This document shows, one piece after another, positions 1 through 54,419 of a DNA stretch of 54,419 bases (position 1 is its first letter; each line of letters begins with the position of its first letter). The notes below the pieces were generated by a model, which did no database searches, was not told where the DNA came from, and saw only the letters and a program-made list of their open reading frames with translations. Made by a program: the position numbers and the translations under genes. Source of the stretch: Spirochaetales bacterium (GTDB lineage: Bacteria > Spirochaetota > Spirochaetia > DSM-2461); contig JAQQAM010000141.1 of the NCBI GenBank assembly GCA_028532905.1, forward strand, positions 1 through 54,419, written 5' to 3'.

Positions 1-2
1 AT

Positions 3-488
3 ATCAGTTCTCTCCCCGACAGAGAACAGGCCCGCATCAGGAATCAGCACTTCGGTTTTATTTTTCAGAGTTTCAACCTTTTTCCCGAACTCAGTGCCAT
101 GGAAAATGTCATGCTCCCCATGAGCTATGCGGGAGTTCCCCTTTCCATGAGAAAAAGCCGGGCTAAAGACCTTCTGGCGGAAGTGGGACTGGATCACAGA
201 ATGCATCATCTTCCCACCATGATGAGCGGGGGAGAACAGCAGAGAGTGGCCATAGCCCGCTCCCTTTCCAATGATCCCGATCTGATTCTGGCAGATGAAC
301 CCACAGGAAACCTTCCCACCGAAAAAGGGGAGGAGATCATGCAGATCCTCGAAGGGTTCAATAAAAAGGGTGTGACCGTTGTAATGGTTACCCATAACCC
401 CAGTCAGGGGGAAAGAGCCGGCCGTGTCATCAATCTGAGAGACGGTGTGCTTCAGGACAGTACTGTCAGGGAGGAAGTCCGTGCTTAA
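3..488 (+). CDS. ABC transporter ATP-binding protein, MacB/LolD type (5' partial)
   Basis: C-terminal part of an ABC ATPase whose start and Walker A lie upstream of the window; the reading frame is open from base 3. Visible in order: Q-loop region (GFIFQSFNLFPELSAMENV), signature MSGGEQQRVAIARSL, Walker B with catalytic Glu (LILADEPTGNL), and H-loop (VTHN). The pattern is that of the MacB/LolD/FtsE subclass that pairs with FtsX-like permeases rather than with importers. Its stop overlaps the GTG start of the next permease by 8 bases, and two permeases plus a TolC-like protein follow, so it most likely energises a MacB-type export pump. The substrate cannot be told. A membrane-fusion protein gene would be expected just upstream, outside the window. 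Confidence 0.93.
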   Translation: MSSLPDREQARIRNQHFGFIFQSFNLFPELSAMENVMLPMSYAGVPLSMRKSRAKDLLAEVGLDHRMHHLPTMMSGGEQQRVAIARSLSNDPDLILADEPTGNLPTEKGEEIMQILEGFNKKGVTVVMVTHNPSQGERAGRVINLRDGVLQDSTVREEVRA

Positions 489-1842
489 TGAATCAGGAAA
501 GATTATCAGCCGCCGTTTTATGGACCGGTTTCTTGAATCGGGTCTCCTTGTTATAGCGGTGGCCCTGGGAATAGGGGCGGCCTCTTCAGGGATAGCTCTG
601 CTGGCCAATACAATCAGCACCTCCCGGGAACTGCTGGAATCTCCGGCCTACAAGGAGATTGTGGTGAGCACCGTCGGGGAAGCCGACGATATGGAAGAGC
701 CTGTCAGCCTGAAAGCAGTACAGGAAACAGCCGTCCTCAGTTCTGAAGATCTGGATGCCGCCGATCTGCTTCCCGCTGTCAGCCATGCCTATGTTTTTGA
801 AAGCAAAAGACTGGATTTTATCAATGAAGAATCCGTAGCCAGAGAGAGCGCCATGAGGGCTCAGTTTGAAGCAGAGGGCAATGCCCCGCCGGCAGACGAT
901 TCGGAAGCTCCCCCGGAGGATGATTTCAGACCTCAGCAGTATTCTGAAGAGGATCTGGCCCAGATGGCGGCGGAGAGCAATATGATTATCAGCGATCTGG
1001 ATGAGGTCAACGGCTACGAGGTCACCCCCGGTTTCTTTGAGGCCTGGGATATTCAGACCAGCGCCGGAAGCCTGTTCACCACCAATGATATGAATGGAGA
1101 TACGGATCTTGTGGTTATCGGATCGGCTCTGGCGGAACTTTTTCTGGAAGAGGGCGGGGATCCGGACAGTCTGATAGGGAAAAAAATCCTGACCCGCCAG
1201 GGGCTTAGTACCATTATCGGAATTATGGAGAACCAGGAACACAGCGAGCTCTTCTACTCGCCCTACAGAAGCAGTGCCTTCGGTGATTTCCGCCGGATGG
1301 TTATGAATACACAGCTCCGGTTTACTGTGGATGATACGGAGAAACTGGATGAAACAGCCGCTCAGCTGCAGCAGTGGTTTGACAGTCAGTTCGGTGACGG
1401 TCAGATTGTCATCTCCAATCCCCGGTCCGAGGCGGAGCAGCTGATCAGCCGGAATACAGGACTGGCTGTGCTGATCATGTTCCTCTCTCTTTCCGGACTG
1501 TTTATCGCTTCGGTGAATGTCTCCAATATTCTTATGAGCCGGGCCATGCGCATGAAAAAACATGTGGGCATTCTGATGGCACTGGGGGCATCCCGTATGA
1601 GTATTTCAAAACTGTTTGCCTGGGAATCCGCCGCCATCACCGCAGCGGGAGCCCTGCTGGGCATGGTGCTTTCCATGCCCCTGGGAAATTATATGCAGGC
1701 TTCCCTGGAAATCAGCGGGGGCACCTGGCTTTTTACTCTTATGGGAGTTCTTCTGTCGGCGGCTCTGACCCTGGGCTTCGGCCTCCTGCCGGTCCGGCAG
1801 TACAGTAAGATTGATCCCGCCATAGCCATGAGAGCCGCCTGA
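481..1842 (+). CDS. MacB/FtsX-like ABC permease 1
   Basis: About 453 residues. The GTG at 481 is preferred because a GGAGGA Shine-Dalgarno ends about 7 bases upstream; an ATG at 445 in the same frame has no such site and would overlap the ATPase far more. One transmembrane helix near the N-terminus, a long periplasmic MacB-like domain, then a C-terminal FtsX domain with three predicted helices ending in the usual loop (AMRMKKHVGILMALGAS). The periplasmic domain holds an acidic, proline-rich, low-complexity stretch at roughly residues 130-170, which looks like a flexible insert. It overlaps the ATPase gene and is followed by a second permease, so the pump probably uses a permease heterodimer. 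Substrate unknown. Confidence 0.88.
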   Translation: MLNESGKIISRRFMDRFLESGLLVIAVALGIGAASSGIALLANTISTSRELLESPAYKEIVVSTVGEADDMEEPVSLKAVQETAVLSSEDLDAADLLPAVSHAYVFESKRLDFINEESVARESAMRAQFEAEGNAPPADDSEAPPEDDFRPQQYSEEDLAQMAAESNMIISDLDEVNGYEVTPGFFEAWDIQTSAGSLFTTNDMNGDTDLVVIGSALAELFLEEGGDPDSLIGKKILTRQGLSTIIGIMENQEHSELFYSPYRSSAFGDFRRMVMNTQLRFTVDDTEKLDETAAQLQQWFDSQFGDGQIVISNPRSEAEQLISRNTGLAVLIMFLSLSGLFIASVNVSNILMSRAMRMKKHVGILMALGASRMSISKLFAWESAAITAAGALLGMVLSMPLGNYMQASLEISGGTWLFTLMGVLLSAALTLGFGLLPVRQYSKIDPAIAMRAA

Positions 1843-1910
1843 GTCTGTCTGAGTCTGTCTGAAGGAAGATGCAGCCGCTCCAAAGGGGCTGGCGAGAAAG
1901 GAATTATAAT

Positions 1911-3227
1911 ATGAAGAAGTTTATAAATATGCTGATCCGCAACTGGTCGGGGTCAGCTCTGAAAATAGTGATGACCCTGGGAGCCGTAGCCCTGGGAACG
2001 GGTATACTCATACTCACCAGCAGTGCCGGAGCCATTCTGGATGAACAGATCTCTGCCGAAATGGACAGCGAAGGAATCATTCTGTATGTGGCCAACGGAG
2101 AGTGGGACTCTTCGGGTGCCATTGATCCGGAAAGACCCGCCCAATGGGACAGCAATGCCCCGGGAATCGTGGTCAGTGATGTGGAGGAGATCTCATCGGC
2201 TGCGGTAATTACCAATCCCCCCTTTACCCAGTTTACAACAGAAGGGAAGTCCTACAACCTCCGCAATGCCCTGGGCAGCGATCCTTCCTACTTTGATGTG
2301 TTCTCCCTGGAGATTGTTGCAGGAGTCCCCATGACTGAAAATGACTTTAACAGCGGCCTGAAGAAGGTTTGGATCAGTTCGGAAACGGCGGAACTCCTGT
2401 ACGGCTCGGCTGAAGACGCTGTGGGACAGTGGATACAGCCTCCCGGCGAGGTGATGATGCGCGGAGGACCGGGCAGCCGGAACAGTGAGCAGAATGTGGT
2501 GCAGCAGTTTTCCGTGGCCGGTGTGTATGAATCCGCCGGAGAAGTGGCCCGTCGTTCCTACGGGATCGCCGATCTGGTCTATCCCTATACCGCCCTTCTG
2601 TCGGCAGGCAGAAATGTACAGATGATGATGGACATGATGTCCTCCCAGTTTGCCGTCAGAGCCGAAACCCAGTCCATGGAAAAAGTGTCCGCCTCCATCC
2701 GTCAGACCATTGCCCAGAATTACGGGGATGATATTTCTGTGGTCACCTGGGAAGGATCTGTGAGCGGCATCTCCACCTATATGGAGGAACTCAGAAAATC
2801 GGTGAATGTTTTCTCTGTCTCCCTCTCCCTTCTGGGTATTGTTCTCCTTTTGACCAGTTCTCTGGGAATCTTCAGCATCATGGTTGTGGAGGCTCTGAAC
2901 AGGCGGAAGGATATTGCCCTGGAACGGGCTCTGGGCGCCTCTCAGAATGATGTAGTGAAAGAGTTCTGGCTCTGGTCTCTTATGCTCAGTCTCACCGGTG
3001 CGGCAATCGGGGTTATTCTGGCTCTGATTCTGTCGGGTCCGGTTCTCAATACCCTGTCTCCCCTGGTGGGAGAGGTCTCCAGCCAGTTCAGCGAAGCCGC
3101 CGGAGTCCGCTTCGGATCGGTTCTCCAGGGTGTTTTCTTTGCCGTCCTTTTCGGCGGAGTTCTGGGAATTCTTCCCTCCTTCTCCGCCGTGAAGGGGAAT
3201 ATCGCCGAAACCCTGAGGGAGGTGTGA
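1911..3227 (+). CDS. MacB/FtsX-like ABC permease 2
   Basis: About 438 residues. The ATG at 1911 (MKKFINMLIRNW) is chosen because AAAGGA sits 8 bases upstream; an in-frame ATG at 1869 is possible but adds an unlikely hydrophilic leader. Topology matches permease 1: N-terminal helix (VAVALGTGILILTSS region), MacB periplasmic core domain, and a three-helix FtsX domain with the conserved loop (NRRKDIALERALGAS). The short gap after permease 1 contains two copies of a 10-base direct repeat (gagtctgtct). The stop is followed within two bases by the GTG of the TolC-like gene, so the pump and channel are translationally coupled. Partner of the upstream ATPase and permease; substrate unknown. Confidence 0.88.
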   Translation: MKKFINMLIRNWSGSALKIVMTLGAVALGTGILILTSSAGAILDEQISAEMDSEGIILYVANGEWDSSGAIDPERPAQWDSNAPGIVVSDVEEISSAAVITNPPFTQFTTEGKSYNLRNALGSDPSYFDVFSLEIVAGVPMTENDFNSGLKKVWISSETAELLYGSAEDAVGQWIQPPGEVMMRGGPGSRNSEQNVVQQFSVAGVYESAGEVARRSYGIADLVYPYTALLSAGRNVQMMMDMMSSQFAVRAETQSMEKVSASIRQTIAQNYGDDISVVTWEGSVSGISTYMEELRKSVNVFSVSLSLLGIVLLLTSSLGIFSIMVVEALNRRKDIALERALGASQNDVVKEFWLWSLMLSLTGAAIGVILALILSGPVLNTLSPLVGEVSSQFSEAAGVRFGSVLQGVFFAVLFGGVLGILPSFSAVKGNIAETLREV

Positions 3228-3228
3228 T

Positions 3229-4542
3229 GTGAATGCTCTCAAGTACTTTCTGATTCTTGCTTTTCTGGCGTTGACCCAGCTGGGTGAGGTGAATGCTCAG
3301 AATCTGAATACCCTGGATGATATCAGGGGGTATGCTCTGGAGAACAGTACGGAGTACAAACAGGCTCTGCTGGATGTTCTGGTGGCCCGGAATAATCAGG
3401 AGGGAATCATAAAACTGGATGAGACCTCCTTCTCTTTCTCTGCCGATTACAAAGAGGATGATTCACTCAGCAGCGGAACCGGTAATACAGTCAGTGCTGC
3501 GGCGGGAATTAATCTGCCCCTGATTGACCAGCTGGCCCTGAGTGCAACAGTCAGCGACGATTACAGCGGCTCCGTGGGGCTCAGCTTTTCTCCCCTCTAT
3601 CATTCTGATGACAGACAACAGCTGGATATCAGCTATGAGAAGGCTCTGCTTTATGCCCAGGAAATGGCTGTGAAAACCGAAAATGAGGCCTTGTCGGCAG
3701 CCCTGAACTGGATGACCGCCAGACAGCAGGTGGAACTGCAGGTGGAAATCGTTGCCGTCAAGGAAGCGGTCTACAAGGATGAGAAAATCCGTTATGAAGC
3801 CGGAGAATCCACACTGGATGATGTGCGGGATGACCTGATGGACTGGACCGAAGCCCGGACGGAGCTTTCCACAAGGCAGACTCTGCTCCAGGCCAGGGAA
3901 TCCCTGCTTCTGCAGTCCCTCAGTGCCGATCTGGACACAGCCTCCATCGAAGTTATTGCTCTTGATCTGATCCGGTCGGAACTGGAAGAACTGAAGGGGA
4001 GTGTAGATCCCGAACGTACCGATTCTGCTGGGGTTTATTCTGTTCTCTCCGCCTTGAAATCTGTGGAAAGCTCGGAAGAACAGTATAAAAACACATGGGT
4101 CTTTGATCCTACTCTGAGTTTTACCGGATCTGTGAATCTGCCGGATGTAACCGATCTTCAGGGGGACAGCCCCGGATGGGAAGCGGGTATTGAACTCTCT
4201 TTTTCTCTGGATGATTTTCAGTTTCAGGACAAGTCCATCAGCCGGATGGAGCTGGAACAGGCAAAGCTGGAAGCCGTACAGGCGGAAATGGAGAGCCGTC
4301 TGACCCTGCAGCAGGCCGTCACTTCACTGGAGAATTCCGAGCAGAACCGGATTCTGGCGGAACTGGAAGAGGAACAGTCGGCGGAGCTATATGATGAATC
4401 CCGTTTCCTTTTAAGAACAGGCGCCTACTCGGAGGCCGAGGTGGAAGATGCCAGGCTGGACTATGAACAGTCTGTCCTGAATACCTATTCCATGCTGGTG
4501 GAAGAGTATCTGGCCTGGCGGGATCTTCTGCTTTATTTCTAG
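3229..4542 (+). CDS. TolC-family outer membrane efflux protein
   Basis: 437 residues from a GTG at 3229, with GGGAGG about 6 bases upstream. A clear signal peptide (MNALKYFLILAFLALTQ) with a likely cleavage after VNA at about residue 24. The rest is rich in long, heptad-like, Glu/Gln/Ala-rich helices with the two-fold internal repeat typical of TolC trimeric channels. It is the last gene of the MacB-like operon and is followed at once by a strong rho-independent terminator. It probably forms the outer-membrane duct of the pump encoded upstream. Sequence divergence within the TolC family is large, so the assignment rests on signal peptide, coiled-coil pattern, length and context. Confidence 0.82.
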   Translation: MNALKYFLILAFLALTQLGEVNAQNLNTLDDIRGYALENSTEYKQALLDVLVARNNQEGIIKLDETSFSFSADYKEDDSLSSGTGNTVSAAAGINLPLIDQLALSATVSDDYSGSVGLSFSPLYHSDDRQQLDISYEKALLYAQEMAVKTENEALSAALNWMTARQQVELQVEIVAVKEAVYKDEKIRYEAGESTLDDVRDDLMDWTEARTELSTRQTLLQARESLLLQSLSADLDTASIEVIALDLIRSELEELKGSVDPERTDSAGVYSVLSALKSVESSEEQYKNTWVFDPTLSFTGSVNLPDVTDLQGDSPGWEAGIELSFSLDDFQFQDKSISRMELEQAKLEAVQAEMESRLTLQQAVTSLENSEQNRILAELEEEQSAELYDESRFLLRTGAYSEAEVEDARLDYEQSVLNTYSMLVEEYLAWRDLLLYF

Positions 4543-4552
4543 ACAATATCCG

Positions 4553-4606
4553 GGAAACCGTCCCCTGATCCGCCTCTCCCCGTGGCAGGGGTCGGTTTCC
4601 TTTTTC
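4553..4606 (+). terminator. Rho-independent terminator after the efflux operon
   Basis: Arms 4553-4567 and 4586-4600 pair over 15 positions with one mismatch around an 18-base loop, followed directly by TTTTTC. This is the clearest terminator in the first 10 kb and separates the efflux operon from murC. Confidence 0.85.
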
Positions 4607-4647
4607 AACCCCCTGATTCAGGTAGCTTTTGCCGGTTTCTTCCCAAC

Positions 4648-4683
4648 TTGCCTTTAACCTTCCCCCTATACTATTATAAAGCC
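4648..4683 (+). promoter_or_regulatory. Putative murC promoter, possibly leaderless
   Basis: TTGCCT at 4648-4653, 18-base spacer, TATTAT at 4672-4677. Only six bases separate the -10 box from the ATG at 4684, so transcription would begin at or next to the start codon. There is no Shine-Dalgarno sequence before this ATG. Confidence 0.5.
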
Positions 4684-6126
4684 ATGCAAAATGACAATTT
4701 CACTGTCCGCAGCGGGCAGAAAGTATATATGGTGGGCATCAAAGGAACCGGTATGGCCGCCCTGGCTGAAATTTTTCAGGCCCGGGGACTGGAGGTCAGC
4801 GGGTCGGATGTGGATGAGAAGTTTTACACCGACAAGGTCCTGCAGGATCTGAATATTCCCTATTTCAGAGGCTTTTCGGCGGAACAGGTTCCCGAAAAAG
4901 CTGATTTTGCGGTGCGTTCGGCAGCCTACGGAGAAGATCACTCGGAAGTAGCTCTGCTGAAATCCAGAGGCATCCCTGTGATGCTCTATCCGGAAGCTCT
5001 GGGGCTCCTGTCCCAGAATCTCCCGGCCGCTGCAGTGTCCGGAGTTCATGGAAAAACCACGACAACCGCCCTGTGCGGCACTCTGGTGCAGGCCCTGGGG
5101 CTCTCCGGCTCAGTTCTGGTGGGCAGCGCCGTGCCGGCCTTCGGCAACAGGTCCACCCTGATTCAGGGAAGCGACTTTTTTCTGGCCGAAACCTGCGAGT
5201 ACCGCCGGCATTTCCTCCATTTTTCCCCCGACAGGATGATCCTCACCTCTGTGGAGGCCGATCATCTGGACTATTTTAAAGATGAACAGGATGTGGAAAA
5301 CGCCTTCTGTGAGTATATTGCCCGCCTTCCGGAAGGGGGAACCCTCATCTATTGCTGTGATGACCCCGGAGCAGACCGGACAGCCCGGCGCATGAAGACA
5401 CAGCGGGACGATCTGAACCTTATTCCCTACGGATTTACCGCCTCAGGAGAGGGGCAGGTCAGGAAACAGGCTTCAACAGTTCCGGGAGAAAATCATTTCC
5501 GCCTGGGGAATTTGGAGGCTCTGTTCAGGCTCCGCATCCCCGGAGACCATGTGATTCTGGATGCCGCCGCCGCTCTGCTTCTGGTGCTCGATCAGGCCAA
5601 AGAGATCCAGACGGATCATCCGGAAACACTCCGGGCTCTGGAAGAGGGAATCTTTAATTTTACAGGCAGCCGCCGCCGGGCGGAAATTGTTGGTGAGGCC
5701 CGGGGCATCCTGGTGATGGATGACTATGGCCACCACCCCTCGGCGGTGCGGAAAACTCTGGAGGGGATAAGGAATTTTTACCCCGGAAAGCGCCTTGTGG
5801 TGGATTTCATGTCCCACACTTATTCCCGGACCGCCGCCCTGCTGGATGAGTTTGCCGCCTCCTTCGGAGCTGCCGACGAAGTCATTCTGCATAAAATTTA
5901 TGCCTCCGCCCGGGAGGAGTTCAGCGGCAGCATTTCAGGACGGGATCTTTTTAATAAAACCTGTGAACATCACGGGAATGTAAAGTATTACAACGAGCCC
6001 GGGGAGGCTCTCGATTATCTTATGCAGACCCTGAAAGAGGGGGATCTGTTTGTGACCATGGGAGCCGGAGACAACTGGCAGCTGGGGCGCAGCCTCTATA
6101 AAGGATTACAGGAGACAACATCATGA
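4684..6126 (+). CDS. murC: UDP-N-acetylmuramate--L-alanine ligase (MurC/Mpl family)
   Basis: About 480 residues. ATP-dependent Mur ligase of the cytoplasmic peptidoglycan pathway; MurC adds L-Ala to UDP-MurNAc. Visible: N-terminal Rossmann motif (VGIKGTGMAALA), P-loop SGVHGKTTTT at residues 119-128, the central-domain block with IL.SVEADHLDYF, and the C-terminal domain with DDYGHHPSAV and the MGAGDNW motif near the end. The start is taken at ATG 4684, because the longer in-frame reading from 4582 would begin inside the upstream terminator hairpin. The related recycling ligase Mpl shares these motifs; the biosynthetic role is preferred from length and the HGKTTTT pattern, but the two cannot be fully separated by eye. 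First gene of a murC-yicC-cmk operon; overlaps yicC by ATGA. Confidence 0.85.
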   Translation: MQNDNFTVRSGQKVYMVGIKGTGMAALAEIFQARGLEVSGSDVDEKFYTDKVLQDLNIPYFRGFSAEQVPEKADFAVRSAAYGEDHSEVALLKSRGIPVMLYPEALGLLSQNLPAAAVSGVHGKTTTTALCGTLVQALGLSGSVLVGSAVPAFGNRSTLIQGSDFFLAETCEYRRHFLHFSPDRMILTSVEADHLDYFKDEQDVENAFCEYIARLPEGGTLIYCCDDPGADRTARRMKTQRDDLNLIPYGFTASGEGQVRKQASTVPGENHFRLGNLEALFRLRIPGDHVILDAAAALLLVLDQAKEIQTDHPETLRALEEGIFNFTGSRRRAEIVGEARGILVMDDYGHHPSAVRKTLEGIRNFYPGKRLVVDFMSHTYSRTAALLDEFAASFGAADEVILHKIYASAREEFSGSISGRDLFNKTCEHHGNVKYYNEPGEALDYLMQTLKEGDLFVTMGAGDNWQLGRSLYKGLQETTS

Positions 6127-6989
6127 TCAGTATGACCGGATACGGCTATAAGGAATTCCAGAACGGAAAGGTCCGTTTATCACTGGAAATGAAAACCTAC
6201 AACAACAGATATATGGATCTGATACTCAATGTGCCCCCGCCCCTGTCCCCCCTGGAAGGACAGATCCGGTCTCTGGTCACCGGCTCCCTGAAAAGGGGAA
6301 GGGTAGAGGTCTACCTCCGCATGAAGGAGCTGGAAGAAGACCTGACCCTTATTGTGGACAGGGAAGCGGTTAAAAGCTATGCCGCCACCTTGCGGGAAGT
6401 GCAGGAGACCGCCGGCATAGGCGGCGACCTGTCCCTGGGACATATTCTGTCCATGGACGGGATCATCAAAACCGACAAAAACAGGGACCTGGATGCCCTG
6501 TATGAGATTGTCGAACCCCTCTTTCAGGATGTCCTGGAACAGGTGCACGCCTCCCGGGCCGCCGAAGGGGCAGAAACAGAGAAGGATATTATGGGGCAGA
6601 TCTCATTCCTGGAGGATTGCGTTTCGAAAATTACCGAATACGCCCCCCGGATGGAGGAGCAGATCACCACAACCCTGAAAGAAAAGTTTGCCGAAGTGGT
6701 GGAAGGCAAGGCCGATGAAAGCCGCATCCTGGCGGAAATTGCCGTGCAGATTGTCCGTTTTGATATCAATGAAGAGCTGCAGCGCCTGACAACTCACTTT
6801 GAAGGATTCCGCAGCATTGCCGATTCCTCTGAACCCGTCGGCAAGAAGCTGGATTTCCTGTGTCAGGAGATTAACCGGGAAGTGAACACCATCGGATCGA
6901 AAAACACCCTTGTCGAAATCGGCCGGATTGTAGTAGAAATGAAGGATTCTCTGGAAAAGGTAAGGGAGCAGCTTAGAAATGTTGAATAA
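6123..6989 (+). CDS. yicC: YicC family endoribonuclease/RNase adaptor protein
   Basis: 288 residues. Opens with MISMTGYGYKE, the hallmark start of YicC proteins (MI.SMTGYG), then the conserved N-terminal block (NNRYMDL) and the C-terminal DUF1732 region ending in the signature (GKKLDFLCQEINREVNTIGSK). YicC proteins are linked to RNA cleavage or turnover; the exact role in spirochaetes is not established. The start overlaps the murC stop (ATGA) and the stop overlaps the next gene by 11 bases, so the three genes are translationally coupled. Length is normal for the family. Confidence 0.93.
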   Translation: MISMTGYGYKEFQNGKVRLSLEMKTYNNRYMDLILNVPPPLSPLEGQIRSLVTGSLKRGRVEVYLRMKELEEDLTLIVDREAVKSYAATLREVQETAGIGGDLSLGHILSMDGIIKTDKNRDLDALYEIVEPLFQDVLEQVHASRAAEGAETEKDIMGQISFLEDCVSKITEYAPRMEEQITTTLKEKFAEVVEGKADESRILAEIAVQIVRFDINEELQRLTTHFEGFRSIADSSEPVGKKLDFLCQEINREVNTIGSKNTLVEIGRIVVEMKDSLEKVREQLRNVE

Positions 6990-7560
6990 GGAACCATTCA
7001 GAATCGCCATCTCAGGAAGAAGCGGATGCGGGAACTCATCGGTCAGTACCATCTTGTCCGAAAGGCTGAATCTGAAACTTGTAAACTATACATTTCACAA
7101 TATTGCCGAAGACAAAGGCATTGATTTCAAGGAACTCTGCCAGATGGCTGAGACAGACCCCAAATGGGATTACTTTGTGGATGAGAACCAGGTCAAACTG
7201 GCCATGGAGGGCTCCTCTGTACTGGGCTCCCGCCTGGCTATCTGGATGCTCAAAGAGGCAGACCTCAAGGTCTTTCTCACCGCCAGCCCCGAAACCAGAG
7301 CCGGCAGAATCCATAAACGGGAAGGGGGAGTCTTCGAGCAGAGAATGGTCGAAACCGCCGCTCGGGATGAACGGGATCACAACCGCTACAAAAAACTCTA
7401 TGACATCAACAACGACGACTACGCCTTTGCAGACCTGGTGATCAACACCGACCGCCTGGATCAGCACCAGGTGGCCCATATCATTGAAGCCGCCGCCAAA
7501 GCTATGGCAGCCGGCCCCTCCGGCGCAGATAACCCCTCAGAGTTTTCTAAAGAGGATTAA
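6979..7560 (+). CDS. Archaeal-type (d)CMP kinase family protein
   Basis: 193 residues. Short cytidylate-kinase-like protein: P-loop variant GRSGCGNSS at residues 13-21, then the block IAEDKGIDFKELCQMAETDP characteristic of the archaeal-type CMP kinases, an ARG-type lid (SPETRAGRIHKREG), and a DINNDDYA..ADLVINTD end. CMP kinases phosphorylate CMP/dCMP with ATP. The usual Walker A lysine is replaced by Asn; archaeal-type members also lack it (they read GTT), so this is not by itself a loss of function. Overlaps yicC by 11 bases; its last 14 bases overlap convergently with the 3' end of copA, leaving no room for a terminator between them. Confidence 0.78.
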   Translation: MLNKEPFRIAISGRSGCGNSSVSTILSERLNLKLVNYTFHNIAEDKGIDFKELCQMAETDPKWDYFVDENQVKLAMEGSSVLGSRLAIWMLKEADLKVFLTASPETRAGRIHKREGGVFEQRMVETAARDERDHNRYKKLYDINNDDYAFADLVINTDRLDQHQVAHIIEAAAKAMAAGPSGADNPSEFSKED

Positions 7561-7744
7561 ATCCTGCTTCTCTGACAGCCGCTTTCACCTCATCGATCTT
7601 TCCCTCATCCACAAGGAGGGAGAGTTCTTTCTTTTCCAGATCCACCACAGCGTCTGTGACCGAATCCACTGAGGACGCCGCCTTTTCCACAGACATTTTG
7701 CAGTGATTACAGCTCATGCCCTCTACAGTTATTGTTGTTTTCAT
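7547..7744 (-). CDS. Candidate internal CopZ-like copper chaperone read from within copA
   Basis: Within the copA frame an ATG at 7744-7742 opens a 65-residue product (MKTTITVEGMSCNHCKMSVE...), the size of free CopZ chaperones. The ATG is preceded by GAGGAG with exactly six bases (atgaat) between, a near-ideal Shine-Dalgarno, and it falls exactly at the domain boundary. The product has the GMxCxxC copper site at residues 9-15 and a beta-alpha-beta-beta-alpha-beta pattern. Seen: site, spacing and domain limit. Inferred: that ribosomes use it. No separate copZ gene is present in the csoR-copA cluster, which fits. Confidence 0.5.
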   Translation of the reverse strand: MKTTITVEGMSCNHCKMSVEKAASSVDSVTDAVVDLEKKELSLLVDEGKIDEVKAAVREAGFNPL

Positions 7745-10009
7745 ATTCATCTCCTCTGCCTGATTCCCGTCCTCTGTCACAGCAGCTCCCCGGGAGTCAG
7801 GTGTTTTTAATTTGAATTTCTTAAGACTCAGTGAATTACTGACCACCGATACCGAACTGAAGGCCATAGCCGCTCCGGCGATCACAGGATTCAGCAGCCC
7901 CAGGGCCGCAAAGGGAATCCCGATGGAGTTATAGAAAAAGGCCCAGAACAGATTCTGCCTGATCTTTCCCATTGTCTTCCGGCTCAGCTGTATGGCAGCG
8001 GCAATCTCCCTCAGATCTCCCCGCATCAGGGTAATATCCGAAGATTCCATGGCAATATCCGAACCTTCACCCATGGCAATCCCGATATCCGCTGTCACCA
8101 GAGCCGGAGAATCGTTCACACCGTCTCCCGCCATGGCCGTTATATGTCCTGAGCCCTGCAGTTTCTTCACCTCTTCAGCCTTCTCTTCGGGCAGCACATC
8201 CGCCAGTACATGATCCACTCCCGCTTCCCTGGCAATGGCCCGGGCGGTACGCTCATTGTCGCCTGTAATCATATACACCTGGAGGCCCATCTCTTTAAGC
8301 ATCGCCACAGCCGCCGCCGAATGCTCTCTGATCCGGTCTGCCACCGGCAGGAGGGCCAGAAGGGCGGGAGACCCGGTTTCAGCCATCATAATGACCGTAC
8401 TTCCCCGGTCTTCCAGTTCCTCCTTCTGCTTCAGAATCTCCGGATCATCCAGAGGAATACCCATGGACCGGAGGTAGCTCTCTTTACCGATCACATACTC
8501 CCTGCCTTTGAAGACAGCTCTGATGCCCTGACCGGGAAGGGCTGTAAAACTCTCTGTCTTTTCCAGAGTACACCCCGCTTCCCGGGCGGCAGTGACCACC
8601 GCCTGGGCCAGAGGATGTTCCGAGTTGTTTTCCAGTGAACCCGCCAGAGCCAGAAGCTCATCCGCCGTCCAGGCAGCGCTGAGGGCTATGACTACCTTCA
8701 GCTCCGGCCTGCCCCGGGTTATGGTGCCCGTTTTATCCAGCACCAGAGCCGAAACCCGTCCGGCGGTCTGCAGAACTTCGCCGTTTTTAATCAGAATCCC
8801 CCGGCCGGCTCCCGTACCGGTACCCACCATAATGGCAGTGGGAGTGGCCAGACCCAGAGCACAGGGGCAGGCAATAACCAGAACAGCCACTGCGGCCACC
8901 AGACCCCCTGTAAAATCTCCGGCCACAACTGTCCAGAGAATCAGGGTGACCAGGGCAATCCCCAGAACCACAGGTACAAATACGGCAGCCACCTTGTCTG
9001 CCAGCTTCTGAATGGGAGCCTTGGACCCCTGAGCCTCTTCCACAATGGAAATGATTCTGGCCAGCACCGAATCGCTGCCCACATGTTCTGCCCTGAACCG
9101 TACTGCTCCGTAGCTGTTCACTGTGCCGCTGATCAGGGTATCTCCCGGCTCTTTTTCCACAGGGAGGCTTTCGCCGCTGATCATACTCTCATCCACAGCC
9201 GTATTCCCTTCCAGAACCGGACCGTCCACAGGAATCCGTTCACCCGGACGGATCAGGACAATATCTCCAGGCACCACATCGCTCACAGGAACTTCCATCT
9301 CCTTCCCGTCCCGTTCTACCCGGGCTGTCCCCGGCTGCAGGCTCATCAGTTTCTGAATGGCCTCCGAAGTCTTTCCCTTGGCCCGGGCTTCCAGATATTT
9401 ACCCAGCAGAACCAGGGTGATGATAACCGCCGACGCCTCGAAGTAGAGATGGGGCATTTCCCCGGCAGTTGTTTCGGCAAAAAAGCCTGTATAAATACTG
9501 AAAAAGTAGGCCGCCGAGGTACCCAGGGCCACAAGCAGATCCATACCCGGACTCCCTGCCTTCAGGGATTTCCAGGCTCCCCTGTAAAAACGGAAACCGA
9601 TCCAGAACTGAACAGGAGTCGCCAGAATCAGCTGCAGCAAGGGATCATGCAAAAAATGGAGGGCCTTAATCTCTATAAGCATGGCTACCATGGCCAGCAT
9701 GAGGGGCAGGCTCAACAGCGCAGAAATCAGAGTCTGAATCTTGAGCCTGTTCAGCTGTGCCGCTTTCTCCTTCTCCTCATCCCCCTGGTCGTCAGGAACC
9801 GGCAGGCTTGCCGCATAACCGGCATCCCTCACACTTTTAATAATGGATTCAATATCTGTTTTCTCAGGATCATAGCTCACCGTCGCCTTCTCTGTGGCCA
9901 GATTGACCGCCGCCGTATCGATCCCTTGAGTCTTTTTAATGCCCTTTTCCACATGGGCCACACAGGATGCACAGGTCATCCCCTTTATATTCAACTGTAT
10001 AATTTCCAC
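7547..10009 (-). CDS. copA: Copper-exporting P1B-type ATPase with C-terminal CopZ-like domain
   Basis: 820 residues from a GTG with AGGAAAG upstream. Pumps Cu(I) out of the cytoplasm. Order: heavy-metal-associated domain 1 (GMTCASC, 10-16), two leading transmembrane helices, TM pairs, actuator SGES (278-281), metal-site CPC at 381-383 within CPCALGLATPTA, phosphorylation DKTGT (425-429), HP at 465-466, GDGVNDSPAL, last two helices, then an unusual linker and a second complete metal-binding domain (GMSCNHC, about 764-770) filling residues 756-820. HMA domains are normally N-terminal only. The C-terminal domain begins with a Met-Asn-Met preceded by GAGGAG (separate entry). Lies 17 bases after csoR and is surely co-regulated with it. 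Confidence 0.95.
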   Translation of the reverse strand: MEIIQLNIKGMTCASCVAHVEKGIKKTQGIDTAAVNLATEKATVSYDPEKTDIESIIKSVRDAGYAASLPVPDDQGDEEKEKAAQLNRLKIQTLISALLSLPLMLAMVAMLIEIKALHFLHDPLLQLILATPVQFWIGFRFYRGAWKSLKAGSPGMDLLVALGTSAAYFFSIYTGFFAETTAGEMPHLYFEASAVIITLVLLGKYLEARAKGKTSEAIQKLMSLQPGTARVERDGKEMEVPVSDVVPGDIVLIRPGERIPVDGPVLEGNTAVDESMISGESLPVEKEPGDTLISGTVNSYGAVRFRAEHVGSDSVLARIISIVEEAQGSKAPIQKLADKVAAVFVPVVLGIALVTLILWTVVAGDFTGGLVAAVAVLVIACPCALGLATPTAIMVGTGTGAGRGILIKNGEVLQTAGRVSALVLDKTGTITRGRPELKVVIALSAAWTADELLALAGSLENNSEHPLAQAVVTAAREAGCTLEKTESFTALPGQGIRAVFKGREYVIGKESYLRSMGIPLDDPEILKQKEELEDRGSTVIMMAETGSPALLALLPVADRIREHSAAAVAMLKEMGLQVYMITGDNERTARAIAREAGVDHVLADVLPEEKAEEVKKLQGSGHITAMAGDGVNDSPALVTADIGIAMGEGSDIAMESSDITLMRGDLREIAAAIQLSRKTMGKIRQNLFWAFFYNSIGIPFAALGLLNPVIAGAAMAFSSVSVVSNSLSLKKFKLKTPDSRGAAVTEDGNQAEEMNMKTTITVEGMSCNHCKMSVEKAASSVDSVTDAVVDLEKKELSLLVDEGKIDEVKAAVREAGFNPL

Positions 10010-10026
10010 ACCACTTTCCTTTGGGG

Positions 10027-10320
10027 TTACTTTGTCATTTTCCCTATGGTCAGAAGCAGCTCGTCCACCGCCTCCATCTGCCCTTCCTGAATCTGGTGGA
10101 CAATGCAGCCCTTCATATGAGCCTCCAGCAGGGTCTTCTTCACACCACCAATAGCCGACTCCACACTCATAAACTGATGCAGAATATCGTCGCAGTACAC
10201 ATCTTCATCAATCATCCGGCTGATGCCCCGAATCTGTCCCTCAATCCGTTTCATACGGTTAATCATATTCTGTTTGGTCTCATAGGGATGATGTGCCTTC
10301 CGGATTTCTTTTTTTGACAT
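10027..10320 (-). CDS. csoR: Copper-sensing transcriptional repressor CsoR
   Basis: 97 residues starting at MSKKEIRKAHHPYETKQN. All-helical CsoR/RcnR (DUF156) protein: NRMKRIEGQIRGISRMIDED helix, then the Cu(I) ligand set Cys (VYCDDIL) and His-x3-Cys (HMKGC), the C-H-C pattern of true copper sensors. A longer in-frame reading from 10401 is rejected because it would translate through the promoter and operator. Binds operator DNA without copper and releases it with Cu(I). It lies directly upstream of copA in the same direction with an operator over its own leader, so the pair is probably autoregulated. Confidence 0.92.
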   Translation of the reverse strand: MSKKEIRKAHHPYETKQNMINRMKRIEGQIRGISRMIDEDVYCDDILHQFMSVESAIGGVKKTLLEAHMKGCIVHQIQEGQMEAVDELLLTIGKMTK

Positions 10321-10325
10321 ATAGG

Positions 10326-10342
10326 ATACCCCCCTATAGTAT
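10326..10342 (-). promoter_or_regulatory. Putative CsoR operator
   Basis: ATACCCCCCTATAGTAT: interrupted dyad ATAC...GTAT around a C-run, the form of CsoR sites. It lies between the -10 box and the csoR start and overlaps the ribosome-binding G-run on the coding strand. Confidence 0.65.
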
Positions 10343-10371
10343 TTATGAATTAATAATAGCATGTTTGTCAA
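10343..10371 (-). promoter_or_regulatory. csoR-copA promoter
   Basis: On the minus strand: perfect -35 TTGACA (10371-10366), 17-base spacer, -10 TCATAA (10348-10343). The CsoR operator follows immediately downstream. Confidence 0.65.
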
Positions 10372-10401
10372 GTATGGATTCGGGCGTCTCCCTTTTTTCA
10401 T

Positions 10402-10459
10402 CCCCCGGGGGCTGTAAAAAAAGGGCCGTGCTCTTTCGGGGTCCCGTCCCTCCGGGACC
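10402..10459. repeat. GC-rich hairpin cluster before the Rpn-like gene
   Basis: A perfect 10-base palindrome CCCCCGGGGG at 10402-10411 and, after an A-run, a stem GGTCCCG / CGGGACC (10440-10446 with 10453-10459). The stretch to about 10495 is much more GC-rich than the surrounding leader and resembles a REP-type intergenic element. No second copy was noticed in the window. Could also be the remains of a terminator or a mobile-element end. Confidence 0.4.
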
Positions 10460-10577
10460 AGCTGCGCCGCCCTGCCGATCCCTGACGCACAGAGATTTAT
10501 TCTGATTCAGTTTTTTTATCTACCATTGAAGCACCGCAGCATATTCAGCCGTGTGGTTGTACAAAGAAGGAGTATTT

Positions 10578-11453
10578 ATGGCCGCATACATCAATCCCGT
10601 TTCAGATTTCTTTGTCCGGTACCTCCTGGGAAGCGAAAGTAATAAAGAGATTCTGATTGATTTTATCAACACGGTTTTACTGGATCTGTATCCTGATTTT
10701 GAAATAATCTGTGACATAACAATTCTCAATCCCTTTAATCAGACTGTTCTGAATTTGGAAAAAGAATCCATACTGGATGTGAAAGCACAAGACCGCTTAA
10801 AGAGAATCTATAATATTGAAATACAGGTGGCCCGGCAGTCCGAGTTCAAAGAGCGGAGTCTCTACTACTGGGCGAAACTGTTTTCCGGACAGCTGGCGAA
10901 GGGGGATGAGTACAAAACACTGAATCCTGTTATTTCCATCAATCTGCTGGATTTTATCCTGTTTCCGGAAATGAAAAAGCCCCATAACTGTTTCACCGCC
11001 ATAGATGACAGAACTAAATCTGTAGTATTATCCAATATGATGCAGATTCATTATTTCGAACTGCCCAAAATGGATGAGGAACCGGACAATCTGGCAGAAT
11101 CCCGGCTGGCCCGGTGGGCTTTCTACTTCAAAAATGAAGGTAGAATCGATGAAAATGAATTGAAACGATTGATCGTAGAGGGAGATCCGGTTATGGAAAA
11201 AGCCCATGATGCCTATAAAGATTTTTCTATGAGTGATGAGTTGATAGAAGCCTATGAGGCCCATCAGAAATACCTCAGAGACAAGGCTGCAGAAATTGAT
11301 TTTGCCAGGAAAGAAGGTCTTGAGTTGGGTATAGAAAAAACAAATCTGAAAAATGCCAAAGCCATGGAACAGGAAGGCATCTCCTATGAAATTATTCAGA
11401 AGGTGACTGGTATTTCAGAGCAGCAGCTCAAAGAAGGCAATAAAGAATTATAA
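10578..11453 (+). CDS. Rpn/PD-(D/E)XK nuclease family putative transposase
   Basis: 291 residues. ATG 10578 is preferred over a GTG at 10551, since AGAAGGAG ends five bases upstream. N-terminal NPVSDFFVRYLLGS is typical of the Rpn/PDDEXK_2 family. The nuclease core shows ILDVKA (catalytic Asp) followed by YNIEIQV (the E-x-Q variant of E-x-K), then RSLYYWAKLFSGQL. The C-terminus has the Lys/Glu-rich helical tail (EGLELGIEK...) seen in this family. Rpn proteins in E. coli promote RecA-independent recombination; family members are often called transposases without defined ends. Stands alone next to GC-rich hairpins. More AT-rich than its neighbours, hinting at horizontal acquisition. Confidence 0.85.
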   Translation: MAAYINPVSDFFVRYLLGSESNKEILIDFINTVLLDLYPDFEIICDITILNPFNQTVLNLEKESILDVKAQDRLKRIYNIEIQVARQSEFKERSLYYWAKLFSGQLAKGDEYKTLNPVISINLLDFILFPEMKKPHNCFTAIDDRTKSVVLSNMMQIHYFELPKMDEEPDNLAESRLARWAFYFKNEGRIDENELKRLIVEGDPVMEKAHDAYKDFSMSDELIEAYEAHQKYLRDKAAEIDFARKEGLELGIEKTNLKNAKAMEQEGISYEIIQKVTGISEQQLKEGNKEL

Positions 11454-11492
11454 GTCCATTTTACAAGTTTAGTCTGTTTTATCACGCCTCTT

Positions 11493-12329
11493 TCAGAAGC
11501 AGGTTCTCAGATAATCCAGACTTCTGACCTGTCTCTCCTTTTCCTGTTCATGGGAAACAAACTGTCCGTGGTATCCTTCCAGATCAAGGGTTCCCTGATA
11601 TTGGATGCTTTTCAGCTCTTCTAGCAGATTCGGCCAGTCACTGACACCTTCACCGGGAAAACAGAACTCATCGGCAAACAGGGCGGGAGCGTCCTTTCCA
11701 TGGATATGATGGATTCGATGCTTCCATTGCCGGACAGGTTCTGATGCAGGTATACCCAGACGCACCAGATGTCCCGGTTCATATTCCAGTCCGATATTCC
11801 TGTCAGGAAAGTAGTCATTCAGCAGAAGCTCCCATACTTCGGGCAGAAAGGCGATATTCCAGTCACCCTGTGACTGGTCTCCCTCCATGGAGCAGTTTTC
11901 AAATGCCAGTTTGAGGTTTTTTGCCAGACACGCCTCTGTTATGGGTGTGAAAAAGTCTCTTACCCCTTCATAGGATTTTTCCAGGGGAGTTCCCGGTATC
12001 CTTCCGGTAAACCCGGAGACCACGGGGATATCAAAACGGGATGCAAAATCCAGGAGGAGGGTCCAGTCGGCGGCCGCTTTGTCTCTGTGTTCCAAATCCC
12101 GCAGAGGGTTGGCATAGAGTCCCAGGGCGGATATGAGTATACCCTTCTGCCGGCAGACGGCGGCGGTCTCTTCCATCCAGGAGAGGTCTGCCGTCTCCGG
12201 GAGAACTTCCCAGAAAAAAATCTGTACAGATTCAATGCCGATGGGTATAAATCTTTCAAGAGACCGGCGGGTTTTCTCTCCGCCCCGGATCATTGTGCCA
12301 AGGGGTATCAGGGATTTGTCTGCTGCCAT
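11493..12329 (-). CDS. Sugar phosphate isomerase/epimerase-like TIM-barrel protein (distal copy)
   Basis: 278 residues of the xylose-isomerase-like (AP_endonuc_2) fold. Probable metal ligands are the acidic and His residues in LAFENC, LEYEPGH, HHIHGKD and DLEGYH near strand ends. Such enzymes isomerise, epimerise or dehydrate sugars and keto-inositols. Start at ATG 12329 with GGGAG four bases before; it overlaps the upstream dehydrogenase gene by 22 bases. Last gene of the large sugar operon; a second TIM-barrel gene lies at 18 kb. The two are only distantly similar to each other, so they probably act on different intermediates. The precise substrate cannot be named. Confidence 0.82.
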   Translation of the reverse strand: MAADKSLIPLGTMIRGGEKTRRSLERFIPIGIESVQIFFWEVLPETADLSWMEETAAVCRQKGILISALGLYANPLRDLEHRDKAAADWTLLLDFASRFDIPVVSGFTGRIPGTPLEKSYEGVRDFFTPITEACLAKNLKLAFENCSMEGDQSQGDWNIAFLPEVWELLLNDYFPDRNIGLEYEPGHLVRLGIPASEPVRQWKHRIHHIHGKDAPALFADEFCFPGEGVSDWPNLLEELKSIQYQGTLDLEGYHGQFVSHEQEKERQVRSLDYLRTCF

Positions 12330-13417
12330 AGGTCTCCCAGTTTATCCTGTCCGAAATGGTTTATTTTAAGGGTCGTATTTTGACTGTCTGCTTCTGCGGC
12401 AGCCTCAATCATTACCTGATTGTATAAAGCTGCTTTCAGTCCGGTATAATCAGAAGAGGTTCCGGTTTTCAGAATATCAATAAACAGGTCATGGTTTTTC
12501 TCCGGGCGCTGTGGGCAGTGTACTTCCTCCCACTCATTCTGACCTGTCAGGAAAAGGTTATACCTGTCTCTGGACTGCTCCGGGTTCAGCCGGAGTGATC
12601 CCTTCTCTCCGCTTATGAGTATCTCAAGAGAATCCTTTTCTCCAGCGGTCGTTCTGCTGGCGCTGATCAGACAGGACGCTCCGTTTTCCATATGAAGCAT
12701 ACAGACTGCATCATCCCAGCTGTCCAGCTGATGTCCCTTCAGGACGTTTTGACCTTTGGCAATACGGCTTAGATTGCAGCCTATGGAATCTGCCGGTCCG
12801 CCAAAATACACACTTAGGTCAAAGAGGTGAGACCCCAGGTCTCCCAGAACACCGTAGTGGGAATAATCATTGGTCAGACGCCAGAACCAGGCCGATTTGT
12901 CATGCCAGTCTCCGTAGTCATGATTTAATACCCAGCCCTGCCTGTAGTGAAACTCCATTCTGTGTATTTCTCCCAATCCTCCCTTCTGTATAAAATCCCG
13001 GGCGCCATGGACGGCAGGAAGTGAACGTTTGGAGAAATTGATCAGCAGAGTTTGCTTAAATAACGTTTCTGAGGGTACAGATTTCAGTATGTCAAAGGGA
13101 ACGGCAAAGGGTTTTTCAGTCAGAAGGGGGAGGGCGGCATCAAGACAGGCCTTGAAGATGGGGCCATGAAGGGAATCTACCGTGCAGTTGATTACCGCAT
13201 CTGCCCTGGTCTCCGGATTATCAGGATGGATCAGATTGTACCAGTGGGTTTCTCCATGGGGGATGTTCCATTTTGCTCTGAACCCTTCCAGCTTCTTTTC
13301 CGAGGGATCACAGCAGCTGATTATCTTTACTCCCTCCATCCGGCTCAGGTTATGGGCATAGTAGTTTCCCATATTACCGCAGCCGATGAGAGCTATTTTA
13401 ACCGGATCACCGTTCAT
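12308..13417 (-). CDS. Gfo/Idh/MocA family oxidoreductase (distal copy)
   Basis: 369 residues. NAD(P)-binding Rossmann start IALIGCGNMGNYYAHNL, the family LTEKPFA motif with the conserved Lys, and a C-terminal alpha/beta substrate domain (GVLGDLGSHLFDL). These enzymes oxidise sugar or cyclitol hydroxyls or reduce keto-sugars. ATG 13417 is preceded by AGGAG six bases upstream. It overlaps lacI by 11 bases and the next gene by 22, so the three are translationally coupled. Paired with a TIM-barrel isomerase, as the proximal dehydrogenase is; the operon therefore carries two dehydrogenase-isomerase pairs. Confidence 0.88.
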   Translation of the reverse strand: MNGDPVKIALIGCGNMGNYYAHNLSRMEGVKIISCCDPSEKKLEGFRAKWNIPHGETHWYNLIHPDNPETRADAVINCTVDSLHGPIFKACLDAALPLLTEKPFAVPFDILKSVPSETLFKQTLLINFSKRSLPAVHGARDFIQKGGLGEIHRMEFHYRQGWVLNHDYGDWHDKSAWFWRLTNDYSHYGVLGDLGSHLFDLSVYFGGPADSIGCNLSRIAKGQNVLKGHQLDSWDDAVCMLHMENGASCLISASRTTAGEKDSLEILISGEKGSLRLNPEQSRDRYNLFLTGQNEWEEVHCPQRPEKNHDLFIDILKTGTSSDYTGLKAALYNQVMIEAAAEADSQNTTLKINHFGQDKLGDLWQQTNP

Positions 13418-14453
13418 GTGGGACTCCTGTAGACTTTCTGATTATAAAGCCGGAATCCACCAGATGGGAAGTTTCTTTTTTATTTTCTCCATTCAGCCGT
13501 CTGTTCAGAAGATCCATGGCATCCGAAGCCATACGAACCACGGGGTTGTGTATGGTCGAAAGTCCGGGAACCGCATCTCTGGCCGGCCCCAGATTGTCAA
13601 AACCGATCAGGCTGATCTCTTCGGGTATTCTGATGTCTTCCTTCTTGCAGTACTCCATGACTCCCAGGGCGCAGCGGTCGGAACCTGCCAGTATGGCAGT
13701 GGGTACATCACTAAGCCCCAGAAGCTCTTCTGCTCCGGCCAATCCGCTCCGTTTGGAAAAATTGCCGTCTGTCAAAGTGTAGCGCAGGCCCATCTCTGCG
13801 CATAGCTTCTGAAAAATGGCCAGACGCTCTTTTCCGTCCCAGTAGTTTATGTCTCCCATTATGTATCCGATATGCTGATGACCCATTTTTGCCAGATGGG
13901 AGAGGGCATCCTTGGTTCCCACATAGGGATCACAGTTGATGCAGTCTGCTCCGGCAACATAGTTATTCAATAAAACAAAGGGGACTTTATGACTTAAGAG
14001 GTCTTTAAATCGTGTATCCGCCAGGGAGGTGACCGAGAAGATAAAACCGTCCACTTCCTTGCTGTAGATCATCTCGCTCAGATCTTTGTACTGGTCGTTC
14101 TTCTTGTCCAGAACGATGGTCACCGTATAGCCCAGCTCCTCGGCCTTTTGCAGAACACCGTCCAGTAGACGGGGAAAGTAGCTTCTGGTAAAGGGAGAAA
14201 AGGATTTATAGGTGGGAACAACAAGTCCCACTCTCATGGTTTTATTGCTGGCCAGGAGAACAGCCTGTCTGTTGGGAATGTATCCCAGATCGGAAGCAAT
14301 TTTCTTGATCTTTTCCTTGACTTCCTCCGAGATAAGAGTGGAGTCGTTCAGAGCTCTGGATACTGTGGATTCAGCAACTCCTGCCGCTTTGGCCACATCC
14401 GCTCTGCTTACTTTCTTCCTCAAACCGGTCTCCCTGTCTATTTGTAAAATCAT
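13407..14453 (-). CDS. LacI family transcriptional regulator
   Basis: 348 residues if read from ATG 14453; a TTG at 14423 with AGGGAG six bases upstream gives 338 residues (MRKKVSRADVAKAAGV...) and may be the true start, since the ATG has no Shine-Dalgarno. LacI helix-turn-helix and hinge at the N-terminus (VSRADVAKAAGVAESTVSRALN, split as VSRADVAKAAGV and AESTVSRALN), then a periplasmic-binding-type sensor domain. Effector presumably the sugar handled by this operon. A perfect terminator lies only 10 bases upstream, so the gene is reached by read-through or by a weak internal promoter. Best candidate to bind the twin palindromes at the operon promoter. Confidence 0.9.
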   Translation of the reverse strand: MILQIDRETGLRKKVSRADVAKAAGVAESTVSRALNDSTLISEEVKEKIKKIASDLGYIPNRQAVLLASNKTMRVGLVVPTYKSFSPFTRSYFPRLLDGVLQKAEELGYTVTIVLDKKNDQYKDLSEMIYSKEVDGFIFSVTSLADTRFKDLLSHKVPFVLLNNYVAGADCINCDPYVGTKDALSHLAKMGHQHIGYIMGDINYWDGKERLAIFQKLCAEMGLRYTLTDGNFSKRSGLAGAEELLGLSDVPTAILAGSDRCALGVMEYCKKEDIRIPEEISLIGFDNLGPARDAVPGLSTIHNPVVRMASDAMDLLNRRLNGENKKETSHLVDSGFIIRKSTGVPHER

Positions 14454-14462
14454 AAGTACAAT

Positions 14463-14489
14463 AAAAAAGCCGGGCCACAGGGCCCGGCC
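14463..14489 (-). terminator. Strong terminator between the binding-protein gene and lacI
   Basis: On the minus strand GGCCGGGCCC-TGTG-GCCCGGC followed by TTTTTT: a very stable intrinsic terminator inside the operon. It probably lowers expression of lacI and the distal pair relative to the transporter genes. Confidence 0.88.
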
Positions 14490-14514
14490 ATTATATTACC
14501 GTATGAAACAGATT

Positions 14515-15513
14515 CTAGTAAATGGAATCAGCTTCGTAGTAGTCGGCCACATTGTCCTTGGTGAGCAGAACAGAGGGGATAACCACAGATGTGGGTGAAG
14601 ATTTTTCATGGAAGTCGGCAGATTTCTTGCCAAGAGCAACATCTACGGCATAATCAATACCGTCGGCAATCATCATGGGATGATAGGTGACAGTGGCTCT
14701 AACCAGGGGATCTCCGTCCATGATCATTTTCATAACAACTTTGGAACCGGCGCCGCCGAGGAATGTATGGATATCGGATCTTCCGGACTCTTTGTATGCC
14801 TGCAGAACACCCCGCAGAACATCATCATCCTGACAGAATACGGCATCAATTTTGGGGTACTGGATCAGGAAGGTTTCCATCAGTTCCAGACCTTTCTGTG
14901 TTGACCAGTTGGCAAACTCGTATTTGTCTTTTCCAAGAAGGTTCACGATAGAGGGCTCTTTATCGAGCTCGGCAAAGAAACCGTCCATTCTTTCTTTATC
15001 GATGGGAACAGGAAGACCGCCCATACAAACGATGTTTCCGCCGCCTTTTGCAACCATTTCCTTTACCATCCACTCACCGCTGAGAGTACCGAATCCGGGG
15101 TTGTCACCGGCCAGGTTTACGTAACCGAAGTCAGTTTCAGACATACCACGGTCTACAACAATACATTTTGTTCCGGAAGCCTGGGCTTCTTTTACAATGG
15201 GTGTAAGGGGTGCTGATTCGTGGGGAAGGATTACAAGATAATCCAGTCCGATGGCCATCATGTTTTCAACTGCCTGTACCTGCGAGGAAGGTCCGTCTGC
15301 AGTGACCACAGTAAATTTAAACTGATCACCGTACTCTGCTTCCAGCTCTTTTACTCTTTTGTTGGCCCACCAGACGATTCCTCCTGTCCATCCGTGGTCG
15401 GCACTGGGAATGGCAACACCAATGTGTTTGGTTCCGCTTTCATTCTGTCCTGAAGCAAAAGCTCCACCTATGGCGAATAAAGCCACCAGACAAATCAACA
15501 TAAACTTTTTCAT
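14515..15513 (-). CDS. Sugar ABC transporter substrate-binding protein (RbsB type)
   Basis: 332 residues. Signal peptide MKKFMLICLVALFAIGGAFA with likely cleavage before SGQNES; no lipobox Cys, so it should be soluble in the periplasm. The mature protein is a type I periplasmic sugar-binding protein (Peripla_BP_4): HIGVAIPSADHGWTGGI, the DYLVILPHES strand-turn, and CIVVDRGM. Delivers a monosaccharide or cyclitol to the RbsC/RbsA-type importer encoded just before it. It is followed by a strong terminator, as is common for the abundant binding-protein gene. Ligand unknown. Confidence 0.9.
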   Translation of the reverse strand: MKKFMLICLVALFAIGGAFASGQNESGTKHIGVAIPSADHGWTGGIVWWANKRVKELEAEYGDQFKFTVVTADGPSSQVQAVENMMAIGLDYLVILPHESAPLTPIVKEAQASGTKCIVVDRGMSETDFGYVNLAGDNPGFGTLSGEWMVKEMVAKGGGNIVCMGGLPVPIDKERMDGFFAELDKEPSIVNLLGKDKYEFANWSTQKGLELMETFLIQYPKIDAVFCQDDDVLRGVLQAYKESGRSDIHTFLGGAGSKVVMKMIMDGDPLVRATVTYHPMMIADGIDYAVDVALGKKSADFHEKSSPTSVVIPSVLLTKDNVADYYEADSIY

Positions 15514-15527
15514 ACTAAAGTCCTCCG

Positions 15528-16499
15528 TTATTTTTTATACTGCAGTAACACTGCAACTATAATCACAACACCCTTGGCAGCCTGCTGCAGGTATGAAGAT
15601 ACCCCGGCAAGAACCAGCATATTGTTGATTATTCCAAGCATGATAGCCCCGATGACCGTACCGATGATGCTTCCCCGGCCTCCGGTCATGGGGGTTCCTC
15701 CAATGACAACCGCCGCAATGGCATCCAGTTCATATCCTGCACAGTCTGAGGGATTCATACTGTTAAGCCGGGATGACCAGAGCATGGCGGATACTCCGAC
15801 TGTAAACCCTGTAATTACATAGGGAATAAAGCGGATCAGGTTCACCTTGATAGCCGAGAACCGGGCCACCTGTTCATTGGCGCCGACAGCGCATAGATAG
15901 CGGCCTGTTCTTGTATGGTTCAGGAATACATGAAGCACTGCTGCAATGGCAAAAAACATCCACACAGGAATGGGCAGTCCCAGAAAGACCCCGGACCCGA
16001 TGCGGCCGTATCTCTGATTGACAGACTCGATATTCCCGGCCTGGGCAAAGTAGATCACCAGAGAGCGGTAGATCGACATGGTTCCCAGTGTGGCAATAAA
16101 GGGTGCTATCTTCCATTTGGTAATGAGAAAACCGTTAAAGGCTCCCAGAAATGTGGCAAAGACTATGGCAGTCAGGATGGCTGCCAGCACACCGAATCCG
16201 CTGTCAGGACCGAAGGTGTTCATGGCAAATATGGCAACACCCCCGGCAAAGGCAGTCATGGAGCCGACAGAAAGGTCAAATCCTCCCGATATGATGATCA
16301 GGGTCATTCCCAGAGCGATAATCCCTGTATAGGAGATCTGTCTGAGCAGAGTGATCAGGTTTCTGGATCGCAGGAAGTAGGGCCAGCCCATAATCGTAGC
16401 TATCAGAAAAAGGGCGATAAACCCGATCAGGGTTGTGTAATCCCTCCAGTTGAATTTGGTCCCCGTGTTTTCCAGGGTCCCTGTTTTATTAAATATCAT
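15528..16499 (-). CDS. Sugar ABC transporter permease (RbsC type)
   Basis: 323 residues, about 8-10 transmembrane helices, BPD_transp_2 family. Contains the conserved GMTLIIISGGFDLSVGSMTAF segment (read as GMTLIIISGGFDLS then VGSMTAF) and VVIGGTPMTGGRGSIIGTV near the C-terminus, both typical of Rbs/Xyl-class permeases. Overlaps the ATPase gene by four bases and precedes the binding-protein gene by 14, so the importer is made from one message. Inner-membrane channel of the sugar importer. Confidence 0.92.
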   Translation of the reverse strand: MIFNKTGTLENTGTKFNWRDYTTLIGFIALFLIATIMGWPYFLRSRNLITLLRQISYTGIIALGMTLIIISGGFDLSVGSMTAFAGGVAIFAMNTFGPDSGFGVLAAILTAIVFATFLGAFNGFLITKWKIAPFIATLGTMSIYRSLVIYFAQAGNIESVNQRYGRIGSGVFLGLPIPVWMFFAIAAVLHVFLNHTRTGRYLCAVGANEQVARFSAIKVNLIRFIPYVITGFTVGVSAMLWSSRLNSMNPSDCAGYELDAIAAVVIGGTPMTGGRGSIIGTVIGAIMLGIINNMLVLAGVSSYLQQAAKGVVIIVAVLLQYKK

Positions 16500-18004
16500 A
16501 TCTGTTCCATCACCTTCACGCCTGTAGCGTAGAACATGATTTCCTCCTCATTTATATGGTCACCGGCCAGTTCACCGGCAATTTTTCCCTCTCTCAGGAC
16601 ATACACTCTGGTGCAGAGTCCGATAATTTCCTCCAGTTCGGAAGAGATCACAATCAGGGAAAATCCCTGATCCGTCAGCCCGTTGATAAACTGATAGATT
16701 TCACTCTTGGCATTGATATCAATACCCCGGGTCGGTTCATCCAGAATCAGAATTTCAGGATTTGTATCCATCCATTTGGAGAGATACACTTTCTGCTGAT
16801 TCCCGCCGCTCAGATACTGCAGTTCCTTTTTCAGGGAAGATGTTTTTGTGTTAAACAGATCAACATACTTTTCTGTGGTTTCCCTGATCTTCTTTTTATC
16901 CAGCAGAACATTCTGATAGTCTTTCAAAGAGATCAGTGTTGTGTTGGCCAGAAGATCAAAATCCGTGTGGATGCCCCGGCCCTGCCTGTCTTCACTGATG
17001 TATCCCAGTTTGTTGTCTATGGCCGTCCGGGGGTTGTTTATGGCAATCTCTTTGCCGTAAATACTGACACGGCCGCTCTGTTTCCGGCGCAGACCCATAA
17101 CTGCTTCCGCCAGTTCTGTGCGTCCCGCGCCCACCAGTCCTGCCAGACCCAGAATCTCGCCTTTTTTCAGATTCAGACTCACACTGTCCAGCTTTCCATC
17201 AACAGACAGGTCTTTGACCGACAGAACAACTTCATCCGATTCGGGGTCAGCCTTATCAGGAAAAATAGCCGTCAGTTCACGTCCCACCATTTTCTGGGCC
17301 ATCATCTGTTCATCTATTTCATCAATAGTGCTCACATCCACCAGATCGCCGTCTCTTAAAACGGCCACCCGGTCGCATAGGGTTTTTACCTCTTTCAATT
17401 TATGAGAGACAAAGATCATGGTGACCCCATCGTCCCTCAAACGGTTCATCAGATCAAAAAGGATATTAATTTCGTGCTGGGTCAGTGTGGTTGTGGGTTC
17501 ATCAAAGATCAGAATCTTCGCGTCATGAATCATCGCCTTGGAGACTTCCACCATCTGCTTTTCCGCTACACTGAGAGTTGATATTTTGGCCTCTACCGAT
17601 ATGTCCGTTTCCAGCCTGTCCAGGAGTTCTTTGGACCGGGCACGCATTTTCGCCTTATCCAGTAAACCGTTTTTCCTTCTCGGTTCACTGCCCAGGAATA
17701 TGTTCTCAAAAACATTCAGGCTGTCCACAAGATTGAACTCCTGGGGAACCATGGCAATGCCCAGGCTCTTGGCACTATGGGCATCCCGGATCTGAACTTC
17801 CTCACCGTTCAGGGTCAGAGACCCCTCGGTGGGAGTGTAAATCCCGTTTATTATCTTGATCAGCGTGGATTTACCGGCACCGTTCTCCCCGATCAGACCG
17901 AGGATTTCTCCCCGGTGAATCGGAAGGTTGATGCTGTTCAGAACTCTGACTCCGGAGAACTCCTTGGATATGGCTTGTACCTCAAGAATTGCCTGTTCCG
18001 CCAT
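16496..18004 (-). CDS. Sugar ABC transporter ATP-binding protein (RbsA type)
   Basis: 502 residues with two fused ABC domains, the layout of RbsA/XylG/MglA. First half: Walker A GENGAGKST, Walker B ILIFDEPTTTL. Second half: Walker A-like GLVGAGRTE lacking the Lys, LSGGNQQKVYLSKWM signature and LILDEPTRGID. The second nucleotide site is degenerate as is usual in this class. Shares one base with the upstream isomerase stop and overlaps the permease by four. Energises uptake of the operon's sugar. Confidence 0.95.
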   Translation of the reverse strand: MAEQAILEVQAISKEFSGVRVLNSINLPIHRGEILGLIGENGAGKSTLIKIINGIYTPTEGSLTLNGEEVQIRDAHSAKSLGIAMVPQEFNLVDSLNVFENIFLGSEPRRKNGLLDKAKMRARSKELLDRLETDISVEAKISTLSVAEKQMVEVSKAMIHDAKILIFDEPTTTLTQHEINILFDLMNRLRDDGVTMIFVSHKLKEVKTLCDRVAVLRDGDLVDVSTIDEIDEQMMAQKMVGRELTAIFPDKADPESDEVVLSVKDLSVDGKLDSVSLNLKKGEILGLAGLVGAGRTELAEAVMGLRRKQSGRVSIYGKEIAINNPRTAIDNKLGYISEDRQGRGIHTDFDLLANTTLISLKDYQNVLLDKKKIRETTEKYVDLFNTKTSSLKKELQYLSGGNQQKVYLSKWMDTNPEILILDEPTRGIDINAKSEIYQFINGLTDQGFSLIVISSELEEIIGLCTRVYVLREGKIAGELAGDHINEEEIMFYATGVKVMEQI

Positions 18005-18993
18005 CAGTTCTCCATTGCACCGTCAAAATCGACTGTGGAGGGAGAGAAGTTCATCTTCTTCACATATTCCACAGATTCAGCTGCACCGAATTCTCTGTCC
18101 ATTCCGTTGTCTTCCCATTCTACAGACAGGGGACCGGCATATCCGGCATCATTCAGTTCTCTGATAATGGCATCGAAATCGACCTGTCCGTGACCGATGG
18201 ATCTGAAGTTCCAGCCTCTGCGGCTGTCGCCGAACTCAAGATGGGAACCGATGATTCCGCTGCGTCCGTCCAGAGTCACAGCTGCATCTTTCATATGAAC
18301 ATGATAAACCTTGTGGGCAAAGTCTCTGAGGAAGAGGTGGGGAGTCACACCCTGCCAGATCAGGTGGCTGGGGTCAAAGTTCAGTCCCAGAGTGGGACGG
18401 TTTTCGAAGACCTCAAAGAGTTTTACAGTTGACCAGTAGTCATAGGCTATTTCAGAAGGGTGAACTTCCAGGGCAAACTTCACGCCCAGTTTATCAAACT
18501 CATCAAAAATGGGAGACCACAGCTCTTTGACTTCCTCATATCCGGCATCCACCATCTCCTGGGTGGTCTGGGGAAAGGAGTAGAGGTATTTCCATATGGG
18601 GGAGCCCATAAAACCTGTTACCACAGTACATCCCATGGCTGCAGCAGCACGGGCGGTATGAATCATCTCTTCGGTGCCCCATTTTCTGATCTCATCGGGT
18701 TTTCCCGCCAGTTCGGAAGGAGCAAATCCGTCCAGTCTGGGGTCGTTGTAGTCGCCGACACACTGACCGGAAAGGTGAGCCCCCAGGGCTGTACAGCTCA
18801 GGCCGTTTTTTTTCAGAATTTCCTTTTTCTCTGCCGCATAAGCGGGATCGGATGAGGCTTTTCTGACTTCCATATGGTCGCCCCAACAGGCGATTTCCAC
18901 ACCGTCGTATCCCATCTTTTTTACTTTTTCACAGAGTTCTGCGAAAGGAATATCCGCCCATTGTCCGGTGAATAGTGTTACAGGTCTTGCCAT
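18004..18993 (-). CDS. Sugar phosphate isomerase/epimerase-like TIM-barrel protein (proximal copy)
   Basis: 329 residues, xylose-isomerase-like TIM barrel. Probable divalent-metal ligands: Glu in FALEVHP, Asp in NFDPSHL, His in VYHVHMKD and Glu in LSVEWEDN. AAAGGAG upstream of ATG 18993. Larger than the distal copy by some 50 residues, with extra loops (ACWGDHMEV, DGRSGIIGSHLEFGD). In related clusters such proteins act on keto-sugars made by a neighbouring Gfo/Idh dehydrogenase; that is inferred here from the order dehydrogenase, isomerase, importer. Substrate unknown. Confidence 0.85.
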   Translation of the reverse strand: MARPVTLFTGQWADIPFAELCEKVKKMGYDGVEIACWGDHMEVRKASSDPAYAAEKKEILKKNGLSCTALGAHLSGQCVGDYNDPRLDGFAPSELAGKPDEIRKWGTEEMIHTARAAAAMGCTVVTGFMGSPIWKYLYSFPQTTQEMVDAGYEEVKELWSPIFDEFDKLGVKFALEVHPSEIAYDYWSTVKLFEVFENRPTLGLNFDPSHLIWQGVTPHLFLRDFAHKVYHVHMKDAAVTLDGRSGIIGSHLEFGDSRRGWNFRSIGHGQVDFDAIIRELNDAGYAGPLSVEWEDNGMDREFGAAESVEYVKKMNFSPSTVDFDGAMEN

Positions 18994-19013
18994 TGTTCAG
19001 TCTCCTTTGTAGG

Positions 19014-19100
19014 CCGAAGTCCTATAGAACTTCGATGTTTTTTTTAATCAGGCCTGAAGGCCCTTTTAAGTAATGCCCGAGCTGGAAAACCGGCTCAGGT
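19014..19100 (-). other. Intercistronic hairpins between dehydrogenase and isomerase genes
   Basis: Three small stems in 87 bases: CGAAGT/ACTTCG (19015-19034), GGCC/GGCC (19051-19062) and GAGCTGG/CCGGCTC (19079-19096). None has a T-run on the minus strand, so mRNA processing or stability is likelier than termination. Confidence 0.4.
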
Positions 19101-19118
19101 GATATGGTTCCGGCGGTT

Positions 19119-20294
19119 TTAGAAATCCACCCAGCTTGAGTTCTTATCAGAACTTTCGACGCATTTCTCAATGAAGCGGACGCCCTTGGCTCCGTCGATG
19201 GGAGTGGGGAAGTCCAGCTGGTTTTCATCGGGAGTTCCCCCGGCCTTTTTAACCGTCAGAGCATCGATGAATGTGGAATATATATTGCCGAAGGCTTCGA
19301 AATAGCCTTCAGGATGTCCAGAGGGTATGCGGACATAGGAACCGGGGTGATCATAGAAGTCGTCCCGTCCTCTGGAAGCCACTTTTACGTGTTCTCCCTT
19401 TTTGGCTATTTTCAGATAATTGGGGTTTTCCTGTCTCCAGGAAATAGCTCCTTCGCTGCCGTAAATCCGGAAACTCAGGTCATTATCATGCCCCCAGGCA
19501 ATCTGGGAAGACCAGTACAGCCCTTTGGCTCCGCCCTTGTAGTTGAGCATAATCACAGCGTTGTCATCCAGCTTTCTGCCTTCCACCATTTTGTCCAGAC
19601 GGGCACTGAGAGACTCAATCTCCAGACCGGTCACATAGGAGATCATATTCTCCACATGGCTGCCGATATCTCCCACACAGTTGGAGATTCCCGACTGAGC
19701 GGGATCGGTGCGCCACACAGCCTGTTTGTTGGCGGGGTCCTGTTCTGCCGGCTCGGCCAGCCATTCCTGGGGATATTCGGCATTTACAAAGCGGATTTCA
19801 CCGATTTCTCCGTTTTTAATCATCTCCCGGGCCTGTTTTACAGCTGGATAACCGGTGTAGGTATAGGTCACTGCAAAGAGAAGTCCCTTTTCCTCCGCCA
19901 GTTTATGGAGTTCTTCGGCCTCTTCATAATTTGTTGTCAGGGGTTTGTCACAGACCACATGAATTCCGTTTTCCAGAAAGGTCCGGGCAATCATAAAATG
20001 GGAGTTGTTGGGGGTGACTATGGATACGAAATCAATTCCGTCCTCTCTTTTGGACTCGGCTTCCGCCATTTCCAGGTAGGATTCATACAGACGGTCTTTA
20101 TCAACTCCCAGAGCCTCCCCGGTCTCCAGAGTCAAGGGAAGAGAGCGGGAGAAACAACCGGCTGTCAGAGCTGCCTTTCCATCCAGTCCGATAGCTTTTC
20201 TGTGAACTTCACCAATAAAAGCTCCGCTTCCGCCGCCTACCATCCCGTAGCGGATTTTGCCGGCGGCATTATTGTTTTTGCTTGCTTCGATCAT
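19119..20294 (-). CDS. Gfo/Idh/MocA family oxidoreductase (proximal copy)
   Basis: About 391 residues from ATG 20294, which has GGAG six bases upstream; a longer frame back to 20675 runs through the promoter and operators and is rejected. Rossmann start YGMVGGGSGAFIGEVHRKA, then DFVSIVTPNNSH and HVVCDKPLTT with the family Lys, and a C-terminal substrate domain (CVGDIGSHVEN). The GGGxGAFIGxVHR form marks a distinct subgroup of the family usually tied to sugar catabolism clusters. First gene of the operon, reached from a TTGACA promoter through a 130-base leader that holds a second operator. Probably oxidises the imported sugar. Confidence 0.9.
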   Translation of the reverse strand: MIEASKNNNAAGKIRYGMVGGGSGAFIGEVHRKAIGLDGKAALTAGCFSRSLPLTLETGEALGVDKDRLYESYLEMAEAESKREDGIDFVSIVTPNNSHFMIARTFLENGIHVVCDKPLTTNYEEAEELHKLAEEKGLLFAVTYTYTGYPAVKQAREMIKNGEIGEIRFVNAEYPQEWLAEPAEQDPANKQAVWRTDPAQSGISNCVGDIGSHVENMISYVTGLEIESLSARLDKMVEGRKLDDNAVIMLNYKGGAKGLYWSSQIAWGHDNDLSFRIYGSEGAISWRQENPNYLKIAKKGEHVKVASRGRDDFYDHPGSYVRIPSGHPEGYFEAFGNIYSTFIDALTVKKAGGTPDENQLDFPTPIDGAKGVRFIEKCVESSDKNSSWVDF

Positions 20295-20307
20295 ATTTAT
20301 CTCCATT

Positions 20308-20323
20308 ATGCACACGCGTGCAT
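20308..20323. promoter_or_regulatory. Operator 2 of the sugar operon
   Basis: ATGCACACGCGTGCAT. Shares TGCAC-N4-GTGCA with operator 1; lies in the leader 14 bases before the first start codon. Centre-to-centre distance to operator 1 is 104 bp, close to ten helical turns. Confidence 0.7.
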
Positions 20324-20411
20324 TAATATGTAAAAAAAATCGATTCATACTGGATAAATCCGAACTGTCCCCGGTTTTTATCCTGAATCCGTAATATTCT
20401 GCACGATACTG

Positions 20412-20427
20412 ATGCACGCGCGTGCAT
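20412..20427. promoter_or_regulatory. Operator 1 of the sugar operon
   Basis: ATGCACGCGCGTGCAT, a perfect 16-base palindrome of LacI-family type, beginning two bases downstream of the -10 box and thus covering the transcription start. Confidence 0.75.
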
Positions 20428-20429
20428 TT

Positions 20430-20458
20430 AGAGTAACACTGCCCCATACAGCTGTCAA
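20430..20458 (-). promoter_or_regulatory. Promoter of the sugar operon
   Basis: Minus strand: TTGACA (20458-20453), 17-base spacer, TACTCT (20435-20430). Perfect -35, weak -10, operator 1 adjacent. Confidence 0.65.
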
Positions 20459-20492
20459 GGAAAAATATCATACAGATCCTTCCGTCTTTATC

Positions 20493-20501
20493 TGATATAA
20501 T
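20493..20501 (+). promoter_or_regulatory. Extended -10 promoter of nfo
   Basis: TGATATAAT: a TG-N-TATAAT extended -10. Ten bases separate it from the nfo ATG at 20512, so the leader would be only 3-5 bases; no Shine-Dalgarno is present and no good -35 is seen. Confidence 0.55.
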
Positions 20502-20511
20502 GTGATTCCAT

Positions 20512-21357
20512 ATGAAATACATCGGACCCCACGTCAGTATAGCAGGGGGTGTGGAGAACGCTCCCCTGAATGCACACAGGATCGGAGCCACCGGCTTCGG
20601 TATGTTTACCAAGAACCAGAAGCAGTGGAGTGCAAAACCTCTGAGTCCTGAGAGCATCACTGCCTTCCGGGACAATCTGAAAGCCTGCGGGTATGCACCG
20701 GAGGCGGTTCTGGTTCATGACTCCTATCTGATTAATCTGGGAAACAGAGATCCCGAAAAATGGGAGAAAAGCGTTAATGCCTTCATTGATGAGCTGAACA
20801 GGGTAGAACAGCTGGGACTGAGTATGCTGAACTTCCATCCCGGGGCTCACTTGAAGCTCTATTCTGAAGAGGACTGCCTGAAACGGATAGCCGAAGGGAT
20901 GAACAGGGCCATTGAAAAGACCGAAACTGCTGTACTTGTCATTGAAAACACAGCAGGACAAGGCTCTGCCATGGGCTGGCATTTTGATCATCTGGCCCGG
21001 CTGATTGAACTGTGTGACGAGCCCTCCAGAGTGGGAGTCTGTCTGGATACCTGCCATATGTTTGCTGCCGGGTATGACATCAGAACTCCTGAAGTATTTG
21101 AGAACACTTTTGAATATATTAAACGCACTGTTGGATTTAACCGGCTTATGGGGATGCATATAAACGATGCCAAATCGGAACTGGACAGCCGTGTGGACAG
21201 ACACCACAGTCTGGGGCAGGGGAACATCGGCTGGGAGGCTTTCGAGATGATTGCCTCTGACTCCCGGTTTGACGGCATACCCCTGGTGCTGGAAACAATT
21301 GATGACACAATCTGGCCACAGGAGATTGAGCATCTGAAAAAATCAGCCGGCTTTTAG
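20512..21357 (+). CDS. nfo: Deoxyribonuclease IV (endonuclease IV)
   Basis: 281 residues, full length. AP endonuclease that cuts DNA 5' of abasic sites in base-excision repair. Family pattern is clear: start [67 protein letters not shown] and PLVLET, carrying the His/Glu/Asp ligands of the three-zinc site. Divergently transcribed from the sugar operon. Its extended -10 box lies so close to the ATG that translation may be leaderless. Ends before a hairpin at 21380 that terminates the opposing lrp operon. Confidence 0.96.
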
Positions 21358-21379
21358 TCTCGCACAATTTCTATAAATG

Positions 21380-21403
21380 AAAAACCGGATCCAATGATCC
21401 GGT
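21380..21403 (-). terminator. Terminator for the symporter-lrp operon
   Basis: 8-base stem ACCGGATC/GATCCGGT with a 4-base loop; on the minus strand followed by TTTTTC. May also act on nfo from the other side. Confidence 0.75.
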
Positions 21404-21424
21404 CCGGTTTGACAGAATGCAGAC

Positions 21425-21913
21425 TCAGTTCTTGAAAATTTCTTCCGGCGGCATCCAGCTGTCGATATTCTTCTCAATGCGTGGGAGAATGGCAAAACCC
21501 TTGATGGTCAGCCCCTCAATGGCGGGAAGTTCCTTCTTCATAAAATCATCCATGGATTCAAAATCCTGAAACCTTGATTCTATGGACAGTTCATTGTTTG
21601 TCTGTCCGGTGGCCAGGTAACAGATGGGGGCCATTTCCCGGAGTTCCCGGAGAACCTGATCCTCATATCCGTCTTCACAGGCCAGGAAAATATCCACCGA
21701 TATGCCGTATCCGAAAACCTTGGGCTCTACAATTCCCTTCAGGCGGATCGCTCCCAGATCCAGAAGTCTGTCCAGCCTTTTACGGATATTCCTCTGATTG
21801 GCGCCTATTCTTTTCTCCATCTCAGCTGCCGACATACGGGCATTTTCATTGAGGAGTTTAATGATTTCATAATCCAGTTTATCAAAGGGCAGGGGTATTG
21901 AACTGTTACTCAT
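21425..21913 (-). CDS. Lrp/AsnC family transcriptional regulator
   Basis: 162 residues. N-terminal winged HTH (LDYEIIKLLNENARMSAAEM..IGANQRNIRKRLDRL) followed by an Lrp-type ligand-binding alpha/beta domain. Standard Lrp/AsnC length. Overlaps the symporter stop by eight bases and is translated after it. The divergent agmatine genes and the symporter are the natural targets, with an amino acid or polyamine as likely effector; this is inference from position only. A palindrome TTCCGAATCGGAA in the divergent region is a possible site. Confidence 0.82.
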   Translation of the reverse strand: MSNSSIPLPFDKLDYEIIKLLNENARMSAAEMEKRIGANQRNIRKRLDRLLDLGAIRLKGIVEPKVFGYGISVDIFLACEDGYEDQVLRELREMAPICYLATGQTNNELSIESRFQDFESMDDFMKKELPAIEGLTIKGFAILPRIEKNIDSWMPPEEIFKN

Positions 21914-23378
21914 ACTCTTTTTTCTCCAATAGCGATACAGATACTGTAAACAAAAGGTTTACAAGGGGGGCAATCATGGTATAGAGATACCATTTTTCAG
22001 GATACATCACAGTTTCTAAAGTCCATCCTTCAAGGAAACCGCTCAAAACGACCCTGACTAATATACCGGAAATAACGCCGGCAAAAAAGCCTTTGACAGA
22101 TGTTCTTTTCCAGTAGATGCCAAGGGTCAGAGGAACGAACAATCCGGCCAGAAGGCTGTCAAATCCAAAATTCATAAGTAAGAAGGCATTGGGGTAGGCT
22201 ATACCAATAACCGTGGTCAGTACGGCAAATACAACGACAACCAGACGGCATATGAGCAGCTCTTTTTTCTCATCGGCCGATGCCTTTCTGAAGAAGGGGA
22301 GTATATTTCTGGAGAACAGTGTGGACAGAGCCAGGAGGGCTCCATCGGCACTGGACATCACTGCAGCCAGAATGGCAGATACAAAAATGATTGCCAGGGG
22401 GAGGGGGAAGAGTTCCTGTATCATAACCGGCATGATCAGTTCGCTGTCTCCTCCCAGCATCTCCAGTGTGAGAGTTCCCTGGGCGACCAGGGCGGCACCG
22501 ATCAGTCCCAGAAGAACAATGAGGGAGCCGAAAAACCAGTAGATGAATCCGGCAGTTACACTGGCTCTTTTTACATCTTTATCAGTCAGCCCCGCCTGGG
22601 CTACCTGAGTTATATCGGGGCTGGCAATGGATCCCAGGGCAATAATCATCCATCCGGAAATCCAGGGTATCCACCGGCCTGCGGTACTGAAGTCCGGATG
22701 GAAGGAGGGAGTGAAGCTGAGCATTTCAGGGGGCAGGACGGCTTTGACCTCCTGAATTCCCCCCACAGCATTCAGCCCGATGGGAACGGCTATTATAATA
22801 CCTATTAATACAATGATCATCTGCACCATATCGGTCAAGGCAACGGACCAGAGTCCTCCGGCAATCGTATAAAGCACAATCAGGACGACACCGATCCAGA
22901 TGGACAGATTAAAGGACCAGCCCAGTATGGAGTTGAAGATTTTTCCGAATACGACAATCTGAGCCGCTACAAAGAATGTCCAGCCGAATATCATGACCAG
23001 GGTGGACAGAAGGGCGGCTTTTTTTCCGAAACGGGCTTCAAAAAAGTCGGCCAGAGTAACGCCTCCCAGCTTTCGTAAGGTCGTAAAGTAGAAAAGTCCC
23101 GCCAGAATCAGGCACAGTCCGGCGCCATAGGGGTCCGGGATAACGCCCCAGGCCGCTTCGGTACTCCAGAAACCGTAATCAAAGGCAACACCCGTTGTTC
23201 CGATGACTGTTCCGCCGCCGAACCACAGACCGGCAAAGGTAAAGGAGAGGAGCCAGTAGGGGAGGGAACGGCCGGCGACATCAAAGTCTTCTCCGGTTTT
23301 CACCTTCTTTGATGCATAGATGCTTACGCCCACAAGCAGTACAATATAGATTCCGATTCCCAGCAGATACCAGTTCAT
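21906..23378 (-). CDS. Sodium/solute symporter (SSS family)
   Basis: 490 residues with about 13 transmembrane helices. SSF features: FAGLWFGGGTVIGTTG at the first re-entrant pair, ITQVAQAGLTDKDVKRAS, and SAILAAVMSSADGALLALSTLF in TM8 (the Na+ site region). Family members carry proline, pantothenate, sugars, urea or short organic acids with Na+. Its divergence from agmatine catabolism and its Lrp partner suggest a nitrogenous substrate, not proven. GAAGGAATG-type ribosome site precedes ATG 23378. Confidence 0.88.
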   Translation of the reverse strand: MNWYLLGIGIYIVLLVGVSIYASKKVKTGEDFDVAGRSLPYWLLSFTFAGLWFGGGTVIGTTGVAFDYGFWSTEAAWGVIPDPYGAGLCLILAGLFYFTTLRKLGGVTLADFFEARFGKKAALLSTLVMIFGWTFFVAAQIVVFGKIFNSILGWSFNLSIWIGVVLIVLYTIAGGLWSVALTDMVQMIIVLIGIIIAVPIGLNAVGGIQEVKAVLPPEMLSFTPSFHPDFSTAGRWIPWISGWMIIALGSIASPDITQVAQAGLTDKDVKRASVTAGFIYWFFGSLIVLLGLIGAALVAQGTLTLEMLGGDSELIMPVMIQELFPLPLAIIFVSAILAAVMSSADGALLALSTLFSRNILPFFRKASADEKKELLICRLVVVVFAVLTTVIGIAYPNAFLLMNFGFDSLLAGLFVPLTLGIYWKRTSVKGFFAGVISGILVRVVLSGFLEGWTLETVMYPEKWYLYTMIAPLVNLLFTVSVSLLEKKEYE

Positions 23379-23411
23379 CTTTTCATTCCTTCATAACTCT
23401 TATATAGATGC

Positions 23412-23439
23412 ATCATAACATAAAACGGCTTTTTGTCTA
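23412..23439 (-). promoter_or_regulatory. Promoter of the symporter-lrp operon
   Basis: Minus strand TAGACA (23439-23434), 16-base spacer, TATGAT (23417-23412). Confidence 0.55.
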
Positions 23440-23458
23440 GCTTTTTGGAGAAAATGTG

Positions 23459-23471
23459 TTCCGAATCGGAA
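23459..23471. promoter_or_regulatory. Palindrome between symporter and agmatine operons
   Basis: TTCCGAATCGGAA, perfect arms TTCCGA/TCGGAA around one base, 20 bp upstream of the symporter -35 and 27 bp upstream of the ptcA -35. Candidate site for a regulator of both operons. Confidence 0.4.
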
Positions 23472-23498
23472 TAATATATGTATTAAAAAACTTTTCGC

Positions 23499-23528
23499 TT
23501 GACATATTTAGGTGTCTGATCGTACACT
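23499..23528 (+). promoter_or_regulatory. Promoter of the agmatine operon
   Basis: TTGACA (23499-23504), 18-base spacer, TACACT (23523-23528). A perfect TATAAT at 23543-23548 lacks a good -35 and may be an alternative start. Confidence 0.6.
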
Positions 23529-23577
23529 TCCGGCATATTCGATATAATAATATTTTAATTCGGGAGGATTAAAACTT

Positions 23578-24624
23578 ATGAAATTACCCAGTTCAAGCGC
23601 AACAGATCTGAACAAGAAAGATCTGACACATATGATCTCCATGCAGGATTTTTCCAAAAAAGAAATGGATGACATGATGGAACTCATGGATATGCTGAAA
23701 CAGGCCAGAAAAGAGAATGCCGTTCCTCAGCTGTTCAAAGGCAAATCCGTCGGTATGATTTTCGAAGCCGGTTCTACAAGAACAAGAGTTTCCTTTGAAA
23801 CTGCGGCCACCATCCTCGGCGGTCACGCTCTGTTCCTGTCTCCCAAAGATATTCACCTGGGGGGAAAAGAGTCCATCGATGATACAGCCCGTGTTCTTTC
23901 CAGAATGTGTGACATCATCATGGCCCGTACCAATGAGCCCGAAACAGTAGATGCACTGGCTAAAATGTCCACCGTTCCTGTTATCAACGGTCTGGATACA
24001 AGATTCCACCCCACACAGATGCTGGCGGATATCTATACCATTAAAGAACACATGCCTGAAGGGAAAACTCTTTCTGACCTGACACTGGCTTTTATGGGTG
24101 ATGCAACAGATGTTTGCCGTTCCCTCCTGCTCACCTGTACAAAATACGGAATGAAATTCAAACAGATTGGTCCTGTAAAATACCAGATGGAACAGGAATG
24201 GCTTGATCAGGCAGACAGAAACTGCAAGATCAGCGGCGGTTCCTATGAAATCACAGACGATGTGTCCAGGATTTCAGAATGTGACATCGTTTACGGAGAC
24301 AGCTTCTACTGGACAACTCAGTACGACGAAAAAGACGAAAGACTGGCAGCCTTCATGCCCGACTACGTGATCACAACCGAGCTGATGTCCAAAGCCAAAC
24401 CCGGTGCCATGCTCCTCCACTGTCTGCCTGCCAACGATCAGGAAGAGGTCACCAGAGACGCTCTGGAAGGGGAATACTCAGTAGCATTCGATGAAGCTGA
24501 AAACAGACTGACTGCACAGATGGCTATTCTGGTTTACTTCACACGCAAGTACATCGACCAGCCCAGTGCCGAAACCCTGAAAAAACACGAAGATAAAATC
24601 AACGCTTTCCTCGAAACCATCTAA
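23578..24624 (+). CDS. ptcA: Putrescine carbamoyltransferase
   Basis: 348 residues. Catalyses phosphorolysis of N-carbamoylputrescine to putrescine and carbamoyl phosphate, allowing ATP formation by carbamate kinase. Carbamoyl-phosphate loop STRTRVSFE at 66-74, [12 protein letters not shown], and HCLPA near residue 280. The run [18 protein letters not shown] and [12 protein letters not shown] resembles enterococcal PTC more than ornithine transcarbamylases. Neighbours settle it: agmatine deiminase and an APC antiporter follow. GGGAGGA ten bases upstream of the ATG. No carbamate kinase gene was found in the window, so the ATP-forming step must be encoded elsewhere. Confidence 0.88.
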
Positions 24625-24635
24625 GGAAGTACAAA

Positions 24636-25745
24636 ATGGCTAAAAGAATTGATTCAACACCGAAAAATGACGGTTACAGAATGCCCGGTGAGTTTGAGCC
24701 CCATGAAAAAACATGGATGCTCTGGCCCGAAAGAACTGATAACTGGAGAAACGGTGCCAAACCTGCACAGAAAGCATTTGTCCAGGTGGCAGCAGCCATC
24801 TCTCAGTTCGAACCTGTAGTGGTCGGTGTTTCTGCCGGTCAGTATCAGAATGCTCTGGAAATGCTTCCTGAAACTGTAAAAGTTGTTGAAATGAGCAATG
24901 ACGATTCCTGGATCAGAGACTGCGGACCCACTTTTGTTGTAAACGACAAGGGTGATATGCGGGGTGTGGACTGGGAATTCAATGCCTGGGGCGGACTGGT
25001 TGACGGTCTGTACTTTCCCTGGGACAAGGATGATCAGGTGGCCCGCAAGGTCTGTGAAATGGAAGGAGTTGATTCCTACAGAACCGAAGGTTTTGTGCTG
25101 GAAGGCGGTTCCATCCATGTTGACGGTGAAGGCACCTGTATTGTAACGGAAGCCTGTCTGCTCAGCGAAGGCAGAAATCCTCATATGACCAAAGAGGAGA
25201 TCACTCAGAAGCTGAAAGACTATCTGAATGTTGAAAAAGTGATCTGGCTGGAAGAGGGTATCTACCTGGATGAAACCAACGAACATGTTGATAACATCAT
25301 CCACTATGTAGCACCCGCTACCATCTGCCTGGCCTGGACCGATGACGAAAGTGATCCCCAGTATGCCATGAGCAAGAAAGCCTACGATCTGCTTTCCAAT
25401 GAAACAGATGCCAGGGGCCGGAAGTATGAGATTCACAAACTCTACATTCCCTCTCCCTCTATTGTTGTTACAAAAGAGGAGTCAGAAGGGGTAGATTCAG
25501 TGGAAGGAACTCTTCCCAGAGAAGAGGGCGACCGTCAGGCTGCCTCCTATGCCAACTTCCTGATCGTCAACGGCGGAGTTATCCTCCCGGTTTTCGACAG
25601 AGCAGAAGATGCCAAAGCGGTAGAGACGATTCAAAAGGCTCTTCCGAACCATAAAATTGTAACTGTACCCGGCCGGGAAATTGTTCTGGGCGGTGGAAAT
25701 GTCCACTGTATTACCCAGCAGCAGCCCAAAAGGTTAGTCAAGTAA
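24636..25745 (+). CDS. aguA: Agmatine deiminase
   Basis: 369 residues. Hydrolyses agmatine to N-carbamoylputrescine and ammonia. Guanidine-modifying fold: [45 protein letters not shown] (catalytic His region) and the C-terminal nucleophile in [13 protein letters not shown]. Length typical of AguA. AAGGAAG precedes ATG 24636, 11 bases after the ptcA stop. Supplies the substrate of the preceding enzyme. Followed by a stable hairpin that may partly terminate before the antiporter gene. Confidence 0.95.
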
Positions 25746-25752
25746 ATCTATT

Positions 25753-25783
25753 GAAATCAGAGGGGCAGGCTCCCTCTGATTTC
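25753..25783 (+). terminator. Hairpin between aguA and the antiporter gene
   Basis: Perfect 12-base stem GAAATCAGAGGG / CCCTCTGATTTC, 7-base loop, followed by GTTATTTTA. A weak T-run suggests partial termination or 3'-end protection inside the operon. Confidence 0.6.
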
Positions 25784-25805
25784 GTTATTTTATAAGGAGA
25801 GAATT

Positions 25806-27197
25806 TTGGAAGACGAAAAGAAAATGAGTTTCTTTCAGATCATCGCGTATCTGATCAGCGGTATTATTGTACTTGATACTTTTGCCGCTCCCGCGGAAAT
25901 GGGTCTTTCCGCCATCGGACTGTGGCTGACTGTCACAGTTTTCTTTATGATTCCCAACGGATTCATCAATGCAGAGCTCGGTGCCGCCTATCCGGACGGT
26001 CTGGTTTCCTGGGTTAAGGAATCCATGGGAAAACTGCATGCCACCATCGCCGGCTGGTTCTACTGGGTCAATGTCGGAATGTGGCTGCCTGCCGTATTTA
26101 TTGTATTCACTATCTGGATCGCCTACGCGTTCAACCTTTTTGAAACAGCATACTGGAACAACTCCGTCATGTTCGTAGTAGCCTTTGTTGCCAACTGGGG
26201 ACTGATTTTTACTGTGAGAAAAGGGATTGACCTTGGTGTCTTTCTGAGTACTCTGGGTACCATTATCAAAGTCGGTGTACTGCTGATTTTCGGTGGACTG
26301 GGTATTGTGTATGTGGCTCAGAACGGAATTGAAGGAACAGGTCTTACTGTCGGTTCTTTCTTCCCCAGTCTGGCTAATATCACCAGCATCGGTCTGGTAA
26401 CAGCCATTGTTTTCAACCTTCTGGGTCTGGAACTGATTGCCGCTATTACCGATCAGGTTAAAGGCGGAGCCAAAGCCCTGCCCAAGGCCATTATCGCCGG
26501 TTCCATCATTATGGGAGCCCTTTATATTTTCGGTACCTACGGTGTTCTTGCCGCAGCTACACCCGAAAACCTGGCAGATCCCCTTTTCATCGTAGATGCA
26601 CTGCCTAACGGTCTGTACAACCTGGTTGCCAATGTCGGCCTGCCTGAGTGGGTTTATTCTGTATTGATGGTTGGTGTTATCTTCACTCTGATGACCAATA
26701 TGATTGCCTGGATTATCGGTGCTTCCGAAATCCTGGAAGATGTAACTTTCGCACAGGATTTCAAAGTATTCCATGAGCGCCACCCTAAATACGGAACCCT
26801 TTCCAAGTCATACATTCTGCTTGGAATTATCTCTTCCGTATTCCTGGTTATCGGATACTTTGTTCTGGATGCCATTGAGGGCGAAGCCTTCTGGACAGTT
26901 CTGGCTCTGAGTATGGTTATCTTTATTTTTCCCTACATCTATCTTTCACCTGCTGTTGTCAAGCTGAGAAAAAGAGATGGAGCCGAGAGCAGAAGCTTCC
27001 TGATTCCCGGTGGAAATATCGGTATGTGGATCTCAGCCATTCTGAACTTTGTGTTCATTGCTCTGGCTGTTGTTATGCTCTTTGTTGATCAGTCTCCCCT
27101 GTATTACTCTGTTGTCATACCGGGTACAATTATCACAGCTATCATTCCTTTTGTTCTGCACAAGTTCAGCAGTGATAAAGAAGCTGTAGAAGCCTGA
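25806..27197 (+). CDS. APC family agmatine:putrescine antiporter (AguD-like)
   Basis: 463 residues from a TTG start with AAGGAG six bases upstream; no usable ATG is nearer. About 12 transmembrane helices of the amino acid-polyamine-organocation family: DTFAAPAEMGLSAIG in TM1, NAELGAAYPDG after TM2, and ELIAAITDQVKGGAKALPKA in the TM6-7 region. In agmatine operons of other bacteria a protein of this class swaps external agmatine for internal putrescine. That role is inferred from its place after ptcA-aguA. An even more general amino-acid exchanger cannot be excluded. Confidence 0.82.
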   Translation: MEDEKKMSFFQIIAYLISGIIVLDTFAAPAEMGLSAIGLWLTVTVFFMIPNGFINAELGAAYPDGLVSWVKESMGKLHATIAGWFYWVNVGMWLPAVFIVFTIWIAYAFNLFETAYWNNSVMFVVAFVANWGLIFTVRKGIDLGVFLSTLGTIIKVGVLLIFGGLGIVYVAQNGIEGTGLTVGSFFPSLANITSIGLVTAIVFNLLGLELIAAITDQVKGGAKALPKAIIAGSIIMGALYIFGTYGVLAAATPENLADPLFIVDALPNGLYNLVANVGLPEWVYSVLMVGVIFTLMTNMIAWIIGASEILEDVTFAQDFKVFHERHPKYGTLSKSYILLGIISSVFLVIGYFVLDAIEGEAFWTVLALSMVIFIFPYIYLSPAVVKLRKRDGAESRSFLIPGGNIGMWISAILNFVFIALAVVMLFVDQSPLYYSVVIPGTIITAIIPFVLHKFSSDKEAVEA

Positions 27198-27219
27198 TCA
27201 GTTTTTGATCAATAACCCT

Positions 27220-27246
27220 GCTGTCCTGATAAAACATCAGGACAGC
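27220..27246 (+). other. Intercistronic hairpin after the antiporter gene
   Basis: Perfect 11-base stem GCTGTCCTGAT / ATCAGGACAGC with loop AAAAC, no T-run. Likely an mRNA stability or processing element. Confidence 0.5.
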
Positions 27247-27263
27247 ATTAAAGCAGGAGACTT

Positions 27264-27749
27264 ATGAGTTTAGTAGTAATCCTATATCTGGCTTTTCTGA
27301 CGGTTTTTACTCTGGGTTATCTGTATAAGGGAGTCAATCTCCTGAAGCACGAAACGGATGAAGCTGGAAAAAAACGCATCTCCTATTCCCTGAAGGCTCA
27401 GGAGGGTGATGTGGTGGACTTTGACCGCTTCAGAAAGTTCAACGGACGGCTGCTTATTGTGAACGGTCTGTTACACCTGCTGCTCCTTGCCCTCACATTT
27501 CTGTTTGTCCCCAACCTGTCAGGTTCTCTGACAACACGGGAAATTCACCTGATCAGAACCCTGATAATCGCTGCTTTGTGGCTCTATTTCGGCAGAGACA
27601 TGGTGCTGGCAACTGTGAGGGAAAGGTTTACCGAGAGAGGCACATCTTCCCCGGCGGTAAAATATGATCCGAAGCTGACAGTAGCCTTTATTGTTTTATC
27701 AGCCACCCTTGGCTACAGTATTTATACACAACTGACTTACATCTGGTAG
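27264..27749 (+). CDS. Small four-helix membrane protein of unknown function
   Basis: 161 residues, not recognised. Four probable transmembrane segments: residues about 2-22, 67-85, 95-112 and 138-157, with a basic, polar loop between the first two (GKKRISYSLKAQEGD). AGCAGGAGA precedes ATG 27264. It is the last gene downstream of the agmatine antiporter and may be an accessory subunit, but nothing in the sequence proves this. Its message ends at the hairpin at 27866. Confidence 0.65.
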   Translation: MSLVVILYLAFLTVFTLGYLYKGVNLLKHETDEAGKKRISYSLKAQEGDVVDFDRFRKFNGRLLIVNGLLHLLLLALTFLFVPNLSGSLTTREIHLIRTLIIAALWLYFGRDMVLATVRERFTERGTSSPAVKYDPKLTVAFIVLSATLGYSIYTQLTYIW

Positions 27750-27865
27750 GTTCCAGGTTTAGAAAATTATGAATGACATGTATCAATTCCTCTTTTGAAC
27801 TTGAAAAGGACGGGATTGATCTAAATACGTCTTCTTAATCTCTCAAAAAAATACAGTTTTGACCT

Positions 27866-27895
27866 GGGCGGCCTTTCTTGGGGCCGTCCTTTCAT
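27866..27895. terminator. Terminator between convergent operons
   Basis: Stem GGGCGGCC / GGCCGTCC (one G-U pair) with an 8-base loop, then TTTCATTCTT on the plus strand. The right flank overlaps the end of the opposing gene. Confidence 0.65.
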
Positions 27896-30057
27896 TCTTC
27901 TGCCCTATCATGGGCCATCAGTTTTTCTATTCCCGGAATGAGGGATTCCACATAGTCAGTCAGGTTGCTGATCTGATCTTTGGGAAAGCGGAAGCCTATG
28001 GCACCGGGATGTCCCCCTCCGTTTTCTATGTTGAACTCTTCCAGAATCAGTCTGAGGTCCAGATCCTTGTAACTCTGGCTTCTTCTGATTCTGAACTGAA
28101 TGAGGTCTGAATCCTGCTGATCATCATAATAGGCCACCAGGCTCAGCAACCGGCTATGTTCAGCCAGTGAATCTGCGGTATACCGGGCCACGGTGACAAT
28201 GGTTTCATGATCATAGAGCTTCCGCATCTCTTCGATTACATCGCGGGGAATAATAACAGTACCTATTTTATCGGAGATCTCCACCTTCTGTTTCATCATT
28301 CCCTGGAAACAGGCATCCTCCTGCCGGGACAGCTGCTGAAGTCCTTCAAAGACCTCATCCATTGTAGAGAAATTACTGGAGTTTTTCCGGGTGATATTGG
28401 TCAGAAGCTCACTGAACATGGTACTGAAGAGTTTGTAGAACCAGCGCTCCCGCCTGGTTTTCAGATATTTGCCCATTTTGGAATCACCGATAATCCCTGT
28501 GAGAATGGCCAGAACCAGATTGCGGGAGAAGAGTTCCTGCAGATTGTATTTTTCCGTCAGATCTTTTCTGTTTTTCAGTTTGAAGACCAGCATGCCCACC
28601 AGCTCACTGGCACTGGAGGCTTCATCCACCAGGCAGTAGCCTTTGTCGCCGCTGCATCTGCTGTCCGCCTCCAGATGGTGGTCCACTTCAATTTTCAGAA
28701 TCCTCTGATTACCGAAGATCTCCTCTTTCCCGGGGAAATCTTCCTGCATCCCGGGTTTGGGTGTATCCATAATAAAGACAGTTGATATTTTATGAGGAAT
28801 TTCTGCTGTGTTATAGAGAACCTGAATGGCATTGTACCGGCAGATATTGATCAGATACTGGTAGTTCTCATTGATCTTTTCGGGAATGAGTATGGAGGCG
28901 GACTTGGAAAACTTGTTGAGCAGCAAAGCCATGGCGATCATGGATGAGATACAGTCTTCATCGGGGTTTTTATGACCCGTTACAAGAAAGGAATCCCTTT
29001 GGTCAATGGCATCCAGAATATTGGCAATAACCTGGTTTCTTTTCCTGATGCTGGTGAAACTCCTTTTCCCCAGATCCCTTCCGGCCGGGTTTTTCCAGAG
29101 TCTGGCACAGCCCCGACCCTCTTCTTTGGCTTCGTAAAGGGCTTTATCGGCAAAGCTTTTCAGTTCCACCGCATCCTCTCCATGGTCGGGATAACAGGCA
29201 ATGCCGATGCTGGCACTCACAGTCTTCAGTTCTCCTTCAAGATTACTGAGAAGGCTTATCGTTTTTAATTCCTCGTTCAGGCGGTTGCAGAGTGAAAGAG
29301 CCAGTTGCCCGTCTGTCTCGGGCAGAATAAAGGTGAACTCATCTCCCCCGTAACGGGCCAGAAGATCCTCCTTCCTGAACACCTTGCGGAACAGGGGAAT
29401 GACTTCCAGCAGAACCCTGTCTCCCGTTTCCTGACCGTACAGGTTGTTCAGAGTTCCGAAATGATCCAGATCCACCATGACCACCGAAAGAATCTCACCT
29501 GTTGCTTCAGCCTCTGTGATCCGTTCCACAAGGGCTTCGTCCAGAAAGCGTCTGTTGTACAGGCCGGTAAAGTCGTCGGTAATAGCCCTGACGCGAGCCT
29601 GTTCTCCCCAGGTGACCATATCCGAAAGAAAGGCCGCCGTATTCTTGAGGCGGCTGGTTGTGGTGTTCAGCATGGGATGCATAATATGGATGCCGGCCCG
29701 GGGATTTTCCTTGATAAAGCGGTAAAAATCATCGGCTTTAAGACTGAGTACCCGGGTGTCTGTTTTGGGGGTACAGGTAGCGGACCGGGGGGACTGGTCA
29801 AAAATAGACATCTCTCCCAGGAAATTCCCTTCCGGGATTTCTGCAATTTCCAGTTCTTCGCCGTCGGGAGTATTCACCAGAATGGCGACTGTGCCGGACA
29901 GGACAATGTACATGACATCACCAAAATCCCCTTCGTGAAAAAGGGGCTGCCCTTTTAGGAAGGTTTCTTCATTCATATGGGAATACAGACTATTCCGATC
30001 TTTTTCAGAGAGTGTGGAGAGGATTTTGATGGATCTTAGAACATCTGCTGCATTCAT
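27892..30057 (-). CDS. cNMP-binding / GGDEF / DHH-DHHA1 multidomain second-messenger enzyme
   Basis: 721 residues. Residues ~10-120: cyclic-nucleotide-binding beta-roll (GDFGDVMYIVLSG, GNFLGEMSIF). Residues ~157-325: GGDEF domain with intact GGDEF at 237-241, metal-site D-L-D (196-198) and an inhibitory-site RKED at 228-231, exactly five residues before GGDEF. Residues ~340-715: DHH/DHHA1 phosphoesterase with GHKNPDEDC (361-369), MDTP (430-433), EVDHH (457-461), GDSK (524-527) and NGGGHPGAIGF (679-689). So an apparently active diguanylate cyclase is joined to a NrnA/GdpP-like hydrolase under a cNMP sensor. GdpP has a degenerate GGDEF and a PAS sensor instead. Overlaps the upstream gene by ATGA. 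Reaction of the DHH part (pGpG, c-di-AMP, nanoRNA) is not decidable here. Confidence 0.9.
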   Translation of the reverse strand: MNAADVLRSIKILSTLSEKDRNSLYSHMNEETFLKGQPLFHEGDFGDVMYIVLSGTVAILVNTPDGEELEIAEIPEGNFLGEMSIFDQSPRSATCTPKTDTRVLSLKADDFYRFIKENPRAGIHIMHPMLNTTTSRLKNTAAFLSDMVTWGEQARVRAITDDFTGLYNRRFLDEALVERITEAEATGEILSVVMVDLDHFGTLNNLYGQETGDRVLLEVIPLFRKVFRKEDLLARYGGDEFTFILPETDGQLALSLCNRLNEELKTISLLSNLEGELKTVSASIGIACYPDHGEDAVELKSFADKALYEAKEEGRGCARLWKNPAGRDLGKRSFTSIRKRNQVIANILDAIDQRDSFLVTGHKNPDEDCISSMIAMALLLNKFSKSASILIPEKINENYQYLINICRYNAIQVLYNTAEIPHKISTVFIMDTPKPGMQEDFPGKEEIFGNQRILKIEVDHHLEADSRCSGDKGYCLVDEASSASELVGMLVFKLKNRKDLTEKYNLQELFSRNLVLAILTGIIGDSKMGKYLKTRRERWFYKLFSTMFSELLTNITRKNSSNFSTMDEVFEGLQQLSRQEDACFQGMMKQKVEISDKIGTVIIPRDVIEEMRKLYDHETIVTVARYTADSLAEHSRLLSLVAYYDDQQDSDLIQFRIRRSQSYKDLDLRLILEEFNIENGGGHPGAIGFRFPKDQISNLTDYVESLIPGIEKLMAHDRAEE

Positions 30058-31088
30058 TCTGCAGCCCCTCCTTCTCCTCGAATGTCCTCGGGAAAAAGAA
30101 TGCGGTTTCCTCCCTGCTTCCGCCCTGTCAGGGGTAGTTCATGGGTTTTGGTTACCATCAATTCGGGATCAGTGTAATGGGCGGGGTAGAGGGAGACTCC
30201 GACACTGGCACTGAGACAGAAGGCCTTTCCCCGGGTGATTTCATCAAGATTTAGATGACTGATAAAGCTTCTGATTTCTTTTGCTTTCTGCTCTGCTTTC
30301 TCTCTGTCCGCACCCGGAAGAAGAACAGCCATGGCATTGCCCTTGTACCGGACCGTGCGGTTGTCATCAGCTATAAAATCCCTTAGCTGCCGGGCCATGA
30401 TTTTAATCACCCTGTCACCCGCATCATGGCCGTATTCATCATTCAGTTCCTTGAAGTTGTCAGGCTTGGAGATCAACAGGGAAAAGGGTGTCTCTGCATT
30501 GATATGCTTCCTGATCTGCTCCAGAAGAAAGGTGTCGTTGTAAATACCGGTCAGTTTGTCCCGGTACACCTGCTTTTTAAGCTCCTGGATAATGGGTGAG
30601 TTTTCCTTGATCAGGGCGTTGGCGCTTCTGATCCGGCTCGATATTCCTGCCAGAAGGGTATGGAGTATGCGGGCAGAAATTTGGGGATGGTCGTTTAGGA
30701 GATCGGTAAAGGCTGTACCGGTTTTCGGGAATACCAGTAGCTCCGATTCTTCTGTGGCATGAGCTGACACCTCCCGGATGCTTTCGGTGAGCATATCCAG
30801 TTCTCCAAAGCAGTTTCCCCTTATAAACCGGGCAATATCGATAACCGGAGCGTAGGGTTCCTGTTTTGTTATGAGTATTTCACCGCTTTTAACAATATAG
30901 AGGGAATCTCCGGGATTCCCGCTGGAGAATACAGAATCTCCTGCTTTATAGCTGATAATCTCGCTATGGTCAGAAATCACTTTCAGCTCGTGTTTCAGAA
31001 GAGAGGAAAACATGTCTGTATTTTTGAGAAGCTCTGTTTTTACAGGCATGGAATCATGATCCATAAGCTTGCGGAAATTATCCTCCAA
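30054..31088 (-). CDS. cNMP-binding protein with degenerate GGDEF domain
   Basis: 344 residues from a TTG at 31088; no good Shine-Dalgarno is seen, so the start is uncertain. Residues ~20-140: cyclic-nucleotide-binding domain (GNPGDSLYIVKSGE, GNCFGELDML). Residues ~170-335: GGDEF fold (YRDKLTGIYN, DEYGHDAGDRV, SASVGVSLYP), but the catalytic motif reads KGNAM at 249-253, the first metal Asp is Lys (SKPDNF), and no RxxD inhibitory site remains. It therefore cannot make c-di-GMP and is more likely a receptor or partner subunit. Same sensor layout as the downstream enzyme and translationally coupled to it (ATGA), suggesting a heteromeric pair. Confidence 0.85.
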   Translation of the reverse strand: MEDNFRKLMDHDSMPVKTELLKNTDMFSSLLKHELKVISDHSEIISYKAGDSVFSSGNPGDSLYIVKSGEILITKQEPYAPVIDIARFIRGNCFGELDMLTESIREVSAHATEESELLVFPKTGTAFTDLLNDHPQISARILHTLLAGISSRIRSANALIKENSPIIQELKKQVYRDKLTGIYNDTFLLEQIRKHINAETPFSLLISKPDNFKELNDEYGHDAGDRVIKIMARQLRDFIADDNRTVRYKGNAMAVLLPGADREKAEQKAKEIRSFISHLNLDEITRGKAFCLSASVGVSLYPAHYTDPELMVTKTHELPLTGRKQGGNRILFPEDIRGEGGAAE

Positions 31089-31144
31089 AAATGATTGTCT
31101 GTATAATTATATTTCCTTAACGGATAAAAAGAAAGGACAGAGTT

Positions 31145-31531
31145 TTAGAATAAACTGTCTTTATCATTCAGAGACCGGGGAGGTCCGAGTATTTCCTTCC
31201 AGAGTACTGCCTGCTTCAGGGGCGGTAAATCTTTCAGGCGGGAGAGACTGTTCTTTTGTATCCCTTCACTGTCGTCTTCAGATAGTATGTCAGGCTCTTT
31301 CACCGGTATCTCGGGTGTGATGAACTTTATCGCCTTTTCGGGTGCACTGTCCCTATTGCCCAGTATCCGCCGGGCGACGGAACCGCTGTTTCCATATGCC
31401 GGATCTTCCCGGGGCGGTTTTTCCTCCTCTCCGCTGAGGCCGGCCAGCAGTTTCCTCAGGAAAGGATTGAATATAAAGACCAGAAGGATGAGGAGGGAGA
31501 TGATTCCGGTAATCAGATTATCAGCATTCAT
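31145..31531 (-). CDS. Small single-pass membrane protein in the nfeD-floA operon
   Basis: 128 residues, not recognised. One N-terminal transmembrane helix (LITGIISLLILLVFIF, residues ~6-22), then a hydrophilic cytoplasmic tail rich in Pro, Glu and Lys. Its ATG begins on the base after the floA stop, so it is translationally coupled to floA and may assist the flotillin scaffold. A function cannot be given. Confidence 0.6.
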   Translation of the reverse strand: MNADNLITGIISLLILLVFIFNPFLRKLLAGLSGEEEKPPREDPAYGNSGSVARRILGNRDSAPEKAIKFITPEIPVKEPDILSEDDSEGIQKNSLSRLKDLPPLKQAVLWKEILGPPRSLNDKDSLF

Positions 31532-32524
31532 CTACTTTTTCTCACCCTTTTCCAGGTCACCCCCTATGCTGTTGCGCATGGCTGTATCGGCTTTGATATT
31601 GTTCATTCTGTAATAATCCATTATGCCCAGATTTCCATTCCGGAAGGATTCAGAGATGGCTTTGGGGATTTCTGCTTCCGCCAGAACCACTTTAGCCCTG
31701 TTTTCCTGAACTTCCGCCATCATTTCCTGTTCTCTGGCCTTGGCCGCCGCCCGTCTCTGTTCCGCAACTGCCTGATAGCGCCGCATATCGGCTTCGGCCT
31801 GATCCGCCTGCAGTTTGGCTCCGATATTGGAACCCACATCAATATCGGCAATATCAATGGAGAGAATTTCAAAGGCTGTTCCCGCATCCAGCCCCTTGGC
31901 CAGTACTGTTTTTGAGATATTATCGGGATTTTCCAGCACATCCTTGTAGGCATCTGCCGAACCGATTGTGGTGACGATTCCCTCACCCACACGGGCGATT
32001 ATGGTTTCTTCCGTTGCCCCCCCTATGAGCCGTTCAATATTGGTGCGGACCGTGACTCTGGCCTTGGCCATCAGCTGTATACCGTCCTTGGCTACAGCGG
32101 ATATGGACTCTTTTCCCTTGGCCGGGTTGGGACAGTCAATCACCTTGGGATTAACGCAGGTTTTAACGGCTTCCAGAACATCCCGTCCCGCCAGGTCAAT
32201 GGCGGCTGCCTTGGAAAAGGAGAGGGCCAGTTTTGCCTTGTTCGCCGCAATTAGGGCCTTACTGACCCGGATGATGTCTCCTCCCGCCAGAAGATGGGTC
32301 TCCAGAAGATCCGAATCCATGTCCAGGCCGGCTTTGACCAGCATGATACGGCTCTCCACAACTGTGCGGGAACGGACCTTTCTGATCCACATACCGATGA
32401 TCCGGCTCATCTTGACGGGAGCTCCTGAAATCAACGCCCGGAACCAGAGCCCGAAGAACATGATGAAGACCATCAGTATCAGAAGACTGAAGAGTCCGAT
32501 GATAATATACAGTGCAATAATCAT
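31532..32524 (-). CDS. floA: Flotillin-like protein FloA
   Basis: 330 residues. Short bacterial flotillin (YqfA/FloA type): N-terminal membrane hairpin (residues ~3-30), SPFH/PHB-like core ([22 protein letters not shown]), [29 protein letters not shown] in the conserved C-terminal half (read as two parts), then an Ala/Glu/Arg-rich coiled coil ([20 protein letters not shown]). Flotillins organise membrane microdomains. Follows nfeD with a two-base gap, the common nfeD-floA order. Confidence 0.95.
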
Positions 32525-32525
32525 A

Positions 32526-34004
32526 TCAACCTCTTTTGACCACGATGCGCAGTCCCTCTCTCCGAATCACTCTTACTTCTGTGTTTCTTTCAATATAATC
32601 ACCCTCAGTCTGAACAATCATCACCTGACCGCTGAAATCAGCTTTCCCCACAGGTCTCAGGTCGGTGAGAGTCACAGCTCTGTCTCCCGTTTCGATCTCT
32701 TTTTCTTCCGATTCCTCTTTGACCGCGGGAGGGGGAGATTCGCTTTTCAGTACCAGCCTGCCGAATAGATGGGAGTGAGGGAGGGTAATCATCAGTACGC
32801 CGATCAGGGCCAGAGACCCTACGAGACTAAGGGAGACAAAGAGCAGGTTCCTTCTGAACAGATCCCACTGCCAGGAGAACTCGGGTATTATAAAATCCTG
32901 ACGGGTCAGCACCAGAGACAGAAGTATGAGGATAATGCCGCTGACTCCGGTAATCCCGAATCCCGGTATGAGGAAAATCTCCACAAGCAGGAGAATCACA
33001 CCCAGCATAAAGAGGATCAGCTCCAGAGATCCCAGGTTTCCGATTAGGGTACTGGAGGCAAACACAACGGCAAAGCAGATCAGGGCAATGGTTCCGGGAA
33101 ATCCGAATCCCGGGCTTGTAATCTCCATGTACAGGGCCACCAGTCCCACCATTACCAGCAGGCTGGCCACCGCAGCAGAACTCAGAAAGGCGATGATCCA
33201 GTCGGCATTGGTCTTTTCCAGAATCACCAGAGCGTCCTGATTCACAGAGAGCTGTTCATACAGATCAACAGCTCCGCTGAGTGTGGCTTCGGATACGCCG
33301 TACTTTTCCATCTCCCCGGCCGTCAGAGTCAGCAGTTTCCCCGCAGCAGATACCAGTTTCCCTTCTGTCAGTTCTGTTCCGCTCATCCTCTCCAGAGCGC
33401 TGATTTCATCCAGTGTCATCAGAAAGAGGCCGTCCTCAGTTTCCACTTCGTAGAGCTCGATGTCCTGATCCACCATGGCAAGAGCCACAGAGGGGGGATA
33501 GCCGTTCTTTTCTGCCAGTGCCGCCATCTGCCCCCGAACCGCACTGACCGTCTTTTCTTCGGCCATTACCATCCCTTCCGGGCTCTGATAGACCGGCGCT
33601 GCGGCTCCGATGGAGGTTCCTGCATCCATATAGATCTTATCGCATGAGAAGGATATGAGGGCTCCTGCCGACCAGCTGACCCCGGTTCCCCCCGGACCTG
33701 AGGTGATATAGGCCACCGTGTCAGTCCAGTGTACCGATCCGATAAGGGAGGTAATCTCCAGGGCTGAATCCACTCTGCCCCCGAAGGTGTTCAGTTCAAA
33801 TATGACAAGCGAGGCTTCCGCAGCCTCAGCTTTCAGGATGCTTCTTTTCAGGAAAATCACAAGGAAGGGAGTTATTTCTTCATTTACCGGAATGACAAAG
33901 ACAGGCCCCCGGGCATCTGAGCTGTTATCCGGTACAGACCAGAGCAAAACGGAAAGAAAGAGGAAAGAAAAAAGAATGGTCTGGAAGATGATTCTTCTGA
34001 ACAT
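32526..34004 (-). CDS. nfeD: NfeD-family membrane serine protease (long form)
   Basis: About 492 residues from ATG 34004, with AGGGG upstream; an in-frame start at 34052 adds a poor leader. Signal peptide ([19 protein letters not shown]), then a ClpP/crotonase-like serine protease domain: [13 protein letters not shown], the nucleophile Ser in [13 protein letters not shown], and a Lys in [12 protein letters not shown] as likely base. Then four or so transmembrane helices and a C-terminal OB-fold NfeD domain ([20 protein letters not shown], here split: [20 protein letters not shown]). Long NfeD proteins cleave membrane substrates and are genetically linked to flotillins, as here. Confidence 0.93.
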
Positions 34005-34081
34005 ACCAATCCCCTGTTGTTTAAATTTAGTACATCCGGGAGCTGGTGTCAAAATTCCGCATCTTTACAGCAAATTGAAAA

Positions 34082-34894
34082 TTACAGCTGTTTCGGCAGT
34101 TTTCTGAGCTCCTTCACTAAGGTTCTTTTAAGACGTTTTTCTTTGGGGGGAGGCCCCAGGGGAATGCTCTTTCTGCCGATAAAAAGGGCATCCGTCACAC
34201 CCCGGTTTCTGATGTCCTCGGGTTCTGTGTTGTCTATGGCACTGTACTCCGCAGAGCCTTCAAACTCTTCCAGAATTCTCCGCATTCTTTCGTGGCCGAT
34301 ATTGGCTGCCGGACAAATGCCGTTGATATAGGAAATCACCCTTACTTTATTCCTGCTTGAGACACCCAGATCCTGTGCCGGCTGACGCCATACGGGCGGG
34401 AGGGCATCATCACAGAAGGCTTTCCACATCAATCGGGCCGCTCCATTACTGTCTACCGCTGTATAGCCCTGTTTCCGGTACCAGGAGGCCTTCATCCAGA
34501 CGGGGATGCTCAGTCCCCAGGCGGAGACTCCTTTTCCGCCCCTGTTGCGGATATCCTCTTCAGCGGCCTCCAGAAGGGCTTTGCCGATTCCCTTTTTGCG
34601 CCAGTCTCCCACACCCTTACCCTTATAGGCATGAACCCAGCAGCAGTGGATATGATAGGTCCCCTCTCCTTCCACGGGAGAGTATTCCGAAGGGATGTAC
34701 TGAATCATCCCCACAGACTCACCGTCCCGGTTCCGGGCAATCTGCACACCCAGTCCCCGGTCCTTCATCTTTTCCACCCACCGGGATTTCAGATCACCGG
34801 CTTCCCGGATCTCGTCGGACCACTCTTCCAGACAGCAGCAGTAGGCCTCCCGGTTCCGGTCATTCAGAGTCTCTATGGTAATGGAACTGTCCAT
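34082..34894 (-). CDS. GNAT family N-acetyltransferase with C-terminal YoaP-like extension
   Basis: 270 residues. Acetyl-CoA-binding motif A is visible in GVGDWRKKGIGKALLEAA (R/Q-x-x-G-x-G/A type), preceded by an HIHCCWVH strand and followed by YRKQGYTAVD. After about residue 175 comes a separate segment (VISYINGICPAANIGHERM, GVTDALFIGRKSIPLGPPPKE) that looks thioredoxin-fold-like and resembles the YoaP-type C-terminal module of some GNATs. Acceptor substrate unknown. AGGAGG precedes the ATG. Its promoter region carries a phased CCGG array and a CTTGAATCAAG palindrome. Confidence 0.78.
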   Translation of the reverse strand: MDSSITIETLNDRNREAYCCCLEEWSDEIREAGDLKSRWVEKMKDRGLGVQIARNRDGESVGMIQYIPSEYSPVEGEGTYHIHCCWVHAYKGKGVGDWRKKGIGKALLEAAEEDIRNRGGKGVSAWGLSIPVWMKASWYRKQGYTAVDSNGAARLMWKAFCDDALPPVWRQPAQDLGVSSRNKVRVISYINGICPAANIGHERMRRILEEFEGSAEYSAIDNTEPEDIRNRGVTDALFIGRKSIPLGPPPKEKRLKRTLVKELRKLPKQL

Positions 34895-34910
34895 ATAGGG
34901 CCTCCTTGAT

Positions 34911-34925
34911 CTTGAATCAAGTATA
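34911..34925 (-). promoter_or_regulatory. GNAT gene -10 box and overlapping palindrome
   Basis: Minus-strand TATACT at 34925-34920, overlapped by CTTGAATCAAG (34911-34921), a perfect dyad with one central base. The -35 region is weak. Confidence 0.45.
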
Positions 34926-34929
34926 GTTG

Positions 34930-35000
34930 TTCCGGAAATGTTTTTGGACTTTACCGGAGTTATTCCGGAGTAATTCCGGAGTAATTCCGGAGTAATCCGG
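34930..35000. repeat. Helically phased CCGG repeat array
   Basis: CCGG cores begin at 34932, 34954, 34965, 34976, 34987 and 34997: steps of 22, 11, 11, 11 and 10 bp. The central units are an 11-bp tandem repeat (taattccggag). It lies just upstream of the GNAT promoter and just after the hydrolase stop codon. Confidence 0.8.
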
Positions 35001-35014
35001 GGAGAAAAGGGATT

Positions 35015-36250
35015 TTACCAGTCCATTTTCATCACTGTTTCCAGTATTTCCATCCTGTCCAGACTGGTGTCGTTGGCACTGACTGCCACAACCAGATTCC
35101 GTTCCGGCACAAAGGCCAGAAGAGCGGCAAAACCGGGCCCTCCGCCGCTGTGGCCGTAGATCCTGTACCCCTTCATCTTCCAGGCCTTCAGGCCGTATCC
35201 GTACTGTTTAATCCTGCTGTAGCGCCTCTCCAGTTCTTTCATGGTATAGGGCTTCTGCATCCCGGCAATGCTCTCTATCCCGATGGCCGTACCGTCTTCC
35301 AGCCGCCGTGATGTCATCAGGGCATAGCCGAAGCGGGCCAGGTCTTCGCTTGTACCATTAAGGCCTGTGGAGGGGCTGTAATCCGTGTTCACCGGCATAA
35401 ACCACATCCTGTGATCTTCAGTTTCCCGGACCAGCTGCTTCATGAATCCTCTTTTTCCGTAAATCATCAGAAGGGGAGTGAACGCATTGATTCTGTGCTG
35501 GGAACCGGTTGCCAGGTGCTGTTCCATGCCGGAGGTGCCGGAAAACCCGGTTTTCTCCATGGAAAGGGGCTTTAGAATAGTCTCTTCAATGTAGTTCTCA
35601 TAGGCCGTTCCTGTAATCTTTTCAATGATGACACCCAGAACGATGAAACCCGTATTGCTGTATCGGACCCGGCTGCCGGGGGTGAATTCCACAACCCTGT
35701 ACTCCTCTATCATCTTCTGATTGAAGAAATCAGTCTGATTCGGAGGAGCTTCCCGAGAGCTGTGAATCCAGTTCAGTCCTTCCGGGATGATATCAGGCAG
35801 TCCGGACTCATGGTTCAGAAGCTGATCTATTGTTATGCTGACCCCTTCACCCTCTTTATTGACTGTGTTGTAGTCGGGGATGTATTTTTTCACCGGATCA
35901 CTGAGGCTGAGTTTTCCTTCATCCGCCAGTTTGAGAATGGCCGCAGACGTGAAGAGTTTGGTCACCGAGTACCAGGGGTAGACGGTGGAGGTCCGGGCAG
36001 GACGGCTTAAAGGAGCATCGGCCATACCGAAGGCTTTGGAATAGGTCAGCTTGTCACCTTTGAGTACAGTCAGACTCAGGGAGGGGGGTGTGGCATTTTC
36101 TGTGATCTGTTCTAAATAGAGATCCAGTTCGGCCTCCGTGCTTATTCTTCGGGAGGCTCCCGGCTGCCGGGGCTTCAGTATAAGCAGCAGAACCAGGGTC
36201 AGTATTATCAGTCCGGCCGGAACAGCCAGTACGATCAGAATCTTTTTCAT
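35015..36250 (-). CDS. Beta-lactamase-fold serine hydrolase (class C/PBP-like)
   Basis: 411 residues. N-terminal membrane anchor or signal (LIVLAVPAGLIILTLVLLLIL). Penicillin-binding-type catalytic motifs in order: S-x-x-K in YSVTKLF, Y-x-N in RYSNTGF, and H-x-G in GHSGGGPG. Such periplasmic or membrane-anchored proteins include D-Ala-D-Ala peptidases, esterases and class C beta-lactamases; motif spacing fits the broad beta-lactamase-related (Pfam Beta-lactamase) family and not a specific resistance enzyme. No regulator of the AmpR type is near. The gene starts at ATG 36250. Confidence 0.85.
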   Translation of the reverse strand: MKKILIVLAVPAGLIILTLVLLLILKPRQPGASRRISTEAELDLYLEQITENATPPSLSLTVLKGDKLTYSKAFGMADAPLSRPARTSTVYPWYSVTKLFTSAAILKLADEGKLSLSDPVKKYIPDYNTVNKEGEGVSITIDQLLNHESGLPDIIPEGLNWIHSSREAPPNQTDFFNQKMIEEYRVVEFTPGSRVRYSNTGFIVLGVIIEKITGTAYENYIEETILKPLSMEKTGFSGTSGMEQHLATGSQHRINAFTPLLMIYGKRGFMKQLVRETEDHRMWFMPVNTDYSPSTGLNGTSEDLARFGYALMTSRRLEDGTAIGIESIAGMQKPYTMKELERRYSRIKQYGYGLKAWKMKGYRIYGHSGGGPGFAALLAFVPERNLVVAVSANDTSLDRMEILETVMKMDW

Positions 36251-36397
36251 ATCATAATCCTTAGAATCCAGTTATATAATTGTAACCACAAGAACTGTGC
36301 CAAAGTGCTGCGCAGCCTGCCTGAACCGGAAAATCCGATGCTTGCGCAGACCGGCAGGTCATTTTTACCCCGGATGGGTCAGATTCCAGGTCAGACT
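36251..36397. other. 147-bp intergenic region with imperfect inverted repeats
   Basis: Contains CCTGCC and GGCAGG about 40 bases apart and two copies of GCGCAG (near 36312 and 36345), followed on the plus strand by ATTTTT. It could terminate the sensor gene poorly or form a hairpin upstream of the hydrolase; no clear promoter was identified. Confidence 0.3.
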
Positions 36398-37579
36398 TTA
36401 ATCATCTAAAAGTCTTCTTTCTCCCTTGAGAACCCGCAGGGGGGCAATATTCTGACTGACTTCAATAACTCCTTTATAGGTCTCATTCTCAAAGAGGGGG
36501 AAGTATCTGATATGAACAAAATTTCCATCCATCTGTATCCAGAATTCTGCAGAATCCCTACGACGGCTTTTAAGATCGTCAACTATTTTTTCTACAATAT
36601 GAACAGATGCGGGAGGGTGACAGTTTTTCACATTTCTACCGATGATCCCCGGTGATCTGGGAAAAATCCGTTCTTTTCCCTGACTGTAATAACAGACCTT
36701 GTCATTTTCATCCACGAAGGTGATGTCCAGAGGAAGGGATTTCAGCATCAAATTAATCTGTCCGGGGAGTAGCCTACCCACAGAAAGGGGAATCCCGTCA
36801 CTCCTAACAGTACTCATTTCTGTCTTTATCTGTGGCAGAATCACATCAAAACTGCTTCCGAACTCCTCCAGTTCTCCCAGCATCTTTTCAAACCGTTCCT
36901 CCGGAACAGCCCTGTAGAGGATTGGAAACAGAATCTTCTCCTCCCTGTAGGTTATGGCAGCCAATTTAAGATAGACTTCTCCGAAAACACTGTTGAAATC
37001 CTTGTCCAGGGGATTCTTTTCATTCTCCAGTCTTCCGATCAGAAGCTTAAGTCCATTTATGATCTGGTCATGAATATGCCACATCAGTTTACTGCAGTTA
37101 TATTCTTCAAGGCATTCCTCCATGGCAGAGAAAAGGGGATATTCAATTTTACGGTAATGAGCCGTAATATCCGAGATTTTATTCAGTTGTTTCAACATTT
37201 CATCCATCTGTCCCGGTGAGCTGTCCTTCTGGGATAGAGCCAGTTCTTTAAACAGAGAGCTTAACTTTCCTCTGTATTCCGTAATCCTTCTGTTCTCTTT
37301 TTGAAGTATGCCCAGGAAATGATCTTCCCTGATTACCAGGGGAGTCTGTTTATCCAGTCCTTTTGCACAGGCTCTGATAAAACGGGCTACGGCCTGCTCA
37401 ATTCTGTCAAAATCCTCGTGCCTTGATATGAGAATATCAATAGCCAGATTGACATTCCAGGGATCAGCATTATCAATTGAACGGCTGTATTTATCATAAT
37501 GCTTCCGGCTTCTTGTTCCGTTATATAATCCTTCCAGAAAATCTATCAGAGGGTTGTCTTTGCTGATAATGCTGCTCAT
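36398..37579 (-). CDS. DUF438/hemerythrin-like/PAS domain sensor protein
   Basis: 393 residues. N-terminal quarter resembles DUF438 domains; a helical hemerythrin-like middle (HYRKIEYPLFSAMEE, WHIHDQIINGLK, YREEKILFPILYR) carries His/Glu candidates for a di-iron site; the C-terminal ~110 residues form a PAS-type domain (PLDITFVDENDKVCYYSQGK, read PLDITFVDE and NDKVCYYSQGK; GRNVKNCHPP; FVHIRYFPLF). Proteins of this build are thought to sense oxygen, NO or redox state. No output domain follows, so it may act through a partner. AAAGGAG seven bases before ATG 37579. Divergent from the cytochrome c assembly genes and close to nrfA, which fits control of nitrite/NO metabolism. Confidence 0.8.
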   Translation of the reverse strand: MSSIISKDNPLIDFLEGLYNGTRSRKHYDKYSRSIDNADPWNVNLAIDILISRHEDFDRIEQAVARFIRACAKGLDKQTPLVIREDHFLGILQKENRRITEYRGKLSSLFKELALSQKDSSPGQMDEMLKQLNKISDITAHYRKIEYPLFSAMEECLEEYNCSKLMWHIHDQIINGLKLLIGRLENEKNPLDKDFNSVFGEVYLKLAAITYREEKILFPILYRAVPEERFEKMLGELEEFGSSFDVILPQIKTEMSTVRSDGIPLSVGRLLPGQINLMLKSLPLDITFVDENDKVCYYSQGKERIFPRSPGIIGRNVKNCHPPASVHIVEKIVDDLKSRRRDSAEFWIQMDGNFVHIRYFPLFENETYKGVIEVSQNIAPLRVLKGERRLLDD

Positions 37580-37729
37580 GGTTAACTCCTTTTAAAAGGG
37601 ATTCGTATTTATTATTATTCTGTATAAGATCCTGGATTACCATATTTATGCATCCCTTATGTCCTACTGATAAAAAATAATTGCTTTCAGTATCAGGATG
37701 CATCATGATAAAAACAGACATATTTCAGG
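37580..37729. promoter_or_regulatory. Divergent control region, sensor versus resB
   Basis: 150 AT-rich bases. ATGCATC occurs twice (37648-37654 and 37698-37704), 50 bp apart, each close to a further ATG triplet, a possible operator pair. No consensus FNR-type TTGAT-N4-ATCAA site was found. Confidence 0.35.
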
Positions 37730-38494
37730 GTGGTACCAAAAATAAAAGGGATTTTCAAAACTTTATACAAATACCTTTCCTCTCTCAGGCTGGCAATGGC
37801 AGTTCTCACTGCTTTGATACTGTTCAGTATTCCGGCTACCATGATACCCCAGAACCAGAGCCCGTCTTTTTATTTGCAGCGTTATCCGGAAACTCCAGGG
37901 CATCTGATTCTGGCTCTTGAGCTGGATCATTTCTATTCTTCCATTATTTTTCTGACATTGATTACCCTGTTCTGGATCAATCTTCTGTTGTGTACGGCCG
38001 GACGTTTTTCCAGGCAGATAAAGCTCAGAAAAAAAGGGCGTTACGGACCGGATATTCTCCATCTGGGACTTCTGCTGCTTATAGGGGCCTCTTTATTCAG
38101 CTTTTTAAACAGGCAGGAGGGTTCCATCTTTCTGAAAGCCGGAGATACCATGATTCTTCCCAGCGGCCGTTACCTGAATATGGAAGAGTTTATCTTTGAA
38201 CAGTATCCCGACGGCAGACCCAAAAGCTGGATCTCAAAAGTTAATATTTCCGATTCTCCGGAAACAGAGGGAGAGACTTTTGAAATTGCTGTAAACAGAC
38301 CCTTGAGAATTGACGGCCTTGTCTTTTATCAGGCCAGTTACAGATCGGCATCCCGGGTGGGTGAGTATGAAAGCGGTCTGATGCTGACATCAGATCCTGC
38401 CAGAATCTATATCCTGATGTCCTTTTTTATTATTTTCTGCGGATTGATGCTGACCCTTTTTCAGCCCCGCCGCCGTAAAGGAGTTAACAATTGA
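37730..38494 (+). CDS. ResB-like cytochrome c biogenesis protein (short form)
   Basis: 254 residues from a GTG at 37730; the ribosome site is poor, so the start is uncertain. ResB/Ccs1 traits: N-terminal SSLRLAMAVLTALILFSIPATMIPQ (helix followed by IPQ-type loop), helices at ~60-80 and ~100-117, a periplasmic segment with GLVFYQASYR near the end, and a last helix. System II ResB proteins of other bacteria are often 400-550 residues; this is the compact form. With the CcsA protein it should carry haem across the membrane and attach it to CxxCH motifs. Immediately precedes ccsA (overlap TTGA). Confidence 0.82.
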   Translation: MVPKIKGIFKTLYKYLSSLRLAMAVLTALILFSIPATMIPQNQSPSFYLQRYPETPGHLILALELDHFYSSIIFLTLITLFWINLLLCTAGRFSRQIKLRKKGRYGPDILHLGLLLLIGASLFSFLNRQEGSIFLKAGDTMILPSGRYLNMEEFIFEQYPDGRPKSWISKVNISDSPETEGETFEIAVNRPLRIDGLVFYQASYRSASRVGEYESGLMLTSDPARIYILMSFFIIFCGLMLTLFQPRRRKGVNN

Positions 38495-39279
38495 TTCTAA
38501 GTCTAATTTGCTATTTCTGGGCCGGTCTTTCTGTTCTTCTGCAGGGAATCTTCTTTTTCTGGTCACCTTTGCGCAGAAGGTTTCTGGTTCCATTTATGAA
38601 CCTCACAGCCTCTATCCTTCTGCTCTCTGTACTGATTTACCGGTCAGTTAAAATAGAGTTTATCGCTCTCACAGGAACCTTTGAGTCCCTGCTGTTTTAT
38701 GCATTTTGTATTTTTCTGATATCAGGGATCTATGGGCTTCAGAAGAAGATCTCCGTCAAAGAAGTCATTCAGTTTTTTATCAGTATGACGGCTCTGGCTC
38801 TTCTGCTGGTCGCTTCATCTCCTCTTGTATCGAAGGATTTGAATCCACCGGTGCCGGCTCTTCAGTCGGCCTGGCTCATCCTGCATGTTGCTTTTTCGTT
38901 TATAGGAGAAGCCTTTTTTGCATTCTCTTTTGTGACAGCCCTTCTGGTTCTTTTCAGCAGAGATGAAACAAGAATGAAACAGTATGATGCTCTTACATAC
39001 AAAGCCATTATTGTGGGATACCCTGTTTTTACTCTGGGGGCCCTCCTGTTCGGGGCTATCTGGGCGGAAACAGCCTGGGGAGCTTTCTGGAGCTGGGACC
39101 CCAAAGAGACCTGGGCTCTGATCACCTGGCTTTTTTATTCTCTGTATCTCCATTTCAGGCTTTATGCCCGAAAAAGTGTACGGATCTGTTCATGGATTGC
39201 AGTGATCGGTTTTCTCTCCACCCTGTTTACATTCTTTGGAGTCAATTATCTGCTGAGCGGTCTTCACAGTTACCGCTGA
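38491..39279 (+). CDS. ccsA: Cytochrome c assembly protein CcsA/ResC
   Basis: 262 residues from a TTG that overlaps the resB stop. Eight or so transmembrane helices. The haem-handling WWD motif is clear: TAWGAFWSWDPKETWALITW. Conserved His residues lie in HVAFSFIGEA and in the C-terminal LHFRLY/GLHSYR regions. Forms the system II synthetase with ResB. It ends 11 bases from the end of the convergent nrfA gene, whose product needs five haems attached, one at a CxxCK site. No dedicated NrfE-type lyase is present, so this pair may handle the CxxCK site too. Confidence 0.92.
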   Translation: MILSLICYFWAGLSVLLQGIFFFWSPLRRRFLVPFMNLTASILLLSVLIYRSVKIEFIALTGTFESLLFYAFCIFLISGIYGLQKKISVKEVIQFFISMTALALLLVASSPLVSKDLNPPVPALQSAWLILHVAFSFIGEAFFAFSFVTALLVLFSRDETRMKQYDALTYKAIIVGYPVFTLGALLFGAIWAETAWGAFWSWDPKETWALITWLFYSLYLHFRLYARKSVRICSWIAVIGFLSTLFTFFGVNYLLSGLHSYR

Positions 39280-39289
39280 TATCTTAATA

Positions 39290-40573
39290 TTAAAGAGCTT
39301 TCAGAATCAGCTGTATGGATTTATGAGCCAGATCCAGAGCCGTACTGTAATTGCTGTGAACCAGTTCTGAATTGTGAAATCCCATGGAATTGGCACTGGC
39401 TGAAAAATCCCAGTACCACTGGGCTTCTCTGAGCAAATCCTGTGCGGCATTCACTGTGCTATCAGATACACCCTGAGCCGCCGCGGCTCCGATAGTCTTA
39501 TGGGCTTCTTCGATTGCCAGACCGGCCCTTCGCATACTGTCAAAAGCTGTATCCTGAATATACTGGACTCGGTCTGTAATCCACTGTTCTGTTTTTCCCT
39601 TATGACAGCTCAGACAGGAGCTTTCTATGGTGTGCAGGGGGCTGGTTATCCAGTGTTGTGTATACTGTTCCCCCTCTTCAGACCAGGTTTTGGGCATATG
39701 GCACTGGGCACAGGAAATACCGACTGAAGCATGAATTCCTGACTGATATGTTTCATAATCGGGATGCTGAGCTTTTACAAGTCTGACTCCTGAAACCGGG
39801 TTGGTATAATCCCCTGTAAAACCGGAAGGTTCTTCCTGATAATAACTGTACATTTCTTCAGGACTGAGGCCATTCTGCCAGGGAAAGATGACTTTTGTTG
39901 TCCCCGGCTCAAAATAGTATTCAGAATGACACTGGGCGCACACATTGGTTTTCATTTCCTGTTCGCTGGCTTCATTCACAGGAGTGCCCCTCATAGCCAT
40001 AGCTTCAATAAAAGCAGGCTGGGTCACCCTCAGGTGTTTGGTTTCAGGGTCATGGCAGCTGAAGCAATCAATACCGCTGTGAGCACTCTCTTCAAAATCA
40101 TACATTTTCATGGAGGCATAGTCCCAGCCGTATTCGTCAAAAACCAGATCTATATCCGATGTCTTGCAGGTTATACAGGCTCCCGGACTTTTCTCGGAGG
40201 TCCTGACGGTCTCAAAGATATCCTCCCAGGCATACACATGACCTCTGTCTTCCTTATAGTCCTTACTGAAGGCAATCCCGCTGAAGTTGGTTTTTATCTC
40301 CGGTGTCCATTCCCATCTTTGTATGGGTTCGCTTCCGTTGTACCCAGTGGGGGAGGGCTGCTCTGTATGATTTCTGTTGTTATCAGCTGCCTGAAGAGGA
40401 AAGGCTTCCTCCCATTTCAGTACATCTCTTCCCAGCACATCTGCGGAAGCGGCGGTTTCTCCATCTTCTTCGACATAAGTCGATTGCCGGACTGTTTGAG
40501 CTGTTCTGGGACCGCAGGAGAAGAGGGAAAAAAGTAATAAAACAGAAATGATTAAAAAAAGAGTTTTCTCCAT
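39290..40573 (-). CDS. nrfA: Ammonia-forming cytochrome c nitrite reductase NrfA (lipoprotein form)
   Basis: 427 residues. Six-electron reduction of nitrite to ammonium. Haem motifs: CITCK at 133-137 (active-site haem with Lys ligand, diagnostic of NrfA), then CFSCH 170-174, CAQCH 212-216, CAQCH 288-292 and CLSCH 320-324. Ca/active-site surroundings are recognisable (GIHASVGISCAQCHMPK, QHWITSPLH). The N-terminus MEKTLFLIISVLLLFSLFSC is a lipoprotein signal with Cys20, so the enzyme is likely membrane-tethered rather than free or held by NrfH; no nrfH gene is adjacent. GGAGG precedes the ATG. Shorter than E. coli NrfA by about 50 residues. Confidence 0.96.
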   Translation of the reverse strand: MEKTLFLIISVLLLFSLFSCGPRTAQTVRQSTYVEEDGETAASADVLGRDVLKWEEAFPLQAADNNRNHTEQPSPTGYNGSEPIQRWEWTPEIKTNFSGIAFSKDYKEDRGHVYAWEDIFETVRTSEKSPGACITCKTSDIDLVFDEYGWDYASMKMYDFEESAHSGIDCFSCHDPETKHLRVTQPAFIEAMAMRGTPVNEASEQEMKTNVCAQCHSEYYFEPGTTKVIFPWQNGLSPEEMYSYYQEEPSGFTGDYTNPVSGVRLVKAQHPDYETYQSGIHASVGISCAQCHMPKTWSEEGEQYTQHWITSPLHTIESSCLSCHKGKTEQWITDRVQYIQDTAFDSMRRAGLAIEEAHKTIGAAAAQGVSDSTVNAAQDLLREAQWYWDFSASANSMGFHNSELVHSNYSTALDLAHKSIQLILKAL

Positions 40574-40594
40574 GGTGAACCTCCGTTCGCTTTA

Positions 40595-40623
40595 ATGATA
40601 AATCTCTTTTATGATACAGTCAA
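40595..40623 (-). promoter_or_regulatory. nrfA promoter
   Basis: Minus strand TTGACT (40623-40618), 17-base spacer, TATCAT (40600-40595). Confidence 0.65.
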
Positions 40624-40718
40624 AGTTAATGGGGCTTAATTTAACAAAAAAAGTGTTCCTTTGGTTCCGGTATGAATAGTTGAACAGGAAGAAACCGGAC
40701 TGTTACACTGGGGGAATC

Positions 40719-40747
40719 TTTACAAAAAATCCATGCTTATATATACT
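40719..40747 (+). promoter_or_regulatory. rpoZ-miaA promoter
   Basis: TTTACA (40719-40724), 17-base spacer, TATACT (40742-40747). The strongest-looking plus-strand promoter of this segment. Confidence 0.7.
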
Positions 40748-40782
40748 TACAGGCTAAATCTATATGATGAGAAGGACTGTCC

Positions 40783-40992
40783 ATGCCTATTAATCGTGAA
40801 TTAATTATCCCCCTCGGTGATCTTGTCGATTCCGAAGGAAACATGTATGAACTGACAAATGCTGCTATTCACAGAGCAGATCAGATCTCTGTAGCCGGCA
40901 GTGATGACCTGGAAAAAAACAGAGGAAAAATCGTTTCCACCGCCCTGGAAGAAATCATTTCCAAGAAAGTTGAGTACGAATACCAGAAATAA
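40783..40992 (+). CDS. rpoZ: RNA polymerase omega subunit-like protein
   Basis: 69 residues: IIPLGDLVDSEGNMYELTNAAIHRADQI, split here as LGDLVDSEGNMYELTN and AAIHRADQI, then KIVSTALEEIISKKVEY. The pattern of an N-terminal short helix, xExTxAAxxRA core and a K.V..AL.E...K.V.Y end matches RpoZ, which aids assembly of RNA polymerase. Omega proteins are short and variable, so this is a good but not certain call. AAGGA precedes ATG 40783. Its end overlaps the start of miaA. Confidence 0.72.
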   Translation: MPINRELIIPLGDLVDSEGNMYELTNAAIHRADQISVAGSDDLEKNRGKIVSTALEEIISKKVEYEYQK

Positions 40993-41917
40993 TACCCCTC
41001 TTCCCCCTGTTGTCTGTCTGTTCGGACCGACGGCAGTAGGGAAAACGGATCTTCTGGAAATCCTGTTCAGGGATTCCGGAGAGATCATCAGTGCCGATTC
41101 CATGCAGGTCTACCGCCGCCTGGATATCGGCAGTGCCAAACCCGATCCCGAATATCTGAAACGAATGCCTCATCATCTTATTGACATTCTTGATTATAAA
41201 GATCAGTTCAATACAGGAGATTTTGTGCGCCGGGCGGAAGAGTGTATCCGGGATATCCACAGCAGAGGAAAGCTCCCTGTTATTTCCGGCGGGACGGCCT
41301 TTTATTTCAGAAACTTTCTATACGGTCTTCCGGATATCCCCCCGGTACCGGCGGAACTGAGAGAGGAAATGAACCGGAGGCTGGCGGTTGAGGGGCCTCA
41401 GGCACTTCATAAAGAGCTGGAACAGCTGGACCCTGTAACAGCACAGCGTCTGGAACCGGCGGACCGGGCCAGGATTGTAAGGGCTCTGGAGGTGTTTCAC
41501 GGAACAGGCAGGCCCCTGTCTTCCTTTAAGGTCGGGAGTGAACCCCGAAAGGATCTGGACTGCCTGCTATTGGGACTGGAACGCCCCCGGACGGAACTGT
41601 ACGAACGGATTAATCTGCGTGTGGATATCATGTTTGAACAGGGACTGTATCAGGAAGTGAAAAATTTGATCAAAGACGGAGCCTGCGCTGAAGACCCGGG
41701 GATGAAGGGAATCGGGTACAGTGAGTTTTTCCCTCTTTTTAAAGAGGGCTGCCTAACCCTGGAACATGTGAAAGACCGGATCAAGCAGGATTCCAGGCGT
41801 TATGCCAAGCGGCAGATGACCTTTTTCCGCTCTCTGGAAGGGGTCCGGTGGTATCATCCTGATGATGTAGAGGGCTTACAAAAAGGGATTGAAGATTTTA
41901 CTTCCCGCAGGACTTGA
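40970..41917 (+). CDS. miaA: tRNA dimethylallyltransferase
   Basis: About 315 residues if begun at TTG 40970, which gives the usual family length; an in-frame ATG at 40901 would add a 23-residue basic leader overlapping rpoZ. Adds the isopentenyl group to A37 of tRNAs reading UNN codons. P-loop FGPTAVGKT, DSMQVYRRLDIGSAKP, HHLIDI, GGTAFYFRNFLYGLP and GIGYSEF with C-terminal RYAKRQMTFFR are all present. The start is uncertain; overlap with rpoZ implies translational coupling. It uses DMAPP, and the isoprenoid gene dxs lies just downstream. Confidence 0.94.
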   Translation: MSTNTRNNTPLPPVVCLFGPTAVGKTDLLEILFRDSGEIISADSMQVYRRLDIGSAKPDPEYLKRMPHHLIDILDYKDQFNTGDFVRRAEECIRDIHSRGKLPVISGGTAFYFRNFLYGLPDIPPVPAELREEMNRRLAVEGPQALHKELEQLDPVTAQRLEPADRARIVRALEVFHGTGRPLSSFKVGSEPRKDLDCLLLGLERPRTELYERINLRVDIMFEQGLYQEVKNLIKDGACAEDPGMKGIGYSEFFPLFKEGCLTLEHVKDRIKQDSRRYAKRQMTFFRSLEGVRWYHPDDVEGLQKGIEDFTSRRT

Positions 41918-42027
41918 CCTGAAGCCGTAAAAACAGCATAATATTCAAGCTCTGTTTATCTGGAGATGGATTTTTTAAACCTGTAGGGCATGAACCGACA
42001 GGATGGAAACATAAGGAGATTACGCAA

Positions 42028-42117
42028 ATGCCCTGTGGTAGAAAACGTAAGAGAAAGAAAATTGCAACTCACAAAAGAAAAAAGAAACTGAGAAAGAACA
42101 GACACAAACATAAATAG
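42028..42117 (+). CDS. 29-residue basic ribosomal protein, bS22/mS38-like (AURKAIP1/COX24 type)
   Basis: ATG 42028 with AAGGAG ten bases upstream, stop TAG at 42115. The product MPCGRKRKRKKIATHKRKKK followed by LRKNRHKHK is more than 60% Lys/Arg/His and fits the tiny AURKAIP1/COX24-domain proteins related to mitochondrial mS38 and to bS22 of small subunits. Too short for ordinary gene finders, but the ribosome site, a promoterless gap after miaA and a perfect terminator 22 bases downstream support it as a real gene. Role in the 30S decoding region is known for relatives, inferred here. Confidence 0.82.
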   Translation: MPCGRKRKRKKIATHKRKKKLRKNRHKHK

Positions 42118-42138
42118 TCTGTAGACTTTGTGAGAAAG

Positions 42139-42169
42139 GGCGGTATTGAATAATACCGCCTTTTATTTT
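42139..42169 (+). terminator. Terminator after the 29-residue gene
   Basis: Perfect 9-base stem GGCGGTATT / AATACCGCC, loop GAAT, then TTTTATTTT. Confidence 0.92.
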
Positions 42170-42208
42170 GCCCTTTCCTGTGGTAATATCCCCTCTCAGA
42201 GGTGAAGT

Positions 42209-44161
42209 GTGAACAAGTATCCCATTTTATCCGGCATCAATCATCCGGACCAGCTTAAAAGCCTGACAAACAAACAGCTTAATGAGCTGGCAGCTGAAAT
42301 CAGATCCTGTATTATACAGACAGTCAGTCAGAACGGAGGCCATCTGGCATCCAATCTGGGGGTTGTCGAACTGACCCTGGCCATGCATAAGGTTTATCTC
42401 TCTCCCCGGGACAAGTTTATCTGGGATGTGGGGCATCAGTGCTATACCCATAAACTTCTAACCGGCCGTTTTGACCAGTTTCACAGCATCCGGAAGGAAG
42501 GGGGGCTGAGCGGGTTTCCCAAGAGAGCGGAAAGCGCCCACGATATTTTTGACACGGGTCATGCCTCCACCTCCATTTCCGCCGGAATCGGTGTGCTCAC
42601 AGGGGAGCGTCTTCAGGACAGAAAATCGAAGGTCCTCTGTGTGATTGGCGACGGGGCTCTGACCGGGGGGCAGGCTCTGGAAGCCCTGAATTTCACAGGT
42701 CATATCAAAGAAGACCTTGTGGTTATTCTCAACGATAATGAGATGTCCATCGGCAGGAATGTGGGTGCCATCTCTTCCTATATGTCCCGGCTGGCGCTAA
42801 CCGGCGGGTACAGGAAATTCCGTACTATTTTTGATTCCATCGTCTCCCATATTCCCTTTGTGGGAAAATCTCTTCTCCGTTCGGTCTACCGGCTGAAAAG
42901 GGGAGTTAAGGGTGTTCTGTATAGAGAAAATCTCTTCACCGATCTGGGATTCAAATATGTGGGACCCGTCAAGGGGCATAATCTGGAACAGCTGACGGAT
43001 GTGCTGGAGCATGTCCGTGATATTGAAGGGCCAGTGCTCCTGCATGTTCTCACAACCAAGGGAAAAGGGTACAGCCCGGCAGAGGGCGATCCGTCCTCCT
43101 ATCATGGAGTGGGCCCCTTCGCTGTTGAAACAGGGAAGGTGGATCCTTCCCTTAAAACTGATCCGGATCAGGTTACAACCACTGCAGCCTTCGGCTGTGC
43201 GGTTCTGACAGAAGCTGAGAAAAACTCCAGGCTTGTGGCTGTGACAGCGGCTATGGCTTCCGGGACAGGCCTGCTTCCCTTCAGGGAGAAGTATCCGGAC
43301 CGTTTTTTTGATGTGGGCATTGCAGAAGCCCATGCCCTGACCTTTGCCGCGGGTCAGGCTGCGGCAGGTCTGAAGCCGGTGGTGGCCATATACTCTACTT
43401 TTATGCAGAGATCGGTGGATCAGCTGATTCATGACATAGCTCTGCCCGGACTGCCGGTTGTGGTCTGTATGGACCGGGCCGGCCTTGTGGGGGATGACGG
43501 AGAAACCCATCAGGGTATATTTGACATTGTTCTGTTCCGGAACATACCGAATGTCTCATTTCTGGCTCCCTTAAGTGTGAAAGAGATTGAAATGGCCATG
43601 GAATGGGCCTGTTCTTCAGATAAACCGGTTCTGATCCGCTATCCCAAGGGCGTCAGCTACAACAGCGGTGAAGAGCAGGATGCTCCCCTTGAAGAGGGGA
43701 AGGGTGTGCTTGTCAGACGCAGGGAGAAAGCCAATGTGCTTATGATCTCACTGGGCGGCCTGCTGGAAGAGGTGATTGCCGCTTCCGATATTTTGGAAGA
43801 GAAGAACATCCTCAGTGATGTGTATCATATGCGTTTTATCCGTCCCCTGGACAGAAAGTCTCTGACTGATCTGATGAGCCGGTATGAACAGATTCTTTTT
43901 GTGGAAGAGGGTATTGCCTCAGGGGGTATGGGAGAAGAGATCGCCGCTATTCTGAGGGAAGAGAAGTCGGAGGTTCTGTATACTGCCATTGGAGTTCCAT
44001 CTGAATTCCTGCCCCAGGGAACCAGGAAGCAGCTGATTAAACGATGTTCTCTGGACAGAGTTTCCCTGGCTGCGAGGATCGAAGAGGTTCAGTCTGAACT
44101 CCGCTTCAGCAAGGTTGTGGATATGGTCAGAAATGACAAGTGGAGTCCCCATAACATCTGA
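42209..44161 (+). CDS. dxs: 1-deoxy-D-xylulose-5-phosphate synthase
   Basis: 650 residues from GTG 42209 with AGAGGTG upstream. Thiamine-diphosphate enzyme joining pyruvate and glyceraldehyde 3-phosphate, first step of the MEP isoprenoid pathway. Visible: GGHLASNLGVVELT, FIWDVGHQCYTHKLLTGR, TGHASTSISAGIG, the ThDP motif GDGALTGGQALEALN..NDNEMS, the transketolase central domain (DVGIAEAHALTFAAG, YSTFMQRSVDQLIHD, HQGIFD) and a C-terminal transketolase domain (EEGIASGGMGEEI). Full length. Preceded by a terminator and so has its own promoter. Confidence 0.97.
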   Translation: MNKYPILSGINHPDQLKSLTNKQLNELAAEIRSCIIQTVSQNGGHLASNLGVVELTLAMHKVYLSPRDKFIWDVGHQCYTHKLLTGRFDQFHSIRKEGGLSGFPKRAESAHDIFDTGHASTSISAGIGVLTGERLQDRKSKVLCVIGDGALTGGQALEALNFTGHIKEDLVVILNDNEMSIGRNVGAISSYMSRLALTGGYRKFRTIFDSIVSHIPFVGKSLLRSVYRLKRGVKGVLYRENLFTDLGFKYVGPVKGHNLEQLTDVLEHVRDIEGPVLLHVLTTKGKGYSPAEGDPSSYHGVGPFAVETGKVDPSLKTDPDQVTTTAAFGCAVLTEAEKNSRLVAVTAAMASGTGLLPFREKYPDRFFDVGIAEAHALTFAAGQAAAGLKPVVAIYSTFMQRSVDQLIHDIALPGLPVVVCMDRAGLVGDDGETHQGIFDIVLFRNIPNVSFLAPLSVKEIEMAMEWACSSDKPVLIRYPKGVSYNSGEEQDAPLEEGKGVLVRRREKANVLMISLGGLLEEVIAASDILEEKNILSDVYHMRFIRPLDRKSLTDLMSRYEQILFVEEGIASGGMGEEIAAILREEKSEVLYTAIGVPSEFLPQGTRKQLIKRCSLDRVSLAARIEEVQSELRFSKVVDMVRNDKWSPHNI

Positions 44162-44170
44162 TCAGAGCTT

Positions 44171-44237
44171 GGGGCCCTAAGGACTGAGTCCTCCTTCAGT
44201 TCAAGCTGATGCCCCGCCCTTTTAAGGCGGTCAGAGA
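44171..44237 (+). other. Compact foldable element after dxs
   Basis: GGGGC (44171-44175) can pair with GCCCC (44211-44215), enclosing GGAC-TGA-GTCC (44181-44191) and TCAG-TTCAAG-CTGA (44196-44209), a three-way-junction-like fold; then CCGCC-N7-GGCGG (44214-44232). No T-run on either strand, so it is not a simple terminator. May be chance. Confidence 0.3.
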
Positions 44238-44259
44238 CTTGAAGGAACAGTTTCAGGAT

Positions 44260-45888
44260 TTATAATCTTTGAAAGACGGCAGCATAGATCTGCCGGTCCA
44301 GTGTATTTCCCAAGTCAAAATCATCAAAGTCTTTCAGTATGGCCTTCACCAGATTTTCCGGATTCGAGGATTCATGGTTACCCAGCACTCTGTACAGTGA
44401 TTTCTGGCCGTAAATATCTCCTGATACAGCCAGTTCCCGGTCTGTTAGACTGCAGGAGACAAGAATAATTCTGTCTCCCGGTTCTGTGCTTATTCTGAAT
44501 GGTTTGCCGTCTTCCTTGGTCAGGGCTTTGATTCCCAGCCCCCGGGAAAAGGTTGCCGGTTTCTCGGCAGAACGGATGGGAACGATTTTGGAGCTCCCTT
44601 TTTTCTGCATATACAATCTGACCGAACCGGCTGTTCCGCAGAGGATTTCATTATTCAGAAAGTAGAGGTAGGCCGCAGAGATTCCCCTTTCCGGGGACTG
44701 ATTGGCCTGATACAGTTCATTGTTCAGGGAGTTGAACAGAAGAGCCGGCTTTTCCTGTCTCAGTTTATGAAAGGATTCCTGCAGATAGAGCAGGGGAATC
44801 AGAGGCTCATTGGTCAGGTTTTCTGCAAACAGGAGAGAAGAACTCCTATTCCAGGATGCCAGAGCGGGCCATTCGTTGCCTTCTGCCACAAGCTGTTGAT
44901 ATCCTGTCCACTCATCCGGCAGATTCAGAGTGTTTCCTGAGCTTTTCAGCAGACGGCGGGAACATTCCAGGCTGTAACCGGGGATGGATCTGATCTCTTC
45001 AATTTCTTCATCCTTTTTCTGAATGAAATCTTCCAGTTTCTCTTTCTGAGCCTCTTCGTCTTCGATCATTCGGGTCAGAATCCGTCCTCTGTCCTGTTCT
45101 TTTCTGAATCGCCGCTGGGTCAGAGAGAGGGACAGCAAAAACTGCCAGGGTACCATCAGTGCGGGAAGGAGATAGTAGACATTGTCCAGATAGGATGTAA
45201 TGTGGTTAAAGCCCGAACTGAACAGGGTCCAGAGTACGGCACCGGTCAAAGGAACAAGAAGTAACATTCCTGCAATTCCGGAGCGGTCGCTTTTTCTCTG
45301 AAAAGAGAGAAGACTGTTCACCAGGGTATCCAGAATCAGGGCTGTTGCCAACAGAGGTACAGGCCAGGGGTTTTTGATCAGTCCCGGAAAATGCCCTGAA
45401 AGAAGGGTGACAATCAGGGTCGCCGACAGGAGTAGGGAGGTCACTATGTAGGACCAGAATTTCGTCCTGTGGTACAAAGCCTTCCGGGCCCACTCCCTGA
45501 AGAGCTGGTAATACACCAGCAGCAGGAGTGAAGAGACCATGGAGGCAGACCAGAATTCCGGCGGCAGATTCACCAGGGGACTCCAGAAGGGGACAGTGTA
45601 AACGGCTCCTGCCGTCAGAGCCGACAGTGAGTGGAAGAGGTAGGATTTATCCCTTGTCTGAAGCAGAAAAAACAGAAAACTCAGGACAAAAAACAGAATT
45701 CCGTATGCTATGGCAGCCATAAACAGCAGCCCGGACTGATTCAGTAAAACAGGAATCTTCAGCTGACTCAGGGACTGCAGGTTCAATTCATAGATAAAGT
45801 CTCCGTATTCCGCGGCAGAAAGGAACCGACAGGAGGCCAGAAAGGGCAGAGGCAGTACTGATAAGATCAATAATTTATTTTTTTTCAT
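44260..45888 (-). CDS. 7-TM membrane protein with degenerate SpoIIE-like C-terminal domain
   Basis: 542 residues. Starts with a signal-like helix containing LASC (possible lipobox, Cys20). About seven transmembrane helices between residues ~55 and 265 recall 7TMR-DISM sensors. A charged coiled coil follows (~270-305, EEAQKEKLEDFIQKKDEEIEE). The C-terminal ~220 residues look like a PP2C/SpoIIE phosphatase fold (GISAAYLYF, GTAGSVRLYM, GLGIKALTKEDG, EPGDRIILVSCSLTD), but the metal-binding Asp-Gly motifs are not evident. It may be a pseudo-phosphatase or a diverged regulator. Partner unknown. TATAAT lies 12 bases before the ATG. Confidence 0.65.
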   Translation of the reverse strand: MKKNKLLILSVLPLPFLASCRFLSAAEYGDFIYELNLQSLSQLKIPVLLNQSGLLFMAAIAYGILFFVLSFLFFLLQTRDKSYLFHSLSALTAGAVYTVPFWSPLVNLPPEFWSASMVSSLLLLVYYQLFREWARKALYHRTKFWSYIVTSLLLSATLIVTLLSGHFPGLIKNPWPVPLLATALILDTLVNSLLSFQRKSDRSGIAGMLLLVPLTGAVLWTLFSSGFNHITSYLDNVYYLLPALMVPWQFLLSLSLTQRRFRKEQDRGRILTRMIEDEEAQKEKLEDFIQKKDEEIEEIRSIPGYSLECSRRLLKSSGNTLNLPDEWTGYQQLVAEGNEWPALASWNRSSSLLFAENLTNEPLIPLLYLQESFHKLRQEKPALLFNSLNNELYQANQSPERGISAAYLYFLNNEILCGTAGSVRLYMQKKGSSKIVPIRSAEKPATFSRGLGIKALTKEDGKPFRISTEPGDRIILVSCSLTDRELAVSGDIYGQKSLYRVLGNHESSNPENLVKAILKDFDDFDLGNTLDRQIYAAVFQRL

Positions 45889-45900
45889 TCTCTTTCGTCA

Positions 45901-45906
45901 ATTATA
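45901..45906 (-). promoter_or_regulatory. -10 box of the 7-TM gene
   Basis: Minus-strand TATAAT 12 bases from the ATG, giving a leader of only about 6 bases (AAAGAGA next to the ATG). No clear -35. Confidence 0.45.
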
Positions 45907-46166
45907 GCGTATGGGTCTATGTTCTATATCGACAATTTTACACAAAAAATATATAGTAATCGGAATTGGAACCGGAAATATAGTAAATATGCGGTTACAT
46001 TTACAGGAGCAGCCCCTAAACGGCGCCTCCAGGCTGGATGAATTTCAATAACACTGGTCTGCCTGATAAGAAAGTCATTACTTTATACAGGTGAGATCTT
46101 TTAATACGATTTATAATTCCGACCGGACAAAATAATATGCTACAAAATGTGTGAGATAAAAACCAA
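45907..46166 (+). other. AT-rich leader region before the DEAD-box gene
   Basis: Long non-coding gap with several promoter-like boxes. The best pair is TTTATA at 46083-46088 and TACGAT at 46106-46111 (17-base spacer). A local GC-rich patch near 46010-46035 (GGCGCC core) could fold. The ATG at 46167 has only a weak GAG ribosome site. Long structured leaders are common for cold-inducible helicase genes. Confidence 0.35.
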
Positions 46167-48032
46167 ATGAAATTTAGCGAATTCGAATTTAACGAAAATA
46201 TCCAGAAGGGTATTGAGAGTGCAGGGTTTGAAAACTGCATGCCCGTACAGGAACAGACCTTCCGTACGATTATGGACAATAAGGATGTATTTGCCCAGTC
46301 ACAGACGGGAACAGGAAAAACAGCAGCATTTCTTATTTCAATTTTCCAGCTTCTGACAGAAGATAAACATTTCAAGGGTCAGAAGGCTTTAATCATCTGC
46401 CCCACAAGAGAACTGGTTGTTCAGATTGAGAAAGAGGCAAAGATTCTGGGACAGCATATGGACTTCAGAATCGGCAGTTTCTACGGCGGTGTCGGTTACA
46501 ATGAACAGGAAAGAATCCTGGAAGAGGGCTGTGATATTCTGATCGGTACTCCCGGACGTCTGATTGACTTCAGCAAGTCTGGAAAAATCAGATTCTCTGA
46601 AATGGGAATACTGGTTATTGATGAAGCGGACCGGCTCTTTGATATGGGATTCCTTCCCGATCTCAGAAAGATTCTGAGTAAAATGCCCGCGGCAGATGTG
46701 AGAAGAACCATGCTGTTTTCAGCAACCCTCAATGCCAAAGTGGGAAATCTGGCCTGGGAATATATGAATGAACCCGGTGAGATTGTCATTGAGCCCGAGC
46801 AGGTGACTGTGGAAGCCATCACTCAGGAACTCTACCATGTGAGTACAGATGAAAAGATGAGCCTTCTTCTGGGTATCCTGAAAAGGGACAATCCGGAAAC
46901 GGCCATTGTTTTTGCCAATACCAAGCATGTTACCTATGAAGTGGCCAAACGTCTGGAACACAACGGCTACCATGCCAAATGTCTTATGGGAGACCTTCCC
47001 CAGAAAAAGAGACTGAAAATTGTGGAAGAAGCCAAAGCCGGAAAAACTCCTTTTCTGGTGGCCACCGATGTAGCGGCAAGAGGTCTGCACATTAATGACC
47101 TGGCCATGGTTGTGAATTACGATGTCCCCACCGATGCGGAAAGTTATGTGCACCGTATCGGAAGAACGGCCCGTGCCGGAAAAACCGGTAAAGCCGTTAC
47201 ACTGGCCTGTGAAAAATTCGTTTACGGTCTGCCGGCCATCGAAAAGCTGACGGGACAGAAAATTCCTGTTTCCTGGGCGGAAGAAGATCTTATGGCCGAA
47301 GACAAGAGTGAAGGCATGCGTTTCCACTTTGATAAAAGAGCCGGAGCTCCCGGTGATTATCAGGGCAGACGGGACGGCAGAGGCCGCCAGGGCGGAAACC
47401 GGGGCGGTCAGAACAGAAAATACAGCGGCGGGAACAAAAGACCTCTGGATGCCAGAGCTGCCAGAGTGCAGAATGCCGTTATGGCTGTTTCAGGCTCCAT
47501 GGACTCTGTGGAAGAGGAACTCAGGAAAGGGCAGCGCAGCTCCGGCGGCGGTAACCGCAAGAAAAAATCCGGTTACAAAGGCCAGAGAGCTACGGACAAC
47601 CGCAGCAGAAACAGAAGTGAACACAGAGCCCCTGCCAGTCTTCCCATGGAAAGAGTCAGCAGCAAGAACAGTATTGAAGACAGACTGGCTTACTACAAGG
47701 CCAAATACGGTGAAGACTTCCAGGCTGATGAAAAAACTTTGAAAGCCGACAAGACCGGTGCCGGAAAATCTTCCGGTTCGTCCAGAAAGGGCGGTTCCGG
47801 AAAGAAAGGCGGTTCCGGCAAGAACAAGAATAAGATCTATCAGGGCGGAAAGAAATCCGGATACACCGGTAACAAACAGGGCGGAAAGTCCGGTGCAGGG
47901 TCAAAACCGGCAGGACAGAAAAAATCTGCTCCCAAAGCCAATGCCGTACCCCGTAAAGAGGCACCCCGTAAAGAGGCACCCAAAGCAGCTCCGAAGAAAA
48001 AGGGATTACTCTCCAGACTCTTCGGCAAGTGA
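46167..48032 (+). CDS. DEAD-box ATP-dependent RNA helicase with long basic tail
   Basis: 621 residues. Helicase core residues ~1-375: Q motif (FENCMPVQEQTF), motif I AQSQTGTGKT, Ia PTRELVVQ, GTPGRL, motif II DEADRLFDMGF, motif III SAT, IV-VI (IVFANTKH, ATDVAARGLHI, HRIGRTARAG). The remaining ~245 residues are disordered, rich in Gly, Arg, Lys and Ser, with RGG-like runs (GRRDGRGRQGGNRGG) and near-repeats (KGGSGKKGGSGK; a 15-base unit encoding RKEAP twice at 47951-47980). Such tails bind RNA and drive condensates. RhlE/RhlB/CsdA-like role in ribosome assembly or RNA decay; the subtype cannot be fixed. Ends before a strong terminator. Confidence 0.93.
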   Translation: MKFSEFEFNENIQKGIESAGFENCMPVQEQTFRTIMDNKDVFAQSQTGTGKTAAFLISIFQLLTEDKHFKGQKALIICPTRELVVQIEKEAKILGQHMDFRIGSFYGGVGYNEQERILEEGCDILIGTPGRLIDFSKSGKIRFSEMGILVIDEADRLFDMGFLPDLRKILSKMPAADVRRTMLFSATLNAKVGNLAWEYMNEPGEIVIEPEQVTVEAITQELYHVSTDEKMSLLLGILKRDNPETAIVFANTKHVTYEVAKRLEHNGYHAKCLMGDLPQKKRLKIVEEAKAGKTPFLVATDVAARGLHINDLAMVVNYDVPTDAESYVHRIGRTARAGKTGKAVTLACEKFVYGLPAIEKLTGQKIPVSWAEEDLMAEDKSEGMRFHFDKRAGAPGDYQGRRDGRGRQGGNRGGQNRKYSGGNKRPLDARAARVQNAVMAVSGSMDSVEEELRKGQRSSGGGNRKKKSGYKGQRATDNRSRNRSEHRAPASLPMERVSSKNSIEDRLAYYKAKYGEDFQADEKTLKADKTGAGKSSGSSRKGGSGKKGGSGKNKNKIYQGGKKSGYTGNKQGGKSGAGSKPAGQKKSAPKANAVPRKEAPRKEAPKAAPKKKGLLSRLFGK

Positions 48033-48059
48033 TGATTGTCTGAATAATTATGATTGCAT

Positions 48060-48090
48060 GGTCCGTCCTTCAGAGGCGGGCCTTTTTTTT
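48060..48090 (+). terminator. Terminator after the helicase gene
   Basis: Stem GGTCCGTC / GGCGGGCC (two G-U pairs) with a short loop and eight T residues. Confidence 0.9.
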
Positions 48091-48130
48091 GCAGCTGATT
48101 GTAAGACGGTCCTTTGATATTGCGCTTTAG

Positions 48131-48907
48131 TCATTCCAGAATGAGACAGGTCGCCATACGGCCGGCGCTTTTACCTTCCCGTCTCCAGGAGGAGAGCTCT
48201 GTATGGCAGCAGCTGCACAAGCCGCTCCCTTCCATTTGAGACTCTTCCATTCCCCTTGAGGCGAGCTGCAGAAAAACGGCTTTCTCCAGACTGAAACGCC
48301 AGTGTGCCTCTCCGTCAGGGGTGAAGGCTGCTGTGGTTTCCGGATAGGCACTGGTCATGGCCTGATATACAGGAGCATCCACCTGATTACAGCAGGCATC
48401 GATCACCGGACCTGCTGCTGCCAGAATCCTGTGGATTGAACAGCCGGCTTCCCCGGTCATCCTGTCCAGAACCGCCGGGACTATTCCTGCCGCGGCTCCC
48501 CGCCAGCCGGCATGAATCAGTGCTCCGATGTGCTGCTCTGTGTCATACAGGATGACCGGAAGACAGTCGGCGGTGAAGATCATCCCCTGAAGCCCGGCTT
48601 CCCCCAGGATCAGAGCATCCGTTTCTGCCGCTGCCGTTTCTGCCGAGAGAGCTCCCCGGCCTCTGTCTTGTCTGCTGCACAAAAGAGAACTGTTTCCATG
48701 TACCTGGTCGGCACAGATCCAGTCCCTTTCTGAAATGCCGGCTGCCATAGACAGTTGTCTGCGGTTTTCCAGTATTGTGGCCTGTGAATCACTGCCGGGG
48801 GCATGAAGTGCTGTATTTACTCCTGCTGCTGTGAAGGCTGTGACGCCTGCATCGTTCAGAATGTTCCAGCGGTAGAAAGTGAAATGTCCCTTTTTCTGCA
48901 GGGTCAC
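48131..48907 (-). CDS. pgeF: PgeF/YfiH family protein (peptidoglycan editing factor, laccase-domain)
   Basis: 258 residues. Family signature residues of the Cu/Zn-type site: His in ICADQVHGN, Cys in FTADCLPVILYD and His in ALIHAGWRGAAAG. Members act as purine nucleoside phosphorylase/adenosine deaminase-like enzymes (LACC1 group) or as a factor preventing L-Ser misincorporation into peptidoglycan in E. coli. Three-base gap after the CDF transporter gene; last gene of the seven-gene operon. Full length. Confidence 0.93.
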   Translation of the reverse strand: MTLQKKGHFTFYRWNILNDAGVTAFTAAGVNTALHAPGSDSQATILENRRQLSMAAGISERDWICADQVHGNSSLLCSRQDRGRGALSAETAAAETDALILGEAGLQGMIFTADCLPVILYDTEQHIGALIHAGWRGAAAGIVPAVLDRMTGEAGCSIHRILAAAGPVIDACCNQVDAPVYQAMTSAYPETTAAFTPDGEAHWRFSLEKAVFLQLASRGMEESQMEGSGLCSCCHTELSSWRREGKSAGRMATCLILE

Positions 48908-48910
48908 TGT

Positions 48911-49897
48911 TTATTTCCCTTCTTCGTCAACGTCAACGTCAATATCAGCATTCTCGTCAACATTAACATCATTGGGAGTGAGGCCGTACTGTTCTTCCGA
49001 TTCTACATTCCCCTCGGGTTCAACATGAACCATGATATCGAAGATGGCGTCGGGTAGGGCTTTTTTGATATTCTCCTCCACCTGAACAGCAATGCTGTGG
49101 GCAGCAGTGAGGCTCAGAGATCCGGAGACTTCAATATCCAGATCAATATCGTAGAGCATATTCAGTTTCCGAATTCTGGCTCTGTGGGGGTTCAGAACGC
49201 CTTCTGTTTCGGTTGCCGCTTTAAAGACAGTACAATAGACACTCTGATCGCTGACGCTGTCCATCAGCTCCGTACTGGTCTCCATAAAAAGAGAATAGGC
49301 GCTTTTCAGAATCCAGAGGCTCAGAAGAAGCCCTGTAATACTGTCTATCACAGGCATTTTGAAATAATAGGTTCCTCCCAGACCGATAAATACAGCCAGG
49401 GACAGAAATATATCATTCCGCATGTTCTGGGCATCTGCAACCAGCATGGAACTTTTTGTTTTTCTTCCGGCATTGTATTTATCCAGTGCCAGCAGAAGCT
49501 TCATTACAATGGAGACTCCTGTTGCCAGTAAGGCCCATTTTCCGGGCATTTCTCTTTGTGCGTCGGATATAAGGCTTTGTACCGCAGTGATCAGAAGCTG
49601 GGCTCCGGCAAAGAATATAAAGAAAGAGAGAGCCTTTGTGGCAATGGCTTCGGCCCGGGCGTGTCCCCAGGGGTGTTCCTTATCCGGGGGCTCGCTGATT
49701 ATGGCAGAGGTCAGCAATGTGATCAGAGACGTGACTATATCGGTTGCCGAATCAATACCGTCGGCAATGACCGCCATGGAACCCGAGAGCAATCCCACAA
49801 TAATCTTTAACAGAGCCAGAAGGGCATTGCCGATGATTCCCCTCCAGGAGGCTCTCCGGATGATTGTTATTCTCTGGTCAGCGGGGGAGTTCTTCAT
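48911..49897 (-). CDS. Cation diffusion facilitator (CDF) metal transporter
   Basis: 328 residues, six transmembrane helices and a cytoplasmic domain. TM2 has ADGIDSATDIVTS (metal Asp pair), followed by HPWGHARAEAIA. The TM5 site reads ADAQNMRND, where zinc-type CDFs have D-x-x-H-x-x-x-D; the His is Asn. This argues against a plain Zn exporter and allows Mn or Fe. The extreme C-terminus is an acidic run (NADIDVDVDEEGK) from a gtcaac-rich repeat, perhaps a metal-gathering tail. Overlaps pgl by ATGA. Metal specificity not provable by eye. Confidence 0.9.
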   Translation of the reverse strand: MKNSPADQRITIIRRASWRGIIGNALLALLKIIVGLLSGSMAVIADGIDSATDIVTSLITLLTSAIISEPPDKEHPWGHARAEAIATKALSFFIFFAGAQLLITAVQSLISDAQREMPGKWALLATGVSIVMKLLLALDKYNAGRKTKSSMLVADAQNMRNDIFLSLAVFIGLGGTYYFKMPVIDSITGLLLSLWILKSAYSLFMETSTELMDSVSDQSVYCTVFKAATETEGVLNPHRARIRKLNMLYDIDLDIEVSGSLSLTAAHSIAVQVEENIKKALPDAIFDIMVHVEPEGNVESEEQYGLTPNDVNVDENADIDVDVDEEGK

Positions 49898-50643
49898 TTT
49901 GAAAAATACCAGTAGGCCCTGCCGCAGGCAGGTTTGATCAGCTGTACAGGATATTCAGGTTCCCTGCCTTTCTCACCGGGACGAAGTACCCTGTCCATAA
50001 TGTCTTTTTTCTCGTTTCCCCCCTTCAGCAGAAAGAGGAGGTGCTCGCTGTGGTTCAGAGCCGGAACGGTCATGGTCACTCTTCTGTGATAGGGTTCCAG
50101 GGGGCCTTCGGCGGCTGTTGCCAATGCCAGTCTGCGTTTCTCCGCCACTTCGGGATATCCGGGAAAAAGAGAGGCTGTGTGGCCGTCGGGTCCCATCCCC
50201 AGAAGGACAAGGTCAAAACAGTTGTTTTTATCCAGGTAATTTTTAATCTGCTTATGATAATCCAGGGCTGCCTCATCCGGAGAGAGAGTCTGATTCACCT
50301 TGTAGATATTCCTGTTTTTGTGGGGAATACGGGAGAGGAAACTCTCTTCAACCATCCTGTAGTTGCTGTGGGCATGATCTTCGGGAACACAGCGTTCGTC
50401 TCCGATGAAAAAATCAACATGCTCCCAGTTGAAGTCTCCCTGATTATCTGCCAGATAGCGGTATACACCGGCGGGTGTACTCCCCCCTGACAGGACTATG
50501 GAGGCTCTTTTCTTATGAACCAGAGCCAGTTTCAGAATAGCGTAAATGTGTTCTGCCGCCTGACGGCAGAAATCGTCGTAGTTATTAAATATAAGGGCTC
50601 CTGCCACAATTCTCTCCCATGTTAAAAAATCGGTTGCTTCCAC
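49894..50643 (-). CDS. pgl: 6-phosphogluconolactonase
   Basis: 249 residues, DevB/SOL type. Hydrolyses 6-phosphogluconolactone in the oxidative pentose phosphate pathway. SIVLSGGSTPAGVYR (phosphate loop), FFIGDERCVPEDHAHSNYRM (read FFIGDERCVPEDH and AHSNYRM) and LGMGPDGHTASLFPG are diagnostic. Normal length. Lies 18 bases after luxS and overlaps the CDF gene. No zwf or gnd nearby. Confidence 0.95.
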   Translation of the reverse strand: MEATDFLTWERIVAGALIFNNYDDFCRQAAEHIYAILKLALVHKKRASIVLSGGSTPAGVYRYLADNQGDFNWEHVDFFIGDERCVPEDHAHSNYRMVEESFLSRIPHKNRNIYKVNQTLSPDEAALDYHKQIKNYLDKNNCFDLVLLGMGPDGHTASLFPGYPEVAEKRRLALATAAEGPLEPYHRRVTMTVPALNHSEHLLFLLKGGNEKKDIMDRVLRPGEKGREPEYPVQLIKPACGRAYWYFSK

Positions 50644-50661
50644 ATACCCGTATCCCCGCTG

Positions 50662-51141
50662 TTATTCAGGGTAGTTCAGATTCTCATCTCCCATCTGATT
50701 CAGAACTTCAGAAAGAAACTTTCTGGATTCCCATGCGGCTATATCCAGGTTCTGGTCCAGGTAGTTTCCGCAGTCTCTGGCGGCTGCTCCGGGAATCTCC
50801 CCTTTGAAATCCACAACAAACTGAAACATTCTCCGCACCAGATTAACTATCTGGGATGACTGCAGGTCTCCTTTCAGCAGCAGGTAACAGCCTGTCCGGC
50901 ATCCCATGGGACCGAAATAGATAACCCGGTCTTTCCACTCGGGATCATTTCTCAGAAAAGTGGCTCCCAGATGCTCCAGGGTATGGAGGGGGGCATTGTC
51001 CATGACCGGTTCCCTATTGGGTTCCTTCATACGGATATCAAAGGTGGTCACCGTGTCTCCGCCTACCGCATCTTTTCTGGATACATATATACCTCTGAGC
51101 AGGTCATTGTGATTGACTGTAAAACTGGGGATCTTGTCCAT
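50662..51141 (-). CDS. luxS: S-ribosylhomocysteine lyase (LuxS)
   Basis: 159 residues from ATG 51141, which has GAGGAG close upstream; a longer frame to 51201 is rejected. Metal site HTLEH (His53, Glu56, His57), catalytic Cys81 in MGCRTGC, and a metal His/Cys region near residue 125 (AARDCGNY). Splits S-ribosylhomocysteine into homocysteine and DPD, the AI-2 precursor. Follows mtnN, which makes its substrate. Confidence 0.97.
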   Translation of the reverse strand: MDKIPSFTVNHNDLLRGIYVSRKDAVGGDTVTTFDIRMKEPNREPVMDNAPLHTLEHLGATFLRNDPEWKDRVIYFGPMGCRTGCYLLLKGDLQSSQIVNLVRRMFQFVVDFKGEIPGAAARDCGNYLDQNLDIAAWESRKFLSEVLNQMGDENLNYPE

Positions 51142-51219
51142 ATTCTCTCCTCTTCTCCGGAATAGCAGTCCAGGCCGTTTACAGAAACCTGTACTGTTCA
51201 TTCGATTCTCATTATTTGT

Positions 51220-51939
51220 TCAATTACCGGAAGTAAATGATTTAATTATTTTACCTACAATATCAACGGAATTCCGTGCTGCAACAGGAAGAAATTCATC
51301 AAATGACATATGATTGTCCTCATCACCCACTACATCAGAGATGGATCTGATAATCAGAAAGGGGGTCTTAAAGAGATGGCAACTCTGGGCAACAGCCGCC
51401 GCTTCCATCTCGGCGGCGTCCACTCCCGGGAATTCGGTCTGAATCCTTTGGATCTGTTCTTCTCTGGAGATAAAGGAATCTCCCGAAGCTATGGTTCCTC
51501 TGATCAGGCGGACAGAACTGTCTTCACAGCGGAGAGCCGCCGCACAATCCAGAAGGGCTCTGTCTCCCTTGTAGGCATGGGGCATTCCGGGAACCTGCCC
51601 CGGGGCATATCCGAATACCACCGCATCTGCATCATGGTGAAGAACCTCATCCGACAGGACAATGTCTCCTATGGTCAGTTCCGGATTGAATCCTCCGGCC
51701 GAGCCGGTATTCAGAATATAGGAAGGAGTCCATTCATTGAGCATGAGGGCTGTTCCCACCGCCGCATTCACCTTGCCGATGCCGCACTGCAGAAGGCAGA
51801 CTGACTTGCCGTCCAGAATACCGAGGTGATAGGTAAAACTTCCTCTGATCTCTTCGCTTCTGTTTTCCATACGGGCAATAAGCCCGGCGGCTTCCTCTTC
51901 CATGGCGGCTATGATGCCCACATCTGTTTTGTTATTCAT
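51220..51939 (-). CDS. mtnN: 5'-methylthioadenosine/S-adenosylhomocysteine nucleosidase
   Basis: 239 residues. Cleaves adenine from SAH and MTA. VGIIAAMEEEAAGLI start, LLQCGIGKVNAAVGT, ILNTGSAGGFNPEL, VSDVVGDED-type end (IRSISDVVGDED) and the catalytic EMEAAAVAQSC block. Overlaps pth by four bases; luxS follows after 78 bases. Together they form the complete two-step SAH detoxification route to homocysteine. Confidence 0.97.
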   Translation of the reverse strand: MNNKTDVGIIAAMEEEAAGLIARMENRSEEIRGSFTYHLGILDGKSVCLLQCGIGKVNAAVGTALMLNEWTPSYILNTGSAGGFNPELTIGDIVLSDEVLHHDADAVVFGYAPGQVPGMPHAYKGDRALLDCAAALRCEDSSVRLIRGTIASGDSFISREEQIQRIQTEFPGVDAAEMEAAAVAQSCHLFKTPFLIIRSISDVVGDEDNHMSFDEFLPVAARNSVDIVGKIIKSFTSGN

Positions 51940-52532
51940 AAGGGTAACCCCTCCAGTATATTCAATTTTTTGTTTATCAGTGTATTCTGATTACCCTGAA
52001 GCATTTCTTCAAGGACTTTGATGCTCCGATCTGTAAGAATCTCCATTAATGGCATTTCTTCGACTGAGAAACGGGAGAGAACCCAAGAGGATACATCCCC
52101 TCTGGCCGGCCGGGATATGCCGAAACGGAAACGGTAGAAGGCGTCGGAGCCCAGGTGCTGTTTGAGGGAGCGCAGACCGTTATGGCCCCCCAGGCCGCCG
52201 CCTTTCCTGATTTGAACTGTTCCGAAGGGGAGTTCCAGCTCATCATGAACAACCAGTATCTCCTGTGGTGAGAGCTGGAAGAAATCAGCCGCTCTGCGGA
52301 CAGCTTCTCCGGTCTTGTTCATAAAAGTCTGAGGCTGCAGAAGGCGGTACTGCCGGCTGCCCAGTCTCAGGGTTCCCAGACGGCTGTTGAATTTATCACT
52401 CCAGCTGACAGAATGCCGCCGTTCCAGCTCTTCCAGACAGAGCCAGCCCGCATTATGGCGGGTTTCCCGGTACTGCTGACCGGGATTGCCGGCAAAAACA
52501 AGCATTCTGATATCAGTTTTGACTGAGGACAA
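51936..52532 (-). CDS. pth: Peptidyl-tRNA hydrolase
   Basis: 198 residues from a TTG at 52532 with GGAGGAGAGG just upstream; ATG 52505 is a weaker alternative. Frees tRNA from stalled peptidyl-tRNA. FAGNPGQQYRETRHNAGW (catalytic His), LQPQTFMNKTGEAV, LVVHDELELPFG and GGGLGGHNGLRSLKQHLG are all intact. Overlaps the methylase gene by 20 bases and mtnN by four. Confidence 0.97.
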   Translation of the reverse strand: MSSVKTDIRMLVFAGNPGQQYRETRHNAGWLCLEELERRHSVSWSDKFNSRLGTLRLGSRQYRLLQPQTFMNKTGEAVRRAADFFQLSPQEILVVHDELELPFGTVQIRKGGGLGGHNGLRSLKQHLGSDAFYRFRFGISRPARGDVSSWVLSRFSVEEMPLMEILTDRSIKVLEEMLQGNQNTLINKKLNILEGLPL

Positions 52533-54390
52533 TGTTCCTCTCCTCCCGGGTCAGTCCAAAATGACCGCATACTATCTCATTCATTTGAAAGGAGATATCC
52601 TGACCTTTTTCGGCATTTTGCACAAGGGCAGTAATCTCCCTTTTTTCATTATCTGTCCAACGGGGCAGGGGGAGATCTTCCAGATGATGCCTGAGCATTT
52701 TTACAGATCTGTACTGCTTGTACCAGATAAACCTGAAAAGGGCCGAGTTGTACCAGAGAACCAGCTCCTCCGGAGTCAGCCTGTCCCCGGAGGGCAGAAC
52801 AAGACTGTTGGCCGAGTTCAGGGTCATCATCCCCTCCCTGTCGATGGCGAAAAGGGGAACGTTGCCGATGAAGCGGTACACCAGCTTGGCTGTCCTGTAC
52901 TCCTCAGGCCGTCTGCTCTGCTGCAATGATCCCCTGTCCATCCGCAGCCAGAGCCGGGGCTCTTCCGCTGTAAAGGGGCGGATCTCCTTTCCCGTCAGTA
53001 TGGGGAGACTGCCTGGAACAGGTTGCTCGGAAAGAAAACGGCTGTTGTCACCCGTCACCACCCCCAGAAGCCAGCCGCATCCTCCCGGCAGTTTCAGTGT
53101 TCCCCCGGATCTTATTTTTCGGATAATCCCGGCTTCTGCCTCTGTACAGTGGATATTGAATATCCGGGAAGGATTGGTTTTATAGCGTTTCAGGCTCTGG
53201 GTACCGGCTCCCCGTATTTCCGTTTTCCTCTGTCTGCCCCCTTTGCGGATGCGGCAGCTGAACACTTCACTGTAGACAGAATGAAACTGCCGTCCCAGAG
53301 GCTCCATACAGACAGGAGGAGCCCCCTTAAGAAGATAGCTGCGGATGTCCTTGTGGGTTTCCACATAACACAGGGATGAGGGGAGGAGGAATACGGCTTC
53401 CCCCTGTTCAGGAAGTTCTTCCACACAGCGCCTGAGAAACAGTGATGCCGTCTCTCCCGATCTGATTTCAGGGTAGCGCCGGGCCATCTCCTTTTTTTCT
53501 TTGCGGGGCAGATGGGCGCCCCAGGGAGGATTCGTCGCCACCAGAGTGTTTTCTTTCAGATGCCAGCTGCTGCAGCGGAGGCTGTCGGACTCCCTGATAA
53601 CAGAGAAATCTTCCATCCCGGGAAAACGGATAAACAGGTTTATTCTGGTAATAAAAACCGCCTGGGGATCAAGGTCCATTCCCCTGACTCCCCGGACATC
53701 CTTTTTCATCTCTGCAAAACGGCAGAGGAACAGACCGGAACCGCAGCAGGGATCAAAGAGGGTCTTTGTCTTCCTGATGCCGGGGTGCAGCATGCTGTCG
53801 ATAACCTGACGGGGAGTGAACCAGGCTCCTTCCCGGGAGCGCTTTCCTTCGGCCCTCAGGCTCTGGTAGATCAGGCCCGGGAGGTCATACTCTCTGTTCA
53901 GGCTTCCCTTGAACAGAGCTGCTATCTCAGAGAAAGGGGGAACCACGGCAGACTGCTGGCCGGGAGAGAGTCTGAGAAACCGGGATCTCAGTTCCTCTTC
54001 CGGGGCGGGGGCCGTGACAGCAGCTGCAAGCAGATCCTCCAGGGGGGAGGGGGAGTGTACCAGGTAGTCCCGGTTCAGTTTCAAAAAGCCCTTGAAATGG
54101 AGGAAATGGATCATAAACAGAAGCACCTTGCCCTCCAGCTCAAGATCTGCGGACAGGAGCCTGTCTGATATCTGTTCCAGTATTTTTTTATTGGCCGGGT
54201 CCTCCAGCATTTCTGTCGGAATGATCCGTTTGGAGGAGTTCAGTTTGTTGGCCCGGCTTACCAGACCCTCTGCTCCCTCCTTCTCCGATTCGTCTCTGTT
54301 CTGCCAGTTTTTAAGGGTGTGGATGCTTACATTCAGTCGATCAGCCTGTTCCCTGAGTGTCATTTTCCTCTTAACGTTCCTCTTAGTCAC
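52513..54390 (-). CDS. N6-adenine DNA methylase with N-terminal HTH
   Basis: 625 residues from GTG 54390; ATG 54363 (MTLREQADRLNVS) is an alternative start. Residues ~10-33 look like a helix-turn-helix (LREQADRLNVSIHTLKNWQ). SAM motif I DPCCGSGLF at 213-221 and catalytic NPPW at 287-290 follow GAWFTPRQVIDSM, the gamma-type N6-adenine layout. The C-terminal ~200 residues (KLVYRFIGNVPLFAID, LNSANSLVLP) resemble TaqI-like target-recognition domains. No nuclease domain or adjacent restriction gene is seen, so it may be an orphan methylase. Sits first in an operon with pth, mtnN and luxS, so its SAH by-product is removed by co-expressed enzymes. Confidence 0.85.
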   Translation of the reverse strand: MTKRNVKRKMTLREQADRLNVSIHTLKNWQNRDESEKEGAEGLVSRANKLNSSKRIIPTEMLEDPANKKILEQISDRLLSADLELEGKVLLFMIHFLHFKGFLKLNRDYLVHSPSPLEDLLAAAVTAPAPEEELRSRFLRLSPGQQSAVVPPFSEIAALFKGSLNREYDLPGLIYQSLRAEGKRSREGAWFTPRQVIDSMLHPGIRKTKTLFDPCCGSGLFLCRFAEMKKDVRGVRGMDLDPQAVFITRINLFIRFPGMEDFSVIRESDSLRCSSWHLKENTLVATNPPWGAHLPRKEKKEMARRYPEIRSGETASLFLRRCVEELPEQGEAVFLLPSSLCYVETHKDIRSYLLKGAPPVCMEPLGRQFHSVYSEVFSCRIRKGGRQRKTEIRGAGTQSLKRYKTNPSRIFNIHCTEAEAGIIRKIRSGGTLKLPGGCGWLLGVVTGDNSRFLSEQPVPGSLPILTGKEIRPFTAEEPRLWLRMDRGSLQQSRRPEEYRTAKLVYRFIGNVPLFAIDREGMMTLNSANSLVLPSGDRLTPEELVLWYNSALFRFIWYKQYRSVKMLRHHLEDLPLPRWTDNEKREITALVQNAEKGQDISFQMNEIVCGHFGLTREERNIVLSQN

Positions 54391-54419
54391 TTCTCCGGTC
54401 CGGTATGATAGGATAGGGT

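Follow-up and report, generated by a model that had tools for sequence, protein, structure and literature searches.

A conserved spirochaete gene pair predicted to link a pseudo-cyclase with a diguanylate cyclase fused to a DHH-DHHA1 hydrolase

In Spirochaetota, a gene for a GGDEF protein that lacks catalytic residues (PART) is kept next to a gene for a cyclase with intact catalytic motifs (CG), which can be fused to a complete DHH-DHHA1 phosphoesterase (CG-DHH). We consider it reasonably probable that PART and CG-DHH form a heteromeric nucleotide-signalling module, with a cyclic mononucleotide (cNMP) input, a cyclase output, a pseudo-cyclase partner and a dinucleotide hydrolase. The pair was found on contig JAQQAM010000141.1 of a Spirochaetales bacterium (assembly GCA_028532905.1), and this whole stretch of 54,419 nt is here called the window.

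A coupled gene pair and its surroundings

The pair consists of two genes on the minus strand:

30054..31088, minus strand: PART, cNMP-like domain and degenerate GGDEF pseudo-cyclase, 344 aa from a TTG start
27892..30057, minus strand: CG-DHH, cNMP_binding, intact GGDEF, DHH and DHHA1, 721 aa, conserved in Spirochaetota

PART is the first gene and is coupled to CG-DHH, the second, by an ATGA overlap at 30057-30054. A GGAGG sequence coincides in part with this TTG, and the ATG at 31064 (336 aa) is the likelier start of PART. Both reading frames, the overlap and all motifs named in a preliminary description of this DNA were confirmed by Pfam and by reading of the sequence. Chance is ruled out as an explanation, since the cassette is kept in many Spirochaetota genomes.

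A FloA flotillin-like protein is encoded beside an NfeD1b-type protein at 31145-34052 (minus strand), and a 128-aa hypothetical protein is encoded at 31145-31531, between FloA and PART. Two genomes of the same genus (L039 and L040) show this arrangement near PART as well, and the others read do not; FloA/NfeD was therefore rejected as a part of the system. At 35015-36250 (minus strand) lies a gene for a protein of the beta-lactamase fold (PF00144), whose homologue in L039 sits between the 128-aa protein and PART. On the plus strand, at 23578-27197, a putrescine carbamoyltransferase-like gene (455 bits, against a cut-off of 500), an agmatine deiminase gene and an amino-acid permease gene stand in series and resemble an agmatine deiminase pathway cluster.

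Sensor and cyclase domains of CG and PART

The following features of the two proteins were located, all on the minus strand:

29704..29967: cNMP-binding domain of CG-DHH (residues 31-118), PF00027, E 1.4e-23, with phosphate-binding Glu82 and Arg91 kept
29581..29703: two successive predicted helices of CG-DHH (119-139 and 141-159) at the sensor-cyclase joint (AlphaFold2, pLDDT 50-89)
29110..29586: GGDEF domain of CG-DHH (158-316), PF00990, E 1.8e-42
29365..29376: RxxD of CG-DHH (RKED, 228-231), candidate inhibitory site, by sequence reading
29335..29349: GGDEF motif of CG-DHH (237-241), by sequence reading
30696..30956: cNMP-binding-like domain of PART (45-131), PF00027, E 2.1e-15
30105..30566: degenerate GGDEF domain of PART (175-328), PF00990, E 3.9e-28
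30465..30467: Lys208 of PART, replacing the first metal-binding Asp (Lys in 57/57)
30330..30344: KGNAM at the GGDEF position of PART, by sequence reading

The cNMP domain of CG-DHH starts about 30 residues from the N-terminus and has both the Pfam match and the phosphate-binding Glu and Arg that characterise a CAP-like domain. These two residues are kept throughout the CG family (Glu in 56/58, Arg in 58/58). In PART of the window both are present, and the Arg is found in 41 of 54 relatives. The earlier idea that the two proteins carry the same sensor thus holds only in part, the Arg being less strictly kept in PART than in CG. The two helices that follow the sensor of CG-DHH may serve in dimerisation. 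As the AlphaFold2 model of full-length CG-DHH reached a pTM of 0.48, it was not used for domain docking.

To describe the cyclase, 60 CG sequences were surveyed, of which 59 were readable at GG[DE]EF. The motif is intact in 58 of these, and the metal, guanine and phosphate contact residues of diguanylate cyclases are kept in the family. The sole exception, from a Treponema MAG (L111), reads GSEKF. This fused CG-DHH (L111, 5011-7170) retains the core DHH and GGGH motifs, a hint that the hydrolase may be able to outlive the cyclase. In CG-DHH itself the string RKED-LLARY-GGDEF places the end of RxxD five residues ahead of GGDEF, and the preliminary description had proposed a self-limiting enzyme with an I-site at this position. 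Although RxxD is present in the window protein, it occurs in just 36 of 59 CGs. Self-limitation is therefore no family property, and the I-site was rejected as a defining feature.

In PART, Pfam detects cNMP_binding and GGDEF only, which is in agreement with the earlier portrayal of a partner that has a dead GGDEF and no hydrolase; the motifs of the window protein read KPDNFK...KGNAM. Residue roles in GGDEF domains are assigned after PleD, and Lys208 occupies what we take to be the position of PleD Asp327. A Lys replaces this first metal-binding Asp in all 57 PART sequences, none of which has an intact GG[DE]EF (eleven read RGDEF). The guanine-contact Asn is kept in 56 of 57, and so is the guanine-contact Asp. 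Because catalysis is lost while the pocket is strictly conserved, the function that PART has retained would be nucleotide binding.

PART is paired with CG

In 66 of the 75 places, the gene immediately before CG on the same strand is PART, and at least two of the nine exceptions are at contig ends (G021 and G024). Moreover, seven genomes (G077, G164, G206, G229, G255, G285 and G302) have the PART and CG matches within a single open frame of 660-690 aa. The single-frame protein of G077, whose whole sequence was examined, begins with a dead half and ends with an intact one. This gene pairing, together with the natural fusions, suggests that PART and CG associate in a complex, and the earlier proposal that the dead partner works with the cyclase is very probably right.

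How PART would act within such a complex can be read in more than one way. A variant of our preferred explanation, which we regard as tentative, is that PART, as a dominant regulator, titrates CG into inactive heterodimers from which a ligand would free CG to form active homodimers. It would fit a protein that is devoid of catalytic residues in 57/57 sequences and is nevertheless kept beside CG. Release by simple dissociation is, however, unlikely where PART and CG share a single chain, even if a rearrangement within a 2:2 complex could achieve the same there.

Distribution and fusion state of the module

Strong matches to the DHH region were found in 30 of 98 relatives searched, and all 30 have PART. 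In a further six, PART was found but DHH gave no match, which counts against the module, and 62 have neither (Fisher P-value for co-occurrence 1.4e-19, with kinship ignored). The PART-CG pair and the DHH gene are also both present in G049 and G069, although at separate places there. The search for this architecture and its co-occurring partner thus revealed a Spirochaetota-wide module. In a wider phylum sample of 36 genomes chosen for a DHH match, nine, among them G149, gave no PART match, and five of these nine carry a distant DHH homologue only. A more distant DHH clade (L170-L174, match E about 1e-50) was seen in other families of the phylum; one of its members, L173, is adjoined by a weak CG-like protein.

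Scanning genome contigs for DHH yielded 80 loci, 79 of them labelled as spirochaetes or Treponema and one as 'uncultured bacterium'. PART is followed by a fused CG-DHH at 27 of these loci, PART, CG and DHH are three genes at 18, DHH stands alone at 30, and five are of other or truncated arrangement. A DHH tree was then built from the scanned loci, the window and added rows. Among its 82 rows, CG and DHH are fused in 28 and DHH is a separate neighbouring gene in 20, so that the two are fused or adjacent in 48 of the 82 sampled loci; DHH is alone in 34. This quick tree, which came with long-branch warnings, implies 16 state changes in all, of which at least seven for the fused label are forced by well-supported branches. 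On the basis of these changes, fusion and separation of CG and DHH took place repeatedly. The cNMP-GGDEF-DHH-DHHA1 fusion emphasised by the preliminary description does recur across Spirochaetota, but other states exist beside it (DHH as a separate neighbour, unlinked or alone), and fusion is therefore not essential.

A role of its own is indicated for DHH by G149, which keeps a standalone homologue (L161, 7785-8993) and has no PART or CG match. This genome has 1,139,633 bases, the size of the T. pallidum genome, and its inventory comprises one DAC (c-di-AMP cyclase), one NrnA-like protein, RecJ and PgpH. At the DHH-alone loci we looked for a conserved neighbour that would explain the standalone gene; none was found there, as the neighbours vary. 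The exception is termite-gut Treponema, in which standalone DHH genes share an envelope-gene setting.

The DHH-DHHA1 domain

The hydrolase part of CG-DHH comprises, all on the minus strand:

28555..28989: DHH domain (357-501), PF01368, E 7e-12, with a fold match
28954-28974: DHH motif I, GHKNPDED (His362-Asp368), with His362, Asp366 and Asp368 invariant in 78 sequences
28675-28683: DHH motif III, residues 459-461, invariant in 78 sequences
27937..28137: DHHA1 domain (641-707), PF02272, E 9e-5, 23.3 bits, with NGGGH at 28009-28023

Motif II corresponds to D431, and motif IV to D525, just past the end of the Pfam match; the strings DTPKP, VDHH, GIIGDS and NGGGH are present as well. In 78 DHH sequences His362, Asp366, Asp368, Asp431, Asp459, His460, His461, Asp525 and GGGH are invariant. 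The Pfam score of DHHA1 (23-25 bits) is slightly below the cut-off of 25.9, and the assignment was accepted nonetheless because the predicted structure matches the DHH-DHHA1 fold. Specifically, the model of the DHH region (pLDDT 85.8) matches complete DHH-DHHA1 enzymes across nearly its full length. Intact cyclase and complete hydrolase are thus united in one chain, as had been described, with all domains and motifs present.

In sequence-profile comparison, TmPDE, the GdpP catalytic domain and Borrelia DhhP (9r7o) came nearest among solved structures. Structural comparison returned NrnA/Pde2, Rv2837c, TmPDE, DhhP and GdpP, all with Z 19-22. Since several of these alignments gave a low rmsd over the DHH half alone and about 19 Å over the whole chain, the model is not to be trusted as to how the DHH half sits relative to the DHHA1 half. 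The protein has the DHH-DHHA1 fold, the H/D metal site and the GGGH of the NrnA/DhhP fold class, and its score against the NCBIfam NrnA equivalog is 14.7 bits, with a cut-off of 350.

The putative substrate of DHH

Our leading guess, held with low confidence, is that DHH acts on a linear dinucleotide (pGpG/pApA), the main rival being c-di-AMP. The linear dinucleotide is favoured because a search for Orn gave no match in 10/10 inventoried genomes and because PgpH is present in 14/15 genomes. PgpH is a c-di-AMP phosphodiesterase and can open c-di-AMP. NrnA and NrnB hydrolyse pGpG (PMC6256023). Confidence is low because other DHH proteins could clear linear dinucleotides; such proteins are present in each inventoried genome, and the window's genome has eight DHH matches.

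It is possible, though doubtful, that DHH cleaves c-di-AMP in the manner of GdpP, so that c-di-GMP synthesis would be coupled to c-di-AMP breakdown in a cross-talk of three nucleotides. About 150 residues of the DHH profile can be aligned with the GdpP catalytic domain, with DTxKP and ASSxxEL stretches in common, and this domain has the highest identity to the DHH model (19-20%) among the Foldseek matches listed. On the other hand, NrnA/Pde2-type enzymes rank slightly above GdpP in structural alignment, and with PgpH another c-di-AMP phosphodiesterase is already at hand in nearly all genomes. DAC, found in 90 of 98 relatives, in the window's genome and in 10/10 inventoried genomes, is consistent with c-di-AMP as substrate, but its near-universal presence among the sampled relatives does not discriminate, and it was rejected as a clue. 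GdpP, the closest architecture, acts on c-di-AMP (PMC6170606).

A general nanoRNase or pAp phosphatase, merely positioned or regulated by its fusion to a cyclase, seems an unlikely description of DHH. The NrnA-type fold of the model, the lack of a detected Orn in the 10 genomes, and the many genomes where the gene is alone among varied neighbours would all suit such an enzyme. However, the same genomes encode other NrnA-like DHH proteins, the NrnA score is far under its cut-off, and the recurrent link between DHH and a cyclase points to a function in signalling.

Proposed mechanism

In the preferred module, cAMP or cGMP bound by the cNMP domain of CG would switch its GGDEF domain, the predicted diguanylate cyclase. 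The window's genome encodes nine class III cyclases and 15 EAL proteins. PART would probably contact CG via the cNMP domains with their following helices and via the GGDEF domains. With its guanine pocket kept and a Lys at the first catalytic-metal ligand, PART is most likely to bind, but not turn over, a guanine nucleotide and may thereby set whether CG can form an active pair. The DHH-DHHA1 part would be a two-metal phosphodiesterase whose dinucleotide substrate is most likely linear (pGpG and/or pApA). Tethered to the cyclase or co-expressed with it, this enzyme would bring the making and the removal of dinucleotides under one common input. Very improbable, in our view, is an asymmetric cyclase in which GTP bound by PART, with Lys in place of a metal, is delivered to the single site of CG, and in which pppGpG/pGpG or strictly gated c-di-GMP is produced and then processed by DHH; if true, this would be a built-in make-and-break cycle.

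Comparison with known systems

No description of a PART/CG-DHH module was found in the open-access literature, to which the search was confined. Membership of a defence system was rejected, as only weak matches of the cNMP domains to Pycsar-type proteins were seen. The module would join cyclic mononucleotide input, c-di-GMP output and dinucleotide removal in one conserved spirochaete unit, and it would be a clear example of an active cyclase under the control of a conserved pseudo-cyclase. Its DHH subfamily, without prior characterisation, is present in Treponema, including the 1.14-Mb genome G149.

Like GdpP/YybT, CG-DHH has a GGDEF domain followed by DHH-DHHA1 in one chain, with DTxKP and DHH stretches in common. 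GdpP/YybT is, however, a c-di-AMP phosphodiesterase of PAS, degenerate GGDEF, DHH and DHHA1, whereas CG-DHH gave no PAS match, has a cNMP sensor instead and keeps its GGDEF intact, as do nearly all relatives. In addition, CG-DHH has a conserved dead-GGDEF partner, and DHH also occurs as a separate gene. The distinction from GdpP drawn earlier was therefore upheld, and filing CG-DHH as GdpP was rejected since two defining features are lacking. The standalone DHH-DHHA1 enzymes NrnA, DhhP, TmPDE and Rv2837c share the fold and metal-site residues of CG-DHH, which differs from them as a distinct subfamily, far under the NrnA cut-off and linked to a cyclase pair.

For the sensor, Bd1971 of Bdellovibrio, in which a cNMP domain gates an EAL enzyme (PMC6717892), is alike in having such a domain wired to c-di-GMP metabolism; Bd1971 degrades c-di-GMP, whereas the output of CG-DHH would be a cyclase and DHH. 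Lcd1 of Leptospira, a cAMP-activated diguanylate cyclase (cited in PMC8846402), similarly brings cAMP input to a GGDEF domain in a spirochaete. It senses cAMP via a GAF domain, and that source mentions neither a DHH domain nor a pseudo-cyclase partner. The pseudo-cyclase itself is reminiscent of CC_3396 and FimX, where a degenerate GGDEF serves as a GTP sensor (PMC12943098, PMC8846402) and a dead domain with a nucleotide pocket regulates another domain. In contrast to these proteins, PART has no EAL domain, and any action that it has would be on a separate cyclase.
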